Positions 1 to 64,000 of a DNA stretch of 64,000 nt are shown piece by piece. A program made the translations under genes and the position numbers. Position 1 is the stretch's first letter, and each line of letters begins with the position of its first letter. The notes under the pieces were generated by a model, which saw nothing but the letters and a program-made list of their open reading frames with translations, was not told the DNA's origin and made no database searches. This stretch comes from Scleromatobacter humisilvae (GTDB lineage: Bacteria > Pseudomonadota > Gammaproteobacteria > Burkholderiales > Burkholderiaceae_C), in assembly GCF_023231945.1 (NCBI RefSeq), contig NZ_JAJLJH010000002.1:620001-684000 (forward strand). The letters run 5' to 3'.

Positions 1-806
<806 letters not shown>

Positions 807-809
807 CGC

Positions 810-1700
810 ATGGCCATCGTCACCGGAAAGAACCAGCGCTGGCGCGTGCTGGGCGCGCACGCCTTCCTCATCATCCTGCTCGTCGTCACGCTGTTCCCGC
901 TCGCGGCCGTGATCTCGATCTCGCTGCGTCCGGGCAACTTCGCCAACGGCTCGCTGATCCCGCGCGAGATCAGCCTCGAGCACTGGAAGCTGGCGCTCGG
1001 GTTCGACGTCGTGACCGCCGACGGCGTCGTCGTGCACCCGCCCTTCCCGGTGCTGCTGTGGCTGTGGAACTCGGTCAAGGTGGCGACCATCGCCTCCGCG
1101 TTGATCGTCGCGATCTCCACCACCGCGGCCTACGCGTTCGCGCGCCTGCGCTTCGCGTTCAAGATGCCCATCCTCAACAGCATGCTGCTGCTGCAGATGT
1201 TCCCGCCGGTGCTGGCGCTGGTCGCGATCTACGCGATCTTCGAGACCATCGGCAACTACATCCCCGCGCTGGGCCTCGAGACGCACGGCAGCCTGATCGT
1301 GGCCTACCTCGGCGGCGTCGCGACGCACGTCTGGACGATCCGCGGCTACTTCGAGACGATCCCGGTCGAGATCGAGGAATGCGCGAAGGTCGACGGCGCG
1401 AGCCACTTCCAGGCCTTCTTCCGCGTGCTGCTGCCGATGGCCGTGCCCATCCTGATGGTCGTGTTCGTGCTGGCCTTCGTCGGCACCATCATCGAATACC
1501 CGGTCGCGTCCATCCTGCTGCGCGAGGAGTCCAACCTCACGCTGGCCGTCGGCTCGAAGTACTACCTGGCCGACCAGAAATACCTGTGGGGCGACTTCGC
1601 CGCGGCGGCCGTGTTGTCGGGCCTGCCGATCACGGTCGTCTTCCTCGCGGCGCAGCGCTGGATCGTGTCGGGGCTCACCGCCGGAGGCGTCAAGGAATGA
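810..1700 (+). CDS. malG: Maltose/maltodextrin ABC permease MalG
   Basis: Second permease subunit of the MalFGK2 importer, 296 aa, the same length as E. coli MalG as far as I recall. An N-terminal transmembrane helix (about residues 15-35) is followed by a periplasmic loop ([20 protein letters not shown]) typical of MalG, then the permease core with an EAA loop ([20 protein letters not shown]). It starts 3 bases after malF. Its stop overlaps the next start as ATGA, so the downstream amylase is translationally coupled to the transporter. Confidence 0.96.
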
Positions 1701-3316
1701 ACCGCCAGCCGCTCGTCACCTGCCTGGCGAGCGCGCTGTGCGCCTTCGCCGTGTCGCCAGCCATCGCACAGAGGGTCGACTACGCGAACAGCTTCGACCA
1801 GGCGCTGGCCGGCGTGTTCGAGGCGCGCGAAAAGGACTGGCGCGACGGCGCGGTCGTCTACCAGGTCTATGTCGACCGCTTCGCGCCGTCGGCCAACCTC
1901 GACGCCAAGCGCGCGCTCTATCCGGCGCCGAAGAGGCTGCATGCGTGGACGGACCTGCCCACGCACGGCGTCTACCTGCCCGAGGCCAAGGTCTGGAGCC
2001 ACGAGATCGATTTCTGGGGCGGCGACCTGCAGAGCCTGCGCGGCAAGCTGGACTACATCCAGGGCCTCGGTGCCGACGTCCTGTACCTGAACCCGATCGA
2101 CCTCGCCTACACCAACCACAAGTACGACACGCTGGACTACCGCGCCGTCTCGCCCGAATACGGCACGCGCGACGACGCCCGCGCCCTCGCGCGTGACGTG
2201 CACGCGCGAGGCATGAAGATCATGCTGGACGGCGTCTTCAACCACATGGGCCGCAACTCGCCGATCTTCAGGCAGGCCGAGGCCGATCCGCACAGCAAGT
2301 ACCGCGACTGGTTCGTGTTCGGCCCGCAATACGCCGGCGGCGCACGCGCCTGGGCGCTGGCCGAGAACCTGCCCGAGCTCAACCTCGAGAACCCCGCCGT
2401 GCGCGACGACCTGTTCAACGGCCACGACTCCATCGTGCGCGGCTGGCTGCGCGACGGCATGGACGGCTGGCGCCTCGACGTCGCGTTCGACATCGGCTTC
2501 AAGGTTCTCGGCGAGCTGACGCAGGCCGCGCACGACGAGAAGCCCGGTTCGCTGGTCGTCGGCGAGATCGCCAACTTCCCCAAGGAGTGGTATCCGTCGG
2601 TCGACGGCCTCATCCACTTCACGCTGCGCCAGGTGATCCTGGGCGTGGCCGGCGGCCGCATCGACGCGGCCACCGGCCAGCAGATGATCGCGCGCATCGT
2701 GCAGGACGCCGATTACGAGCACATCCTGAAGTCCTGGGTCTATCTCGACAACCACGACACCGTGCGCCTCGCCACCGCCCTGCCCGACCCGGCGCAGCGC
2801 CGCCTCGCGCAGGTGCTGCAGTTCACGCTGCCCGGCTCGCCCAATCTCTATTACGGCACCGAGCTGGACATGCCCGGCGGCGACGATCCCGAGATGCGCG
2901 CGCCCATGCGCTGGGATCTCGTCAAGGCCGACAACCCGGTGCTGAACTGGAACAAGCGGCTGGTCGCGCTGCACAAGGACAACCGCGCGCTGCGCGTCGG
3001 CAACTACCGGGCGATCACCGCTTCGAAGCTCATCGGCTTCGAGCGCTACACCGACCGCGCGGCCGACACCGTCGTCGTCCTGCTCAATCCATCGGACATG
3101 CCCGTCACCGACACCGTGCTCGTCGCCAATTCCAAGCTGATGGACGGCACGCGCATGGTCAACCTGCTGGCCGACAAGGCCGATCCGGCCGCACTCGCCG
3201 ACACGCGGCTGTTCGCCGCGCTGATGCACCTGACGCTGCCCGCGCACGGCTTCGCCGTCCTCAAGCCCGACGTGGCACCGCCCGGCGGCTACACCAACTA
3301 CAAGCGCGTTCAATGA
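1697..3316 (+). CDS. Secreted GH13 alpha-amylase / neopullulanase-type enzyme
   Basis: Glycoside hydrolase family 13 enzyme, 539 aa, predicted to hydrolyse alpha-1,4 glucans or maltodextrins in the periplasm or outside the cell. The N-terminus ([16 protein letters not shown], then QR) is a Sec signal peptide. The four GH13 regions are visible: [15 protein letters not shown] (nucleophile Asp near residue 260), VGEIA (acid/base Glu near 288) and LDNHD (near 350). The start is the ATG overlapping the malG stop; the frame is open upstream only as a shadow of malG. Substrate preference (amylase, neopullulanase or cyclomaltodextrinase) cannot be told from sequence reading. Confidence 0.92.
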
Positions 3317-5778
3317 AGTCCCACCGTCTCGCCGCCAGCGCGCTCCTGCTCGCCGCGGCCACGCAGGCCTTCGCGGCCGATTGCCACCCCGACCCGCTCC
3401 CCGGCCGCAGCATCTACCTGCGCGGCAGCTTCAACGACTGGCGCGCCGACGACGAGACGGCGCTGAGCTACGTCTGCGACCACTACGAACTCGTCGCCAG
3501 GCTGAGCGGCGCGCAGAGCTTCAAGGTCGGCGACGAGGACTGGGACTTCGACTTCGGCGCGCCCGGCGACATCACGTTGAACTCCGGTGTTCCCGTCGCG
3601 CTCGCGGCCAAGGGGCAGGCGCTCAAGGCGACCTTCAACGGCGTCGCGCGCATCTCGCTCACGCCCGGGCCGGCGCCCACGCTGACGGTGACCGACCTGC
3701 CCGCCGACACGCCGTTGCCCCCGCCCGCGGCGTCCACCGTCACCGATCCGGTGGCGCTGAGCCTGGCCTTCGATTCGCAGGACGTTGCCGACAAGTCGCC
3801 GTACGGCGCGGTCGTGGTCGGCACCGAGGTCACGTTCTCGCTGAGCGCGCTGCCGGGCGTCGACGCGGTGACGCTGGTCGTCGAGAAGCGCAGGCTCGAG
3901 GGCAACTACGACGTCCTCGACTACAGCGAGCTCGCGCGCGTCCCGCTCGCGCGCGCACCCGCGGGCGCCGACGGGCGCGAGCGCTGGAGCGGCCGCTACA
4001 GGTTCGACGCCGCGGCCGTCTACGGCTACTGGTTCGAGGCCAAGATCGGCGGCAGGACGGTGCTCTTCGAGAACAACCCGACGCCGGTCTACTGGACCCG
4101 CGAGCGCGGCGCCGGCGGCGCGGGCGTGGTCGCGGAGATGCCGTCGAACGCGAAGCGCATCCGCCGCTATCGCCAGACCGTCTACACACCCTACACGGTA
4201 CCGGCCTGGGCCAGCGACGCCGTCTACTACTACATCTTTCCCGAGCGCTTCCGCAACGGCGACCGGCGCAACGACCCGAGGCCCGGCGTCGACAGGTTCC
4301 ACGACAAGACCGTCGAATTCCACGAGCACTGGAACGACAAGCCCTGGCGTCCCGGCAGCGGCGACGGCAGCGACGACCAGTGGAGCAACGACTTCTTCGG
4401 CGGCGACATCGCCGGCATCATCCAGAAGCTGGACTACATCCGGAGCGTCGGCGCCAACACGCTCTACATCACGCCGATGTTCACCGCGGCCAGCAACCAC
4501 AAGTACGACACCGCCGACTGGAAGCACATCGACCCGCACTTCGGGACGAACGCCGACTTCGAGCGCCTGTGCCGCGAGGCCGCGAAGCGCGGCATCCGCG
4601 TGCTGCCCGACGCCTCGCTGAACCACAGCGGCGCCGACTCGATCTACTTCGACCGCTACGGCACGCGCGGCGGCCAGGGTGCGTTCGAAGGCGGCCGGAT
4701 CAACGCGGCGTCGCCATACGCCAGCTGGTATACGTTCGACGCGACGCAGGCCGAGCCCGACAAGCAGTTCAAGGGCTGGGTCGGCGTCGCCGACCTGCCC
4801 GAGCTGAACAAGGCCGACCCGTCGTATCGCGCGTTCGCGTACGGTGCGCCCGACTCGGTGACGCGCACCTGGCTCAACGCCGGCGCGTCCGGCTGGCGCA
4901 TGGACGTCGCGCCGTGGGTGCCCGACGACTTCTGGCGCGAGTGGCGCGCGGTGGTCAAGCAGACGAAGCCGGACGCGCTGACCGTGTCCGAGACCTGGTT
5001 CGACGCGTCCAAGTTCTTCCTCGGCGACGAGTTCGACTCGACGATGAACTACATCTTCCGCGACGCCGTGCTGGACTACGCCAACGGCGGCGACGCGCGC
5101 AGGATGGTGGCCAACCTCGAGGAGATCCGCGAGGCCTATCCGCCGCAGACCTTCGCGGCGCTGATGAACCTGCTGTCGACGCACGACTCGGCGCGCTCGC
5201 TGCACGTGCTCGGCGACGTCGACGGCAAGGCGACGCCCGCCGAGGTCGCGCTCGCCAAGCAGAAGCTGCGGCTGGCCGTCTTCTTCCAGATGACCTACCC
5301 CGGCTCGCCGGCGATCTTCTACGGCGACGAGGTGGGCGTCACCGGCGGCCCCGATCCGATGAACCGCGGCACCTATCCCTGGGCCGATCGCGGCGGCCAT
5401 CCGGACAACGCGCTGCTGGCCGACTTCAGGCGCCTGACGAAGCTGCGCCACGACCTGCCGGTGCTGCGCCACGGCCAGCTGATGGCGCCGCTGCATGTCG
5501 ACGAGCATGTCGTGGTGCTGGCGCGCCGCGACGCGAACACGGTGGCCATCACCGCGACCAACAACGGCGATGCCGCGCGGACGCTGACCGTGCCCGTGCC
5601 CCGCGGCGCGAGCCCGTTCCCGTGGACGGACGCGCTGAGCCACGTGCCGGCGCAGGTCGACATCGCCGCGCGCACGCTGACCATCGTCGTGCCCGCCCGC
5701 TCGGGCGTGGTGCTGCTCGCGCGCGCCAGCCATGTCCCGAAGCGCGCCGACGCCGCCATGCGAGACTCGCAGCCATGA
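3313..5778 (+). CDS. Secreted multidomain GH13 alpha-glucosidase/amylase
   Basis: GH13 enzyme of 821 aa with a signal peptide ([21 protein letters not shown]). A small N-terminal beta domain (IYLRGSFNDWRADDE, about residues 25-130) looks like a starch/pullulanase-associated carbohydrate-binding module. A second beta-rich domain precedes the barrel, which begins near residue 300 (AVYYYIFPERFRNGD). Catalytic regions: LPDASLNHSG (region I, with DASLNH instead of the usual DGVFNH), GWRMDVAPW (nucleophile near 526), VSETW (acid/base near 557) and STHDS (near 620). It overlaps the upstream GH13 gene by ATGA, so both enzymes are made with the MalFG permeases. Exact specificity is uncertain. Confidence 0.9.
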   Translation: MKSHRLAASALLLAAATQAFAADCHPDPLPGRSIYLRGSFNDWRADDETALSYVCDHYELVARLSGAQSFKVGDEDWDFDFGAPGDITLNSGVPVALAAKGQALKATFNGVARISLTPGPAPTLTVTDLPADTPLPPPAASTVTDPVALSLAFDSQDVADKSPYGAVVVGTEVTFSLSALPGVDAVTLVVEKRRLEGNYDVLDYSELARVPLARAPAGADGRERWSGRYRFDAAAVYGYWFEAKIGGRTVLFENNPTPVYWTRERGAGGAGVVAEMPSNAKRIRRYRQTVYTPYTVPAWASDAVYYYIFPERFRNGDRRNDPRPGVDRFHDKTVEFHEHWNDKPWRPGSGDGSDDQWSNDFFGGDIAGIIQKLDYIRSVGANTLYITPMFTAASNHKYDTADWKHIDPHFGTNADFERLCREAAKRGIRVLPDASLNHSGADSIYFDRYGTRGGQGAFEGGRINAASPYASWYTFDATQAEPDKQFKGWVGVADLPELNKADPSYRAFAYGAPDSVTRTWLNAGASGWRMDVAPWVPDDFWREWRAVVKQTKPDALTVSETWFDASKFFLGDEFDSTMNYIFRDAVLDYANGGDARRMVANLEEIREAYPPQTFAALMNLLSTHDSARSLHVLGDVDGKATPAEVALAKQKLRLAVFFQMTYPGSPAIFYGDEVGVTGGPDPMNRGTYPWADRGGHPDNALLADFRRLTKLRHDLPVLRHGQLMAPLHVDEHVVVLARRDANTVAITATNNGDAARTLTVPVPRGASPFPWTDALSHVPAQVDIAARTLTIVVPARSGVVLLARASHVPKRADAAMRDSQP

Positions 5779-6503
5779 ACTGGGACGACGGCAACGGGCT
5801 CTTCTTCAACCCGGCGCCCACCATCAGCAGCGTGCCGCTGCCGGGCGGCTTCGACGTGGTGGTGATCGACGACGTGCTGCTCGATCCCGCGGGGCTCGTC
5901 GAACGCGCCCGCCAATGCAACTTCGGGGCACCACGCCACTTCTTCTACCCCGGGTTGATCGCCGCCGCGCCGTCCGGCCTGGCGGCCCGTTTCGCGGACT
6001 TCTTCGCGCAGCGCGCGCGCACGCGGCTGCAGGCCCGCCGCACGCTCAGCCACGACGTGCGGCTGTCGATGGTGACGACCCCGCCCGCGCAACTGGATCC
6101 ACGCCAGTGGCAATGCCATCGCGACGAGGTCAGCCGCGATCCGACGATCATGTTCGCGGCATCGGTGCTCTACCTGTTCCGCGACCCCGCGCTCGGCGGC
6201 ACCAGCTTCTATGTGCCGCGCCAGTCCGAGGCCGCCACCGACCGCATCCTGAACGACAGCGCCACGCTGGGCGCGGAGCAGTTCGCGGCCCGCTACGGAC
6301 TGGCGCCCGGCTACATGAACGGCAGCAACGCCTATTTCGAGTGCGTCGCACGCGTGCCGGCGGCATGGAACCGGATGATCCTGTACGACGCCGGCTTCTT
6401 CCATTCCGGCGACATCGGCCGCCCCGACCTGCTGACGAGCGACCCCGCCACCGCGCGGCTGACGGCGAACGGCTTCTTCACCTGCCGGCGCCAGGCGCGC
6501 TGA
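5775..6503 (+). CDS. DUF6445-like protein of the maltodextrin operon
   Basis: A 242-aa protein with no signal peptide, starting at an ATG that overlaps the previous stop (ATGA), so it is the last coupled gene of the mal operon. The N-terminal VVVIDDVLLDPAGLVERARQCNF, read in two parts (VVVIDDVLLDP and AGLVERARQCNF), the CHRDE motif near residue 116 and the FFHSGDI motif near the C-terminus resemble DUF6445. In other proteobacteria I recall DUF6445 beside tryptophan-halogenase-like proteins and TonB receptors in sugar loci. The spaced His/Asp and His residues could form a 2-oxoglutarate/iron oxygenase-like fold, but that is inference. A halogenase-like gene is present in this locus at 10081-11616. 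Confidence 0.65.
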   Translation: MNWDDGNGLFFNPAPTISSVPLPGGFDVVVIDDVLLDPAGLVERARQCNFGAPRHFFYPGLIAAAPSGLAARFADFFAQRARTRLQARRTLSHDVRLSMVTTPPAQLDPRQWQCHRDEVSRDPTIMFAASVLYLFRDPALGGTSFYVPRQSEAATDRILNDSATLGAEQFAARYGLAPGYMNGSNAYFECVARVPAAWNRMILYDAGFFHSGDIGRPDLLTSDPATARLTANGFFTCRRQAR

Positions 6504-6611
6504 CGCTGCCAGGGGATTGCGGCAGCCGATCGCCGGCGTTGCAATCGACGCGGTGTCCGGTTTCGGTTCGCGATCGCGTCCGGTCGGGACCAGCCTCCTC
6601 GATTGCCGCCC

Positions 6612-9548
6612 ATGACGATCCCCGCGTCCGACCTGTCGCTCCTGAGCGAATTGCTCGATGCCGCGCTCGAACTCGATCCGGCCGAGCTCGAGCCGTGGCT
6701 GTCCGCGCTGCCGCCGGCCCGGCGTCACCTGGCGCCGCGCCTGCGCGACATGCTCGCCGAGGCGCGGTCGACCCGGGGCGGCGCGTTCCTGCGCCACAGC
6801 CCGCAGCTGGAGGCCGCGGACGAGGCCGTGGCTCATCCCGGCGACCGCGTCGGGCCCTACCGCCTGCTGCGCGAAATCGGGCGCGGCGGCATGGGCAGCG
6901 TGTGGCTGGCCGAACGCGCCGACGGCAGCTTCCAGCGGCAGGTGGCAATCAAGCTGCCGCGGCTGTCGTGGGGCGCCGGACTGGCCGAGCGCATGGCCCG
7001 CGAACGCGAGATCGGCGCCCGCCTGGAGCATCCCGCCATCGCGCGGCTGTACGACGCCGGCGTCGACGAGCGCGGTCGCCCCTTCCTGGCGCTGGAGTAC
7101 ATCGACGGCCAGCCCGTCGACACGTGGTGCGAGGCCCACGACCTGCCGGTGCGGGCCCGGCTGCGCCTGTTCGCGCAGATCGCGCGAGCGGTTTCGTACG
7201 CGCACGGACGGCTCGTCGTGCACCGCGACCTGAAGCCGTCGAACGTGCTGGTCAGCACCGACGGCCAGGCCCACCTGCTGGACTTCGGCATCGCCAAGCT
7301 GCTGCAGGAGGCCACCGGCAACGCGCCGGGGCTGACCCAGGAACAGGGCCGCGTCCTCACGCCGCAATACGCCTCGCCCGAGCAGATCGCCGGCGACGCC
7401 GTCACCGTCCAGTCGGATGTGTACTCGCTCGGCGTGCTGTTGTACGAGCTGCTGACGGGCCAGCTGCCGCACGCGCCGCGGCGCCCCACGCTCGGCGCCG
7501 TGGAGGACGCGATCCTCGAAGGCGATGCGCGCCCGGCCAGCAGCCGCACCAGCGACAAGGCGGTGGCACGCGCGCTGCGCGGCGAGGTGGACGCCATCCT
7601 GGACAAGGCGATGCAGCGCGATCCGGCGCGGCGCTATCCGACCGTGGATGCCTTGACCCAGGACATCGAGCGCCACCTCAACGGCGAGACCGTGCTCGCC
7701 CGGCCTGCCGGCCCGATCTATCGCTGGCGCAAGGCGGCACGCCGGCATTGGGTCGTGCTGACGGCGGCGTCCGCCGTGACGGCGGCGGTGCTGAGTGGCA
7801 GCGGCGTGGCCCTGGTGCAGGCCCAGCGCGCCAACGCCGAGGCCGAGCGCGCGCGGCTGGTCAACGAGTTCGTCGTCGAGATGTTCAACACGCACGCCGG
7901 CAGCGAAGGCTCGCTGGCGCAGATCCCCGCACAGGCCCTGCTCGAACGCGGGGCGCGCCAGATCGACAGCAAGTTCGCCGGGCAGCCGCTGCTGCAGGCC
8001 CAGCTATACGGCGTCGTGAGCCAGATGTACTTCAACCTGTCCGCGTTCGAGATGGCGGTGGACTTCGGCACGCGCCAGGTCGAGGCGCTGTCGTCGGCCG
8101 GCGAACGCGGGCGGCCGCTGGCGGTCGCCACGTTGTCGCTGGGCGAGAGCCTGATCGACCTGTGGCGCTGGGGCGATGCCGAGGTGCGGCTGCGGCGCGC
8201 GATCGCGCTGGCGGCCGACGACCCCGAACTCCTCGTGCGCGCCCACGCCCAGCTGGCGTTCGTGCTCGCCGCCGGCCAGGGTCGCGTCGACGCCGGCGGC
8301 AAGGAGCTCGATGCGGCCGAGGCGCTGATGGCGCACCATGCGGTGCCCGCGCTGGCCCGCGCCAATGCCCTGTTCGTCCGCGGCTTGTGGCTGTCCGACG
8401 GCAAGGGCCAGATCGACAAGTCGATCCCGCTGTTCGACGAGGCCATCCGGCTGGCGCTCGAGGCCGAAGGGCCGACGTCCCGCACGGCGATGCACGCGCG
8501 CACGACGCTCGGGGCGCAACTGACCTTCGCCTACCGCTCGGAGCAGGCCAAGCCCTATGTCGACGCCGCGCTGGCCGCGATGCGCAGCGTGGGCGGCCCG
8601 GACGACGCGCGCGCCGCAGTCGAGGAATCGCGCTTCGCCAGCTGGATGTACACCTTCGACGGCGCGCGGCGCTTCGCGGACGTCGTCGCAACCGTCGCGC
8701 GCGACCGCGCCGCGCTGCAATCCCGCTCATGGACCGTGCCGCCACACGTTCTCGCCGAGATGGACCTGCACCTGGGCCTCGCCTACATGCGCTGGGGCGA
8801 CTACGTGCGAGGCCGGGTGCTGATGACGCGTGCCTTCCCGATCTGCATGGAACACGCGGAACGAGGACTCGCCCGCAACATGTGCCTCGGCCATGCCGTC
8901 GTCGCCGCGACCTGGGCCGGCGCCTCCGCGGAGGCCGACGAGATCAGCAACAGGATCCTGTCCGAGAACAGGGCGCTGTACACGGGCAACGATCTCGCGT
9001 GGGCCTACGAGCAGCGCGCCATCGCCCTGATGCACGAGCGGCGCTACGACGAAGCGCAGGCGGTGCTCGACGCGTTCGATGCCCTGCCCGGCGTCACACC
9101 GCCTCGCGACGACGGAGCGGCGACACAAGATCACGATCGGGACGAGGCCCGGCTCGTCGTCGCGCTGGAACGCGGCCGCTTCGACGACGTCCTGAACCTG
9201 ACCGAACGCCGCCACCTGAAGGCCGACCAGCGCTACGACGACGAGGCGTTCGTCGCCCGCGCCTCGGCGCTGTGCGGCAGGAGTCGGTTCGACGAGGGCC
9301 TGGCCTTGTTCGCCCAGTCGCTGCCCCGGCTGGCGCGCGACCGCAGCGACGCCAACCCGCGGGTGGCCTACTGGCGCGCCCGCATGGGCCTGTGCGCGCT
9401 CGCCGCGGGCCACGCGCGCCTCGCGCGCGTGGCGTCGGCGATGGCCAGCGCCGCGATCGCGGGGCAGACCGCCATCAGCGCGCACCTGCGGGCGCCGGTC
9501 GCGCAGCTGAAGGCCCGGATTGCGGGCGAGAAGCCGGCCTCGCCCTGA
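6612..9548 (+). CDS. Membrane Ser/Thr protein kinase with TPR-like C-terminal half
   Basis: Eukaryotic-like (Hanks-type) protein kinase, 978 aa. The kinase domain covers about residues 75-350: glycine loop GRGGMGSVW, ATP-binding lysine in VAIKLP, catalytic HRDLKPSN and DFG. A single transmembrane helix follows (about 378-400, HWVVLTAASAVTAAVL). The large C-terminal region (about 420-978) is made of alanine-rich helical units resembling tetratricopeptide repeats, presumably in the periplasm. A TTG three codons upstream is possible, but the ATG is preferred. Such kinases often sit beside an ECF sigma factor; none is found here. It follows the mal operon after 108 bases with no clear terminator, so co-transcription is possible. 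Confidence 0.9.
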   Translation: MTIPASDLSLLSELLDAALELDPAELEPWLSALPPARRHLAPRLRDMLAEARSTRGGAFLRHSPQLEAADEAVAHPGDRVGPYRLLREIGRGGMGSVWLAERADGSFQRQVAIKLPRLSWGAGLAERMAREREIGARLEHPAIARLYDAGVDERGRPFLALEYIDGQPVDTWCEAHDLPVRARLRLFAQIARAVSYAHGRLVVHRDLKPSNVLVSTDGQAHLLDFGIAKLLQEATGNAPGLTQEQGRVLTPQYASPEQIAGDAVTVQSDVYSLGVLLYELLTGQLPHAPRRPTLGAVEDAILEGDARPASSRTSDKAVARALRGEVDAILDKAMQRDPARRYPTVDALTQDIERHLNGETVLARPAGPIYRWRKAARRHWVVLTAASAVTAAVLSGSGVALVQAQRANAEAERARLVNEFVVEMFNTHAGSEGSLAQIPAQALLERGARQIDSKFAGQPLLQAQLYGVVSQMYFNLSAFEMAVDFGTRQVEALSSAGERGRPLAVATLSLGESLIDLWRWGDAEVRLRRAIALAADDPELLVRAHAQLAFVLAAGQGRVDAGGKELDAAEALMAHHAVPALARANALFVRGLWLSDGKGQIDKSIPLFDEAIRLALEAEGPTSRTAMHARTTLGAQLTFAYRSEQAKPYVDAALAAMRSVGGPDDARAAVEESRFASWMYTFDGARRFADVVATVARDRAALQSRSWTVPPHVLAEMDLHLGLAYMRWGDYVRGRVLMTRAFPICMEHAERGLARNMCLGHAVVAATWAGASAEADEISNRILSENRALYTGNDLAWAYEQRAIALMHERRYDEAQAVLDAFDALPGVTPPRDDGAATQDHDRDEARLVVALERGRFDDVLNLTERRHLKADQRYDDEAFVARASALCGRSRFDEGLALFAQSLPRLARDRSDANPRVAYWRARMGLCALAAGHARLARVASAMASAAIAGQTAISAHLRAPVAQLKARIAGEKPASP

Positions 9549-9576
9549 ACGCCGACGCGCAGCGCGCGCCGACCGC

Positions 9577-10047
9577 TCACTGGCAATCGTCGACGCCCAC
9601 GTGGCCGGTCTGCTGCTGCACCTTGCAGCGCGCGGAGTTGCGCGCCTGGTCGGTCATCAGCGAGGCCTTGGCACGCGCCTCGTCGCGCTTGGCCTGGTCG
9701 GTGAACTTGGCGGCGTTGTCCTGGTCGAGCGCCAGGTTCGGCGCATTCGATGGACGCTGCAGCGTCGTGACGCGGTCGTCGCCCACGTGCAGGTTGGTCC
9801 AGAACGTCGTCTTCGCGCCGCTGGGCCACACGGCCGTGACCTCCGGCGTCCGGACGGCGCCCGTCTGCGGATCGCCGCTGTAGCGCCGCTCCTGCGGCGC
9901 CACGCCGATGGCCTGGCCGCCTTCGTACAGCGTCGCGCCGGCAGGCTGGGTTTCATAGGTCAGTATCGCGACGCCGGGGCCGCTCGCACAACCGGCCAGC
10001 GAGAGCAGGATCAACACGGCGGCACGCGCAGTGAGACGAGGCAACAT
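9577..10047 (-). CDS. Small lipoprotein, PEGA-like
   Basis: Predicted 156-aa lipoprotein: N-terminal hydrophobic stretch followed by the lipobox LAGC. The segment TYETQPAGATLYEGGQAIG resembles a PEGA-type surface motif (P-x-GA-x-x-Y-x-x-G). The C-terminal half is charged and helical with two cysteines (ARCKVQQQ, VDDCQ) that could form a disulfide. The start is supported by a GGAGAG ribosome site 7 bases upstream. It lies 33 bases after the halogenase on the same strand, so it is probably the last gene of the TonB receptor-halogenase unit. Function unknown. Confidence 0.75.
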   Translation of the reverse strand: MLPRLTARAAVLILLSLAGCASGPGVAILTYETQPAGATLYEGGQAIGVAPQERRYSGDPQTGAVRTPEVTAVWPSGAKTTFWTNLHVGDDRVTTLQRPSNAPNLALDQDNAAKFTDQAKRDEARAKASLMTDQARNSARCKVQQQTGHVGVDDCQ

Positions 10048-10080
10048 GGGGGAACTCTCCTTGATGTGTCCGGCCGCGGA

Positions 10081-11616
10081 TCAGGCCGCGACCTTCGTGA
10101 CCGGTTCTGCCGGGCAGAACTGCGCGACGAACTGGTTGTGCGTGGGCATGAGCTTGACGCAATTGGCGATCACGCTCTCGACCTCCTCGATGTAGGTCTG
10201 GATCTCCGGCTCCGCGATGAGGTCGGTCAGCGGGTGATACGTGCGGGGGTGGACGCGCTGGCCGTGCATCACCTGCACCCAGCTCGGCTTGGCGAACAGC
10301 TCGTCTCCCATGCGCAGGACGCGGCCGCTGGCCCGGAACAGGTCCATGCGCTCCTGCAGCGAATCCGGCACCGTCATCTCGCGGCAATGGTTCCAGAACG
10401 GCGTGTCGTCGCGCTCGGTGGCCTTGAAGTGCAGGATGATGAAATCGCGGATCCACTCGTACTCCTGCTGGATGGTGCGGTTGTACTGGTCGCGGTCGGC
10501 CGCATCGAAGCCGGACGACGGAAAGTAGGTCAGCAGGTGCGCGATGCCCATCTGCACGAGGTGGATGCTGGTCGATTCCAGCGGTTCGAGGAAGCCCGAG
10601 GCCAGGCCGATCGAGACGACGTTGCGGTTCCAGGCCTGCTTGCGGCGCCCGGCCTTGAAGCGCAACGGACGCGGCTCGCCGAGCGGCTCGCCGTCGAGGC
10701 CGGCCAGCAGCAGGCGGATCGCCTCGTCGTCGCTCATGAAGCCGCTCGAATAGACATGCCCGTTGCCGATGCGGTGCTGCAGCGCGATGCGCCACTGCCA
10801 TCCCGCCGGGCGCGCCGTCGCCCGCGTGTAGGGCGTGAGCTCGGGCACCGGCTTGCAGGGGACGGCGACCGCGCGGTCGCAGGGCAGCCAGTGCGACCAG
10901 TCCTCGAAGCCGGTCTTGAGCGCGCCCTCGATCAGCAGCGCGCGGAAGCCCGAGCAGTCGATGAACAGGTCGCCCGCGATCTTGCGACCGGACTGCAAGG
11001 TGACGGACGCCACGTGGCCGTCGCCCTCGCGCAGCTCGACATCGGTGATCCGGCCCTCGACGCGCTCGACGCCGCGCGCCTCGGCATACCGCCTGAGGTA
11101 TCGCGCGTAGAGGCTGGCGTCGAAGTGGAACGCGTACGCGATCTGCGACAGCGGGGACTTCGGCATGTCCGCCCGCGGACGCATGAACTTGCCCTGCAGG
11201 CAGGCCGCGGTGTTGATCGCATAGTGCTCCAGGCGCTTCGCCTTGCCCGCCATGTATTGCTTGAGCCAGTACTGGTGGAAGTCGACCGTCCAGTTGTCCT
11301 GCCCGATCACGCCAAAGCCGTGGATGTAGCGATCGCCGATTCGGCCCCAGTCGACGAACTCGATGCCCAGCTTGAACGTGGCCTGGGTCTCGCGCATGAA
11401 CTCGTTCTCGTCGATCTCGAGCATGCGGTTGAACAGCGAGATCATCGGGATCGTCGATTCGCCCACGCCCACGGTGCCGATCTCGTCGGACTCGACCAGC
11501 GTGATGCGGTACCTGCCCTTGAGCACCTTGGAGAACGCCGCAGCCGTCATCCAGCCCGACGTCCCGCCGCCGACGATCACGATGTCGAGCGGATCTGCTT
11601 GGCTCACTTCACTCAT
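10081..11616 (-). CDS. Flavin-dependent tryptophan-halogenase-like protein
   Basis: A 511-aa FAD protein of the tryptophan 7-halogenase (PrnA-like) family. The N-terminal GGGTSGW is the FAD-binding GxGxxG region, GVGESTIP is the second flavin motif, and lysine 82 (ATFKLGIEF) aligns with the catalytic lysine of PrnA. The WxWxIP signature reads WQWRIA, so the proline is replaced by alanine. Members beside TonB receptors in sugar-use loci have no proven halogenase role that I know of; a different flavin chemistry is possible. It follows the TonB receptor after 114 bases that hold a strong stem-loop, and precedes a lipoprotein. Confidence 0.85.
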   Translation of the reverse strand: MSEVSQADPLDIVIVGGGTSGWMTAAAFSKVLKGRYRITLVESDEIGTVGVGESTIPMISLFNRMLEIDENEFMRETQATFKLGIEFVDWGRIGDRYIHGFGVIGQDNWTVDFHQYWLKQYMAGKAKRLEHYAINTAACLQGKFMRPRADMPKSPLSQIAYAFHFDASLYARYLRRYAEARGVERVEGRITDVELREGDGHVASVTLQSGRKIAGDLFIDCSGFRALLIEGALKTGFEDWSHWLPCDRAVAVPCKPVPELTPYTRATARPAGWQWRIALQHRIGNGHVYSSGFMSDDEAIRLLLAGLDGEPLGEPRPLRFKAGRRKQAWNRNVVSIGLASGFLEPLESTSIHLVQMGIAHLLTYFPSSGFDAADRDQYNRTIQQEYEWIRDFIILHFKATERDDTPFWNHCREMTVPDSLQERMDLFRASGRVLRMGDELFAKPSWVQVMHGQRVHPRTYHPLTDLIAEPEIQTYIEEVESVIANCVKLMPTHNQFVAQFCPAEPVTKVAA

Positions 11617-11640
11617 CGAAAGCCTCTCATGAAACGAAGA

Positions 11641-11671
11641 AACCCTTGCGTGACGTCGTCGCGCAAGGGTT
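11641..11671 (-). terminator. Stem-loop between TonB receptor and halogenase
   Basis: A perfect 10-bp inverted repeat (AACCCTTGCG and CGCAAGGGTT) with an 11-base loop, lying after the TonB receptor stop and 25 bases before the halogenase start on the minus strand. The following T-rich stretch (TTTCTTCGTTTC) is interrupted, so it may act as a partial terminator or an RNA-stability element that lowers halogenase expression relative to the receptor. Confidence 0.6.
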
Positions 11672-11730
11672 CGGGTCGGACGTCGTTCAGGCGTCGACTT
11701 TACGCCAGCGCCGGACGTCCGTAAGCGGCC

Positions 11731-14643
11731 TCAGAGCTTGTAGGACACGCGCAGGTCGATCGACGCGCCGGTCTCGTTCTGCTGGTTGACCGTGTGGTCG
11801 GCCTTGTACTCCGTGTACTTGGGCTTGTTGAGGTTGTTGCCCTCGACACGGAAGCCCAGGCCCTTGAGCCAGCCCGACTGGAACTCGTAGCCCATCTGCG
11901 CGGAGATCCACTTCTGCGACGCGATGTTGATCAGCGTCGGATAGCCGCCGACCGTGGTGTTGGCCACAGGACCGATGTACGCGGAACGGTAGGTGTCCGA
12001 GACGAAGGCGCTGAAGCCCCACTTCTCGAAGTACAGCTCGATCTTCTCGTTGATGTGCGACAGGCCGGGCAGGCCGATGGTGCCGCCGGTGCCGGGGATG
12101 GTCTGGGTGGGATTCAGGCCGATGACGTTGGGCTGGCGGATCGAGCTCGTCGTGTTCGAATAGCTCAGCGAGGTACCGAAGCCGTCGGCATAGCGCGTCA
12201 GCAGGTTGAACGGCAGCGATGCCGACAACTCGATGCCCTTGACGTTGCCGCCGTGGCCGTTGACGGCCTCCGTGTACGGACCGATCCAGCCGTTCTTGAA
12301 GCCGACGGGAATCGACGTCTGGCCGACGGCGGCAGCCGCACTCTGCAAGTCGACGATCGCCGACTGCTGCGTGATGTAGGTGTCGAGCTTCTTGAAGAAG
12401 ACGGCGCCCGCGAAGTACGCACGATTGGCGAAGTACTTCTCGTACGACAGGTCGAGCGCCTTGGCCTTGAAGGGCTTGAGGTACGGGTTGCCCGAGGAGG
12501 ACGTCTCGATGTTGTTCGTCGTGTCGCCGCCGACGGCATACGAGTTGCGCAGGTCCGTCATGTCCGGCCGCGCGATCTGCTCGCTGGCGCCGAAGCGCAG
12601 CGTGTTGCCGTTGCCCAGGTCGCCGACGAGGTTCAGCGAAGGCAGGTAGTCGGTGTAGCGCGTGCCTGCGGTCGAGAGCCCGGCGGCCGGGTTGGTCAGG
12701 GTGACGTCGGGCCCGGCGTTCGCGCGGAAGCCCTGCGAGTGCTGGTTGGTGTAGACAACCTGGAGGCCGACGTTCCCGCGCACCGGGATCTGGCCGACCT
12801 GGCTGTCGATGTCGAGCTTGCCGTAGCCGGTGGTCACGTTCTCGGTGACGTTCCAGCTCTTGGACAGGATGTCGTTGTTGAACTTCTGCTGCAGGCGGGC
12901 GCCGGGCCAGAGATCGGCCGTCGGATTGAAGCTGAGCAGATCCAGGCCGGTGCCGCCCACGTTGGGGACGACATAGGAGCCCGACGGGAACGGGATGGTG
13001 CCGGTGCCGTCGGGCGTGTCGGCGACGATCAGCGCCTCGACCGCGGTGCGATTCTTCGAGCGCTCGCTCCAGTTGGCGCCGAACTGCAGGTCGCTGAACC
13101 AGGAGTTGCCGGCCAGGTCGTGCGTGAAGTCCAGGCGCACGGCGGAGAGCTTGTCGATGGTCGTCGGGCCCTTGTCGTAGCCGTCCTGCGGAACGCCCGT
13201 GATGCCGCTCCAGCCGCTCTGGTCGCGGATGACGATGGTGCCGGGAGACGTGTAGCTGGTGGGCGCGAGCACGCTGAGGTGCGGCACCACGCCACCGACC
13301 GGCAGCGTGAAGCTGACGTCGTCGGCCTGCGTGATGCCGGCGTACGCCTCGATGTCGCGCTCGATGCGGCGGGCCTTGTTCTGGTTGACGTCCAGGCTCG
13401 CGCGCCAGGTGTCGTTGATCTTCAGGTCGCTGCGCCAGCCGAGCGACTGCAGCGTGTCGTCGTCGAACACGTTCTCGGTGTAGTCGATCAGGCCGCCGGG
13501 GTTGGCGCCGAGGTGATAGGTGCCCGAGGTGATCTGCTTCGTCGCCGAATCGACCGTCGCGTCGTAGACGTCGCCGGGCAGCGGCGCCTTGATCGTCGTG
13601 TGGTGCGTGTCGGTGTTGATCTGCGCGTGGTAGATGTCGAGCTCGGTCTTGAAGCGGTCGTTCGGCCTGAACTCGAGGATCGCGGCCGTGCCGGTGCGCT
13701 TGTCGGTGTACTTCTCCGAGTCGAAGCCCATGCCGCCGCCGAACGGCAGGTTGGTGCCGGTCTGGCACGTCGGGGCAACGCAAGTGGACGACTCGTCGCC
13801 CGCGGCGTGTGCGTTGATGTTCGTGCTGGCCCAGCTCGTCACGCCCAGTTGCGTGCTGCTGCCGTCCGAGCGCACGAACCCGATCGCCAGGCCGATCTTG
13901 CGGTCTGCGAACTGGTCGATGTAGGTGATGCTCTCGCGGTTGTTGTCGCCGTGGGGCTTGAGGCCGATGCTCGGGTGTCCCTTCTGCCCCGAGACCGCGA
14001 TGACGCGGTCGGGGAATGCAAGCGGGTCGACCAGCTTGTTGTCGATGGTGCCCGCCAGGCCGGCCGTGACCACGCTGGCATCGCTGGTCTTGTAGACCGT
14101 CGCGCCGGCGAGCAGTTCGGCGGGATAGACGCTCAGGTCCACCGTGCGGCTGTCGCCGGTGGAGGTCTGCTCGCGGCCGTTCAGCAGGTAGCCATTGAAA
14201 TCGGCGCTGAGGCCGCGGATGTTGACGTTGGTGGCGACGCCGTTGCGGTCGCGCTGCGCGGTGACACCGGGCAAGTGCGCCAGCGATTCGGCCACGGTCG
14301 TGTCGGGCAGCTTGCCGATGTCCTCGGCCGAGATCGCTTCCACGATCTGGTCGGAGTTCTTCTTGACCGAGATGGCCGCCTCGATGCCGCGGCGGATGCC
14401 GGTGACGACGACCTGCTGCTCGCCCGGGGGCGCCTTGCCGCCGACCATCGGCGTTACGGCCCCCGGCTCGGAAGCCGGTGCCGTCGCGGACGCCGCAGGA
14501 GCCGGAGATGGCGCGGCTTGCGCGTATGCCGCTCCGGTGGCCGCCAGCGCCCAGAAGGCGCCCGCCGTGGCTTGACCTGCGAATGCCATGGTCGGCTTGA
14601 GCTTGAAAGCAGCAGCCGAACGCTTGCCCGTTGAGTTTTTCAC
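11731..14643 (-). CDS. TonB-dependent outer-membrane receptor (maltodextrin-type locus)
   Basis: A 970-aa TonB-dependent receptor of the Xanthomonas/Caulobacter type, presumably importing maltodextrins given its neighbours. Order: long signal peptide ending TGAAYAQA, a proline/alanine-rich stretch, a TonB-box-like segment (QQVVVTGIRRGIEAAI), plug domain (PGVTAQRDRNGVATNVNIRG in the first 200 residues), then a 22-strand-type barrel ending with the aromatic-rich C-terminus DLRVSYKL. I chose the GTG at 14643 because AGGAGA (14651-14656) lies 7 bases upstream; an ATG 24 codons earlier lacks a ribosome site. It is divergent from the glucokinase-RpiR gene. Confidence 0.92.
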   Translation of the reverse strand: MKNSTGKRSAAAFKLKPTMAFAGQATAGAFWALAATGAAYAQAAPSPAPAASATAPASEPGAVTPMVGGKAPPGEQQVVVTGIRRGIEAAISVKKNSDQIVEAISAEDIGKLPDTTVAESLAHLPGVTAQRDRNGVATNVNIRGLSADFNGYLLNGREQTSTGDSRTVDLSVYPAELLAGATVYKTSDASVVTAGLAGTIDNKLVDPLAFPDRVIAVSGQKGHPSIGLKPHGDNNRESITYIDQFADRKIGLAIGFVRSDGSSTQLGVTSWASTNINAHAAGDESSTCVAPTCQTGTNLPFGGGMGFDSEKYTDKRTGTAAILEFRPNDRFKTELDIYHAQINTDTHHTTIKAPLPGDVYDATVDSATKQITSGTYHLGANPGGLIDYTENVFDDDTLQSLGWRSDLKINDTWRASLDVNQNKARRIERDIEAYAGITQADDVSFTLPVGGVVPHLSVLAPTSYTSPGTIVIRDQSGWSGITGVPQDGYDKGPTTIDKLSAVRLDFTHDLAGNSWFSDLQFGANWSERSKNRTAVEALIVADTPDGTGTIPFPSGSYVVPNVGGTGLDLLSFNPTADLWPGARLQQKFNNDILSKSWNVTENVTTGYGKLDIDSQVGQIPVRGNVGLQVVYTNQHSQGFRANAGPDVTLTNPAAGLSTAGTRYTDYLPSLNLVGDLGNGNTLRFGASEQIARPDMTDLRNSYAVGGDTTNNIETSSSGNPYLKPFKAKALDLSYEKYFANRAYFAGAVFFKKLDTYITQQSAIVDLQSAAAAVGQTSIPVGFKNGWIGPYTEAVNGHGGNVKGIELSASLPFNLLTRYADGFGTSLSYSNTTSSIRQPNVIGLNPTQTIPGTGGTIGLPGLSHINEKIELYFEKWGFSAFVSDTYRSAYIGPVANTTVGGYPTLINIASQKWISAQMGYEFQSGWLKGLGFRVEGNNLNKPKYTEYKADHTVNQQNETGASIDLRVSYKL

Positions 14644-15044
14644 CAGCTTGTCTCCTAAGTTCTGCGGACGGTCGCCAGGTGCGCCATCCGGTCGATACGA
14701 AGTGTTTGTAGTCAAACGACCCCCCTTCGCTGAAGGCCAAAAATCGGATGTATTAAAACTAGATCATCTGATTCTCGACAGAAGTTTACTGATCTTTTAC
14801 GCGTTTGCAAGGGTGATTCGCCTGCTAAACGCGCCATTTCGGCGCCCGCGACACGGGTAGAAACACGGGGGTCGCACCGCATTGATGCATAGTCCTGCTG
14901 GTTCCCCCCAGGACGCAGATGTAGCTCAATTACTTATCGTGCTGGAGTTTTGTAGCCAACCGACATGGGCAGCGGCCTCGCATCTCGAATGGAACCGCTT
15001 CCGTTCGCCGCGAAAACCGCCCGCGCAGGCCCGACAATCAGCGC
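14644..15044. other. Divergent intergenic region, TonB receptor / glucokinase
   Basis: About 400 bases without a credible gene between the minus-strand TonB receptor and the plus-strand glk-RpiR fusion. It is noticeably more AT-rich than its surroundings around 14735-14810. It contains a small palindrome (GTTTG-TAGT-CAAAC, 14704-14717) in the receptor leader and an inverted repeat AGATCA/TGATCT (14761-14766, 14790-14795), either of which could be an operator. No known operator consensus was recognised. Confidence 0.5.
14783..14810 (-). promoter_or_regulatory. Candidate sigma70-type promoter of the TonB receptor
   Basis: Read on the minus strand: a -35-like TTGCAA (14810-14805) and a -10-like TAAACT (14788-14783), 16 bases apart, about 140 bases upstream of the chosen start and overlapping the AGATCA/TGATCT inverted repeat. 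This is pattern-matching only. Confidence 0.3.
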
Positions 15045-16931
15045 ATGAACGCGGAAAGCACCCAAGACGTGAAAGACAGCCCCTGGTCACCGGCCTCCGC
15101 CTCGGAGCCGCGACTGCTCGCCGACATCGGCGCCACCTACGCGCGCTTCTGCGTCGAGGACTCGCCGGGCCACTTCAACCACGTGGTCGTGTTCCCGTGC
15201 GCCGACTTCGCCGGTTTCGCCGATGTCGTCCAGGCCTACCTGCGCGGCCTCGAGGGGCCGCCGCCGCGCCACGCGGCCATCGCCATCGCCAATCCGATCA
15301 ACGGCGACGCGGTGCAGATGACCAACCGCGACTGGGCGTTCTCGATCGAACGCGTGCGCCAGCAGCTCGGACTGGCCACGCTGCTGGTGGTCAACAACTT
15401 CACCGCGCTGGCGATGGCGCTGCCCGGCCTGCAGCCGGGCCAGCGCGTGCAGGTCGGCGGCGGCGAGGCGCAACCCGACGGCGCGATCGCGCTGCTCGGC
15501 CCGGGCACGGGCATGGGCGTGTCGGGCCTCATCCCGGCCGAGGATCGCTGGTCGACGCTCGCCACCGAAGGCGGCCACGTCAGCTTCGCCCCCAACGACG
15601 AGCGCGAGCTGAAGGTGCTGCAGCACGCGTGGAAGCACCTGCCGCACGTGTCGGCCGAGCGGCTGATCTCGGGCCCCGGCATCGAGCTGATCCACGAGGC
15701 GCTCACCGCCGGCACCGCGCAGGGCGGCCAGCGCCTGACCACCGCCGAGATCGTGCGGCGCGCGGTCGCCAGGACCGACCCGGCCAGCGTCGACGCCATC
15801 GACTGCTTCTGCGGCATGCTGGGCAGCTTCGCGTCCAACCTCGCGCTGACGCTGGGCGCCACCGGCGGCGTCTACATCGGCGGCGGCATCGTGCCGCGCC
15901 TGGGCGAGCTGTTCGAGCGCTCGCAGTTCCGCGCCCGCTTCGAGGCCAAGGGCCGCTTCTCGTCCTGGCTCGCGCGCATCCCCACGTATGTATTGACGGC
16001 CGACAACCCGGCCTTCCGCGGCCTGTCGCTTCTGCTGGCCGAGCACGTGCCCGACCCGAGCTCGCACAGCCCGCTGCTCGATCGCGTGCGCCAGTCGCGC
16101 GACTCGCTGACGCCGGCCGAGCGGCGCGTCGCCGATGTCGTGCTGGGCAACCCGCGCTCGCTGCTGAACGACGCCATCGCCATCATCGCGGCCCAGGCCG
16201 AGGTCAGCCAGCCCACCGTGATCCGCTTCTGCCGCTCGCTCGGCTTCGAGGGCCTGGCCGACTTCAAGCTCAAGCTCGCCTCCGGCCTGACCGGCACGAT
16301 CCCGGTGCTGCGCAGCCAGGTGCGGCGCGGCGAGCCGACGGCCGACCTGAGCGCCAAGGTGCTGGACAACACGATCTCGGCGATCGTGCACTTCCGCGAG
16401 TCGCTGAACTCCGCGGCCATCGACCGCGCGATCACCCTGCTGCGCGGTGCACGCCGCGTCGAGATCTTCGCCTGCGGCAACTCCGCCGTCGTCGCGCTGG
16501 ACGCCCAGCACAAGCTGCTGCGCTTCCGCATCCCGGCGATCTCGCAGACCGACACGTCGCTGCAAGGCCTGGCGGCCGAGATGCTGGCGCCGGGCGACGT
16601 GGCCGTCTTCATCTCGAGCTCGGGCCAGACCGCCGAACTCGTGCGCGCTGCCGGCATCGCGATCGAGCGCGGCGCCAGCGTGATCGCGATCACCGCCAGC
16701 CAGTCCCGCCTCGCGCGCCTGGCCACGGTGTGCATCGGCCTGGACCATGCCGAGGACAGCTCGACGTTCCTGTCGATGGTCGCGCGCATCCTGCAGCTGC
16801 TGGTGATCGACATCATGTCGACCGGCCTGGCGGTGCAGCGCGAGCAGAACCCGACGCGCGCGGACGCGGGCATCGACACGCAGAACCGCAACGCGCCCGC
16901 GCCGGGCGTGCGGATCTCGCACCTGAACTGA
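15045..16931 (+). CDS. glk: Bifunctional glucokinase / RpiR-family transcriptional regulator
   Basis: A natural fusion of 628 aa. Residues about 20-335 are a bacterial glucokinase (LLADIGATYARF for phosphate binding, GPGTGMGVSGL, and the EGGH motif in TEGGHVSF), phosphorylating glucose released from maltodextrins to glucose-6-phosphate. Residues about 345-420 are an RpiR-type helix-turn-helix (VSQPTVIRFCRSLGFEG), and about 465-590 a SIS sugar-phosphate-binding domain (ACGNSAVVALDAQHK, SSSGQTAEL). The enzyme and a HexR-like sensor of sugar phosphates are thus in one chain, a layout known from Burkholderia relatives. Divergent from the TonB receptor, so it may also regulate it. Confidence 0.93.
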   Translation: MNAESTQDVKDSPWSPASASEPRLLADIGATYARFCVEDSPGHFNHVVVFPCADFAGFADVVQAYLRGLEGPPPRHAAIAIANPINGDAVQMTNRDWAFSIERVRQQLGLATLLVVNNFTALAMALPGLQPGQRVQVGGGEAQPDGAIALLGPGTGMGVSGLIPAEDRWSTLATEGGHVSFAPNDERELKVLQHAWKHLPHVSAERLISGPGIELIHEALTAGTAQGGQRLTTAEIVRRAVARTDPASVDAIDCFCGMLGSFASNLALTLGATGGVYIGGGIVPRLGELFERSQFRARFEAKGRFSSWLARIPTYVLTADNPAFRGLSLLLAEHVPDPSSHSPLLDRVRQSRDSLTPAERRVADVVLGNPRSLLNDAIAIIAAQAEVSQPTVIRFCRSLGFEGLADFKLKLASGLTGTIPVLRSQVRRGEPTADLSAKVLDNTISAIVHFRESLNSAAIDRAITLLRGARRVEIFACGNSAVVALDAQHKLLRFRIPAISQTDTSLQGLAAEMLAPGDVAVFISSSGQTAELVRAAGIAIERGASVIAITASQSRLARLATVCIGLDHAEDSSTFLSMVARILQLLVIDIMSTGLAVQREQNPTRADAGIDTQNRNAPAPGVRISHLN

Positions 16932-16935
16932 GGCG

Positions 16936-17880
16936 TCAGACGCGCTGCAGGTGCATCGTCAGACCGACGATGGCCTCGCCGTGCCCCTCGCGCAGCGGCG
17001 CGCGCTCGCAGCGCGTCACGCGCAGCCCGCGCGCGCTCGCGAGTTCCCGCAGCCAGGCCTCGGAATGCGCGTAGCGCAGCGTCGGCAGCAGGTCGTAGCC
17101 CGCCTCGGCGTGGCCTTCCTCCACCGTGAACGCGAACATGCCGCCCGGCGCGAGCGCGCGCGCGACACCATCGAACATCGGGGCCAGGTCGCCGAGGTAG
17201 ATGAACACGTCGCAGGCGACGACCAGGTCGTGCCGCTGCGGGGTCGCCCGCAGCCACGCCACGGCCTCGGCGACGTGCAGCTCGTCGTAGAGCCGCGTCG
17301 CGGCCGCGCGCTCGATCATGCGGGGCGACAGGTCGACGCCCACCAGCCGCGCCGTCGACGGCCGCAGCAGCGGCGCCGCGAGCCCGCTGCCGCAGCCGAG
17401 ATCCAGCGCCGAGGCGAACGGCGCGGGATGCAGCGTCGCGAGCGGCGCGCAGACCTGCTCGTGGCCGCGGTAGCGCAGCGTGTCGACGAGCTCCTGTTCG
17501 AAGCGATCGGCGTACTCGTCGAACAGCCCGCGCACGAACGCCGGCGGCGCGGCCTCGGGCAAGGCGCCCAGGCCCAGCGCACCCAGGAAATACAGGTGGG
17601 TCGCGACGTCCTCGCCGCAGCCGATCGCATTGTTGAAGCAGACGCTGGCGTCGGCGAGCCGCCCGGCCTGGCGCAGCAGGTGGCCACGCAGCGTCCACGC
17701 GGGGCCCAGCTGCGGGTTCAGCGCGAGCGCGCGTTCGTAGGCCTCCAGCGCCTCGAGCGGCCGGCCCAGGTGCTGCAGCGTCTGGCCGATCGCCAGCGGG
17801 ACGCGCGCATCGCGCGGGTGCGCGCGCGCGTCACGCTCGAGCGCGGCGAGCGCACGGGCGTGATCGGCGGCGCTCGCCAC
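16936..17880 (-). CDS. TPR-containing SAM-dependent methyltransferase
   Basis: A 314-aa protein with N-terminal TPR-like helices (ALEAYERALALNPQLGPAW, about residues 10-100) and a C-terminal class I methyltransferase domain with the SAM-binding motif ALDLGCGSGL (near residue 170) and VVACDVFIYLGDL. Substrate unknown. The start is uncertain: a GTG at 17880 lies 3 bases after the stop codon of the upstream decarboxylase, implying coupled translation; the frame is open far upstream only as a shadow of that gene. It converges with the glucokinase fusion, 4 bases apart. Confidence 0.8.
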   Translation of the reverse strand: MASAADHARALAALERDARAHPRDARVPLAIGQTLQHLGRPLEALEAYERALALNPQLGPAWTLRGHLLRQAGRLADASVCFNNAIGCGEDVATHLYFLGALGLGALPEAAPPAFVRGLFDEYADRFEQELVDTLRYRGHEQVCAPLATLHPAPFASALDLGCGSGLAAPLLRPSTARLVGVDLSPRMIERAAATRLYDELHVAEAVAWLRATPQRHDLVVACDVFIYLGDLAPMFDGVARALAPGGMFAFTVEEGHAEAGYDLLPTLRYAHSEAWLRELASARGLRVTRCERAPLREGHGEAIVGLTMHLQRV

Positions 17881-17882
17881 GA

Positions 17883-20153
17883 TCAGTGCGACGGGGTGTC
17901 GCGCACGCAGTCGACGAAGTAGTGCTTGCGGCCGAAGTTGTCTTCCTCGATCACCAGGCCGTGCACGTCGGTGTCGAAGCCCGGGAAGCGCTCGTTGAAC
18001 TCGCGCACGAACTGCAGGTACGCGAGGATCTTGCGGTTGAAGCGCTCGCCCGGGATCAGCAGCGGGATGCCCGGCGGGTACGGCGTCAGCAGCGAGGTGG
18101 TGATGCGGCCTTCCAGCGCGTCGATGGCCACGCGCTCGGTGTCGCGGTGCGCGATGCGGGCGTAGGCCTCCGACGGCTTCATGCCGGGCTGCAGGTCCGA
18201 CAGGTACATGTCCGTCGTCAGGCGTGCAATGTCGCCCTGCGTGTAGACCTCGTGGATGGCCTGGCACAGGTCGCGCAGTCCCATCCGCTCGTAGCGGCGA
18301 TGGGCGGCGCAGAACTCCGGCAGGATCTTCCACAGCGGCGCGTTCTTGTCGTAGTCGTCCTTGAACTGCTGCAGCGCGGTCAGCAGCGTGTTCCAGCGGC
18401 CCTTGGTGATGCCGATCGTGAACATGATGAAGAACGAGTACAGGCCGGTCTTCTCGACGACGATGCCGTGCTCGGCCAGGTACTTCGTGAGGATGGACGC
18501 GGGGATGCCGGTCTCGTCGAAGCCGCCGTCCACGCTCAGGCCCGGCGTGATGATCGTGCTCTTGATCGGGTCGAGCATGTTGAAGCCCGGCGCCAGGTTG
18601 CCGAAGCCGTGCCAGCTCTCGTTGGCCTCCAGCACCCAGTCGGCCGCCTCGCCGATGCCCTCGTCCGCGAGCTTCTCCGGGCCCCAGACCTTGAACCACC
18701 AGTCCTCCTCGAACTCGGCGTCGATCTTGCGCATCGCGCGCCGGAAGTCGAGCGCCTCCTTCAGGCTCTCCTCGACCAGCGCGGTGCCGCCGGGCGATTC
18801 CATCATCGCGGCCGAGACGTCGCACGACGCGATGATCGCGTACTGCGGCGACGTCGACGTGTGCATCAGGTAGGCCTCGTTGAACAGGTGCTTGTCGAGC
18901 TTGCGCGTCTGCGAATCCTGCACCAGCACCTGCGAGGCCTGCGACAGGCCCGCCAGCAGCTTGTGCGTCGACTGCGTCGCGTAGACCATCGCCTCCTTCG
19001 GACGCACGCGCGCCTTGCCCATCGCGTGATAGACGCTGTAGAAGTCGTGGAAGGCCGCGTGCGGCAGCCAGGCCTCGTCGAAGTGCAGCGTGTCGATCCA
19101 GCCGTCCAGCAGGTTCTTGATGGTCTCGGTGTTGTAGACGACGCCGTCGTAGGTGCTCTGCGTGAGCGTCATGATGCGCGGCTTGACCGTCTTCAGGTCG
19201 ACGCCGGCCAGCAGCGGGTTGGCGGCGATCTTGCGCTCGATGGCTTCGCGCGTGAATTCCGACTGCGGGATCGGGCCGATGATGCCGTAGTGGTTGCGCG
19301 TCGGCGTCATGAACACGGGGATCGCGCCGCACATGATGATCGAGTGCAGGATCGACTTGTGGCAGTTGCGGTCGACCACGACGACGTCGCCCGGCGCCAC
19401 CGTGTGGTGCCACACCATCTTGTTGGACGTGGACGTGCCGTTGGTGACGAAGAAGCAGTGGTCGGCGTTGAAGATGCGCGCGGCGTTGCGCTCGGAGTCC
19501 GCCACCGGCCCGGTGTGATCGAGCAGCTGGCCGAGTTCCTCGACGGAGTTGCAGACGTCGGCGCGCAGCATGTTCTCGCCGAAGAACTGGTGGAACATCT
19601 GGCCGACCGGGCTCTTCAGGAACGCGACGCCGCCGGAGTGGCCCGGGCAGTGCCACGAATACGAGCCGTCCTGCGCGTAGTCCATCAGCGCCTTGAAGAA
19701 CGGCGGCGCGACGCCGTCGAGGTAGCTGTTGGCCTCGCGGATGATGTGGCGCGCCACGAACTCCGGCGTGTCCTCGAACATGTGGATGAAGCCGTGCAGT
19801 TCGCGCAGGATGTCGTTGGGGATGTGCTGCGACGTGCGCGTCTCGCCATACAGGTAGATCGGGATCTCCGTGTTCTTGGTGCGGATCTCCTGGATGAACT
19901 TGCGCAGGCTCAGCACCGCCGGGTCGAGCTCGGGGCCCGGCGTGAACTCCTCGTCGTCGATCGACAGGATGAACGCCGACGCGCGGCTCTGCTGCTGCGC
20001 GAACTGCGACAGGTCGCCGTAGCTGGTCACGCCCAGCACCTCGATGCCCTCCTTCTCGATCGCCGAGGCGAGCGCGCGGATGCCGAGGCCAGAAGTGTTC
20101 TCGGAGCGGAAGTCCTCGTCGATGATGACGACGGGAAAGCGGAAGCGAAGCAT
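17883..20153 (-). CDS. Basic amino acid (Arg/Lys/Orn) decarboxylase, PLP-dependent
   Basis: A 756-aa fold-type I decarboxylase like AdiA/LdcC/SpeF, converting arginine, lysine or ornithine to the polyamine or diamine with CO2 release. It has the N-terminal wing domain (about residues 1-125), the PLP domain with CPGHSGG, the HFDEAW motif and the STHKLLAG motif carrying the cofactor lysine, and the C-terminal domain (LTPYPPGIPLLIPGE). Which amino acid is used cannot be decided here. Possible roles are acid resistance or polyamine supply. It precedes the methyltransferase by 2 bases. Confidence 0.92.
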   Translation of the reverse strand: MLRFRFPVVIIDEDFRSENTSGLGIRALASAIEKEGIEVLGVTSYGDLSQFAQQQSRASAFILSIDDEEFTPGPELDPAVLSLRKFIQEIRTKNTEIPIYLYGETRTSQHIPNDILRELHGFIHMFEDTPEFVARHIIREANSYLDGVAPPFFKALMDYAQDGSYSWHCPGHSGGVAFLKSPVGQMFHQFFGENMLRADVCNSVEELGQLLDHTGPVADSERNAARIFNADHCFFVTNGTSTSNKMVWHHTVAPGDVVVVDRNCHKSILHSIIMCGAIPVFMTPTRNHYGIIGPIPQSEFTREAIERKIAANPLLAGVDLKTVKPRIMTLTQSTYDGVVYNTETIKNLLDGWIDTLHFDEAWLPHAAFHDFYSVYHAMGKARVRPKEAMVYATQSTHKLLAGLSQASQVLVQDSQTRKLDKHLFNEAYLMHTSTSPQYAIIASCDVSAAMMESPGGTALVEESLKEALDFRRAMRKIDAEFEEDWWFKVWGPEKLADEGIGEAADWVLEANESWHGFGNLAPGFNMLDPIKSTIITPGLSVDGGFDETGIPASILTKYLAEHGIVVEKTGLYSFFIMFTIGITKGRWNTLLTALQQFKDDYDKNAPLWKILPEFCAAHRRYERMGLRDLCQAIHEVYTQGDIARLTTDMYLSDLQPGMKPSEAYARIAHRDTERVAIDALEGRITTSLLTPYPPGIPLLIPGERFNRKILAYLQFVREFNERFPGFDTDVHGLVIEEDNFGRKHYFVDCVRDTPSH

Positions 20154-20364
20154 GGCACGTGGCCCGCTCGGAGGGCGGGCGTGGCGGGGTGGAAAACGGG
20201 CGAAGGGCGAAGTGTAGGGCGGAACGCTTTCCGCGCAATGTCAAATGGCCGGGTTTGCCCCAGATCGGCGCCCGGACGACCCGGATCTGCAACAAACGCC
20301 CTGCCCGGCCGTTCCGGCGCCTCCGCCCGCTCGCAGGGCTGGACAAACCCCACCTGTCATCAGC

Positions 20365-20383
20365 TAGAATAGCCGGCTACCCC
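20365..20383 (+). promoter_or_regulatory. Candidate -10 element of the tRNA-Ser gene
   Basis: TAGAAT at 20365-20370, 13 bases before the tRNA, is a good -10 match. The only plausible -35 is TGGACA (20340-20345) with a 19-base spacer, which is longer than usual. Confidence 0.4.
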
Positions 20384-20474
20384 GGAAGGGTGGATGAGCG
20401 GTTTAAGTCGCATGCCTGGAAAGCATGTGTAGGTTAATAGCCTACCGCGGGTTCGAATCCCGCCCCTTCCGCCA
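20384..20474 (+). tRNA. tRNA-Ser (anticodon GGA)
   Basis: Folds as a type II tRNA: acceptor arms GGAAGGG (20384-20390) and CCCTTCC (20464-20470), discriminator G and encoded CCA (20472-20474). The anticodon loop CTGGAAA gives anticodon GGA (serine UCC/UCU). There is a long variable arm (TAGGT...GCCTA), as expected for serine tRNAs, and the T-arm contains GGTTCGAATCC. Confidence 0.97.
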
Positions 20475-20514
20475 GCGGCGCCCTCGCCCGCTGCAAGCCT
20501 TCAGGGCCGCAACC

Positions 20515-20540
20515 ACAGACGCTTCGGGCGTCTGTTTTTG
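20515..20540 (+). terminator. Rho-independent terminator after tRNA-Ser
   Basis: Perfect 8-bp stem ACAGACGC / GCGTCTGT with a TTCGG loop followed by TTTTG and TTTTG, 40 bases after the tRNA. Confidence 0.9.
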
Positions 20541-20557
20541 TTTTGCGACCCGCGCAC

Positions 20558-21547
20558 CTACTGAGGCGGCTGTATCGACGGCAACGGCGAGTCGTCGTCC
20601 GGCGCCTTGGCCTCCTGCATCCGACGCTTGCGCCGCATGGCCTTCAGCGACGCCCACGCCGTCCCGAGGAATCCGACAACGGCCGCCGCGGCGGCGCCTG
20701 CCTTGTCGAGCGTGTCGGCGTTCGCGGAATACCAGTCGAACAGCGCCTTCCACCAGGGCGCCGGGGGCGGATGCTGGATCTTCACGTCGATGTAGGTGTC
20801 CTTCTCGAAGGTCGTGTCCGGCACCAGCTCGTTGCCCACCTGCGTCGTCGGCGACACCGTCACCCAGATCTTGCGCGACTCGTCCGGATCCGACTTCTTG
20901 TGGGGGTGGGCGACGGGCGTGATGTCCCAGGTCAGGCGCGCCACCTCGTTGCCCAGGATGACGGCCCGCTGCACCGGGCGCGGGATGTCGAAGTCCTTCT
21001 TGTCCGCGTGCAGCTCGGCGACGATCACGTGGCTGAAGTGGACATTCGGGATGGCCGCCGTCGCCGCCGAGGCCGGGATCGCGGCGGCGGCCACGCCTTT
21101 CGGAGTGCAATCGAGAAAGACGTGCGACTGCACGGATTCGGTCTCCGGCTCGGCCCAGAACACCACGTCGCCGGCGCTGACGAAGCCCTCGGGAGCGCCC
21201 GCCGCCGGCGGATTCAGGTCGACCACCTTCTGCATGACGGGCGGGTGCGCGGCCTTCGCGAGCGCGTGCCGATGTGGGGCCGCCGACGACTTGACTTCGA
21301 CAGGATTCGCGATCGCCGCCGTCGCCTGCGCGCCGGCGGGCTCCAGACCACGAACGGGCGCGGGGAGCGGCGCAGGTGCCGCAGCTGGAGCCGGCGGTGG
21401 CGCGGGGGCAGGCGCCGGCGACATCGCCGAAGCGACGGTCGTCACGCGCTCAGGGCCCTCGGCGGCGTCGACCGAGGCGCATCCCTGAAAGATGCCGGCC
21501 GCCATCGTCAAGGCCCAGGCGATCGCCAGCAGAAGCCATCCACGCAC
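20558..21547 (-). CDS. Unknown proline-rich, membrane-anchored envelope protein
   Basis: A 329-aa protein that I do not recognise. The start is a GTG preceded by a strong GAGGAGGAG ribosome site. The N-terminus is a signal-like helix ending in FQGC (possible lipobox), followed by a Pro/Ala-rich linker (about residues 40-70), a probable beta-rich extracytoplasmic domain (about 110-265), a C-terminal helix (AAAAAVVGFLGTAWASL) and a basic tail (KAMRRKRRM). The C-terminal helix and basic tail suggest a membrane anchor with a short cytoplasmic end. It ends just after the tRNA terminator and is transcribed alone. The domain might be a ligand- or peptidoglycan-facing module, but nothing shows this. 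Confidence 0.7.
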   Translation of the reverse strand: MRGWLLLAIAWALTMAAGIFQGCASVDAAEGPERVTTVASAMSPAPAPAPPPAPAAAPAPLPAPVRGLEPAGAQATAAIANPVEVKSSAAPHRHALAKAAHPPVMQKVVDLNPPAAGAPEGFVSAGDVVFWAEPETESVQSHVFLDCTPKGVAAAAIPASAATAAIPNVHFSHVIVAELHADKKDFDIPRPVQRAVILGNEVARLTWDITPVAHPHKKSDPDESRKIWVTVSPTTQVGNELVPDTTFEKDTYIDVKIQHPPPAPWWKALFDWYSANADTLDKAGAAAAAVVGFLGTAWASLKAMRRKRRMQEAKAPDDDSPLPSIQPPQ

Positions 21548-21916
21548 GGCACTCCTCCTCGCCGGCGCTCTTGACTGCGATGCATTCGCACTGCGCGCTT
21601 CGGCCTGGGCCGCATCTTAGTCCTCGAGCGCCTCGCGCGACGCCGCTAGCGCCGTCGACGAGCGAGCGTCGATGCCCCGTGAGGTATCCGGACACGGCGG
21701 CCGCGCGACGCCGCACGCGCACATCGCCGGACGCGAATCCGCGACACATTCGACGTTCTTCGACCCTGAATGGCGCGGCACGGCCGCTCGACTGAGGCAC
21801 ACTAGCAATCGGACTCTTTCGTCGGACGCCCGCGGGCGCCGGCCGCACTCGAGGCCTCCGGCCGCGGCCGCCGCGAGCGATTCGAGCCAGGAAAACGGAG
21901 CGAGGATCAGGTGCTG
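21548..21916. other. Intergenic region upstream of the GGDEF-EAL gene
   Basis: About 370 bases between divergently oriented genes. An 81-codon plus-strand frame (21672-21917) is present, but it has no ribosome site and an arginine-rich shadow-like composition, so I treat it as non-coding. No convincing promoter, repeat or RNA structure was recognised. Confidence 0.5.
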
Positions 21917-24286
21917 ATGCAGTCCGAAGGAACTCCACCGACGCGTGCGACAGGAATCCTTCTCGCGAGCGTGCTGCTCGTCCTCGCGGCCTGGACAATG
22001 GCCGCGTCGAGGCCGACCTCGGACTCGGCCTGGATCCTCGACAGCCTGCACTGGACCGGCGCGTTCGTCGCCGCGGCGTGGGTGGCATGGCGCGCCGCGC
22101 GGGCGGCCGACGGCCAGCTCAGGCGCGTGCGAAGCCGCTTCGCCCTCGGCATGGCCTGTCTCGCGGCGGGGCAACTGAGCTGGGACCTGCTGTCCTGGGC
22201 GGGCTGGAATCCCTTCCCCGGCATCCCGAACCTGCTCTACCTGCTGCTGAGCCCCTGCTTCGCGCTCGGCTTCGCCGCGACGGTGGGCGACCGGATGCCC
22301 GGCTCGCAATGGAAGTCGGCCGCGCTCGACATCGCCGGGTTCGGCCTGGCCGTGCTGGCCTTCACGCTGGCGCTGTTCCTGCCGCACGCCGTGCGGCGCA
22401 GCGCGCTGGAGTTCGTCGTGCTGACGGCGTATCCGGTGCTGCTGCTGTCCGCCGCGGCCGCGGGCATCGTGGTGCAGTTGCACCTGCGGCTGCGGCCGAC
22501 GGCGGCGACCTTCGCGGTGCTCGCCGGACTCGCCGGCTACGGCGCGCTGTGGACGGCCTGGAGCCTCGCGTTCCTCGACGCCACGCTGCGTCCCGGCACG
22601 GGCATGACGCTGATGTTCTCGCTGCTGGCGCTGCTGCTCGGATGGGGCGTGGCGAACTGGCGCCCGGTGCCCAGCCTGTCGCCCCGCTACGACCGACTGT
22701 GCGAGGCGCTGCTGCGGCAGATCCCGCTGGCCATGGTCGCAGTCACGTCCGCGGCCGCAGGCTTCATCGCGCTCGGCGACCGCCTCCCGATGCAGGCGCG
22801 GCCGCCGCTGCGCGTGCTGTTCGTGCTGGCGCTGCTGTGCGCCGTGGTGCGCCAGACGCAGCAGCTGCGCGATCGCGACCGCCTGCTGGCCGCCGAACGC
22901 GCCGTCGCGGAGGGCCGGGCGCAGCTGCATCATCTCGCGCATCACGATCCGCTCACCGGGCTGCCCAATCGCACGCTGCTGCGCGACCGCGTCACCCAGG
23001 CGCTCGCGACCGCGGCGCGGCGCGGCGAGAAGGTGGCGCTGATGTTCATCGACCTCGACCGCTTCAAGGAGGTCAACGACACCCTCGGCCACGCGACCGG
23101 CGACGCGCTGCTGTGCCACGTCGCCGCGCAGTTCACGCTGATGCTGCGCGAGGAGGACACCGTCTGCCGCCAGGGCGGCGACGAGTTCGCGATCGTGCTG
23201 ACCGACGTCGACTCCGCGGCGGCCGTCGCGCGGGCGGTCGAACGCGTGATGGCGCTGTCGAATCGCCGGGCGACCATCGCCGGCCACGAACTGCCGCTGT
23301 CGATGTCCGTGGGCATCGCGATGTTCCCGAAGGACGGCGAGGACTTCGACGGCCTGATGCAATGCGCCGACACCGCGATGTACCGCGCGAAGGCCGCGGG
23401 CCGCAACGCGTTCCGCTTCTACGATCCGCAGATGAACGTCGAGGCCAGCGAGCGCTCGCGGCTGCGCTGGCTGCTCGCCCACGCGATCGAGCGCGGCGAA
23501 CTGCACCTGCATTTCCAGCCCTATTTCCATCTGCGCAGCGGCGAACTGGCCGGCGCCGAGGTGCTGCTGCGCTGGACGTCGGCCGAACTCGGGCCGGTCG
23601 GCCCGAACCAGTTCATTCCGGTCGCGGAGGACGGCGGCCAGATCGTCGAGATCGGCGCCTGGGTGCTGCGCGAGGCCTGCGCGCAGGTCGCGACGTGGCA
23701 GCGCCAGGGCCTGGCGCTGCCCGCCGTCGCGGTCAACCTGTCGATCCTGCAGTTCCGCCACGGCGACCTGGTGCAGCAGGTGGCGGACGCCCTGCGCGAT
23801 TCGGGTCTGCCGGCGCGCCAGCTCGAGCTCGAGATCACCGAATCCGTGCTCATGCACGAGACCGACAAGGTGTTCGCCACCGCCGACAACCTCAAGGCGC
23901 TGGGCGTGCGGCTGGCCATCGACGACTTCGGCACCGGCTACTCCAGCCTCGCCTACCTGAAGCGGCTGAATGTCGACAAGCTGAAGATCGACCAGTCCTT
24001 CGTGCGCGACGCGCTCGCCAGCCCCAGCACCACGGCGATCGTGCGCGCGATCGTCGACATGGCCCGGGCGATGGAGCTCGAGGTCGTCGCGGAAGGCATC
24101 GAGACGGCGGCGGAGCGCGACTTCCTGGCCGCCACGCATTGCGCGATGGGCCAGGGCTACCTGTTCGCGCGCCCGATGCCGGCCGACCAGTTCGAAGCCT
24201 TCCTGGCCGTGCGCGCCGCCGGGCCGGCGCTCGCGCCCGAGCAGGCTGCCGCCGACCGGTCCGGTGTTTTCCCCCTGGCATCTTGA
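21917..24286 (+). CDS. Membrane diguanylate cyclase / phosphodiesterase (GGDEF-EAL)
   Basis: A 789-aa cyclic-di-GMP turnover protein. The N-terminal third has about eight hydrophobic helices (residues 15-310) forming a membrane sensor of unrecognised type. The GGDEF domain has an intact GGDEF (RQGGDEFAI) with DPLTGLPNR and the metal-binding FIDLDRFKEVND. The EAL domain has EVL in place of EAL, but the other catalytic motifs are intact (NLS, ELEITES, IDDFGTGYSSL, KLKIDQSF, VVAEGIET). Both activities are therefore possible. AGGA at 21903-21906 fits the ATG (10 bases); a GTG two codons earlier is closer than usual. Confidence 0.92.
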   Translation: MQSEGTPPTRATGILLASVLLVLAAWTMAASRPTSDSAWILDSLHWTGAFVAAAWVAWRAARAADGQLRRVRSRFALGMACLAAGQLSWDLLSWAGWNPFPGIPNLLYLLLSPCFALGFAATVGDRMPGSQWKSAALDIAGFGLAVLAFTLALFLPHAVRRSALEFVVLTAYPVLLLSAAAAGIVVQLHLRLRPTAATFAVLAGLAGYGALWTAWSLAFLDATLRPGTGMTLMFSLLALLLGWGVANWRPVPSLSPRYDRLCEALLRQIPLAMVAVTSAAAGFIALGDRLPMQARPPLRVLFVLALLCAVVRQTQQLRDRDRLLAAERAVAEGRAQLHHLAHHDPLTGLPNRTLLRDRVTQALATAARRGEKVALMFIDLDRFKEVNDTLGHATGDALLCHVAAQFTLMLREEDTVCRQGGDEFAIVLTDVDSAAAVARAVERVMALSNRRATIAGHELPLSMSVGIAMFPKDGEDFDGLMQCADTAMYRAKAAGRNAFRFYDPQMNVEASERSRLRWLLAHAIERGELHLHFQPYFHLRSGELAGAEVLLRWTSAELGPVGPNQFIPVAEDGGQIVEIGAWVLREACAQVATWQRQGLALPAVAVNLSILQFRHGDLVQQVADALRDSGLPARQLELEITESVLMHETDKVFATADNLKALGVRLAIDDFGTGYSSLAYLKRLNVDKLKIDQSFVRDALASPSTTAIVRAIVDMARAMELEVVAEGIETAAERDFLAATHCAMGQGYLFARPMPADQFEAFLAVRAAGPALAPEQAAADRSGVFPLAS

Positions 24287-24338
24287 CGAGCCGGCCCCCG
24301 CGGCGCGTTAATGAGTGGCGGGTTCAAGGAGGCCAGTC

Positions 24339-24662
24339 ATGTACGACCAGCTCGACCAGGTTCCGGGCGCCATGGAGATCGAGGATCGCCCCGGCCAGGC
24401 GCGGCGCGTGGGCTTGTCGGACGCCGTGTTCTACGCCGGCTGCTTCGCCCTCGCCCTGCTGCCGGCCACGCTTGCCGGCGTGCTGCTCTACGACTTCATC
24501 GGCGAGCCGATGCTGTTCCTGATCGCCGTGGTCGTCTTCACGTGGGTCGTGACGACGGTCGCGCTCGTCAAGATCGCCGGGCCGATGCTGCGCTGCCGCG
24601 CCATCGTCGCCGCGGGCGGACTGGTCTCCGTGGCGATGTGCTCGCTGTTCCTGCTCGATTGA
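24339..24662 (+). CDS. Small two-helix membrane protein, unknown function
   Basis: A 107-aa protein with two to three hydrophobic segments (VFYAGCFALALLPATLAGVLL, split as VFYAGCFALALL and PATLAGVLL; MLFLIAVVVFTWVVTTVAL; IVAAGGLVSVAMCSLFLL). A consensus AAGGAGG (24326-24332) lies 6 bases before the ATG, which marks the start despite an in-frame start 8 codons upstream. It converges with the deacetylase, whose stop is 9 bases away. No family recognised. Confidence 0.75.
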   Translation: MYDQLDQVPGAMEIEDRPGQARRVGLSDAVFYAGCFALALLPATLAGVLLYDFIGEPMLFLIAVVVFTWVVTTVALVKIAGPMLRCRAIVAAGGLVSVAMCSLFLLD

Positions 24663-24671
24663 CGCGGCCAG

Positions 24672-25589
24672 TCAGCGCAACGACGCTGCGTACTCCGGCG
24701 CCGCCGGCGTCGAGAAGCGGTAGCCCTCCGCCTGCAGCTTGACGATCAGGGCGTCGAGGTTGTCGACGCTGATGTGCTGCGTCTCGTGCATCAGCACGAC
24801 CCCGCCGCGGTGCGCCCGCACGCTGGCGACGACGTGGCCGAGGAAGTCCTGGCGGTATGCGGGCAGCACGCCGCAGGACAGCGCCTCGGCGGCCGTCAGG
24901 CCCTTCGGGCCGTCGAAGCCCCAGTCGCAGGAGTCGACGTGCCAGCCGACGATGCGGTAGCCCATGGTGTGCACGCGCTCGTTGGTGTCGCAGCTCGAAT
25001 TGCCGTATGGATAGCGAAACAGCGGCGTCGCGCCGAGGTCGGCGTGCAGCAGCGCGTCGGCGCGGTCGACCTCGCTGGTCTGCTCCTCGACCGGGATGTC
25101 GTGGAAGTTCGGGTGCGACCAGCTGTGGTTGCCGATCACGGCGCCCGGCAGCGCGCGCTCCTGCGCCGCCAGCTCGGGATGCGCCTTCGCTTTCTCGGCG
25201 ATCAGGAAGAACGTCGCAGGCACCTGGTGGCGCCCCAGCACCGCCAGGATCGCCTCGGTGTGGCCCGGCTCGGGGCCGTCGTCGAAGGTCAGCGCGACCA
25301 CGCCCTCGGGCGGCAGCGTCGCGATGTCGCTCTCGAAACGGCAGGTTCGGTGCAGGTCTTCCTCAGGCTTCTCGAGGTGCTCCTGCAGGCGCACCAGGTG
25401 GGTGTGGCGCAACGTCTCCGCATGGCTGCGCGCGTGCGCCGACGCCGCTGAGGCGGACGCCGCCGAGGCCGACGCCGCGGCGTCCTGCGCGCGCGCGCCC
25501 GCCGACAGGCCGGCGACGAGCACCACCAGTACCGCGAGGCGGGCAGCCGGCGATGGACGGAGGGAATGACGCGGCAGGGTCCTGATCAA
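24672..25589 (-). CDS. Secreted polysaccharide deacetylase (NodB/CE4)
   Basis: A 305-aa exported deacetylase of carbohydrate esterase family 4. A signal peptide is followed by an Ala/Ser low-complexity stretch (about residues 36-55). The NodB domain contains TFDDGPEPGH (catalytic Asp and metal Asp), NHSWSHPNF (the metal-binding H-x3-H) and RYPYGNSS. It probably removes acetyl groups from an N-acetylglucosamine polymer or peptidoglycan. The start is a TTG with AAGGA 7 bases upstream; no better ATG exists before the signal peptide. Confidence 0.88.
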   Translation of the reverse strand: MIRTLPRHSLRPSPAARLAVLVVLVAGLSAGARAQDAAASASAASASAASAHARSHAETLRHTHLVRLQEHLEKPEEDLHRTCRFESDIATLPPEGVVALTFDDGPEPGHTEAILAVLGRHQVPATFFLIAEKAKAHPELAAQERALPGAVIGNHSWSHPNFHDIPVEEQTSEVDRADALLHADLGATPLFRYPYGNSSCDTNERVHTMGYRIVGWHVDSCDWGFDGPKGLTAAEALSCGVLPAYRQDFLGHVVASVRAHRGGVVLMHETQHISVDNLDALIVKLQAEGYRFSTPAAPEYAASLR

Positions 25590-25693
25590 GCGAAGTCCTT
25601 CGTGGCGACGGAAGGCCGCCAGTGTAGACAGTCCGCTTGAAACTCAGGGACGGCGACGCCCCACCGAGGCTTCGCCCGCACCCTCGCCGCGGT

Positions 25694-25990
25694 TCACTGG
25701 CGAACCGGCGCCTTCGCATCGGCCGGCGCGCGGCCCTTGGCCGCCAGGCGGCTGCGCACGACCGGATGATCGACGTTGCGGGCGGCCGCCAGGGCCTCGT
25801 CACGCGTGGCGCCGTTCAACATCAGGTAGCGCGCATAGGAGCCCGCCTCCTCGTCCGTCGCGACCGTGCGCGGGGCGTCGCTGGAGGCCTGGACTTCGAT
25901 GGCGGACGGGCGGCCCGTCTGCGCCTGCGCGGAGATGGCAAAAGCGGTGGCCGCGAGGGCGACGGCGGAGACGAGAAGGGTCGATTTCAT
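25694..25990 (-). CDS. Small exported protein of unknown function
   Basis: A 98-aa protein with a clear Sec signal peptide (LLVSAVALAATAFAISAQAQ). The mature part is about 75 residues, hydrophilic, with a helix (AGSYARYLMLNGATRDEALAA, split AGSYARYLMLNG and ATRDEALAA). This type of short DUF-like periplasmic protein is common in Burkholderiales, but I do not recognise a named family. Confidence 0.7.
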   Translation of the reverse strand: MKSTLLVSAVALAATAFAISAQAQTGRPSAIEVQASSDAPRTVATDEEAGSYARYLMLNGATRDEALAAARNVDHPVVRSRLAAKGRAPADAKAPVRQ

Positions 25991-26099
25991 GGCGATGTTC
26001 CTGGTTGACCGTCAAACGTCGACGGCGTGCCTGGGACATCGAGCCGGAACGCCGGCGAACAAGATCGCCCCGCGTCAATTGACCATTCCTGAAATCTGA

Positions 26100-26129
26100 A
26101 TGAAAGACGGCGCCCGATGGGGCGCCGTC
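26100..26129 (-). terminator. Terminator-like hairpin after small lipoprotein
   Basis: A perfect 10-bp stem (GACGGCGCCC / GGGCGCCGTC) with loop GATG on the plus strand. Read on the minus strand it is followed by TTTCATTC. It lies about 50 bases after the lipoprotein stop at 26182. Confidence 0.65.
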
Positions 26130-26181
26130 GTCGGCAGATCAAGGGGACCGGCGGCGCGTCATCCCGCGCCGGCGCCCAGGC

Positions 26182-26469
26182 TCAGGGGCCGACCGCGTGA
26201 TGATTGGCGCCGTTCTGCGAGCCGATGTCCAGCAGCTTGGTCTGCAGGGCCTGGCGTTCGGCTTCGGTCTTCTCCGTTTCGCAGACGTTCTGGATCACGT
26301 TGGAGCCGGGAGGCGTCTCCTTGTGGCAATGCAGCTTGGTCTGGGGCGTGAGGTTGGTGGTCGAATCGGCCACGACCGTGACGGGCGCTTTCGCGCCGCT
26401 GACCGCGCCATCCTGGGCCGCGCAACCGCCCAGCACGAGCAACGCGACGGAGAGGCAAACAATACGCAT
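26182..26469 (-). CDS. Small lipoprotein, unknown function
   Basis: A 95-aa predicted lipoprotein with lipobox LGGC at residues 13-16. The mature part has two cysteines (LHCHKETPP and NVCETEK) separated by about 16 residues, consistent with a disulfide, and the central motif HKETPPGSNVIQNVCETEK is typical of a small Proteobacterial family of unknown role. A GGGAGA ribosome site precedes the ATG. Confidence 0.72.
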   Translation of the reverse strand: MRIVCLSVALLVLGGCAAQDGAVSGAKAPVTVVADSTTNLTPQTKLHCHKETPPGSNVIQNVCETEKTEAERQALQTKLLDIGSQNGANHHAVGP

Positions 26470-26651
26470 GAAGATCTCCCTGAAGATTGAGGCAATAGCG
26501 AACCGCGATCTTAGCGGGCTGACAGATTGCGCAACCTAGTGCAATCACCTGTTCGCGGTATTTCGTTGAAACGATTCAGGGGGCCCCAGCGGCCCGTTCT
26601 GGCGGCCCAGCGCGCTCATACGATACCCTGTAGCGTATCCGAGCTCTCATG

Positions 26652-26674
26652 AAAAAGGGGCTCCGCGGAGCCCC
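26652..26674 (-). terminator. Terminator of the LivK-like gene
   Basis: A perfect 18-bp palindrome GGGGCTCCGCGGAGCCCC (26657-26674). Read on the minus strand it is followed by TTTTTC, 22 bases after the binding-protein stop. Confidence 0.9.
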
Positions 26675-26696
26675 TCTTGGCAGTCGCAGCCGCGCC

Positions 26697-27827
26697 TCAG
26701 TTGAGGGCGATCTGCTTGCCGTCCTTGTAGGCGTAGAACGTCATGGCCGGGTTCTTCAGTTCGCCGTCGGCTTCGAACTGCACCGTGGTCGTCACGCCCT
26801 TGTAGTTCGTCTTGGCGAGGAACGGCAGGTAGACCTTCGGGTCGGACGAGCCGGCGCGCTTCATCGCGTCGACGAGGACCATGGTCGCGTCGTACGTGTA
26901 CGGCGAGTAGACCTGGAAGTCGCCGGGGTACTTCGCGTCGTAGCGCTTCTTCCACTCGGTGCCGCCAGGCATCTTGGCGATGGAGACGCCGCCTTGCGCG
27001 CACACCACGTTGCCGAGCGTCTTGGCGCCGCCGGCCAGTTCCATCAGCTTCTCGGTGCAGATGCCGTCGCCGCCGAAGAACTTGACGTTGGCCATGCCCA
27101 GCGTCTCGATCTGGCGCAGCATCGGGCCGGCCTGGGGATCCATGCCGCCGTAGAAGATGCCATCCGGGTTCTTCGACTTGATGGCCGTCAGGATCGACAT
27201 GAAGTCGGTGGCCTTGTCGTTGGTGTATTGCTCGCTGACGATCTCGATGCCACGCGCTTCCGCGGCCTTCTTGAACACCGAGGCCACGCCCTGGCCGTAG
27301 GCCGTGCGGTCGTCGATGATGGCGATGCGCTTGAGCTTGAGCGCGTCGGCCGCGTACAGCGCCAGGCCCGAACCCAGGGCGTTGTCGTTGGCCAGCAGGC
27401 GGAACACGTTGCTGAAGCCCTGCTTGGTCAGCGCGGGGTTGGTGGCCGAGGGGGTGATCTCGGGCATGCCGCACGCGTTGTAGATCTTGGACGCGGGGAT
27501 GGTCGTGCCGGAGTTCAGGTGGCCGACAACGCCGTTGACCTTCTGGTCGCACAGCTTCGTGGCGGCGGCGGTGCCCTGCTTCGGATCGGCCGCGTCGTCT
27601 TCGGCGACGAGCTCGAACTTGGCGTGCTTGCCGCCGATCATCACGTTTTCCTTGTTCAGGTCGTCGACGGCCATCCGGGCACCGTTTTCGTTGTCCTTGC
27701 CGTAATGGGCCTGCGAACCCGAGACGGGACCGACGTGGCCGATGCGGACCGTGATGTCTTCAGCTTGGACCGCGCCGGCGCACAGCACAGCGGCTGCGGC
27801 GACGATCATGTTCAGTTTCACTTGCAT
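26697..27827 (-). CDS. livK: Branched-chain amino acid-type ABC substrate-binding protein
   Basis: A 376-aa periplasmic binding protein of the LivJ/LivK family, with signal peptide (IVAAAAVLCAGAVQAED) and the typical IGHVGPVSGSQAHYGKDNENGARMAV start (two parts: IGHVGPVSGSQAHYGKD, NENGARMAV). It should bind leucine/isoleucine/valine or a related amide. The ATG at 27827 is chosen because GGAGG lies 7 bases upstream; a TTG two codons earlier is less likely. It stands alone, with no LivHMGF genes nearby, and has its own terminator. Confidence 0.9.
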   Translation of the reverse strand: MQVKLNMIVAAAAVLCAGAVQAEDITVRIGHVGPVSGSQAHYGKDNENGARMAVDDLNKENVMIGGKHAKFELVAEDDAADPKQGTAAATKLCDQKVNGVVGHLNSGTTIPASKIYNACGMPEITPSATNPALTKQGFSNVFRLLANDNALGSGLALYAADALKLKRIAIIDDRTAYGQGVASVFKKAAEARGIEIVSEQYTNDKATDFMSILTAIKSKNPDGIFYGGMDPQAGPMLRQIETLGMANVKFFGGDGICTEKLMELAGGAKTLGNVVCAQGGVSIAKMPGGTEWKKRYDAKYPGDFQVYSPYTYDATMVLVDAMKRAGSSDPKVYLPFLAKTNYKGVTTTVQFEADGELKNPAMTFYAYKDGKQIALN

Positions 27828-28112
27828 GTACAAACCTCCGGTTGGGGGAAAGTTGAGTGTGACGAATGGATGACCTCAACGGCCGTGAAGATACTCCAAA
27901 AAGCACTCGGCGCCCTATCGGGATCACCCACATTTCACCGAATGAACAACGGTGGTCCGGGCGGTCCGCAGAAGATCTGCAAGCCGCTGGCGCCGCAAGG
28001 CGTCGCAACGCCCGGCCGCGCCTTTCGTTGACAGACCATTCCCGTGCATCGCGCCCCGAAACATCGAATGCGCGGGCACTTCCGGTGCACGGCGACTATC
28101 GGCGCCGGCAAG
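27828..28112. other. Intergenic region upstream of the LivK-like gene
   Basis: About 285 bases between the sodB terminator and the binding-protein start. No credible gene is seen. It must carry the livK promoter on the minus strand, but no clear -35/-10 pair was recognised. Confidence 0.4.
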
Positions 28113-28136
28113 AAAAAAGGCGGCCCGCAGGCCGCC
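28113..28136 (-). terminator. Terminator of sodB
   Basis: A 7-bp stem GGCGGCC / GGCCGCC with loop CGCA. On the minus strand it is followed by six T residues. It lies 27 bases after the sodB stop. Confidence 0.92.
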
Positions 28137-28163
28137 TCTTGCGTCGGGCGCGAAACGCGCCGA

Positions 28164-28745
28164 TCAGGCGAAGTTGGCTTCCGCGAAATCCCAGTTCGCG
28201 AGCGAGTTCAGGTAAGTCTCGACGAACTTCGGACGCAGGTTGCGGTGGTCGATGTAGTACGCGTGCTCCCACACGTCGACCGTGAACAGCGCCTTGTCGG
28301 CAGTCGTCAGCGGCGTGCCGGCGGCGCCCATGTTGACGATGTCCACCGAGCCGTCGGCCTTCTTGACCAGCCACGTCCAGCCCGAGCCGAAGTTGCCCAC
28401 GGCCGACTTCTGGAATGCTTCCTTGAACGCCGCGAACGAGCCCCACTTGGCGTTGATCGCGTCGGCCAGCGCGCCCTTGGGCTCGCCGCCGCCGGCGGGC
28501 TTCATGCAGTTCCAGAAGAACGTGTGGTTCCAGATCTGCGCGGCGTTGTTGTAGATCGGGCCCGAGGCCTTCTTGATGATCTCCTCCAGCGACAGCGACT
28601 CGAACTCGGTGCCCTTCTGCAGGTTGTTCAGCTGCGTGACGTAGGCGTTGTGGTGCTTGTCATGGTGGTACTCGAGCGTCTCGCGGCTCATGTGCGGGGC
28701 GAGGGCGTCGTGCGAGTACGGCAGCGGCGGCAGAGTGTGTTCCAT
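28164..28745 (-). CDS. sodB: Superoxide dismutase (Fe type)
   Basis: Cytoplasmic superoxide dismutase, 193 aa, converting superoxide to oxygen and hydrogen peroxide. Metal ligands are visible: His in EYHHDKHHNAY, His in NHTFFWNC, and DVWEHAYYIDH (Asp and His). The GSGWTWLV and N-terminal LPPLPYS segments fit the Fe/Mn family; the overall pattern favours iron. The ATG at 28745 (MEHTLPPLPYS) is chosen over an in-frame start 31 codons upstream, because SOD proteins begin here. Downstream of xseA, as in many Burkholderiales. Confidence 0.96.
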   Translation of the reverse strand: MEHTLPPLPYSHDALAPHMSRETLEYHHDKHHNAYVTQLNNLQKGTEFESLSLEEIIKKASGPIYNNAAQIWNHTFFWNCMKPAGGGEPKGALADAINAKWGSFAAFKEAFQKSAVGNFGSGWTWLVKKADGSVDIVNMGAAGTPLTTADKALFTVDVWEHAYYIDHRNLRPKFVETYLNSLANWDFAEANFA

Positions 28746-28886
28746 TGGCTTGACCTTTCTGGCTTGTTTGCTTGTTCGAATCAGACGGGCGCTCGACCGA
28801 TCCGGCGGTAGGCGCTCTCGGCGGATTGTAGGCAGCACTTTCGGGGCAAGCGCCGATCCGGGGCTAAATCCCGGCTTGCGCGAGAT

Positions 28887-30314
28887 TCATTCTCCCGACA
28901 CCCCGCCCTCGGCGTCGACCAGCACCTGTTCGACCCGCAGGTCGGCGCGCCCGTCGTGCAGCACGGCGACGACGTCCTGCCCCGGCTGCAGCGCCCCCGC
29001 CGACACCAGCGCCCGGCCGTCGCGCGACTCCAGCAGCGTGTAGCCGCGCTCGAGCACGCGCTGCGGGTCGAGGTTGGCGAGCGCCTGTTCGTGGCGGCGC
29101 AGCGTGTCGCCGTGGCGCGCCAGCGTGCGCTCGGCCGCGCGGACGAAGCGCGCACCGAGCGACTGGTGACGCTCGCGGCGCGCGTTGACGACCCGCTCGC
29201 CGGCCCTCGCCAGCCGCGCGCCGAGCGCCTCCTGCGCGCGTGCGAGCGCCTGCCAGCGCGCGCGCAGCGCCGCCGCGTGGCGCGACTCCAGCCGCTGCAG
29301 GCGCTGGCGCCACGCGCCCAGCGCCTGTGCCGGACGCGCCAGGCGCGCGGCCGCGGTGTCCAGCCGCTGCGCATGCGCCTGCAGGCGCTGCTCGACGCGC
29401 GCGCTCAGGCGGCGCGCCGAGGCGGTCAGCGCGTCCAGCACGACGGCCCGCTCGACCGCCACGGACTCGGCCGCGGCGGTGGGCGTCGCGGCGCGCAGGT
29501 CGGCGACGAGGTCGACGAGCGTGACGTCGGTCTCGTGGCCAACGCCGCTGACCACCGGCCGCGACATCCCGTCCAGCGCCCGCACGACGCGCTCGTCGTT
29601 GAAGGCCCAGAGGTCCTCCAGCGAGCCGCCGCCCCGGCACACGAGCACCACGTCGACCTCGTCGCGCCGCTCGACCTGCGCCAGCGCGGCCACCAGCGCC
29701 GCCGGCGCCTCCGCGCCCTGCACCAGGCTCGGGTAGACGATCACCTGCACGTGCGGCGCGCGCCGGGCGAGCGTCGCCACGACGTCGTGCAGCGCGGCGC
29801 CGGCGGTCGACGTCACGACGCCGACCGTACGCACGAACGGCGGCAGCGGCCGCTTGCGCTGGGCGTCGAACAGGCCCTCGGCCGCGAGGCGCGCGCGCAG
29901 GCGCAGGAACTCCTCGTAGAGCTGGCCGGCGCCCAGGCGCTGCATGGACTCGACGACCATCTGCAACTCGCCGCGCGCCTCGTAGACCGCCAGCCGGCCG
30001 CGCAACTCCACCTGCAGGCCGTCCTGCAAGGGCACGTTGCTGAGCGCCGCGGCGCGCTTGAACATCGCGCAGCGCAGCGCCCCGGCCCCGCCGGAGGCGT
30101 CCTTCAGCGTGAAGTAGCAATGGCCGCTGGAGGCGCGCGTGCTGCCGCTCAACTCGCCGCGCACCGTCACCGCGCCGAAGCGCGCCGCCAACGCGTCGCC
30201 GGCAGCCAGCAGCAGTGCCGAGACGCTCCAGGCCGAGGGTCGCGCGGGCAGTGCCGGGCCGCTCCCGGGCGCCCTCGCGCGTTCGAATCCCGGCACCGCG
30301 AACGGATCGGCCAT
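28887..30314 (-). CDS. xseA: Exodeoxyribonuclease VII large subunit
   Basis: A 475-aa XseA, the catalytic subunit that with XseB degrades single-stranded DNA. It has an N-terminal OB-fold (VRGELSGSTRASSGHCYFTL in the first 80 residues), the catalytic core (VGVVTSTAGAALHDV, DVVLVCRGGGSLEDLWAFND, VSGVGHETDVTLVD) and a long Arg/Ala-rich coiled-coil C-terminus ending in the conserved RVLERGYTLL. The ATG at 30314 has GGGGAGG upstream; the frame extends 17 codons further without support. Confidence 0.95.
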   Translation of the reverse strand: MADPFAVPGFERARAPGSGPALPARPSAWSVSALLLAAGDALAARFGAVTVRGELSGSTRASSGHCYFTLKDASGGAGALRCAMFKRAAALSNVPLQDGLQVELRGRLAVYEARGELQMVVESMQRLGAGQLYEEFLRLRARLAAEGLFDAQRKRPLPPFVRTVGVVTSTAGAALHDVVATLARRAPHVQVIVYPSLVQGAEAPAALVAALAQVERRDEVDVVLVCRGGGSLEDLWAFNDERVVRALDGMSRPVVSGVGHETDVTLVDLVADLRAATPTAAAESVAVERAVVLDALTASARRLSARVEQRLQAHAQRLDTAAARLARPAQALGAWRQRLQRLESRHAAALRARWQALARAQEALGARLARAGERVVNARRERHQSLGARFVRAAERTLARHGDTLRRHEQALANLDPQRVLERGYTLLESRDGRALVSAGALQPGQDVVAVLHDGRADLRVEQVLVDAEGGVSGE

Positions 30315-30738
30315 CAACACCTCCCCATGCCACAAATCGAGGGGAAAAACCCTAGTACTCCACAATTTTGCCGATGGCGCGGGCGAGCGGGCAATGCCGT
30401 CGCGGCGCCGTCGCTATCACATAAGTGATTGATTCTTATCACTTTTTAAGTGCCTACTTTTTAAGCAAGCCAGCCCGGAGGGCCGGAATTGGCGGGTTCC
30501 GGGCCCGCCAGGGCCAGTTACCCACAAAGTTTTCCACAGATCGTGTGGATGGGTGGACAAGTCGCCGATCCGTCCTCATTTGCCCGGCCGCAACGATGCC
30601 ACGGCAACGGCGCCGCGCTCACGTCGTGTTGCAAGATTCTTCGCCGCGCGCCGGCGGTCCGGCGGGATTGCGGCCCGGCTTCTCAAGCCATAATCCGCGC
30701 TTGCGCCCAGGGCGCTTTCACATGTCGAAGGGGTTGAT
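30315..30738. other. Divergent region xseA / exbB with palindromes and DnaA-box-like sites
   Basis: 424 bases without a gene. At 30416-30465 there is an AT-rich cluster of nested palindromes: ATCAC-ATAA-GTGAT, AAGTGAT-8-ATCACTT, CACTT-TTT-AAGTG, and a 10-bp direct repeat ACTTTTTAAG at 30441 and 30456. At 30518-30552 there are three 9-mers close to the DnaA box TTATCCACA: TTACCCACA, TTTTCCACA and, inverted, CCATCCACA. The last two also form TCCACA-GATCG-TGTGGA. Confidence 0.6.
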
Positions 30739-31377
30739 TTGCTCAAGATCGTACAAGAGGCCGGCTGGCCGATCTGGCCGCTGATTCTTTGCTCGATTGC
30801 CGCCGTGGCGCTCATCGTTGAACGCTTCATGGCGCTGCGCACCGCGCGCATCGCGCCCGGCTACCTGTTGGGCGAGGTGATCGCCGTCACCCGCAACGGC
30901 CTGCCGCCGGCCGACGTGGTCGCCAAGCTGGCCGAGAACTCGCTGCTGGGCAGCGTGCTCGCCGCCGGCCTCAAGCTGCTGGCCGTCGACCCGCGCGTCG
31001 GCGAAGTGCAGCTGCGCCAGACCTTCGAGGGCGCCGGCCGCGACGCCGCGCACAAGATGGATCGCTACCTCAACGCACTCGGCTCCATCGCCGCGGCCGC
31101 GCCGCTGCTGGGCCTGTTCGGCACGGTGGTCGGCATGATCGAGATCTTCGGCTCGCAAGGCGGTGGCAACACCAATCCCGCCGAACTCGCGCACGGCATC
31201 TCCACCGCGCTGTACAACACGGCCGCCGGCCTGATCGTGGCGATCCCGTCGCTGATGTTCTACCGCTACTTCCGCGGCCGCGTCGACGACTACCTGCACA
31301 CGCTGGAGCAGTCGTCCGAGCAGTTGCTGACGCAGCTGATGCGCGTGGCGGCGACGCGTCCGGGCCAGACCAAATGA
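30739..31377 (+). CDS. exbB: MotA/TolQ/ExbB proton channel protein
   Basis: A 212-aa inner-membrane protein of the ExbB/TolQ family, forming with ExbD the proton channel that energises TonB-dependent receptors (two of which lie in this window). It has one N-terminal helix (WPIWPLILCSIAAVALIVERF, split WPIWPLILCSIAAVALI and VERF) and two later helices (LGSIAAAAPLLGLFGTVVGMI, split LGSIAAAAPLLGL and FGTVVGMI; TALYNTAAGLIVAIPSLMFY). The start is a TTG with GAAGGGG about 5 bases upstream; no ATG fits. It overlaps exbD as ATGA. Confidence 0.93.
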   Translation: MLKIVQEAGWPIWPLILCSIAAVALIVERFMALRTARIAPGYLLGEVIAVTRNGLPPADVVAKLAENSLLGSVLAAGLKLLAVDPRVGEVQLRQTFEGAGRDAAHKMDRYLNALGSIAAAAPLLGLFGTVVGMIEIFGSQGGGNTNPAELAHGISTALYNTAAGLIVAIPSLMFYRYFRGRVDDYLHTLEQSSEQLLTQLMRVAATRPGQTK

Positions 31378-31808
31378 ACTTCCGCAAGCCTCGTCCGGAG
31401 GATCCCGAGATCAACCTCATCCCGTTCATCGACGTGCTGCTGGTGATCCTGATCTTCCTGATGCTGTCGACGACGTACTCGAAGTTCACCGAGCTGTCGG
31501 TGACGCTGCCGAGCGCCAACGCGGAGGCCTCGCGCGACCGCCCCGCCGAGATCATCGTCGCGGTCGCGGCCGACGGACGCTACACGGTCGACCACCAGGC
31601 CGTCGACGGCCGCAACGTCGATGCGCTGACGACCGCGCTGCGCACGGCGACCGAGTCGCGCAAGGAGCCGTTCCTGATCATCTCGGCGGACGCGATGTCC
31701 ACGCACCAGGCCGTGATCAACGTGATGGACGCCGCGCGCCGCGCCGGCCTGTCGCGCATGACCTTCGCCGCGCAGACCGCCAACGGCGCGGCCGCCGAGC
31801 AGCAATGA
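31374..31808 (+). CDS. exbD: ExbD/TolR proton channel partner
   Basis: A 144-aa ExbD/TolR-family protein with one transmembrane helix containing the essential aspartate (INLIPFIDVLLVILIFLML, Asp near residue 25) and a periplasmic domain ending in the conserved SADAMSTHQAVINVMDAARR. It is coupled to exbB by ATGA. Whether the pair serves TonB or the Tol-Pal system is not decided by sequence alone; there are no tolA/tolB/pal genes next to it, so ExbD is preferred. Confidence 0.93.
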   Translation: MNFRKPRPEDPEINLIPFIDVLLVILIFLMLSTTYSKFTELSVTLPSANAEASRDRPAEIIVAVAADGRYTVDHQAVDGRNVDALTTALRTATESRKEPFLIISADAMSTHQAVINVMDAARRAGLSRMTFAAQTANGAAAEQQ

Positions 31809-31860
31809 CACGGCAACCCTCCGCCGCGCGCGGAGGGCCGACGGCGCGACGCGTCCTTCC

Positions 31861-32934
31861 ATGACCGCAGCGTTCGCCCGACTCCTGCAGCGCCACTGGT
31901 GGCGCCCTCGCCTGACGCCGCTGACCGCGCTGCTGGCGCCGTCGGCCGGCGTCGTCGGCGCCGTCGCCGCGCGGCGCCGCACCGGCGCGCGCGCGCAGCC
32001 GCTGCCCGTGCCGGTGATCGTCGTGGGCAACGTGATCGTCGGCGGCGCCGGCAAGACGCCCACCGTGATCGCGCTCGTGGCGCTGCTGCGCAGCTGGGGC
32101 CTGGCGCCCGGCATCGTCAGCCGAGGCCATGGCCGCGCCGACGCTGGCGCGCTGCTGCTCGATGCGACGACGCCGGCCGACGCCGCCACCCCCGCCGCGT
32201 TCGGCGACGAGCCCTTGCTGATGCACCTTCGCACCGGCGCGCCGGTGGCCGTCGCGCGGCAGCGCCGCGAGGCCGCGCTGGGGCTGCTGGCAGCGCATCC
32301 CGAGGTCGACGTCATCGTCGCCGACGACGGCCTGCAGCATCACGCGCTGGCGCGCGACATCGAGCTGGTCGTGTTCGACGGGCGCGGCATCGGCAACGGC
32401 TGGCCGCTGCCGGCGGGCCCGTTGCGCGAACGCGCGGACGCGATCTGGCCGACCGGGGCCGATACCCCACCCCGTTTCATCCTCGTCAACGGCCGCTGGC
32501 CCGCGCCGCCCGCGCGCGCGCTGCCCGCGCCGCGCGAGCGCTGCTTCGAGGCACGGCGAAGTCTGGGCGGCGCGCTGTCGCTGGCGGACTGGTCGCGCGG
32601 CGCAACGGCAACGCGCGAGGCGCTGCTCGCTCTGCGCGGACGCCCGCTGCTGGCCGCCGCCGGCATCGGCGACCCGGAGCGCTTCTTCGCGATGCTCGAG
32701 GCCGAGGGCCTGGCGATCGCGCGGCTGCCGCTCACCGACCACGCGAGCTTCGATCCCCTGCCCTGGCCTGTGGGCACCGACGACGTCATCGTCACCGAGA
32801 AGGACGCCGTCAAGCTCGCGCGGCGCCCGCTCGGCCGGACGCGGGTCTGGGTCGCCACGTTAGACTTCGGGTTGCCGGACGACCTGGCCCGCGCGCTGCG
32901 CGACGCGCTGCCCGCGCGACCCCGCTCCGCCTGA
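31861..32934 (+). CDS. lpxK: Tetraacyldisaccharide 4'-kinase
   Basis: A 357-aa LpxK, phosphorylating the lipid A disaccharide precursor at the 4' position on the inner face of the membrane. It has the Walker A-like [13 protein letters not shown] (near residue 60), [19 protein letters not shown] (Walker B-like), and the C-terminal [10 protein letters not shown]. It lies between exbD and the Trm112-like gene in a common betaproteobacterial order, with kdsB following. Confidence 0.96.
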
Positions 32935-32972
32935 AACACCTTGCCCCCGCCGGGACCGCCGGCGCCCCCATC

Positions 32973-33188
32973 ATGACCCTCGACCATCGACTCATCGCCA
33001 TGCTCGTGTGCCCGCTCTGCAAGGGCCCGCTGGAAGCCGGCCGCGACGCCGACAACCGGCTCGTCGAACTCGAGTGCCCGGCCGACAAGCTGGCGTTCCC
33101 GATCCACGACGGCATCCCCGTGATGCTGGAGAGCGAGGCGCGCCCGCTCGCGACCGCCGCCACGCCGGCGCCGCAACTCGTTCCCTGA
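32973..33188 (+). CDS. Trm112-family zinc-ribbon-like small protein
   Basis: A 71-aa protein starting at the ATG of [20 protein letters not shown]. The CPLC pair near residues 13-16 and a further Cys ([12 protein letters not shown]) fit the bacterial Trm112/YcaR family (UPF0434), a small activator or chaperone-like protein always found beside lpxK-kdsB. It has a long C-terminal alanine/proline tail beyond the usual 60 residues. Function in bacteria is poorly defined. Confidence 0.9.
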
Positions 33189-33199
33189 GGCGCGAGGCC

Positions 33200-33979
33200 G
33201 TGACGTTCAGCGTCCTCGTTCCGGCGCGCATGGCGTCGACACGCCTGCCCGACAAGCCGCTGGCCGACATCGCGGGCCTGCCGATGGTGGTGCGCGTCGC
33301 GCGCCAGGCCGCGCGCTCGGGCGCGTTGCGCGTCGTGGTGGCCGCCGACGACGCGCGCGTGATCGAGGCCTGCCGGCGCCACGGCGTCGAGGCCGTGCTC
33401 ACCCGCGTCGACCACGCCAGCGGCAGCGATCGCCTCGCCGAGGCCTGCACGCTGCTGGGCCTGGACGGCGGCGACATCGTCGTCAACGTGCAGGGCGACG
33501 AGCCGCTGATCGACCCCGCGCTGATCCGCCAGTGCGCGGGCCTGCTCGAGACGGACGGCGAGGCCGTCGTCGCCACGGCGGCGCACGCGATCGATGACGC
33601 CGCCGACTTCACCAATCCGAACGTGGTCAAGGTGGTGCTCGACGCGAAGTTCCGCGCGCTCTACTTCAGCCGCTCGCCGCTGCCGTGGTGGCGCGACGCG
33701 TCGTCGCCCGGACAGCCCGCGTTGCCGGTCGCGGGCGCGCAGGACGTCGGCGCGCTGCGCCACATCGGCCTGTACGCGTATCGCGCAGGCTACCTGCGCA
33801 CCTTTCCGACGCTGGCGATGGCGCCGCTGGAGCGGCTCGAGTCGCTCGAGCAGTTGCGCGTGCTGTGGCACGGCGAGCGCATCGTCGTGCACATCGCGCC
33901 GCATGCCCCGCCGGGCGGTGTCGACACCGCCGAAGATCTGGCCCGCGTGCGGGCGCTGCTGGCGGGCGCCACGGACTGA
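33200..33979 (+). CDS. kdsB: 3-deoxy-manno-octulosonate cytidylyltransferase
   Basis: A 259-aa KdsB, activating Kdo with CTP to CMP-Kdo for lipopolysaccharide core synthesis. The N-terminal [17 protein letters not shown] is the nucleotide-binding signature, with [30 protein letters not shown] and [13 protein letters not shown] further on. The start is the GTG at 33200, at the correct family position. It lies 11 bases after the Trm112-like gene. Confidence 0.95.
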
Positions 33980-34063
33980 CGGGCGACATCCGCGCACCGC
34001 GGATTTCCGCGCATCGTCATCATCGATCCACGATGGTGCAGTAAGGCTCCGTCGGGGTGCGCG

Positions 34064-34133
34064 TGATATTCTGTCGAGTAATCCCGGCACCCTGGCAGCC
34101 TGAATAACGGCCTCTGGCCGATTTCGAATATCA
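34064..34133. repeat. Inverted repeat TGATATTC / GAATATCA before adk
   Basis: A perfect 8-bp inverted repeat (34064-34071 and 34126-34133) with a 54-base loop that itself contains GGCC-TCT-GGCC, in the 190-base gap before adk. It could shape the adk leader RNA or be a chance AT-rich pair; no function is assigned. Confidence 0.35.
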
Positions 34134-34162
34134 GGCGTGCGAAAAAGAATTTTCGACCTTAG

Positions 34163-34828
<666 letters not shown>

Positions 34829-34849
34829 GCGTTCCCGCGCGCAGGCTGC

Positions 34850-34878
34850 AAGCCCGCGCCGGCGACGTCGCGGGCTTT
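34850..34878 (+). terminator. Terminator of adk
   Basis: A 7-bp stem GCCCGCG / CGCGGGC with a 10-base loop and TTTTT after it, 22 bases past the adk stop. Confidence 0.9.
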
Positions 34879-34924
34879 TTCGTGGTGGGCCCGCCCCCTT
34901 GCCTTGCGCCGCTTTCCGGCGACA

Positions 34925-34948
34925 ATTGACGTTTACGTTAACGTCAAT
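34925..34948. promoter_or_regulatory. 24-bp palindrome, LiuR/MerR-type operator candidate
   Basis: A perfect inverted repeat ATTGACGTT - TACGTT - AACGTCAAT (9-bp arms, 6-bp centre) 31 bases before the SDR start codon. This form (TTGACGTT...AACGTCAA) matches my memory of sites bound by LiuR, a MerR-family regulator of branched-chain amino acid and fatty acid degradation in proteobacteria. That reading fits an SDR acting on 3-hydroxyacyl-CoA. The regulator gene is not in the window. Confidence 0.65.
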
Positions 34949-34978
34949 CCAGCCGGCCCGGCCGGCACAGGAGCAAGC

Positions 34979-35737
34979 ATGGAAATCTCGGGCAAGGTAT
35001 TCATCGTCACCGGCGCGGCCTCGGGCCTCGGCGAAGGCACGGCGCGCATGCTGGTGGCCAACGGCGCCAAGGTGGTGCTGGCCGACCTGCAGGAGGAACG
35101 CGGCAACGCCATCGCCGCCGAACTGGGCCAGACCTTCGTGCGCTGCGACGTCACGCAGGAGGCCGACGGCCGCCGCGTGGTCGAGGCCGCCAAGGGCCTG
35201 GGCAAGCTGATGGGCCTGGTCAACTGCGCCGGCATCGCGCCGGCGGCGCGCACTGTGGGCAAGACGGGCCCGCACGCGCTTGAGTTGTTCTCCAAGGTCG
35301 TGACGATCAACCTGATCGGCAGCTTCAACATGATCCGTCTGGCGGCCGAGGCGATGAGCGCCAACGAACCCGAATCCACCGGCGAGCGCGGCGTGCTGAT
35401 CAGCACCGCCAGCGTGGCCGCCTACGACGGCCAGATCGGCCAGGCCGCCTACGCCGCGAGCAAGGGCGGCGTCGTCGGCATGACGCTGCCGATCGCGCGC
35501 GACCTGGCCAAGACGGGCATCCGCAACATGACGATCGCACCGGGCATCTTCGGCACGCCGATGCTGTTCGGCATGCCGCAAGAGGTGCAGGACGCGCTGG
35601 CCGCCAGCGTGCCCTTCCCCAGCCGGCTGGGCACGCCCGTCGACTACGCGAAGCTCGTGCACCAGATCGTCACCAACGAGATGCTCAATGGCGAAGTGAT
35701 CCGCCTGGACGGCGCGATCCGCCTCGCCCCGCGCTGA
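34979..35737 (+). CDS. Short-chain dehydrogenase, 3-hydroxyacyl-CoA dehydrogenase type
   Basis: A 252-aa NAD-dependent SDR. It has the glycine-rich [13 protein letters not shown], the [16 protein letters not shown] stretch, and the catalytic Ser-Tyr-Lys set ([23 protein letters not shown], in two parts [11 protein letters not shown] and [12 protein letters not shown]). The pattern resembles human HSD17B10 and bacterial 3-hydroxy-2-methylbutyryl-CoA dehydrogenases, which oxidise 3-hydroxyacyl-CoAs in isoleucine and fatty acid breakdown. The ATG at 34979 has an AGGAG site upstream. A strong palindrome sits in its promoter region. Confidence 0.9.
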
Positions 35738-35787
35738 GCGTCTTCAGGCTTGCCGGCCCGGGAGGGTTTCCCGGCCGCTGAAACGAC

Positions 35788-35820
35788 AACGGCCCCTCGC
35801 GACGCGAGGGGCCGTTCTTC
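35788..35820 (+). terminator. Terminator of the SDR gene
   Basis: A perfect 13-bp stem AACGGCCCCTCGC / GCGAGGGGCCGTT with a three-base loop, followed by CTTC and a short T-rich stretch. Confidence 0.85.
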
Positions 35821-35847
35821 ATTGGCTGCGCGGACGCGCGGGCCATG

Positions 35848-35883
35848 AAAAAAGGCGCGAACCATCCGAGGATGTTTCGCGCC
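35848..35883 (-). terminator. Terminator of the second TonB receptor
   Basis: A 14-bp stem (GGCGCGAACCATCC / GGATGTTTCGCGCC) with a single mismatch and a two-base loop. On the minus strand it is followed by six T residues, 51 bases after the receptor stop. Confidence 0.88.
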
Positions 35884-35933
35884 CTTGCTGGACGCCGGAA
35901 TGCCCGAAGGCATCCCGGATTCCGGCGGCTCGC

Positions 35934-38759
35934 TTAGAACGAGTACGTGCCGCGAGCGTAGTAGGTACGGCCCGTCGGGTCGGTGTAACGCGGGTCGTAG
36001 CCTTGCTGGAACTTGCCGGTGTAGTTCGTGTACGGCGGGTTGCGGTCGGACAGGTTCTTCACGCCCACGGTGAACGAGAAGCCCTTGGACATCGCGTAGG
36101 TGCCGTACAGGTCTTCCGTCGTGTACGCGCTGACGTTGCGGGTCGGCGTGAAGTCGACGTAGCTCGACTTGTGATGGATCGCGAGACCCAGCGAGAACGG
36201 ATCGAGGTTCCAGTCGATCGTGGCGTTGTGCTGCCAGCGGAAGACCGGCTCGCCGTTGCCTTGCGAGTAGATGCCGACGTTCTGCGTGTAGCCACCGCCC
36301 TGGAACAGCTGGTACTTGTACGAATGCACCCAGGTGGATTGCAGTTCGAAGTTGAAGCGACCCAGCGCGCCCGCGTTGGCCTTGTAGCCGATCGCGACGT
36401 CCACGCCGTTGGTGCGCACCGAACCGATGTTCTGGTTCAGGGCATCGACGTAGCCGCAATTCGGGCAGCTCTGCGGATTCTGCGACAGCGAGCCGCCCGC
36501 GGTGTAGTGGAAGTTGCCCGGGAACGCCGCGTAGCCGGCCGGCGAGTACAGGTACGAGTCCGGCAGGACGCCGACTTCCTTGGTGATCAGGATGTCGTAG
36601 AAGTCGAACTCGGTCGTCAGGTTGTTGATGGGCTCGAGCACCAGGCCGAAGGTCGCGTTCTTCGACTTCTCGGCCTGCAGGTGCGTGTTGCCGCCGGTCT
36701 TGTCGATGAACTGGATCGCGTTCGTATCCTTGTCGTTCGGCGCCGGGAACGTCTTGGCCAGGTAGCTGCAGACGTCGTTCAGGTTGAAGCCGTTCAACGC
36801 GACCGGCTGGCCCGCGGCGTTCTTGCCGCAGTTGACCGGGTCGCTGACGCCGGAGTCCGAGTTCGTGTACGCCTGGGCAGCGTTCAGTTCATACAGCGAC
36901 GGCGCGCGGAAGCCCGTCGAGTAGGAACCGCGCAGCAGGATCGCCTTGGCGGGCTGGAAGCGGAAGCCGAACTTCGGATTCGTGGTGCTGCCGAAATCGC
37001 TGTAGTGGTCGTAGCGAACAGCGGCCGTCACGTCGAGAGTCTTCAGGATCGGCACGTTCAGTTCCGCGTACCCTGCATACACCTGGCGCTTGCCGGCGTT
37101 GTAGGTGTTCGGATCGATACCGGTGCTGGCCTCGACCTGCGCCGCGTACTCCGTGTTGGCGCGGTTCAGGAACTTCTCGTCACGGTACTCGCCGCCGATG
37201 GCGATCGCGGCCGGGCGGCCGGCGTGCAGCCAGTCGCCGAGGTCGCGGCTGGCGTGGCCGTCCACGTCCTTGACCGTGCCGTCGCCGAATTGCACGATGC
37301 CTTCCTTGACGGCGTTGTGCAGGACGGCAGCGCCCGCGGCGGACTGGGCGCCGAACGGGTTGATGGCCGGATTCAGGACGTAGTAGCCGTAGGTCGCCGA
37401 ATTCGGGTTGAGGTCGGCCGTGGCGAGCAGATCCTCATCCGAATAGCCGTGCACCAGCAAGTCCTGCGTGTGCGTCGTGTTCAGCGTGACGGCGACGTCG
37501 TAGTCCCAATCGCCGACGGTGCCTTCCAGCGAGGCCATGAAACGGCCCTGGTTGGTCGAGTTGTCGTCTTCGCGGTAGCCGTTGACCAGGTCGCGGAAGC
37601 GGGTGACCATGCGGCCTTCGTTCAGGGTGCCGTCGCCGGCGCGCGAGAACAGCGAACCCGGGGCAGCATCGACCTGATCCGGATCCAGCACCGCGCCCGC
37701 GGGCAGCGGGGTGATGCCGGCGCCCGGGTAGTACGGGCTGCTCGGGTCGATGAAGACCGGCGCGTACGGCACCGGCGCGATCTTGGCCTTGACCAGGCTG
37801 TGGGCGACGAACGCTTCGAGCTTGAACGTGTTGTTCGAATTGATCTTGAACGAGCTGCTCAGCAAGCCCGAGAGGCGCTGCGAGGCCGGGATGTAGTCCA
37901 CGAACGTCGCCGTGTCTTCGCCGCAACGGATATCCGAGGAAACGACCAGCGTCGGATCGGTACAGCCAGCCGGGCCGGCGAAAGGCGTGTAGCCGATGCC
38001 CTTGCCCGCGCCGCCGCCTGCCTGGCCGTAGAAGACCGTGGCGGGGAAGGTCGTGCTCGACGTCACGGCGTGCGGCGCGAAATGGCGCTGGCCGGCGGCG
38101 ACCGATTGTTGCTGCTGGAAGCCGACGAAGCCGTAGATGTTCAGGCCGTCCTTGTCCAGGTCGCCGGCGCCGAAGCCGATCTGTGCCTCGTGCTGCGCGC
38201 CGCCCGGGTGCTGCGGCGCATCCACGCCGAGGGTGATCGTGCCGCCGCGGTAGTCCTTGCGGGTGATGAAGTTGATAACGCCGGCGATGGCGTCCGTGCC
38301 GTACAGGGCGGAGGCGCCGTCACGCAGCACTTCGACGCGTTCGACCGCAGCGAAGGGAATCGTGTTCAGGTCAGGGGCCGACGCGGTGAACGCGCTGTTG
38401 GCGATGCGGCGGCCGTTCAGCAGCACCAGGGTCTTGTTGTAGCCCAGGCCGCGAATGTCGGCGTACGAACCACCACCGGTGCCGGCACCAACCGCTTGAG
38501 CGGAGGTCTGTTGGACCTGGACCGCGCTGACTTGCTGGATGGCCTGCTCGACGCTGGTCACGCCAGCCTTCTTCAGTTCATCGGCCGTGATGACCGTGAC
38601 GGGAACGGAAGTCTCGGCATCAACGCGCTTGATCGACGAGCCCGTGATTTCCACGCGCTGGACAGTGGTGTCTTGGGCGAAGGCGCCCGGGGCGACGGAC
38701 AGCAGGGTGCCGCCGAAAGCCAAGAGAAGACCGGAACAGATCTTCGTACGTTGAAACAT
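35934..38759 (-). CDS. TonB-dependent outer-membrane receptor (substrate unknown)
   Basis: A 941-aa TonB-dependent receptor. Signal peptide MFQRTKICSGLLLAFGGTLL...GAFA (start and end quoted), TonB-box-like VQRVEITGSSIKR, plug domain with ADIRGLGYNKTLVLLNGRRIA and VERVEVLRDGASALYGTDAI (the latter typical), then a barrel ending in YARGTYSF with a terminal Phe. The chosen ATG (38759) has AGGAGGG upstream; an in-frame start 40 codons earlier lacks one. It stands alone between the SDR and the Yej-like importer, so the ligand cannot be inferred; it was not recognised as a siderophore or vitamin B12 receptor. Confidence 0.92.
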   Translation of the reverse strand: MFQRTKICSGLLLAFGGTLLSVAPGAFAQDTTVQRVEITGSSIKRVDAETSVPVTVITADELKKAGVTSVEQAIQQVSAVQVQQTSAQAVGAGTGGGSYADIRGLGYNKTLVLLNGRRIANSAFTASAPDLNTIPFAAVERVEVLRDGASALYGTDAIAGVINFITRKDYRGGTITLGVDAPQHPGGAQHEAQIGFGAGDLDKDGLNIYGFVGFQQQQSVAAGQRHFAPHAVTSSTTFPATVFYGQAGGGAGKGIGYTPFAGPAGCTDPTLVVSSDIRCGEDTATFVDYIPASQRLSGLLSSSFKINSNNTFKLEAFVAHSLVKAKIAPVPYAPVFIDPSSPYYPGAGITPLPAGAVLDPDQVDAAPGSLFSRAGDGTLNEGRMVTRFRDLVNGYREDDNSTNQGRFMASLEGTVGDWDYDVAVTLNTTHTQDLLVHGYSDEDLLATADLNPNSATYGYYVLNPAINPFGAQSAAGAAVLHNAVKEGIVQFGDGTVKDVDGHASRDLGDWLHAGRPAAIAIGGEYRDEKFLNRANTEYAAQVEASTGIDPNTYNAGKRQVYAGYAELNVPILKTLDVTAAVRYDHYSDFGSTTNPKFGFRFQPAKAILLRGSYSTGFRAPSLYELNAAQAYTNSDSGVSDPVNCGKNAAGQPVALNGFNLNDVCSYLAKTFPAPNDKDTNAIQFIDKTGGNTHLQAEKSKNATFGLVLEPINNLTTEFDFYDILITKEVGVLPDSYLYSPAGYAAFPGNFHYTAGGSLSQNPQSCPNCGYVDALNQNIGSVRTNGVDVAIGYKANAGALGRFNFELQSTWVHSYKYQLFQGGGYTQNVGIYSQGNGEPVFRWQHNATIDWNLDPFSLGLAIHHKSSYVDFTPTRNVSAYTTEDLYGTYAMSKGFSFTVGVKNLSDRNPPYTNYTGKFQQGYDPRYTDPTGRTYYARGTYSF

Positions 38760-39148
38760 GGATTCCCTCCTGAGGGGGTGGAAAGGTTGATCGATAGACC
38801 CAGCCTGAAAAGCAAGTCCTGAGCCGGTCTGTGAACCGCTGATGAACAGGCCAATAAAGCTTGTGAAAATATTGTCCATGGAGTGCTCGTCCGACGCACC
38901 ATTTGATACGCGTACCGAACGTTTTCCCTAAGGCAATGTGTTGCGAGAATGCAGCGAAACGAATTTCTTCCAGACACCTGCGAGACACCGTTTGTCTACG
39001 CCGGCACGCGGCGGAAAACCGGCTTGACACGGCCGGGCGGCGGAGCCGCTGCGCGAGGTCCGGCGAAGGTGTGCGAAGAGTCCGGTTCCTGGCGCGGTTC
39101 GAGGCGCGCGGAGCGCCCGACCGTGCGAAGTTGCCTAGACAGGATTGG
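38760..39148. other. Intergenic region upstream of the second TonB receptor
   Basis: About 390 bases between the receptor start and the end of the Yej-like ATPase gene on the same strand. No credible gene is seen. The part next to the receptor (38860-38945) is AT-richer and probably holds its promoter, but no clear element was identified. Confidence 0.4.
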
Positions 39149-41011
<1,863 letters not shown>

Positions 41012-41013
41012 GC

Positions 41014-42477
41014 TCAGGCCTGCGCCCTCTTCGCCGCGGGCCGGCGCGTGATGGCCAGGCGCGGGCGGAACGCGCGGGCGCGCGGATCGAACGCGTCGCG
41101 CACGCCGTCGGCGAACAGGTTGACGGCCAGCACCACGGTCACCATGAAGCCGAACGCGGCCGCGAAGCTCCACCACACCACCGGGTCGAGGCTCATCTCT
41201 TTGCGCGCCAGGTTGATCATGCCGCCGAAGCTGTTCATCGACGGATCGACGCCGACGCCGACGTACGACAGCACGGCCTCGTAGAGGATCAGCGACGAGA
41301 AGTCGAGCACGGTGACGATCAGCATCAGGTGCGCCACGTTCGGGAAGATGTGGCGCACCATGATGCGCATCGGGCCGACGCCGAACGCGCTGGCGGCCTG
41401 CACGTAGTCGAGCTCGCGCAGCTTCATCGTCTCGGCGCGCAGCAGGCGGCACAGGCCGGCCCAGCCGGTCAGGCCCAGCACCGTGCACAGCAGGAACAGC
41501 TTGACGTCGGCGCGCTCGACGCCGGTCTCGAACATGTCGGGGTGCTTGTCGAGGTAGACCTGCACCATCAGCACGCACGCGGCGATCAGCAGGATGTTGG
41601 GCACCGACGAGAGCACCGTGTAGAAGTACTGGATCACCTCGTCGACCCAGCCGCGGAAGTAGCCCGCCATGATGCCCAGCACGACGGCCAGCGGCAGCGT
41701 GGCGATGGTCGACAGCGCGCCGATGACGAACGCCGTGCGGATGCTCTTGAGCGCCTGGTACAGCACGTCGTTGCCCGTGGTGTCGGTGCCGAACACGTGG
41801 TACGCGCCCATCAGCGAGATCGCGACGCCGCTGAGTGTGGCGATGACGACCAGCGTCCACAGCGCCGCGCGCCACGGGATCTCGCCCTCGTTGCGCCAGA
41901 CGCTGGCCGCGGTGTCGAGGAAGCCCGCGTCACGCGCCCGCGCGAGCAGCGCGAACAGCGCGAGCGCAGCCGCCGCCGCCAGCGCGAGTCCGAGCACGAG
42001 GCCGGTGAAGCCGCGCGACAGCAGGTCGCTGCCCCACTGGTGCTCGGGATCGGACAGCTGCGCGCCGCCGTGCAGCAGGCGCGGCGAGACGCGCTGCGGC
42101 TGGCCGTTGATGGTGACGGTGTCGCGCCGGTAGCTGACGTAGGCGAGCGGCCGCGAGTAGGTGACCTCGCGCGACGCGACGAGGTCCGACAGCACGAAGT
42201 CCAGGCCCGACTTCGTCACCGTGTCGTAGGCCACGCTGCCCGCCGGCGCGCCCGCGGCCGGCTTCAGCGCGGGACGGTAGTGCACGCTGTCGGCCATCGT
42301 GATGACGAGGCACAGCGCGAGGATCAGCGACGAGCACAGCGCCGGCGCGTCGCGGAACACCTTGCGCCAGCTGGCCTTGAGGTTGGGCGAGCGCGCCACC
42401 ATCGCCGCGTAGGCGATCGTGAAGGCCACCAGCGCCCAGACGGTCGAGTCCGTCCACAGCAGAACGAATTTCGGCAT
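41014..42477 (-). CDS. Oligopeptide ABC transporter permease (YejE-like, extended)
   Basis: A 487-aa inner-membrane permease of the OppC/YejE type. Beyond the usual permease core (residues about 210-470, with the EAA-like loop LDYVQAASAFGVGPMRIM) it has a long N-terminal part with two or three helices and a soluble domain (residues about 60-175), making it clearly longer than the about 340 residues I recall for E. coli YejE. ATG at 42477 or GTG one codon earlier. Confidence 0.9.
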   Translation of the reverse strand: MPKFVLLWTDSTVWALVAFTIAYAAMVARSPNLKASWRKVFRDAPALCSSLILALCLVITMADSVHYRPALKPAAGAPAGSVAYDTVTKSGLDFVLSDLVASREVTYSRPLAYVSYRRDTVTINGQPQRVSPRLLHGGAQLSDPEHQWGSDLLSRGFTGLVLGLALAAAAALALFALLARARDAGFLDTAASVWRNEGEIPWRAALWTLVVIATLSGVAISLMGAYHVFGTDTTGNDVLYQALKSIRTAFVIGALSTIATLPLAVVLGIMAGYFRGWVDEVIQYFYTVLSSVPNILLIAACVLMVQVYLDKHPDMFETGVERADVKLFLLCTVLGLTGWAGLCRLLRAETMKLRELDYVQAASAFGVGPMRIMVRHIFPNVAHLMLIVTVLDFSSLILYEAVLSYVGVGVDPSMNSFGGMINLARKEMSLDPVVWWSFAAAFGFMVTVVLAVNLFADGVRDAFDPRARAFRPRLAITRRPAAKRAQA

Positions 42478-42487
42478 CACGTCGGCC

Positions 42488-43471
42488 TCAACCCAGGCGA
42501 ACCCGGGGATCGACCCAGGTGTAGGCGACGTCGATCAGCACGAACGTCGCGATGTACAGCAGCGAGCCGACGAACACCATCGTGCGCACGACGGCGAAGT
42601 CCTGCTTCGTGATGGCATCGATGACGTAGGCACCCAGGCCCGGCAGGCCGAAGAAGCTCTCGAAGACCAGGCTGCCGAGGAATACGTAGGGGAGGTACGA
42701 GCCCGCGCTGGTCACGATGGGCAGCAGCGCGTTGCGCAACACGTGGCGGAACAGCACTGCCGTCTCCGCCAGGCCCTTGGCGCGCGCGGTGCGCACGTAG
42801 TCCTTGCCGATCTCCTCGAGGAACATCGCGCGGTAAAGGCGCGCCTCGGTGCCCAGGCGCGAGATCAGCGACAGCACGATGGGCAGCAGCAGGAACTTGG
42901 CGACGTCCCAGCCCGGCACGTAGCCGGATATCGGCGCGATGCGCAGCAGCCGCGAGAACAGGAACTGGCCGACGATGATGTAGAACAGGCTGGAGATCGA
43001 CAGCATCAGCACGCAGGCGACGACGCCCCAGAAGTCGAGCCGCGTGTGGCGGAACATCACCAGCAGCAGCGCGAACGCGGTGCTGGCCATCACCTGCAGG
43101 ATGAACAGCGGCAGCGCCAGCTGCACGCTGACCCACATGCGCCGGCTCACCTCGGGGCCGATGTCGCCCGCGCTCTCGGCGTCGGCGCGGCCGAAGCGCA
43201 GCTCGAACAGCGAGACCGAGCGCTCCCAGAAGATGGTGTCGGTCAGGCGCTCGGCGCCCTGCTTCGCGTCGTTGACGTACAGCGGCTTGTCGTAGCCGCG
43301 CGAGGCCTTCCACTTGTCGATCAGGTCCTGCGTGACGTGCTTGCCGCCGATGTTCAGGCGGGCCATGTCGTCGGGCGTGTTGACCGTGAAGAACAGGAAG
43401 AACGTGAGCAGGTTCACGCCCAGCAGGATGAGCGCGCCGTAGAGGAAGCGGCGGACGAGGTGGGAGAACAT
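42488..43471 (-). CDS. Oligopeptide ABC transporter permease (YejB-like)
   Basis: A 327-aa permease starting at the ATG of MFSHLVRRFLYGALILLGVN, the normal first helix of OppB/YejB proteins; the frame runs 47 codons further upstream inside the previous gene and is not used. It has six hydrophobic helices and the loop GKDYVRTARAKGLAETAVLF, which contacts the ATPase. It pairs with the YejE-like gene 10 bases downstream. Confidence 0.92.
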   Translation of the reverse strand: MFSHLVRRFLYGALILLGVNLLTFFLFFTVNTPDDMARLNIGGKHVTQDLIDKWKASRGYDKPLYVNDAKQGAERLTDTIFWERSVSLFELRFGRADAESAGDIGPEVSRRMWVSVQLALPLFILQVMASTAFALLLVMFRHTRLDFWGVVACVLMLSISSLFYIIVGQFLFSRLLRIAPISGYVPGWDVAKFLLLPIVLSLISRLGTEARLYRAMFLEEIGKDYVRTARAKGLAETAVLFRHVLRNALLPIVTSAGSYLPYVFLGSLVFESFFGLPGLGAYVIDAITKQDFAVVRTMVFVGSLLYIATFVLIDVAYTWVDPRVRLG

Positions 43472-43482
43472 CCGGGTGACCT

Positions 43483-45714
43483 TCAGGCGGGCAGCAGTTC
43501 GCCGCGCGCATTCAGGCGCTCGCGTCGCCTGAAGCTCTGGACGGCCAGCAGCAACAGGCCCGCGAACGCCAGCGTGAGCACGACCATCGGCCACCAGACG
43601 GGCCTGTTCCACTCGGCCTGCGCGCGGCGGCGCTCGTCGACGTCGATGCGCAGGTAGCGCCCGTGGTCGCGGATCAGCAGCGCGGCCTTGGAGTTGTAGA
43701 CCCAGTGCTGCACGGCGTCAGATGAATACGGGAAGTAGCCCCAGGACCAAGGCGCGTCCTGGCGCAGCATGTCCACCATCTGATCGATCAAGGCCTGCTT
43801 GCGAGGGCCATCGGGCAGGCTGCGCATCTCCTCGAACAGCGCGTCGTAGCGCGGGTTGCGGTAGTTGGACTGGTTCTCGCCGTCGGACAGGCTCTTGGAG
43901 TTCGGCCCGTAGAACAGGACGAGGAAGTTCTCGGCGTCCGGGTAGTCGGCGTTCCAGCCGGTCCAGAACACCTGATGCTTGCCCTTGCGTATCTTGTCCT
44001 GGAACTGGTTGTTGTCGGTGGCGCGCACCTCAAGCTGGATGTCGAGCTTGGCGAACTGACGCACGACCCAGTCGATCTCGATCTTGCGCTCCGGCGTCGG
44101 CAGCGCGTAGAAGTCGTAGTTCAGCACCAGCGGCCGCCCGGTGGCCGCGTCGCGCCCGCCGGGATAGCCGGCCTCCACCATCAACGCCCGGGCGTCCTCG
44201 ATCGAACGCCTGACGGGCACGCCGCCGACCAGGCGATGCGTGACCGGGTTCACGCCGGCCGCGGTCTGCTGACGCGATCCGAAGATGCCGGCGGGTATCG
44301 GGCCCATCGCCGCCGGTCCGGCGCGGTACGGGAATACCTTCGCAAACTCCTCCCAGTCGATGGCGATGGAGATGGCCTCGCGCAACTTGCGATGGCGTTC
44401 GGCCTCCTGGGGCGTGGCGCCGTCGCCGATCACCGGATCCAGCATGTTGAAGGCGATGACGTAGCTCCAGACATCATCGAAGCGGTCGAGCCGGAAGCCC
44501 TTCGCGTCGTAGTCCTTGCGGACCTCGTCGGAGTTCTCCTTCTCGACGATGTACTCCATGCCCTTGTCCGTGCGGTCGAACACCTCCAGGTCGTAATAGC
44601 CCTGGCGGAACTTGGCGCGCTGAGGCACCTGCTCCCGCTCGGCGACGACCACGATCTTGTCGACGAACGGCGTCTTCTTGCCGCAGTCGTCCAGCAGGCC
44701 GGCCTCCTTGTCGCCCGGCGCGCCTTCGCAAGGGTAGGGCTCGCCGCGGTAGTTCGGATTGCGCAGCATCACCTGCAGCCGGTCCTTGTGGTATTCCGAC
44801 AGCATGAACGGTCCGGTGCCTACCGGCCAGATGTCATAGGTGAGGTTCGCCACGGCCATGCCCGGCTGGGCGTAGAACTCCTCCGCTTCCCAGGGCACGG
44901 GCGCCATGAACGTCATCGCCATCCAGTAGTTCCACTGCGGATAGCGGCCCTTGATGCGCACGCGGAAGGTGTACTTGTCGAGCGCGAACGCCCCTGCCAG
45001 CGGGTACTTGCGGAAATCGAGGAACGGCCGGTCGAGGCTGGCGGGATCGCTGCCGGCGCGCAGCTTCGCGTCCTCGAGCTTGATCAGCTGGCCGTAGTCG
45101 GCCAGGCCGATCACGTGTTCCGAGAAGATGCTGTAGACGGGCGCGGTGATGCGCGTGGTGGCCTGGCGCTTGATGGCATAGACGAAGTCGTCGGCCACCA
45201 GTTCGCGCGTGCCGGTCTTCTCGAACTCCCACGGCGAGGAGCGTCCGGCGAGCTCGCCCGGCTTCAGGTGGTGATAGAGGAAGTTGCCGGCGGCATCGCG
45301 CGCGAACGCCGGATGCGGCTGGTAGAGGATGCCGTGCTTGATGTGCACGTCGTAGACGCTCTCGGCGATCTGCTCGATCGGCGCGTCCTGCGGCAATTCG
45401 TGGCCGTCCTTGTCGAGAAAGCGCGGCTGCGCGACGGCCTCGGCCGACTTGCCCACGAGCTCGTAGGGCCGCTTCAGGTAGTGATACCCGTAGGGCGGCT
45501 CGTAGATCTGCATCGTGAACGTGAGATCGTTGGACCAGTAGGACGCCACCGAATCCATGTGCCGCGGCGAGTTCTCCTGCATGGCCGTGAACAGCGTGTT
45601 CTGCGACGCCGCGCCGCTTTCCCAGGGGCTGTTGTCGCAGCCCGCCAGCGACGCCAGCAAGGCGCACGCCGCGAGCCACGCAGCGCCGCCCCAACGACCA
45701 AACACACCGCCCAT
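43483..45714 (-). CDS. Oligopeptide ABC transporter substrate-binding lipoprotein with C-terminal membrane anchor
   Basis: A 743-aa extracytoplasmic binding protein (SBP family 5, YejA/OppA-like) that captures oligopeptides for the permease. The N-terminus has a lipobox (SLAGC). The OppA-type core includes WPVGTGPFML and FWTGWNADYPDAENFLVLFY (W and acidic peptide-binding pattern). Unusually, the C-terminus has a transmembrane helix (WWPMVVLTLAFAGLLLLAV) and a basic tail (FRRRERLN), so it appears anchored at both ends. It is the first gene of the four-gene importer operon. Confidence 0.88.
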   Translation of the reverse strand: MGGVFGRWGGAAWLAACALLASLAGCDNSPWESGAASQNTLFTAMQENSPRHMDSVASYWSNDLTFTMQIYEPPYGYHYLKRPYELVGKSAEAVAQPRFLDKDGHELPQDAPIEQIAESVYDVHIKHGILYQPHPAFARDAAGNFLYHHLKPGELAGRSSPWEFEKTGTRELVADDFVYAIKRQATTRITAPVYSIFSEHVIGLADYGQLIKLEDAKLRAGSDPASLDRPFLDFRKYPLAGAFALDKYTFRVRIKGRYPQWNYWMAMTFMAPVPWEAEEFYAQPGMAVANLTYDIWPVGTGPFMLSEYHKDRLQVMLRNPNYRGEPYPCEGAPGDKEAGLLDDCGKKTPFVDKIVVVAEREQVPQRAKFRQGYYDLEVFDRTDKGMEYIVEKENSDEVRKDYDAKGFRLDRFDDVWSYVIAFNMLDPVIGDGATPQEAERHRKLREAISIAIDWEEFAKVFPYRAGPAAMGPIPAGIFGSRQQTAAGVNPVTHRLVGGVPVRRSIEDARALMVEAGYPGGRDAATGRPLVLNYDFYALPTPERKIEIDWVVRQFAKLDIQLEVRATDNNQFQDKIRKGKHQVFWTGWNADYPDAENFLVLFYGPNSKSLSDGENQSNYRNPRYDALFEEMRSLPDGPRKQALIDQMVDMLRQDAPWSWGYFPYSSDAVQHWVYNSKAALLIRDHGRYLRIDVDERRRAQAEWNRPVWWPMVVLTLAFAGLLLLAVQSFRRRERLNARGELLPA

Positions 45715-45952
45715 GCGGATCTCCAGAACTCGAGCGGCGGCGCGGAGAACGATTCCGCCCGGCTCGCCAACAAAACAAAACCGCCTCCGCCAACCTTCGG
45801 GTTGTGCCCGAGGCCGCGCGAGGCGTGCGTGCCAATTTTAAAGGCACCCCGCAGGGCGCCCCCTAGGGGTTTTCAGCCCTGTTGCAGTGCAGCAAGCAAG
45901 GGTCGGGCCCGGCGTGTTCAGCGCTTGGAGAGCGCTTGCCTAGACAAGCCGT

Positions 45953-46918
45953 TCAGTGGTCGTGGTGCGCGTGGCCGTCGTGGTCGTGGCCGTGGCCGTC
46001 GTGGCCAGGGTGGTGATGCGCATGATCCTCGTCCCAGCCCAGGAACGCGTCGCGTCCCTGCACCACCAGGTGGCCCTTGACGCCGAACGGCACCGTCACC
46101 TTGGTCGGCACGTGGCCGAACGGGAAGCCGGTGAGGACGGGGACGTTCACCAGCGAGCGCAGGTGCGCCACCACCGTCTTGAGCGTGTAGCCGCGATCCA
46201 GCGGCGACTTCTTCCAGTCGCTGAACGCACCCAGGAGGATCGCCTTCTGCGACGCCAGCACGCCGGCCTGGTGCAGTTGCAGCAGCATGCGCTCGACGCG
46301 GTACGGATGCTCGCCGACGTCCTCCAGCATCAGCACCCCGCCCCTGACCTTGGGCCAATGCGGCGTGCCCAGCAGCGAGCACAGCATCGCGAGATTGCCG
46401 CCCCACATCAGGCCGCGCGTGTCCAGGCCGTCGAAGCCGGACTCGGTGCGGAAGCCCACCGCCTCCAGCGCGCCGGTCATCGCCTCGGCGAAGCAGTCGG
46501 GCGTCACCTCGTCGAGCTCGTCGCGGCCGAAGTCGTCGCAGGCGTGCGGGCCCCACCAGGTCGGCGCCTTCTTGTGCGCGAGCAGGCCCATCTGCAGCGC
46601 GGTCAGGTCGCTGTAGCCGACCCAGCGCGTGCCGGCCTCGACGCTCGCGGCAAGCAGCGACCAGTCGAGCCGATCGAGCAGCCGCGTGAGTCCGTAGCCG
46701 CCGCGCGTGGCCAGCGCGATGCCCGGGCGCGCGCGCGCGACGCGGTGGATCGCCTCGAGCCGCACGTCGTCCTCGCCGCCGAAGCGCAGGTGCTTCGCGA
46801 GCGCGGCTTCGTCGATCGCGACGTCGAAGCCCAGCTTCTTCAGGCGCTTGGCGGCGAGCTTCAGCGGCCCGCCCTTGGCGAGGACGCCGGAGGGCGTGTA
46901 CAGGATCAGCGAGGTCAT
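45953..46918 (-). CDS. ldcA: Muramoyltetrapeptide (LD-) carboxypeptidase with His-rich tail
   Basis: A 321-aa peptidase family S66 protein, removing the terminal D-alanine from murein tetrapeptides during cell-wall recycling. It has the nucleophile serine in WVGYSDLTALQ, the conserved ATRGGYGLTRLLDRLDW and the GHVPTK motif with the catalytic His. The last 23 residues contain 12 histidines plus Asp and Gly, a metal-binding-like extension. The start overlaps the stop of tadA (ATGA). Confidence 0.9.
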   Translation of the reverse strand: MTSLILYTPSGVLAKGGPLKLAAKRLKKLGFDVAIDEAALAKHLRFGGEDDVRLEAIHRVARARPGIALATRGGYGLTRLLDRLDWSLLAASVEAGTRWVGYSDLTALQMGLLAHKKAPTWWGPHACDDFGRDELDEVTPDCFAEAMTGALEAVGFRTESGFDGLDTRGLMWGGNLAMLCSLLGTPHWPKVRGGVLMLEDVGEHPYRVERMLLQLHQAGVLASQKAILLGAFSDWKKSPLDRGYTLKTVVAHLRSLVNVPVLTGFPFGHVPTKVTVPFGVKGHLVVQGRDAFLGWDEDHAHHHPGHDGHGHDHDGHAHHDH

Positions 46919-47592
46919 GGCGCGTCCGGGGAATCGGGGAAGGAAGGATCGATCTCGGTGGCGACGCCGACCGGGATCGCGTCGTCGACGGTCACGTCGG
47001 CGACGGGGATGGCTGGGTCTTCTGCAGGCGCCTGCAACGCGGCCTGGCGTGCCTTGTGGGCGGCGCGGCGCTCGACGAAGAAGTCGCGCAGCAGCGTGCC
47101 GCATTCGTTCTCCAGGCAGCCGCCGACCACCGTGGTCTGGTGATTGAGCTGGCGCACCGAGAACAGGTCGATCACGGAGCCCGCGGCGCCGGTCTTCGGA
47201 TCGCGCGCGCCGAACACGACGCGCTTGAAGCGCGCGTGGATCAGCGCCATCGCGCACATCGCGCACGGCTCCAGCGTGACGACGAGGGTGCACTCGGGCA
47301 GGCGGTAGTTGTCCAGCAGCTGGGCCGCGTGGCGCAGCGCCACGAGCTCGGCGTGTGCGGTCGGATCGGTGGTGGTGATGGGCCGGTTGTAGCCGGTGGC
47401 CACGACCTGCGGCACGCCGTCGGCGTCGTCCCTCAGGATGACCGCGCCGACCGGCACCTCGCCCACCAGCCACGCGTTCTGGGCCTGGTCCAGCGCCTGG
47501 CGCATCGCGCGTTCCTCGGCCGGGCTGAACGGGGACGGCGGCACCTCCGGCGCGAGGTCGGACGCCGCGTCGACGGTCGTGGACGCGTTCAA
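46915..47592 (-). CDS. tadA: tRNA-specific adenosine deaminase
   Basis: TadA converts the wobble adenosine of tRNA-Arg(ACG) to inosine. The deaminase core has TAHAELVAL (catalytic HAE) and LEPCAMCAMALIHAR (zinc PCxxC). I place the start at the TTG (47592) that overlaps the previous stop as TTGA, giving 225 aa; the ATG of MRQALDQAQNAW, 31 codons later, matches the usual family start and is equally possible. The C-terminus extends about 35 residues beyond the usual core. Confidence 0.9.
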   Translation of the reverse strand: MNASTTVDAASDLAPEVPPSPFSPAEERAMRQALDQAQNAWLVGEVPVGAVILRDDADGVPQVVATGYNRPITTTDPTAHAELVALRHAAQLLDNYRLPECTLVVTLEPCAMCAMALIHARFKRVVFGARDPKTGAAGSVIDLFSVRQLNHQTTVVGGCLENECGTLLRDFFVERRAAHKARQAALQAPAEDPAIPVADVTVDDAIPVGVATEIDPSFPDSPDAP

Positions 47593-47843
47593 CGGCTGCC
47601 GTCCTCGCCGGCGCTGGCGGCCCGGTCGGCCGTGTGCTGCGCGGCCGCCTTCATGGCCGCGTCGAGCTGGCGCTGGTACTGCTGCACCTGGTTCGCCGGC
47701 GTGCCGGACAACGCGCCCGACGCCGCATCCGACGCCGCCGCCGACGCCATCGATCGCTGGGTCGCCTTCAACTGGGCGCGCATCGACAGCGCGACGACGG
47801 CCAGGACGATCAGCAGCGATCCGATGGTCAGCATGGCTCTCAT
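47589..47843 (-). CDS. Small single-helix membrane protein, unknown function
   Basis: An 84-aa protein (start ATG 47843, or 47834) with one N-terminal helix (MLTIGSLLIVLAVVALSM) and a hydrophilic, Ala/Gln-rich tail (NQVQQYQRQLDAAMKAAAQ). It is translationally coupled to tadA by the TTGA overlap. No named family recognised; small proteins of this kind commonly precede tadA in Burkholderiales. Confidence 0.7.
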   Translation of the reverse strand: MRAMLTIGSLLIVLAVVALSMRAQLKATQRSMASAAASDAASGALSGTPANQVQQYQRQLDAAMKAAAQHTADRAASAGEDGSR

Positions 47844-47968
47844 GGCGGGAATGTGCGAAGCAGGCGAAGCGCGCATTATCGCGGCTGTTCGGCAAGTCCA
47901 TCGCGCGGCAGCGAGATCCCGCCTTGGCTACCATGGCCGCGCTTGTTCCACTGTCTAGCAGCTGCGCC

Positions 47969-48514
47969 ATGACCACCCCACTCCAGGCCATTCCCGTCAA
48001 CCGCATCGACGGTGCCCCCACGACCCTCGGCGCCTACGCCGGCAAGGTGCTGCTGGTCGTCAACGTCGCCTCCAGGTGCGGCCTCACCCCGCAGTACGAA
48101 GGCCTCGAGAAGCTCTACGAGGACAAGCGCGCGCAAGGCCTGGAGGTGCTGGGCTTTCCGGCCAACAACTTCGGCGCGCAGGAGCCCGGCAGCGACGCCG
48201 AGATCAGCCAGTTCTGCTCGCTCACCTACGACGTCAAGTTCCCGCTGTTCTCCAAGATCTCGGTGCTCGGCGCCGACCAGCACCCGCTCTACGCGAACCT
48301 GACCGCCGCCCAGCCGGAGGCCCTCGGCGCCGCGCCGTTCCGCGAGGAACTGAAGGGCTACGGCATCCAGCCGGGCGACCCGAAGGACGTCATGTGGAAC
48401 TTCGAGAAGTTCCTCGTCGGCCGCGACGGCCACGTCGTCGCGCGCTTCGCGCCCGACACCGCGCCCGACGATGCGCGGCTGCTGAAGGCGATTGACGCGG
48501 CGCTGGCGGCCTGA
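47969..48514 (+). CDS. Glutathione peroxidase-family protein
   Basis: A 181-aa thiol peroxidase of the glutathione peroxidase family that reduces peroxides in the cytoplasm. It has the peroxidatic Cys in VNVASRCGLTPQY, the FPANNFGAQEPG motif (Gln) and WNFEKFLV (Trp/Asn). The frame extends far upstream only as a shadow; the ATG at 47969 gives the family length. It is divergent from the tadA cluster and followed by the SRAP gene after 22 bases. Confidence 0.92.
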   Translation: MTTPLQAIPVNRIDGAPTTLGAYAGKVLLVVNVASRCGLTPQYEGLEKLYEDKRAQGLEVLGFPANNFGAQEPGSDAEISQFCSLTYDVKFPLFSKISVLGADQHPLYANLTAAQPEALGAAPFREELKGYGIQPGDPKDVMWNFEKFLVGRDGHVVARFAPDTAPDDARLLKAIDAALAA

Positions 48515-48536
48515 GCTGCCGCATTAGCATGGCGGC

Positions 48537-49295
48537 ATGTGCTCCAACTACCGCCCCGTCACGCGCCTCGATCGACTGCTGACATTCTTCGGCGTCGAGC
48601 GCGAGAAGGACGAGGCGCCCGACGACGTCTTCCCGACCGGCATGGCGCCGTTCATCCGCCTGTCGATCGAGGGCCAGGAAGGCGGCCCGCCGGCGCTGGT
48701 CGCCGAGGACGGCATGTTCGGACTGCTGCCCGGCTTCGCGACGGAGCTCGCCTTCGGACGACGCACCTACAACGCACGCAGCGAGACGATCGCCACCCTG
48801 CCCAGCTTCCGGCAGCCCTGGGCCGCGGGACAACGCTGCATCATCCCGGCCGAGGCAGTCTTCGAGCCTTGCTACGAGAGCGGCAAGGCCGTGCGCTGGC
48901 GCGTCTCGCAGCATGGCGACGTGCCGATGGGCATCGCCGGCCTGTACCGGCGCTGGCGCAATCCGAAAGGCGGCGAGCTCTTCACGTTCACGATGATCAC
49001 CGTCAACGCGGACACGCATCCGGTCTACAGGCGCCTGTTCAAGCCTGGCGACGAGAAGCGCATGGTCGTCATCCTCGACCCCGCGGACTACCTGCCCTGG
49101 CTGACCTGTGGCCTGCCCGACGCGCCGCGCTTCTTCAAGGCCTGGCCCGGCCCGCTGCTGGCCGAGCCGGCGCCGCTGGCGCGCGCGCCCAGGGCCGCCA
49201 CCGAACCGCCGGCCAGGGACGAGATCCTGCCGCCCAAGCCGCCGAAGCCGGCCCCGCCGCCGCCGGAGCCGCCGGCGCAGGGCAGCCTCTTCTAG
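48537..49295 (+). CDS. SRAP (YedK/HMCES-family) protein with C-terminal clamp-binding-like motif
   Basis: A 252-aa SOS-response-associated peptidase family protein. SRAP proteins cross-link to abasic sites in single-stranded DNA through the exposed N-terminal cysteine. Here Cys2 follows the initiator Met, and the other active-site residues are in place: N79-A-R-S-E83, E106 (in PAEAVFE) and H161 (DTHPVYRR). From about residue 205 a Pro-rich linker (PKPPKPAPPPPEPP) runs to the exact C-terminus QGSLF (248-252), which matches the bacterial sliding-clamp-binding pentapeptide QL[S/D]LF. E. coli YedK, as I recall, has no such tail. Confidence 0.93.
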   Translation: MCSNYRPVTRLDRLLTFFGVEREKDEAPDDVFPTGMAPFIRLSIEGQEGGPPALVAEDGMFGLLPGFATELAFGRRTYNARSETIATLPSFRQPWAAGQRCIIPAEAVFEPCYESGKAVRWRVSQHGDVPMGIAGLYRRWRNPKGGELFTFTMITVNADTHPVYRRLFKPGDEKRMVVILDPADYLPWLTCGLPDAPRFFKAWPGPLLAEPAPLARAPRAATEPPARDEILPPKPPKPAPPPPEPPAQGSLF

Positions 49296-49353
49296 CCGCG
49301 CCCGTGGCCTGCGTCACAATGGCTCGCCAACGTCCTTCGCAAGGAGCCCGCCG

Positions 49354-49917
49354 ATGATGCCCACGATTGTCCGAACCGGCCTGCTGGCGCTGGCCCTGTC
49401 GACGTCGCCGGCGTGGGCCCAGGCGCCGGCCGATGGCGGCCTGCAGGTCAAGGTGCAGAAGAACGGCGATGTCGTCGCCGTCGATGCGTCCATCACGATC
49501 GCGGGCACGCCGCAGGAAGTCTGGAACGTGCTCTCGGACTTCGACCACATGGCCGGCTTCCTGCACGGCCTGGACTCGAGCAGGATCACGGCCAGGGACG
49601 GCGACGTCTGGCAGATCGAGCAGAAGGGGCACAGCTCGCACGCCGGCTTCTCGTTCAGCTTCGAATCGCAGCGCGAGGTGCACGTGCGGCCGCTGGAGTC
49701 GCTGCAGTCGCACCTGATCCGCGGCACCCTGAAGAAGCACGACACGCTGACGCAGCTGGCCCCCGACGGCGACGCCACGCGCGTGACCTACCACGCGGAC
49801 TCCGTCGCGGGCGTCTGGGTGCCGCCGCTGCTGGGCCCGTCGGTGGTCGAGGGCGAGGTGCGCCAGCAGTTCCAGGACATCCAGGCGGAAGTCCTGAAGC
49901 GCAAGGCGGCTCACTGA
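49354..49917 (+). CDS. Exported SRPBCC-family (START-like) protein
   Basis: A 187-aa protein with a signal peptide (TGLLALALSTSPAWAQ) followed by a SRPBCC/polyketide cyclase-like domain: TIAGTPQEVWNVLSDFDHMAGFLHG (two parts TIAGTPQEVWNVLSD and FDHMAGFLHG) and the C-terminal helix VEGEVRQQFQDIQAEVLKR. These domains bind hydrophobic ligands; here a periplasmic location is predicted. AAGGAG lies 7 bases upstream of the ATG. Ligand unknown. Confidence 0.85.
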   Translation: MMPTIVRTGLLALALSTSPAWAQAPADGGLQVKVQKNGDVVAVDASITIAGTPQEVWNVLSDFDHMAGFLHGLDSSRITARDGDVWQIEQKGHSSHAGFSFSFESQREVHVRPLESLQSHLIRGTLKKHDTLTQLAPDGDATRVTYHADSVAGVWVPPLLGPSVVEGEVRQQFQDIQAEVLKRKAAH

Positions 49918-49942
49918 TCGTCGCCGGAGCCGCCTTCGCCGC

Positions 49943-51547
<1,605 letters not shown>

Positions 51548-51575
51548 GGCGGCTGGGGCGTTGAGGAATCGGATG

Positions 51576-52856
51576 TCAGGGATTCGCGGGCATGGGCGTG
51601 CCCGTCGAATCGGCGTGGAGGCGGCGGAAATGGAGGATCGTCATCGCCATGGCGCACAGCTGCAGCAGCGCGCACAGGTAGTAAGGCAGGCCGAGGCGCC
51701 AGTCGCCGCGCGGGGCGCCGGCGACGGTGCGCAGCAGCAGCGGGCCGACGACGGGCGCGAGCACCGCGGTGAGGCTTTGCAGGCCGGCGACGGCGCCCAT
51801 CGTCTGGCCCTGGGTCTTCTCGTCGGCGGCGTTGGCGATCAGCGTCTGCAGTGACGCGCCCGCCGCGAAGCCCAGCACGTTGCAGGCGATGACCGCATAC
51901 ATCATCCAGCCCTGCGGGGCCGCGCCCCAGCAGACGTAGGCGATGGCCGAGGACACCAGGCCCAGCACCACCAGCCGCTGCACCGGCATCATCTTCGTCA
52001 GCCGGCCCACCAGCACGCCCTGCACGAGCACCGACATCGCGCCGACCGCGCACAGCGACCAGCCGATCTGCTGCGGCTCCCAGCCGAACTTCAGCTGCGT
52101 GTAGAGCGCCCACGTGCCCTGCAGGATGAACTGTGCCAGCGAAGCGAACGTGACTACCCCCAGCAGCGCGCCCATGCTTTTCAGCTGCGCCAGGTGCATC
52201 AGCGAGCCGACCGGGTTGGCGCGCGCCCAGCGGAACGGCTGGCGCCGCTCGCGCGGCAGCGACTCGGGCAGGACGAAGAATCCGTAGAGCCAGTTGGTGA
52301 CGGCCAGGCCGCCGGCGACGAAGAACGGCAGGCGCAGGTTGATGCCGCCCAGCAGGCCGCCCAGCACGGGGCCGAGGATGAAGCCGAGGCCGAACATCGC
52401 GCCCAGCATGCCGAAGCGCCTGGCGCGCTCCTCGGGCGGCGTGATGTCGGAGACGTAGGCGTTGGCCACCGCGATGTTGGCCTGCAGCGCGCCGCTGACC
52501 AGGCGCACCGCGATCAGCATCCACAGGGCCGTGGCCAGCGCCGTGACGAAGAAGCTCAGCGCCAGGCCGCTGAAGCCGATCAGCAGCACGGGACGCCGGC
52601 CGTAGCGGTCGGACAGCGCGCCCAGGATCGGCGAGCCGATGAAGTTGGCGATGGCGAACGCCATCGAGACCCACGCGTACGCCCCGACCTGCGCGGCGGC
52701 CGTCGTCTCGAAGCTTGCCACCAGCTTGGGCAGCACCGGGATGATCAGGCCGATCGAGATCATGTCGATCAGCACCGTGGCCATGATGAACGGCATCGCC
52801 GCCTGGCGCTTGCCGGAGGCGGTGGCTTCGACGACGGGGGCTTGGTCTGCGCTCAC
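51576..52856 (-). CDS. MFS drug-efflux-type transporter (TetA/TCR-like)
   Basis: A 426-aa, 12-helix major facilitator protein. Motif [15 protein letters not shown] follows helix 2, and helix 5 carries [16 protein letters not shown], as in tetracycline-type (TCR/DHA1) exporters. Substrate unknown; resemblance alone does not show drug resistance. The start is a GTG (52856). It sits between guaB and guaA, a common Burkholderiales layout, and a strong stem-loop precedes it. Confidence 0.88.
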
Positions 52857-52929
52857 GGTGGCTGGTTGAAGGAGGTTGTCTCGTGCCGGCCATCCGTGCG
52901 GCCGGTCTTCGAAGGAGTCCGAAGCGCAA

Positions 52930-52949
52930 CCGCCCGGCGAACCGGGCGG
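52930..52949 (-). terminator. Stem-loop between guaB and the MFS gene
   Basis: A perfect 8-bp GC-rich stem (CCGCCCGG / CCGGGCGG) with loop CGAA on the plus strand (TTCG when read on the minus strand), 22 bases after the guaB stop. No T-run follows, so it may be a transcript-stability element or weak terminator. Confidence 0.5.
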
Positions 52950-52971
52950 CTGTCCTTCAGCGTCGCGTCAC

Positions 52972-54438
52972 TCAGTCGGCGCGGTAGTTGGGCGCTTCCT
53001 TGGTGATCTGCACGTCGTGCACATGGCTCTCGCGAATGCCCGCCGACGTGATCTCGACGAACTCCGCCTTGTTGCGCATGTCGTCGATGGTCGGGCAGCC
53101 GCAGTAGCCCATCGACGCGCGCAGGCCGCCGGCCATCTGGAACAGGATCGACACGACCGAGCCCTTGTAGGGCACGCGGCCCTCGATGCCTTCGGGCACC
53201 AGCTTGTCGGCGTTCGGGTTGTCGTCGGCTTCCTGGAAGTAGCGATCGGCCGAGCCGGCCTTCATCGCGCCGATCGAGCCCATGCCGCGGTAGCTCTTGT
53301 AGCTGCGGCCCTGGAACAGGATGACCTCGCCCGGCGCCTCTTCGGTGCCGGCGAACATGCCGCCCATCATCACGGTGCTCGCGCCCGCGGCGATGGCCTT
53401 GGCGATGTCGCCCGAGTAGCGGATGCCGCCGTCGCCGATCAGCGGCACGCCGGTGCCCTGCAGCGCGGTGGCGACGTTGTCGATGGCCATGACCTGCGGC
53501 ACGCCGACGCCCGCGACGATGCGCGTGGTGCAGATCGAGCCCGGGCCGATGCCCACCTTGACGGCGTCGGCGCCGGCCTCGGCCAGCGCCAGCGCGGCCG
53601 CGCCGGTGGCGATGTTGCCGCCGATGACGTCGACATTCGGGAAGTTCTTCTTGACCCACTTGACGCGGTCGATCACGCCCTGGCTGTGGCCGTGCGCGGT
53701 GTCGACGACGATCGCATCCACGCCGGCCCTGGCCAGCGCCTCGACGCGCTCCTCGGTGCCGTCGCCGACACCGACGGCCGCCGCGACGCGCAGCTTGCCG
53801 TGCGAGTCGCGCGCGGCGTTGGGGAAGGTGTTCTGCTTGGTGATGTCCTTGACGGTGAACAGCCCGCGCAGCTCGAAGGCGTCGTTGACGACCAGCACGC
53901 GCTCCAGCTTGTGGCGGTGCATCAGCTCCTTGGCCACGGCCAGCGAGGTGCCCTCCGGCACGGTGATCAGGCGCTCCTGCGGCGTCATGATCTCGCGCAC
54001 CGGCGCGTCCATGCGCGTCTCGAAGCGCAGGTCGCGGTTGGTGACGATGCCGACGACGCGGCCGTTGTCCACCACCGGGAAGCCCGACACGCCGTGCAGC
54101 TTCGACAGCTCCACGACGTCGCGCACGCGCGCGCCCGGGGCGATCGTCACCGGATCGCGCAGCAGGCCCGATTCGTAGCGCTTGACGCGCGCGACTTCGG
54201 CGGCCTGCTGCATGGCCGTCAGGTTCTTGTGGATGACGCCGATGCCGCCTTCCTGCGCGATCGCGATCGCCAGGCGGGCCTCCGTCACGGTGTCCATCGC
54301 TGCCGAGACGACGGGCAGGTTCAGGATGATGTTGCGGGTGAAATGAGTCCGCAGGCTGGTGTCGCGGGGCAACACCTGGGAATATGCCGGCACCAACAAC
54401 ACGTCGTCGAAGGTGAGCGCTTTGCCTAGAAGGCGCAT
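52972..54438 (-). CDS. guaB: IMP dehydrogenase
   Basis: A 488-aa GuaB, oxidising IMP to XMP, the first step to GMP. The TIM-barrel has the catalytic Cys in [15 protein letters not shown] and the phosphate-binding GGIRYSGDI. Two CBS modules (about residues 90-205) are inserted. Its own candidate promoter, with a consensus -10, lies just upstream. Confidence 0.97.
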
Positions 54439-54464
54439 AGAGGAAGCTCCAGACGCAAAAGCGG

Positions 54465-54470
54465 ATTATA
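54465..54470 (-). promoter_or_regulatory. Consensus -10 element upstream of guaB
   Basis: TATAAT on the minus strand (54470-54465), about 27 bases before the guaB start, which leaves a short leader. No good -35 match was found at 16-18 bases; the GC-rich -35 region is typical for this organism. Confidence 0.5.
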
Positions 54471-54680
54471 CGGACTCCGCGACGCCTTGCTCGACCGCCC
54501 CGTCGAGAACACCTTCACGACGCGGGGCAGACAGGCCCATCGGTTTGCGATTTGTCACCACTGCAGAGCACTACACTGGCGGCCGGCATTGCCGAAGACA
54601 CGAGAATGTCAACGTGCCGACGTCGCGCCACGTTGGTCCCACACACTCCTGCGCCTGCCGAACCGGCGGCCCTCAACTCC

Positions 54681-55220
54681 ATGCAAAAGACCGCCCTGCC
54701 CCTCGCCGCCTGCCTGCTGGCGTTCGCCGTCGCCGGCGCACACGCACAGACACTCTGGAAGTGGCGCGACGCCTCGGGTCAGGTGCACATCAGCGACACC
54801 GCGCCGCCCCCGGGCACGCCGGCCAAGAACATCATCAGCGGCCCGCCGGTCGCCACGTCGACGAAGGCGGTCTCGCTTGCGCCCGCCGCGGCCGACCCCC
54901 AGGCCTCGGCCGCGACTCCGGCAGCGGCCCCGGCCGCGTCGTCCGCGCTCGACAAGAAGAAGGCCGCCGCCGACCAGGCCAAGGCCGACCAGGCCAAGGC
55001 CGACCGCGCCGCCGCCGAGGCCAAGACCGCCGCGCTGCGCAAGGACAACTGCGCCCGCGGCCAGGCCGCGCTCACCGAGCTGCAGAGCGGCCTGCGCATG
55101 GCCCGCCTCAACGACAAGGGCGAGCGCGAGGTGCTGGACGACAGCGCCCGCGCCGCCGAGATCAAGCATACGCAAGACGTGATCTCGTCCAACTGCGGGC
55201 CGCTTCCGGCGGCCCAGTGA
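54681..55220 (+). CDS. DUF4124-type exported protein with coiled-coil
   Basis: A 179-aa exported protein. The N-terminal DUF4124 motif is clear (LWKWRDASGQVHISDTAPPPG), preceded by a signal peptide (AACLLAFAVAGAHAQ). The middle is a Lys/Ala-rich predicted coiled coil with near-repeats (ADQAKADQAKADRAAAEAK), and two cysteines flank the C-terminal half (DNCARGQ, SNCGPL). The start is taken at MQKTALPL; the frame continues 43 codons upstream without support. Function unknown. Confidence 0.83.
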   Translation: MQKTALPLAACLLAFAVAGAHAQTLWKWRDASGQVHISDTAPPPGTPAKNIISGPPVATSTKAVSLAPAAADPQASAATPAAAPAASSALDKKKAAADQAKADQAKADRAAAEAKTAALRKDNCARGQAALTELQSGLRMARLNDKGEREVLDDSARAAEIKHTQDVISSNCGPLPAAQ

Positions 55221-55224
55221 ACAA

Positions 55225-55578
55225 TCAGCGCTTGCGGCCGGCGTAGCCGCGCTGGCGCAGCGCGTCGATGCCGCCCGCCGCCTCGAAGCGCACGCGGCGC
55301 GCGGTCATCGGGTCGATCTGCAGGTCGCGCAGCACTTCGACGCGATCGCCATCGCGCAGCACGTGCGCCAGCGGGCGCGCCTTGCTCCAGACCGCGGCCG
55401 ACAGCCCGGCCGCGCCGAACGCCGCGTCGCCCTGCGCGGCGCTCGCGAGCGCGGGCCAGTCCGCCGCAGCCAGCGCGTCGGCCACGGTGGCGCCCGCCGG
55501 CAGTCGCAGCGCGGCGGTCAGCGTCTCGCGCGCGGACGGGCTCCACACGACCTGCACCGCGATCTCAGCGCTCTCCAT
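55225..55578 (-). CDS. rnfH: RnfH-family ubiquitin-like protein
   Basis: A 117-aa protein of the RnfH/UPF0125 family: beta-grasp start IAVQVVWSPSARETLTAALR and the conserved LRDGDRVEVLRDLQIDPMTARRVR (two parts LRDGDRVEVLRD and LQIDPMTARRVR). Usually beside ratA and smpB, as here; its first codons overlap the end of ratA by 14 bases, so the two are coupled. Confidence 0.92.
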   Translation of the reverse strand: MESAEIAVQVVWSPSARETLTAALRLPAGATVADALAAADWPALASAAQGDAAFGAAGLSAAVWSKARPLAHVLRDGDRVEVLRDLQIDPMTARRVRFEAAGGIDALRQRGYAGRKR

Positions 55579-56062
55579 ACACCTGCGCCGCGCGCTTGAC
55601 GAAGGAATCGACGAACGTGTTGGCCACCTGGTCGAACACCGGGCTGAGCACGGCCTCGAACACGCGGTTGGAGAACGCGTAGGCGAGATCGAATTCGACG
55701 CGGCAGGCCACCGGCTCGTCCGGGTTGACGGGCTGGGCCGGGTCGGACTGCTTGAGCGGCTTGAACGTCCACACGCCATCGAGCTGCGAGAACGGGCCGT
55801 CGACCAGCTTGAGTTTGACCGACTCGCCCTGCACCTGCTCGTTGCGCGTCGTGAAGGCCTGGCGCACGCCCGCGTACGACAGGCCCAGTCGCGCCGTCAT
55901 GCCCGCGGGCGTGCCCGTTGCCGGGTCGGCCTCATGCTGCTCGAGCACCGTGCTCGACTCGCACCAGGGCAGGAACTTGGGATAGTCTTCCACGGCGACG
56001 ACGAGCTCATACATTTCGCGTGCGGAGTACCAGAGCAGGACGGACTTCTTGACGTGCTTCAT
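55565..56062 (-). CDS. ratA: Ribosome association toxin RatA-family protein
   Basis: A 165-aa START-like protein of the RatA/YfjG family. The N-terminus [21 protein letters not shown] and [15 protein letters not shown] are typical. In E. coli RatA was described as blocking 70S ribosome assembly; in other bacteria related proteins (coenzyme Q-binding Coq10-like) may act in quinone metabolism. The start at 56062 aligns with family members; an upstream extension is not supported. It is divergent from smpB with only 25 bases between starts. Confidence 0.92.
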
Positions 56063-56087
56063 ACAATGGTTGAATTTTAAGCGCCCC

Positions 56088-56558
56088 ATGCCCGCCCTCA
56101 TCGCAGAGAACCGCCGCGCGCGGTTCGAATACCACATCGAAGAGACGTACGAGGCCGGCCTGGTGTTGCAGGGCTGGGAGGTCAAGGCCATCCGCGCCGG
56201 CCAGGTGCAGCTGACGGACGGCTACGTCGTCATCCGCGACGGCGAGCTGCACATGATCGGCTGCCGCATCAACGCGCTGCGCTCGGCGTCGACGCACGTC
56301 AACCCCGAGGCCGACCGCACCAAGAAGCTGCTGATGAAGGGCGAGGAGATCCGGCGCCTGATCGGCAAGGTCGAGCAGCGCGGCTTCACGATGGTGCCGC
56401 TGAACCTGCACTTCAAGGGCAGCTACGTGAAGGCCGACATCGCGTTGGCCAAGGGCAAGGCCGACCACGACAAGCGCAACACGATCAAGGAGCGCGACTG
56501 GGAGCGCGAGAAGGGTCGCTTGATGCGCCACAAGGTGTCCGGGCCCTCGAAGGACTAG
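56088..56558 (+). CDS. smpB: SsrA-binding protein SmpB
   Basis: A 156-aa SmpB, the tmRNA partner for rescue of stalled ribosomes. Motifs: [20 protein letters not shown] near the start, [11 protein letters not shown], and the C-terminal [21 protein letters not shown] (two parts [12 protein letters not shown] and RDWEREKGR). Its last bases overlap the stop of the convergent metC-like gene by 4 bases. No ssrA gene is seen in the window. Confidence 0.96.
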
Positions 56559-57766
56559 GCGCGCGCCAGTCCCTCCAGCGCGGATTCGAGGTCGCGGATC
56601 AGGTCGCCCGCATCCTCCAGCCCGATCGACAGCCGCACCAGCGTGCCCGGGTAGTCGCCCACGCGCCCCGAGTCCGGGCGATATGGCACGGCCAGGCTCA
56701 TGGGCCCGGCCCAGGACCAGCCGATGCCGAACAGCCGCAGGTCGTCGACGAAGCGATCGATGCGCTCCGGCGCGATGGCCGGATCGAACACCAGCGTCAG
56801 CAAGCCCGCCGCGGCGCGGCATTGCGCGGCCCAGTGCGCGTGGCCGGGCGAGCCGGACGTGGCCGGATGCAGCACGCGCACGAACTCCTTGCGGCCCAGC
56901 GCCCACTGCGCGATGCGGCGCGTCGCCGCGTCCTGGGCGGCGTAGCGCAGCGCCACGGTCTGCAGGCCGCGCAGCACCAGCTCGACGTCATTGGGGCCGA
57001 CGCCCAGGCCGAGGCGGCAATGCGTCAGCGCGAGCTGGTCGTGCAAGGCCTGCGAGCGCAGGACGACCGAGCCCATCATCACGTCGGCGCCGCCGGACGG
57101 GTACTTGGTGAGCGCGTGGATCGTCAGGTCCACGCCCAGCGCGGGCGTCGCGCCGGGGTCGAGGTCGAATGCGTCGAAGGCGAGTCCGCTGCCCCAGGTG
57201 TTGTCGAGCGCGACCGTCGCGCGCGGCGCGTGCGCGCGCACGGCACGCACGAGGCCCCGCAGGTCGGGGAACTCGAGCGTCACCGAGCCAGGCGGCTCGA
57301 TCCACACCAGCTTGACGTCGTCGCCGAGCGCAGCGCGCAACGATTCGACGTCCATCGGGTCGTAGAAGCGGTGCGCGATGCCCCAGCGCGCGAGCTCGTG
57401 CGCGGCCAGGCTCTTGTTCGGAAAGTAGGCGTTGGCCGGGATCAGCACCGTGTCGCCGCTGGACAGCAGCGACTGGTCGACCAGCGCGATCGCGGCCAGC
57501 CCGCTGGGCACCAGCATCGCATGCGTGCCGCCTTCGAGCGTGGCGAGCCGCGCCTCCAGCGTGAACGACGTCGGCGTGCCGTGCAGTCCGTAGGTGTACG
57601 TGTTCTTGTCCAGCCAGTGGCTGGCACGCATCGCGGCGACGTCCTCGAACAGCACCGTCGACGCGCGATGCAACGCCGGCGCCACCGCGGCGAAGCCGGG
57701 GGGCGGCACGTACTCGTGATGGATCTGCTGCGTGGACTTCGCGTCCGCGTCCCTGTTGTCCGACAT
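56555..57766 (-). CDS. metC: Cystathionine beta-lyase / trans-sulfuration PLP enzyme
   Basis: A 403-aa PLP enzyme of the Cys/Met metabolism family. It has [20 protein letters not shown] (two parts [10 protein letters not shown] and [10 protein letters not shown]), [13 protein letters not shown], and the cofactor lysine in [12 protein letters not shown]. Members act as cystathionine beta-lyase or gamma-synthase. The symbol metC is a family-level guess: sequence reading cannot separate these activities. It starts 3 bases after the rimO stop, so the two are probably co-transcribed. Confidence 0.85.
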
Positions 57767-57768
57767 GC

Positions 57769-59190
57769 TCAGATCGGCAGCGCGACCAGGTCGTGGCCCT
57801 CGGTGGCGACGATGCGGGCGCGCGTGAACTCGCCCACCTTCAGCTGCTTGGACAGCTTCTCCGGCGGCAGCAGGCGCACGATGCCGTCGATCTCGGGCGC
57901 ATCGGCGTACGAGCGGCCGACGCCGCCCTTCCTGCCCAGCATCGGCGCCTTGTCGACGAGGATCTGCATCGTCGCGCCGACGCGGCGCTGCAGCTTCGCG
58001 GCCGAGACCTCCTCGGCCACCGCCATGAAGCGCGCGCGGCGCTCCTCGCGCACTTCCTGCGGCAGCTGGCCCTCGATCTCGTTGGCCGTCGCGCCTTCGA
58101 CCGGCGAATAGGCGAAGCAGCCGGCGCGGTCGATCTGCGCCTCGCGCACGAAGTCGAGCAGCGTGTCGAACTCCGCTTCCGTCTCGCCCGGGAAGCCGGC
58201 GATGAACGTGCTGCGGACCACCAGCTCCGGGCACTTCTCGCGCCACATCTGCAGGCGCTCCAGCGTGCGTTCGCCCGTGCCGGGCCGCTTCATGCGCTTG
58301 AGCACGGCCGGGTGCGCGTGCTGGAACGGGATGTCGAGGTACGGCAGGATCCTGCCGCTGGCCATCAGGTCGATCACGTTGTCGACATGCGGATACGGGT
58401 ACACGTAATGCAGCCGCACCCACGCGCCGTACGTCGCGGCGAGGTCGCCCAGGCGCTCGCACAGGTCCAGCATGCGCGTCTTGACGGGCTTGCCGTCCCA
58501 GAAGCCGGTGCGGTACTGCACGTCGACGCCGTAGGCCGAGGTGTCCTGGCTCACCACCAGCAGCTCCTTGACGCCCGCCTCGAACAGCCGCTGCGCCTCG
58601 CCCAGCACGTCGCCGATCGGCCGCGACACCAGGTCGCCGCGCATGCTCGGGATGATGCAGAAGGTGCAGCGATGGTTGCAGCCCTCGCTGATCTTGAGGT
58701 ACGCGTAGTGCCGCGGCGTCAGCTTGATGCCCTGCGGCGGCACGAGGTCGACGAACGGGTCGTGCGGCTTGGGCACGTGCCGGTGCACGGCGTCCATCAC
58801 CTCCTGCGTCGCATGCGGGCCGGTCACGGCCAGCACCTTCGGATGGATCTCCTGGATCAGGTTGTCGCCGCCCGCCTTGCCGGGCTTGGCGCCCAGGCAT
58901 CCCGTGACGATCACCTTGCCGTTCTCGGCCAGCGCCTCGCCGATCGCGTCCAGGCTCTCCTTGACGGCATCGTCGATGAATCCGCAGGTGTTGACCACCA
59001 CGAGGTCGGCGCCCGAATAGCTCTTGCTGGTGCCGTAGCCCTCGGCGCGCAGCTGCGTGAGGATGAGCTCGGAGTCGGTCAGGGCCTTGGGGCAGCCGAG
59101 GGAAACGAAGGCGATGGTCGGTTCGGCCTTGGCTGGCGCGGGGGCGAGCGTGGCGTCGGTGAGGGCGTTCATCCTCCGATTGTCCCGCAT
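57769..59190 (-). CDS. rimO: Ribosomal protein S12 methylthiotransferase RimO
   Basis: A 473-aa radical SAM methylthiotransferase modifying Asp89 of ribosomal protein S12. It has the N-terminal MTTase domain ([24 protein letters not shown] and VTGCLGAK), the radical SAM motif CNHRCTFC, and a C-terminal TRAM domain. Starts at 59190 and 59172 are both possible; neither has a well-placed ribosome site, GGAGG being directly against the second. Confidence 0.95.
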
Positions 59191-59269
59191 CCCGCGCGCG
59201 AAAGGGACTGCAAGGCCTTGCGTCGGGCGCTGGCGTGACTTTCGCCCGGCCGTCCCGCGCGCCGGCCGC

Positions 59270-60346
59270 TCAGGCCACTTCCGCCGCGATTGGAATCACG
59301 CGCTTGGCCGAATTCGCCTCGTAGGGACGGATCCAGACGGGACACGCCAGGATGCCGAAGTCGCGGCTGTGGAGCCCGCGGAACCAGTGCACGAGCTTCG
59401 CGTTGTCGATCTGGAGCGTGCCATCCAGGCGCAGCTGGCCGATGTCGTTTTTCGCATCCTCGAACGCCACCGTGCATTTGGCGATGCGGCCGTTGGCCCG
59501 CACGATCAGGTTGTTCGGCTTGGCCGCGTAGCAGACCTTGGGGGCCTTGTCCGAGGCTGGCTTGGCATCGGGCAGGCCGCGCATGCCCGACAGCAGGCCG
59601 GCCATCTCGGTGACGATCGCGCCGCGCTCGGCATGCTCGAGCGAGGTGATCGCCCCGGACTGCGGACCGCCGAGATTCTCGATCGCCTTCAGGTAGATGC
59701 CGAAACGCGGATCGGCGCCGAATTCGGCCTTGATGTTCCTGGCCAGTTCGCGGATGGAATCGCGGTTCTCGGGCATCAGGTGGATGCGCAGGATGACGTC
59801 GAGGTCCGGATACGGCGACTCGCGCAGCATCTTCAGCACGTTCCACACCGTGTCGAAAGTGCCGGCGCCGGCCCCGTTCCGACGCGTCCGGTCGTGACCT
59901 TCACGCCAGCCGTCCAGGGATATCTGGAATTTCTTCTGCTCCACCGCGACGAGTTTCTCCAGCAGGTCGCTCGTCAGCAGCGCGGCATTCGTCGTGATTT
60001 CACCGCCGAAGTATTGAACGCCTTCTTCCCGGCATCGCCTGAGGGCATATCCGGCAATATCCAGGAGAATATCCGACGCCACCAGCGGCTCGCCGCCAAA
60101 CCAGCCCAGCGTCAGATAATCCAGTTTCGGCAAACGAAGGTCGATCAGATTCTTGACGGCCTGGATCGTCTCGTCCGACATTCTGCCGTGTTCGAATGTC
60201 TCGTAGCAATAACTGCAACGCAGATTGCACTTCTCGGTCGGAAGCAGGATCAGCGAGAGGGTGTTGGGCGCCAGGGCGTGCGCGATGGCCAGCGAGGCGG
60301 GGTCCAGCGAGCCGGGCGCCTCGGTGGCGGCAGCAAGATTGCTCAT
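59270..60346 (-). CDS. Radical SAM peptide maturase with reduced (twitch-like) SPASM domain
   Basis: A 358-aa radical SAM enzyme predicted to modify the two precursor peptides encoded divergently. The SAM cluster motif is CNLRCSYC (Cys40, 44, 47), followed by GGEP (84-87), and the general layout follows sulfatase-maturase-like peptide modifiers. The C-terminal part holds only Cys272, then G286-x4-C291, and Cys335; the Cx2Cx5Cx3C block of a full SPASM domain is missing, so one auxiliary cluster is likely. No separate PqqD-like recognition domain was seen. The ATG at 60346 has CAGGA upstream; 54 further upstream codons are unsupported. It lies 79 bases after rimO but is probably a separate unit. 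Confidence 0.9.
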
Positions 60347-60720
60347 GAAATCCTGACGAAGATGCGGCCGCGCCTCGTGGGGCGACCAGGGGATGGCACG
60401 GCCTCGGCGGCTCGGCGGAATAGGCCGGCCCGGCTCGACGGATCGCAGCATAGTCGCCGCAGATAACCCTGCGAAACCCCCTAACTCATGGGGAAGAGGA
60501 AATACCAACAGGGCCGCCGAAAAACATGTGGTAAGCCCGCAGGCGAGGGTTACACATCAGAAACGAAACCCCACAACTAGCCCATCAAAATGGGAGGTCA
60601 TCGTATCCACTGCACGGGTTTTCACGCTCCCCTTCGATTGGCGGCGCAGATATCGTCCAGCCGCCAGCCATGTTATCCACGTGGCGGGTTACCTTTTATC
60701 TCAAACTCAGGAGAGATGTT
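60347..60720. other. Divergent control region of the RiPP locus
   Basis: 374 bases between the radical SAM gene and precursor 1. No gene seen; a 44-codon frame (60590-60724) overlaps the precursor start and is judged spurious. A short palindrome CCACGTGG (60677-60684) lies about 40 bases before the precursor. The promoters of both arms must lie here, but no clear -35/-10 pair was recognised. Confidence 0.5.
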
Positions 60721-60723
60721 TTG
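60709..60723 (+). promoter_or_regulatory. Ribosome site and TTG start of precursor 1
   Basis: AGGAGA (60709-60714) lies 6 bases before the TTG at 60721. This start gives MNEIN, which aligns with MNEFD of precursor 2, and so settles the start over the in-frame ATG at 60670. Confidence 0.85.
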
Positions 60724-60894
60724 AACGAAATCAACACGCAAGGCCAGGTCGAGCAACTGGCGATCGAACTGGACGACAACGGCATGGTCGTCGTGAACGA
60801 TCCGGAACTGCTGAAGGTCGTTGCCGGCGCCGGCATGCTGAGCCCGAACCTCCTGGTCGGCCAGAACTGGCACTGCGGCTGGAAGATGGAGTAA
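60721..60894 (+). CDS. RiPP precursor peptide 1
   Basis: A 57-aa precursor, too short for most gene callers. Leader residues 1-37 include IELDDNGMVVVNDPELLK, almost identical in precursor 2, and end in VVAGA, a double-glycine-type site (Gly-Ala). Predicted core: GMLSPNLLVGQNWHCGWKME (20 aa) with Trp50, Cys52, Trp54 and Lys55. The C-terminal CGWKM is shared with precursor 2 and is the likely modification site. Expected processing: modification by the divergent radical SAM enzyme, then leader removal and export by the downstream C39 ABC transporter. The final product and its role (antimicrobial or signal) are unknown. Confidence 0.85.
   Translation: MNEINTQGQVEQLAIELDDNGMVVVNDPELLKVVAGAGMLSPNLLVGQNWHCGWKME
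60769..60810 (+). repeat. 42-bp direct repeat, copy 1 (leader of precursor 1)
   Basis: Identical over 42 bases to 61042-61083. It encodes LDDNGMVVVNDPEL, the leader block shared by both precursors. Perfect identity at synonymous sites suggests a recent duplication or gene conversion. Confidence 0.95.
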
Positions 60895-60909
60895 CTCGCT
60901 GAGCGAGCG

Positions 60910-60959
60910 CGCCTGGAGGCGGCCGGACACGGCGGTCTCCAGGCGTTCGCCAAGGCGAA
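60910..60959 (+). other. Tandem stem-loops between precursors 1 and 2
   Basis: A perfect 9-bp inverted repeat CGCCTGGAG / CTCCAGGCG (60910-60918, 60937-60945) with an 18-base loop, followed directly by TTCGCC-AA-GGCGAA (60946-60959), in the 90-base spacer. No T-run. They could protect or partly terminate the precursor 1 transcript. Confidence 0.6.
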
Positions 60960-60984
60960 TCCGAAACACTTCAAGGAATTGGCA

Positions 60985-61161
60985 ATGAACGAATTCGACA
61001 AGCTCGACACCGAGCAAGCGCCGCAACTGCCGGCCATCGAGCTGGACGACAACGGCATGGTCGTCGTGAACGATCCGGAACTGCGCAAGCTGGTCAGCGG
61101 TGGCGACGGCTTCGGCGGCCTCATCGGCCACAACGACGGCTGCGGCTGGAAGATGAATTAA
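60985..61161 (+). CDS. RiPP precursor peptide 2
   Basis: A 58-aa precursor and paralogue of precursor 1. The ATG at 60985 is preceded by AAGGAA (60973-60978) at 6 bases; a TTG two codons upstream touches the ribosome site and is rejected. The leader carries IELDDNGMVVVNDPELRK and ends in LVSGG, a classical double-glycine cleavage site. Predicted core: DGFGGLIGHNDGCGWKMN (18 aa), glycine-rich, with Cys53, Trp55 and Lys56. Core regions differ between the two peptides except for the final CGWKM, so the system may make a two-peptide product. Confidence 0.85.
   Translation: MNEFDKLDTEQAPQLPAIELDDNGMVVVNDPELRKLVSGGDGFGGLIGHNDGCGWKMN
61042..61083 (+). repeat. 42-bp direct repeat, copy 2 (leader of precursor 2)
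   Basis: Second copy of the 42-base block at 60769-60810, 273 bases downstream, in the same frame. Confidence 0.95.
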
Positions 61162-61182
61162 GTTCTGGCGCCTTCGCGCCCT

Positions 61183-61206
61183 CGGCGGTCGCACGTGCGA
61201 CCGTCG
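61183..61206 (+). terminator. Stem-loop between precursor 2 and the exporter genes
   Basis: Centred on the perfect 18-bp palindrome CGGTCGCACGTGCGACCG (61186-61203); the stem extends outward through one G-T wobble to 61183-61206. It lies 21 bases after the precursor 2 stop and 16 before the HlyD start. There is no T-run, so it probably attenuates or stabilises rather than terminates. Confidence 0.6.
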
Positions 61207-61222
61207 CCGCTCCTGGAAGTGC

Positions 61223-62488
61223 ATGTCCCCGAATTCCCGTTTCGAGCTGTTCCGCCCCGAGGCGCTGGCACACGCCGGCTCCCGTCGCTACGGCGCCGTG
61301 GTGCTCGCCCACCCGTTGAGCTTCTCGCTACTGACCACCCTGTTCGTCGCGCTGGCGGTCGCCATCGTGCTGTTCCTGGCCTGCTTCAGCTACACCCGCA
61401 AGACCAGCCTGCCCGGCGTCCTGCTGCCCACGCAGGGGCTGATCCGCGTGGTGCCGGCGCAGGCGGGCCAGGTCGTCGAGGCGCGCGTGCACGAAGGCCA
61501 GAGCGTGCAGGCCGGTCAGGTGCTGTTCGTGCTGTCGCCCGAGCATGCGGCGCCCGCGCAGGGCAGCGCCGGGCAGACGGTGGAGAAGCTGCTCGAGACC
61601 CGGCGCGACAGCCTGCTCAGCGAGCAGTCGCAGGAGCGGCTGCAATCGCGCCTGCGCCGTGAGGCGCTGGGCAAGCGCGTGGAAGACCTCGCCGCCGACG
61701 GCAGCCGCATCGCCGCCCAGATCGGCCTGCAGGTCCATCGCACGCAGCTCGCCGAGGTCGCCCTCAAGCGCTACGAAGACCTGCAGAAGGACAATTTCGT
61801 CTCGCCGGTGCAGGTGCAGGACAAGCAGGCCGAATTGCTGGACCAGCAGCAGCGCCTCGCCGACCTGCAGCGCGCGCGCGCCGCGAGCGCGCGCGATCTC
61901 GCGACGGCGCAGGCCGACGTGCGCGATCTCGAGGTGCAGGGCCGACGCGACGAGCAGGCGGCCGAGCGCAGCATCGCCAGCAGCGAACTGGAGCTCGCGG
62001 AGAACGACACCCGGCGCGAGATCATCGTGCGCGCGCCGAGGGCCGGCATCGTCTCGGCGGTCGCGGCCGTCGCCGGGCAATCCGTCACGCCGGCCAACGT
62101 GCTGGCCGCGATCACGCCGGCGGGCTCCGAGATGGAAGCCGAACTCTATGCGCCCTCGCGTTCGGCGGGATTCCTGCACGCGGGGATGCCGGTCTCGCTG
62201 CGCTACCAGGCGTATTCGTACCAGAAGTTCGGGCAGTCTCACGGCGTCGTGCGCGAGGTCTCGCGCACCGCGCTGCGCCCGGCCGACCTGGAGATCGCCG
62301 GCCTCGTCGCCGACACGGAACCGCTCTACCGCGTGCGGGTGCGACTCGATCGCCAGACGGTCATGGCCTACGGGGAGAATCAGCCGCTGCGCGCCGGCGA
62401 CCTGCTCGACGGCAGCGTCGTCATCGACCGTCGCCGGCTCTGGGAGTGGGTGCTGGAACCGCTCTACACCGTCACCGGCCGCCTCTGA
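61223..62488 (+). CDS. HlyD-family secretion adaptor of the RiPP exporter
   Basis: A 421-aa periplasmic adaptor (membrane fusion protein) linking an ABC exporter to an outer-membrane channel. It has one N-terminal transmembrane helix (LFVALAVAIVLFLACFSY, residues about 34-52), a lipoyl half-motif (GQVVEARVHEGQSVQAGQVLF, parts GQVVEARVHEG and QSVQAGQVLF), a long coiled-coil hairpin (about 110-255), then the second half-motif (RAPRAGIVSAVAAVAGQSV) and a beta-barrel domain. It resembles CvaA-type partners of peptidase-containing exporters. Its stop overlaps the ABC gene by 1 base (TGATG). No TolC-like gene is in view. Confidence 0.92.
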   Translation: MSPNSRFELFRPEALAHAGSRRYGAVVLAHPLSFSLLTTLFVALAVAIVLFLACFSYTRKTSLPGVLLPTQGLIRVVPAQAGQVVEARVHEGQSVQAGQVLFVLSPEHAAPAQGSAGQTVEKLLETRRDSLLSEQSQERLQSRLRREALGKRVEDLAADGSRIAAQIGLQVHRTQLAEVALKRYEDLQKDNFVSPVQVQDKQAELLDQQQRLADLQRARAASARDLATAQADVRDLEVQGRRDEQAAERSIASSELELAENDTRREIIVRAPRAGIVSAVAAVAGQSVTPANVLAAITPAGSEMEAELYAPSRSAGFLHAGMPVSLRYQAYSYQKFGQSHGVVREVSRTALRPADLEIAGLVADTEPLYRVRVRLDRQTVMAYGENQPLRAGDLLDGSVVIDRRRLWEWVLEPLYTVTGRL

Positions 62489-64000
62489 TGCCCGCACCCG
62501 CCTTTCTCAACCCGCGCTTCTGGGGCGCCGCCGACCTGCCGCTCGTCCTGCAGACCGAGGCGTCCGAGTGCGGCCTGGCCTGCCTGGCGATGGTGGCCAG
62601 CCACTGGCGCCATCGCATCGACCTCACCCAACTGCGCCGCCGTTTCCCGATCTCGCTCAAGGGCGCGACGCTGGAAGTCGTCGTGCACATGGCGCGGGCG
62701 CTGGGCCTGCACAGCCGCACGCTGCGCCTCGAACTGGCGCAGCTGGACAAGCTCAAGACGCCCTGCGTGCTGCATTGGGACATGGCCCACTTCGTCGTGC
62801 TGAAGGAAGCGCGCAACGGCAGCATCGTGATCCACGATCCGGCCGTGGGCGTGCGCCGCATCCCGATGGACGAGGTCTCCAGGCACTTCACGGGCATCGC
62901 GCTCGAACTGACGCCGGGCCCCGGCTTCCAGCCGCAGTCCGAAGTGCAACGGTTCTCGCTGCGCTCGCTGGTGGGGCACGTCACCGGTCTCAAGCGAGGC
63001 CTCGCGCAACTCCTGCTGGTCGGCGTGGCGCTGCAGGTCTGCGCGCTCGTGGCGCCGTTCTACCTGCAGTGGCTCGTCGACGAGGCGCTCGTCGCCGACG
63101 ATCGCGACCTGATCACCGTGCTGGGCATCGGCTTCCTGCTGCTGGTCGTGATGCAGACGCTCATCGGCGCGGTGCGTTCGTGGATGACCACCATGCTGTC
63201 GACGGACATGAACTTCCAGTGGTTCGGCAACGCGTTCGCCCACCTGATGCGGCTGCCGCTGTCCTTCTTCGAGAAGCGGCACCTGGGCGACATCGTGTCG
63301 CGATTCGGCTCGATCCAGACGATCCAGCACCTTCTCACGACCCAGTTCGTCGAGGCCGTGATCGACGGCCTGCTCGTCGGCGGCACGGCCATCGTGATGC
63401 TGGCCTACAGCCCCCGCCTGACGATGGTGTCGGCCATCGCGGTCATCCTCTACGCGCTGCTTCGCTGGAGCCTGTTCCACCGCCTTCGCACTGCCACGTC
63501 CGAGCAGATCATCTTCGCCGCCAGGCAGCAGACCTACTTCATGGAATCGGCCCGCGGCGCGCAGAGCATCCGCCTGTTCGACCGCGCCGAGGAACGCCGA
63601 GGCGGCTGGATGAACCTGCTGGCCGACCAGTTCAACGCCGACGTGCGCATTGCGCGCCTGACGATCTCGCACCAGACCGCCAACGCCCTGCTGTTCAACG
63701 CCGAGCGCGTCGTCGTGATCTGGATGGCCGCGCTGGCCGTGCTCGACCACCGCTTCTCGGTCGGCATGCTGTTCGCGTTCCTGAGCTACAAGGACCAGTT
63801 CAGCCAGCGCATCTCGGCGCTGATCGACAAGCTGTTCGAGTTCCGCATGCTTCGCCTGCACGGCGAGCGCGTCGCCGACATCGTGCTGGCCGAGCCCGAG
63901 GAGGACAGGCTCGAGCCGCCAGGCGACGGCCGCGAGCTCGACGCCTCCATCGAGCTGCGCGACGTGTCGTTCCGCTACGCGGACGGCGAACCCTGGGTGC
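62488..64000 (+). CDS. C39-peptidase ABC exporter (3' partial)
   Basis: Peptidase-containing ABC transporter (PCAT) that cleaves double-glycine leaders and exports the core. At least 504 aa are visible; the frame is open at the window end. The N-terminal C39 peptidase has the full catalytic set: Gln22, Cys28 (QTEASECGLACLAMV), His101 (AHFVVLKEA) and Asp117 (HDPAVG). Six transmembrane helices follow (about residues 165-450), with the ABC domain starting at IELRDVSFRYADGEPW. The Walker motifs lie beyond the window. The 1-base overlap with HlyD indicates one operon with the precursors. Confidence 0.93.
   Translation, partial: MPAPAFLNPRFWGAADLPLVLQTEASECGLACLAMVASHWRHRIDLTQLRRRFPISLKGATLEVVVHMARALGLHSRTLRLELAQLDKLKTPCVLHWDMAHFVVLKEARNGSIVIHDPAVGVRRIPMDEVSRHFTGIALELTPGPGFQPQSEVQRFSLRSLVGHVTGLKRGLAQLLLVGVALQVCALVAPFYLQWLVDEALVADDRDLITVLGIGFLLLVVMQTLIGAVRSWMTTMLSTDMNFQWFGNAFAHLMRLPLSFFEKRHLGDIVSRFGSIQTIQHLLTTQFVEAVIDGLLVGGTAIVMLAYSPRLTMVSAIAVILYALLRWSLFHRLRTATSEQIIFAARQQTYFMESARGAQSIRLFDRAEERRGGWMNLLADQFNADVRIARLTISHQTANALLFNAERVVVIWMAALAVLDHRFSVGMLFAFLSYKDQFSQRISALIDKLFEFRMLRLHGERVADIVLAEPEEDRLEPPGDGRELDASIELRDVSFRYADGEPWV

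Follow-up and report, generated by a model that had tools for sequence, protein, structure and literature searches.

We describe a cassette in which a radical SAM enzyme very likely acts on an Asn-Cys pair in each of two short precursor peptides, as judged from the sequences of the family. Its product is probably a ranthipeptide-like RiPP, coupled to export, in which each peptide carries a single Asn-Cys β-thioether. The cassette is made up of two small ORFs with a common leader, a divergent radical SAM gene, and genes for a HlyD-type protein and a C39 exporter, and lies in the window, by which we mean the whole 64,000-nucleotide stretch of DNA analysed here. A first-pass annotation of the window had picked the right genes and the wrong part of the peptide: it placed the cross-link inside C-x-W-K, within the CGWKM motif of both precursors. 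The feature shared with relatives is instead an Asn at -3 or -4 of the Cys.

A probable RiPP cassette beside rimO

The components of the cassette are as follows:

59270-60346, - strand: radical SAM maturase of 358 aa (PF04055, 4.8e-20; conserved alignment columns)
60721-60894, + strand: precursor peptide 1 of 57 aa; leader up to VAGA, core QNWHC then GWKM
60895-60984, + strand: stem-loop between both precursors (RNA fold, -49.6 kcal/mol)
60985-61161, + strand: precursor peptide 2 of 58 aa; leader up to VSGG, core HNDGC then GWKM
61223-62488, + strand: HlyD-type membrane fusion protein (PF13437, 7.6e-15; TIGR01843, 7.4e-33, below cut-off)
62488-64000, + strand, continuing 647 bases beyond the window: C39 peptidase/ABC exporter (PF03412, 1.4e-33; PF00664, 7.4e-31)

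The Pfam matches bear out the earlier calls of a divergent radical SAM enzyme, a HlyD protein and a downstream C39 ABC exporter. The complete C39-ABC ORF was read at L003:4489-6648, and the residues that we take to be the C39 catalytic ones were judged by eye. No regulator gene is found among the cassette ORFs, and a sigma-70-like promoter and a terminator were looked for in 60300-61300 with none seen. The stem-loop between the precursors has a z of -4.92, with equal stability in 0 of 200 shuffles; a second, weaker hairpin lies 3' of precursor 2 (z -2.04; 7 of 200 shuffles).

The cassette adjoins a gene on the - strand that we take from its sequence to be rimO (57769-59190). This gene is present in all three genus-mates searched, and its flank was readable in two, G003 and G001. 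The former has about 85 bp in place of 59239-64715, and the latter has about 5.7 kb of different sequence at the cassette position; about 267 bp 3' of the cassette is retained in both. The maturase, HlyD and ABC protein find no match in the fetched flank of either. The cassette is absent at the same place in both genus-mates with a readable flank, and because of this comparison it looks like a single unit inserted at a variable site, apparently an acquired one. Past the retained 267 bp, both genus-mates also lack 64984-67513, the location of an acyltransferase gene and a glycosyltransferase-like one. The rimO flank (from 59239 on in the window; L089:6018-11755) is variable-looking in its own right, being occupied by the RiPP cassette in the window, by a short spacer in G003 and by other sequence in G001.

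Two paralogous precursors

Precursor 1 starts with TTG, with GGAGAG 5 nt upstream, and precursor 2 with ATG, with AAGGA 7 nt upstream; both upstream elements are ribosome-site-like. The leader block IELDDNGMVVVNDPEL is identical at 47 of 48 nt between the two and CGWKM at 15 of 15 nt, with the stretch between leader and CGWKM diverged. A GA (VAGA, precursor 1) or a GG (VSGG, precursor 2) stands ahead of each core, and each core has a single Cys with an Asn at -3 (QNWHC, HNDGC). The paired ORFs, ribosome sites, near-identical leaders, GG/GA sites and CGWKM were thus all present as first annotated; the Asn, which is common to relatives, had been left out of that account of the shared core. The likeness of the precursors is beyond chance, given 16 identical leader residues in adjoining ORFs and relatives of the leader beside related radical SAM genes elsewhere. 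The features of double-glycine/C39 export are all present: GG/GA after the leader, a C39-ABC gene and a HlyD adaptor.

With precursor 2 as query, the host's own genome gave these two copies only, and a search of 299 genomes likewise found only the window's own two; hence, relatives were sought via the maturase. The window precursors have no counterpart in Pfam or NCBIfam (0 matches at E<=1), and the precursors of relatives gave chance-level matches only (NCBIfam on 8, Pfam on 4).

A sparse, phylum-crossing maturase family

The maturase family is rare and sparse, and reaches Proteobacteria as well as Streptomyces and Deinococcus plasmids. Within the genus it is found in one of four genomes, the host's own. 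With that genome included, the maturase has matches in 5/399 genomes of the order, 3/369 of the class, 3/399 of the taxonomic family and 4/398 of the phylum; these samples overlap, and the matches include G545, G1208 and G1329 (141-163 bits), which we count outside the maturase family. When the maturase sequence alone was used to scan the genome collection, just one relative came up, and it was truncated. The nearest maturases, at 51% and 50%, both belong to one genome of the same order. Plasmid relatives come from 11 records of Streptomyces, Sinorhizobium, Deinococcus, Bradyrhizobium and Acetobacter, all below 60% identity. Contigs of a viral collection hold 43 maturase-related loci of mixed distance, and phage records distant fragments only (6 records, 0 reaching 80% coverage). 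By profile the family scores above 200 bits versus less than about 165 for other radical SAM enzymes, interrupted or cut-off pieces falling between and below. In the tree it is set apart from the five outgroup rows; most inner branches are open, so the Asn-Cys register is not mappable to clades.

Once redundancy is removed, 27 loci score above 200 bits and are counted in the family. A leader-profile peptide (E<0.05) lies at most 4 kb away in 17 of them, and in seven more (L029, L031, L032, L034, L035, L038, L081) a neighboring ORF on the same strand contains N-x2/3-C. The other three (L030, L036, L039) have no Asn-Cys peptide by the criteria used; the ORF adjoining the L039 maturase carries D-x-x-C. 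A genome of the same taxonomic family as the window (G1053) has, in a row, a precursor, a radical SAM gene, a gene of unassigned family, HlyD (34%), C39-ABC (51%) and an outer-membrane efflux gene, i.e. the window's gene set plus a TolC-type gene. C39-type ABC genes (25-26% identity) also occur near the L015 and L016 maturases.

These neighborhoods bear on the simplest account of the window, namely plain double-glycine peptides that are merely exported, with the radical SAM gene as an unrelated neighbor. That gene sits on the opposite strand, and C39 exporters also handle unmodified peptides. Against this, leader peptides recur beside family maturases at the frequency given above, and in Streptomyces and Sinorhizobium they adjoin them with no annotated C39 gene in the stretch shown. 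We therefore regard mere export as very unlikely, and favor modification of the peptides by the maturase.

Several loci show variations on this organization. A gene with no Pfam family lies between maturase and HlyD at L080:7488-8456; by eye it is lipoprotein-like with two D-T-G motifs, of the kind that occur in aspartic proteases. Starts resembling Sec signal peptides were seen by eye in L022:7673-7909, L081:8950-9201, L034:4705-4920, L035:4630-4923, L038:4695-4925 and L054:4454-4929, and part of the family may thus exit the cell via a non-C39 route. On a Deinococcus plasmid (L023:3347-6476) a leader-bearing precursor adjoins an annotated lantibiotic dehydratase and a thiopeptide-type biosynthesis protein; this precursor is possibly modified by both chemistries. 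Interrupted maturases stand beside intact-looking Cys-rich precursors at L016:8018-9292 (in-frame stop) and L014:7910-9087 (split frame). At L015:10036-11277 and 13511-14752 there are two identical maturase copies; the precursors that follow them differ from each other and have their leader in common.

Asn-Cys pairing marks the likely site of modification

Outside the window and its own copies CGWKM is absent from all six frames of 90 maturase-related loci, so that homologous maturases stand without it, an outcome that the first-pass annotation had itself named as refuting its reading. C-x-W-K is found in 0 of the other 21 leader-defined cores, and 17 of these have no Trp at all. In the closest relative, L012, the peptide reads HNRGCGSNFRC versus HNDGCGWKM in the window: the Asn-Cys part is kept and WKM is lost.

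Across 23 leader-defined precursors, 59 of 83 core Cys have an Asn at -3 or -4 (mean 20.7 and maximum 32 in 2000 shuffles of the non-Cys residues), and all 23 have at least one such pair (shuffles: mean 11.7, maximum 20), although near-relatives among them (L020/L023, L015a/b, L077a/b) mean that these are not 23 independent cases. When residue-offset cells are ranked, N at -4 comes first (z 7.8) and N at -3 second (z 5.8); compared with the largest cell in each of 1000 shuffles, the latter is above the 99% level of 5.2 and below the maximum of 6.0. If only the 16 non-window precursors with four Cys or fewer are taken, N at -3 leads (19/41, z 8.0). There is also an excess of N at +5 (z 4.2), which may stem from repetition of the motif. 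Asp has no enrichment at -3 or -4. Many relatives have N-x-x-x-C instead of N-x-x-C, and 24 of the 83 Cys have Asn at neither position. In L016, 10 of 11 Cys have Asn at -3/-4. All five core Cys of the peptide at L032:6078-6359 sit in N-x-x-C.

The 17 leader seeds were picked by eye beside radical SAM genes after N-x-x-C had been noticed in some, and the leader window ends before the core; as a check on this leader-picked set we used a test that ignores the leader. In the 16 loci of this test, adjacent ORFs on the same strand contain 81 Cys, of which 37 have Asn at -3/-4 (in shuffles, a mean of 9.8 and a maximum of 19). The count is 4 of 46 for adjacent ORFs on the opposite strand (shuffle mean 3.4) and 60 of 1103 for distant ORFs (shuffle mean 58.5). 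At least two Cys were required; four of the 16 loci (L037, L077, L078, L080) are also in the leader set, and some of the 24 adjacent ORFs are plainly not genes. Peptides known by adjacency only (L029, L031, L032, L034, L035, L038, L054, L081) enter this test alone. Left out before counting were the duplicate loci L033 and L084, a Deinococcus ORF (L023:6538-6714) with no leader match and Asp at -3 of its Cys, and leader matches with E >0.05 (including L081, L031, L032 and clear chance matches). Asn-Cys pairing in the family is thus well supported by sequence comparison.

This pairing displaces the Trp-Lys or Trp-centered cyclophane within CGWKM that had been offered as an alternative to a thioether. 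The perfect nucleotide identity of CGWKM after a diverged stretch speaks for such a ring; nevertheless, since Asn and leader are likewise common to both paralogs, a recent copy accounts for it. With the motif confined to the window and most other cores devoid of Trp, a Trp-based acceptor motif of the kind expected for cyclophane RiPPs (streptide, triceptides) is not kept across the family, and we consider such a ring very unlikely. A thioether from the lone Cys, which was among the options first listed, would fit the N-x-x-C pairing.

The pair could also undergo some other reaction, for example linkage of sulfur to nitrogen, ring closure through the backbone, or an alteration of the Asn for which the Cys need only be close by. 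The pairing is observed in the sequences while the product is inferred, and the N-x2-C and N-x3-C registers could hide two reactions. On the other hand, the window cassette has no accessory modifying gene, and the known precedent, as far as the accessible parts of the sources go, is a C-β thioether. We judge these other reactions to be quite unlikely, and take a thioether as the working assumption.

The maturase and the nature of the bond

The maturase has CxxxCxxC at 40-47 and three further conserved Cys at 272, 291 and 335. The C-terminal domain pattern C272-x13-G-x4-C291 plus C335 is invariant in alignment A2, and C335 is nearly invariant in alignment A1. This fits a twitch-like maturase with room for one auxiliary cluster, and is consistent with the RiPP system as first annotated: paralogous precursors, a twitch-like maturase and a C39 exporter. 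Such a cluster might have three protein ligands and an open iron able to hold the substrate thiolate; the MoaA cluster has an open iron according to the readable part of the source (PMC9012708).

Apart from the radical SAM domain, Pfam finds in the window's enzyme just a marginal, overlapping Fer4_12; about 30 residues lie ahead of the radical SAM domain, and no leader-binding domain is seen; the picture is the same for the L012 maturase. Some maturases carry a fused recognition domain, and the mode of leader binding must differ from theirs in the window's enzyme. The Deinococcus enzyme of L020 has a longer N-terminus with no Pfam family.

No NCBIfam model reaches its cut-off among the best 25 matches listed for the maturase. 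The best is TIGR04463 (112.7 bits versus a cut-off of 525), and both sacti- and ranthipeptide maturases are among the best matches, all under cut-off. The closest solved entries, by sequence (5.1e-13) and by fold, are 5wgg/5why, which we take to be CteB, a thioether maturase. Because the structure model behind the fold comparison is of middling quality (mean pLDDT 73.9, with the C-terminal domain worse), the type of bond is not argued from it. Its fold matches also include SkfB (6efn) and PDB entries of ChlB with its leader, for which our literature search found no paper.

In the sactipeptide version of the reaction, the sulfur would be bonded to the C-α of the same Asn. Sequence cannot tell α from β, and both the mixed NCBIfam matches and SkfB among the fold matches are compatible with it. 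The best structural matches point the other way, being presumably to a ranthipeptide maturase, as does the single characterized N-x-x-C peptide found in the literature, which has a C-β bond in the portions of the reports open to us. We thus consider an α bond unlikely, and by analogy favor the β-thioether as the probable bond.

Proposed biosynthesis

We propose that the radical SAM enzyme binds both precursors via LDxxGMxxxxDPEL, their conserved leader, generates a 5'-deoxyadenosyl radical and takes a β-hydrogen off the core Asn of QNWHC and HNDGC. With NxxcB of Streptococcus as the model, the Asn β carbon would then be bonded to the Cys sulfur three positions further on, giving one small Asn-Cys β-thioether ring per peptide (-2 Da). 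The known biology of the exporter families suggests that the C39 domain would cut after the GA/GG of VAGA and VSGG, and that HlyD-ABC with a TolC encoded elsewhere would export the product. An antibacterial or signalling role for it is a guess.

A wider proposition, which we regard as evenly balanced, is that a sparse, phylum-crossing radical SAM family makes Asn-Cys thioether rings in both N-x2-C and N-x3-C registers, from one ring per peptide in the window to perhaps ten in L016. The window member would do so with no recognizable leader-binding domain and with room for one auxiliary cluster, and the family would be coupled, depending on the host, to C39 export, Sec-like signal peptides or a lanthipeptide-type dehydratase.

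Comparison with known systems

At the gene level the window has what characterizes ranthipeptide systems, a ribosomal precursor with a Cys donor beside a radical SAM maturase, and both cores carry the N-x-x-C of NxxC peptides. NxxcA of Streptococcus orisratti has a single thioether from Cys23 to the Asn20 β carbon made by NxxcB, according to the parts seen of PMC8326336 and PMC13361665. Like QNWHC and HNDGC, its core has the Asn upstream of the Cys in the same register and direction, a single ring is expected in both, and in both the radical SAM maturase would have an auxiliary cluster domain. NxxcB is listed as a SPASM enzyme in the accessible text of PMC9012708, versus three conserved C-terminal Cys here, a comparison made by description. 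The leader and the host differ as well: the NxxC subfamily has streptococcal hosts with Rgg/SHP control, and the host here is not streptococcal judging by its relatives. The window system has C39/HlyD export, and the family here includes N-x-x-x-C relatives and multi-pair cores. The chemistry, first thought possibly new, is probably not new in kind, as N-x-x-C is the known NxxcB motif.

Other systems are more distant. The SCIFF maturase CteB is likewise thioether-forming; however, it has a six-Cys substrate and about 20% identity, and the window has one Cys per peptide as against six in about 45 residues, with TIGR03974 at 56.4 bits versus a cut-off of 425. The CteA peptide has a Cys-to-Thr C-γ thioether, as given in the readable part of PMC8326336. 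PapB, of freyrasin, is alike in that its β-thioethers go to a carbonyl-bearing side chain, and its NF047865 model scores 94.5 bits (cut-off 340). In the PapB motif, Cys-x3-Asp, the acceptor lies downstream of the Cys (PMC9413430, seen in part), whereas this motif is missing from both cores and Asp is not enriched in the family. The TIGR04463 radical SAM/SPASM maturases have a longer model (438 positions), whose cut-off is far off.

None of the curated families, among the best 25 NCBIfam matches listed and in Pfam, covers the maturase family or the precursors. Our literature search matched no papers on NxxxC or TIGR04463, and the matches listed from the openly readable literature on NxxC, ranthipeptides and C39-linked radical SAM enzymes, as far as their text was accessible, gave no description of this Asn-Cys family.

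In place of an open-ended claim about CGWKM there is now a sharp prediction, namely that each peptide carries a single Asn-Cys ring (-2 Da). Within the portions of the literature covered, streptococci are the only recorded source of NxxC chemistry, and the family would extend it to Gram-negatives and actinomycetes. As substrates it would offer small peptides with a single Cys and natural ones with several pairs, such as that of L032 with five N-x-x-C running; it would also add rings of a second size, and an enzyme whose leader recognition seems to need no domain of the usual kind. These would be useful for peptide cyclization, and for studying how acceptor and register are set within a single enzyme fold. 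Set beside the known systems, what is new here is the phylum-crossing family, the leader-binding domain not seen in the window's enzyme, the three conserved C-terminal Cys and the N-x-x-x-C register, with a bond that is probably the one NxxcB makes.
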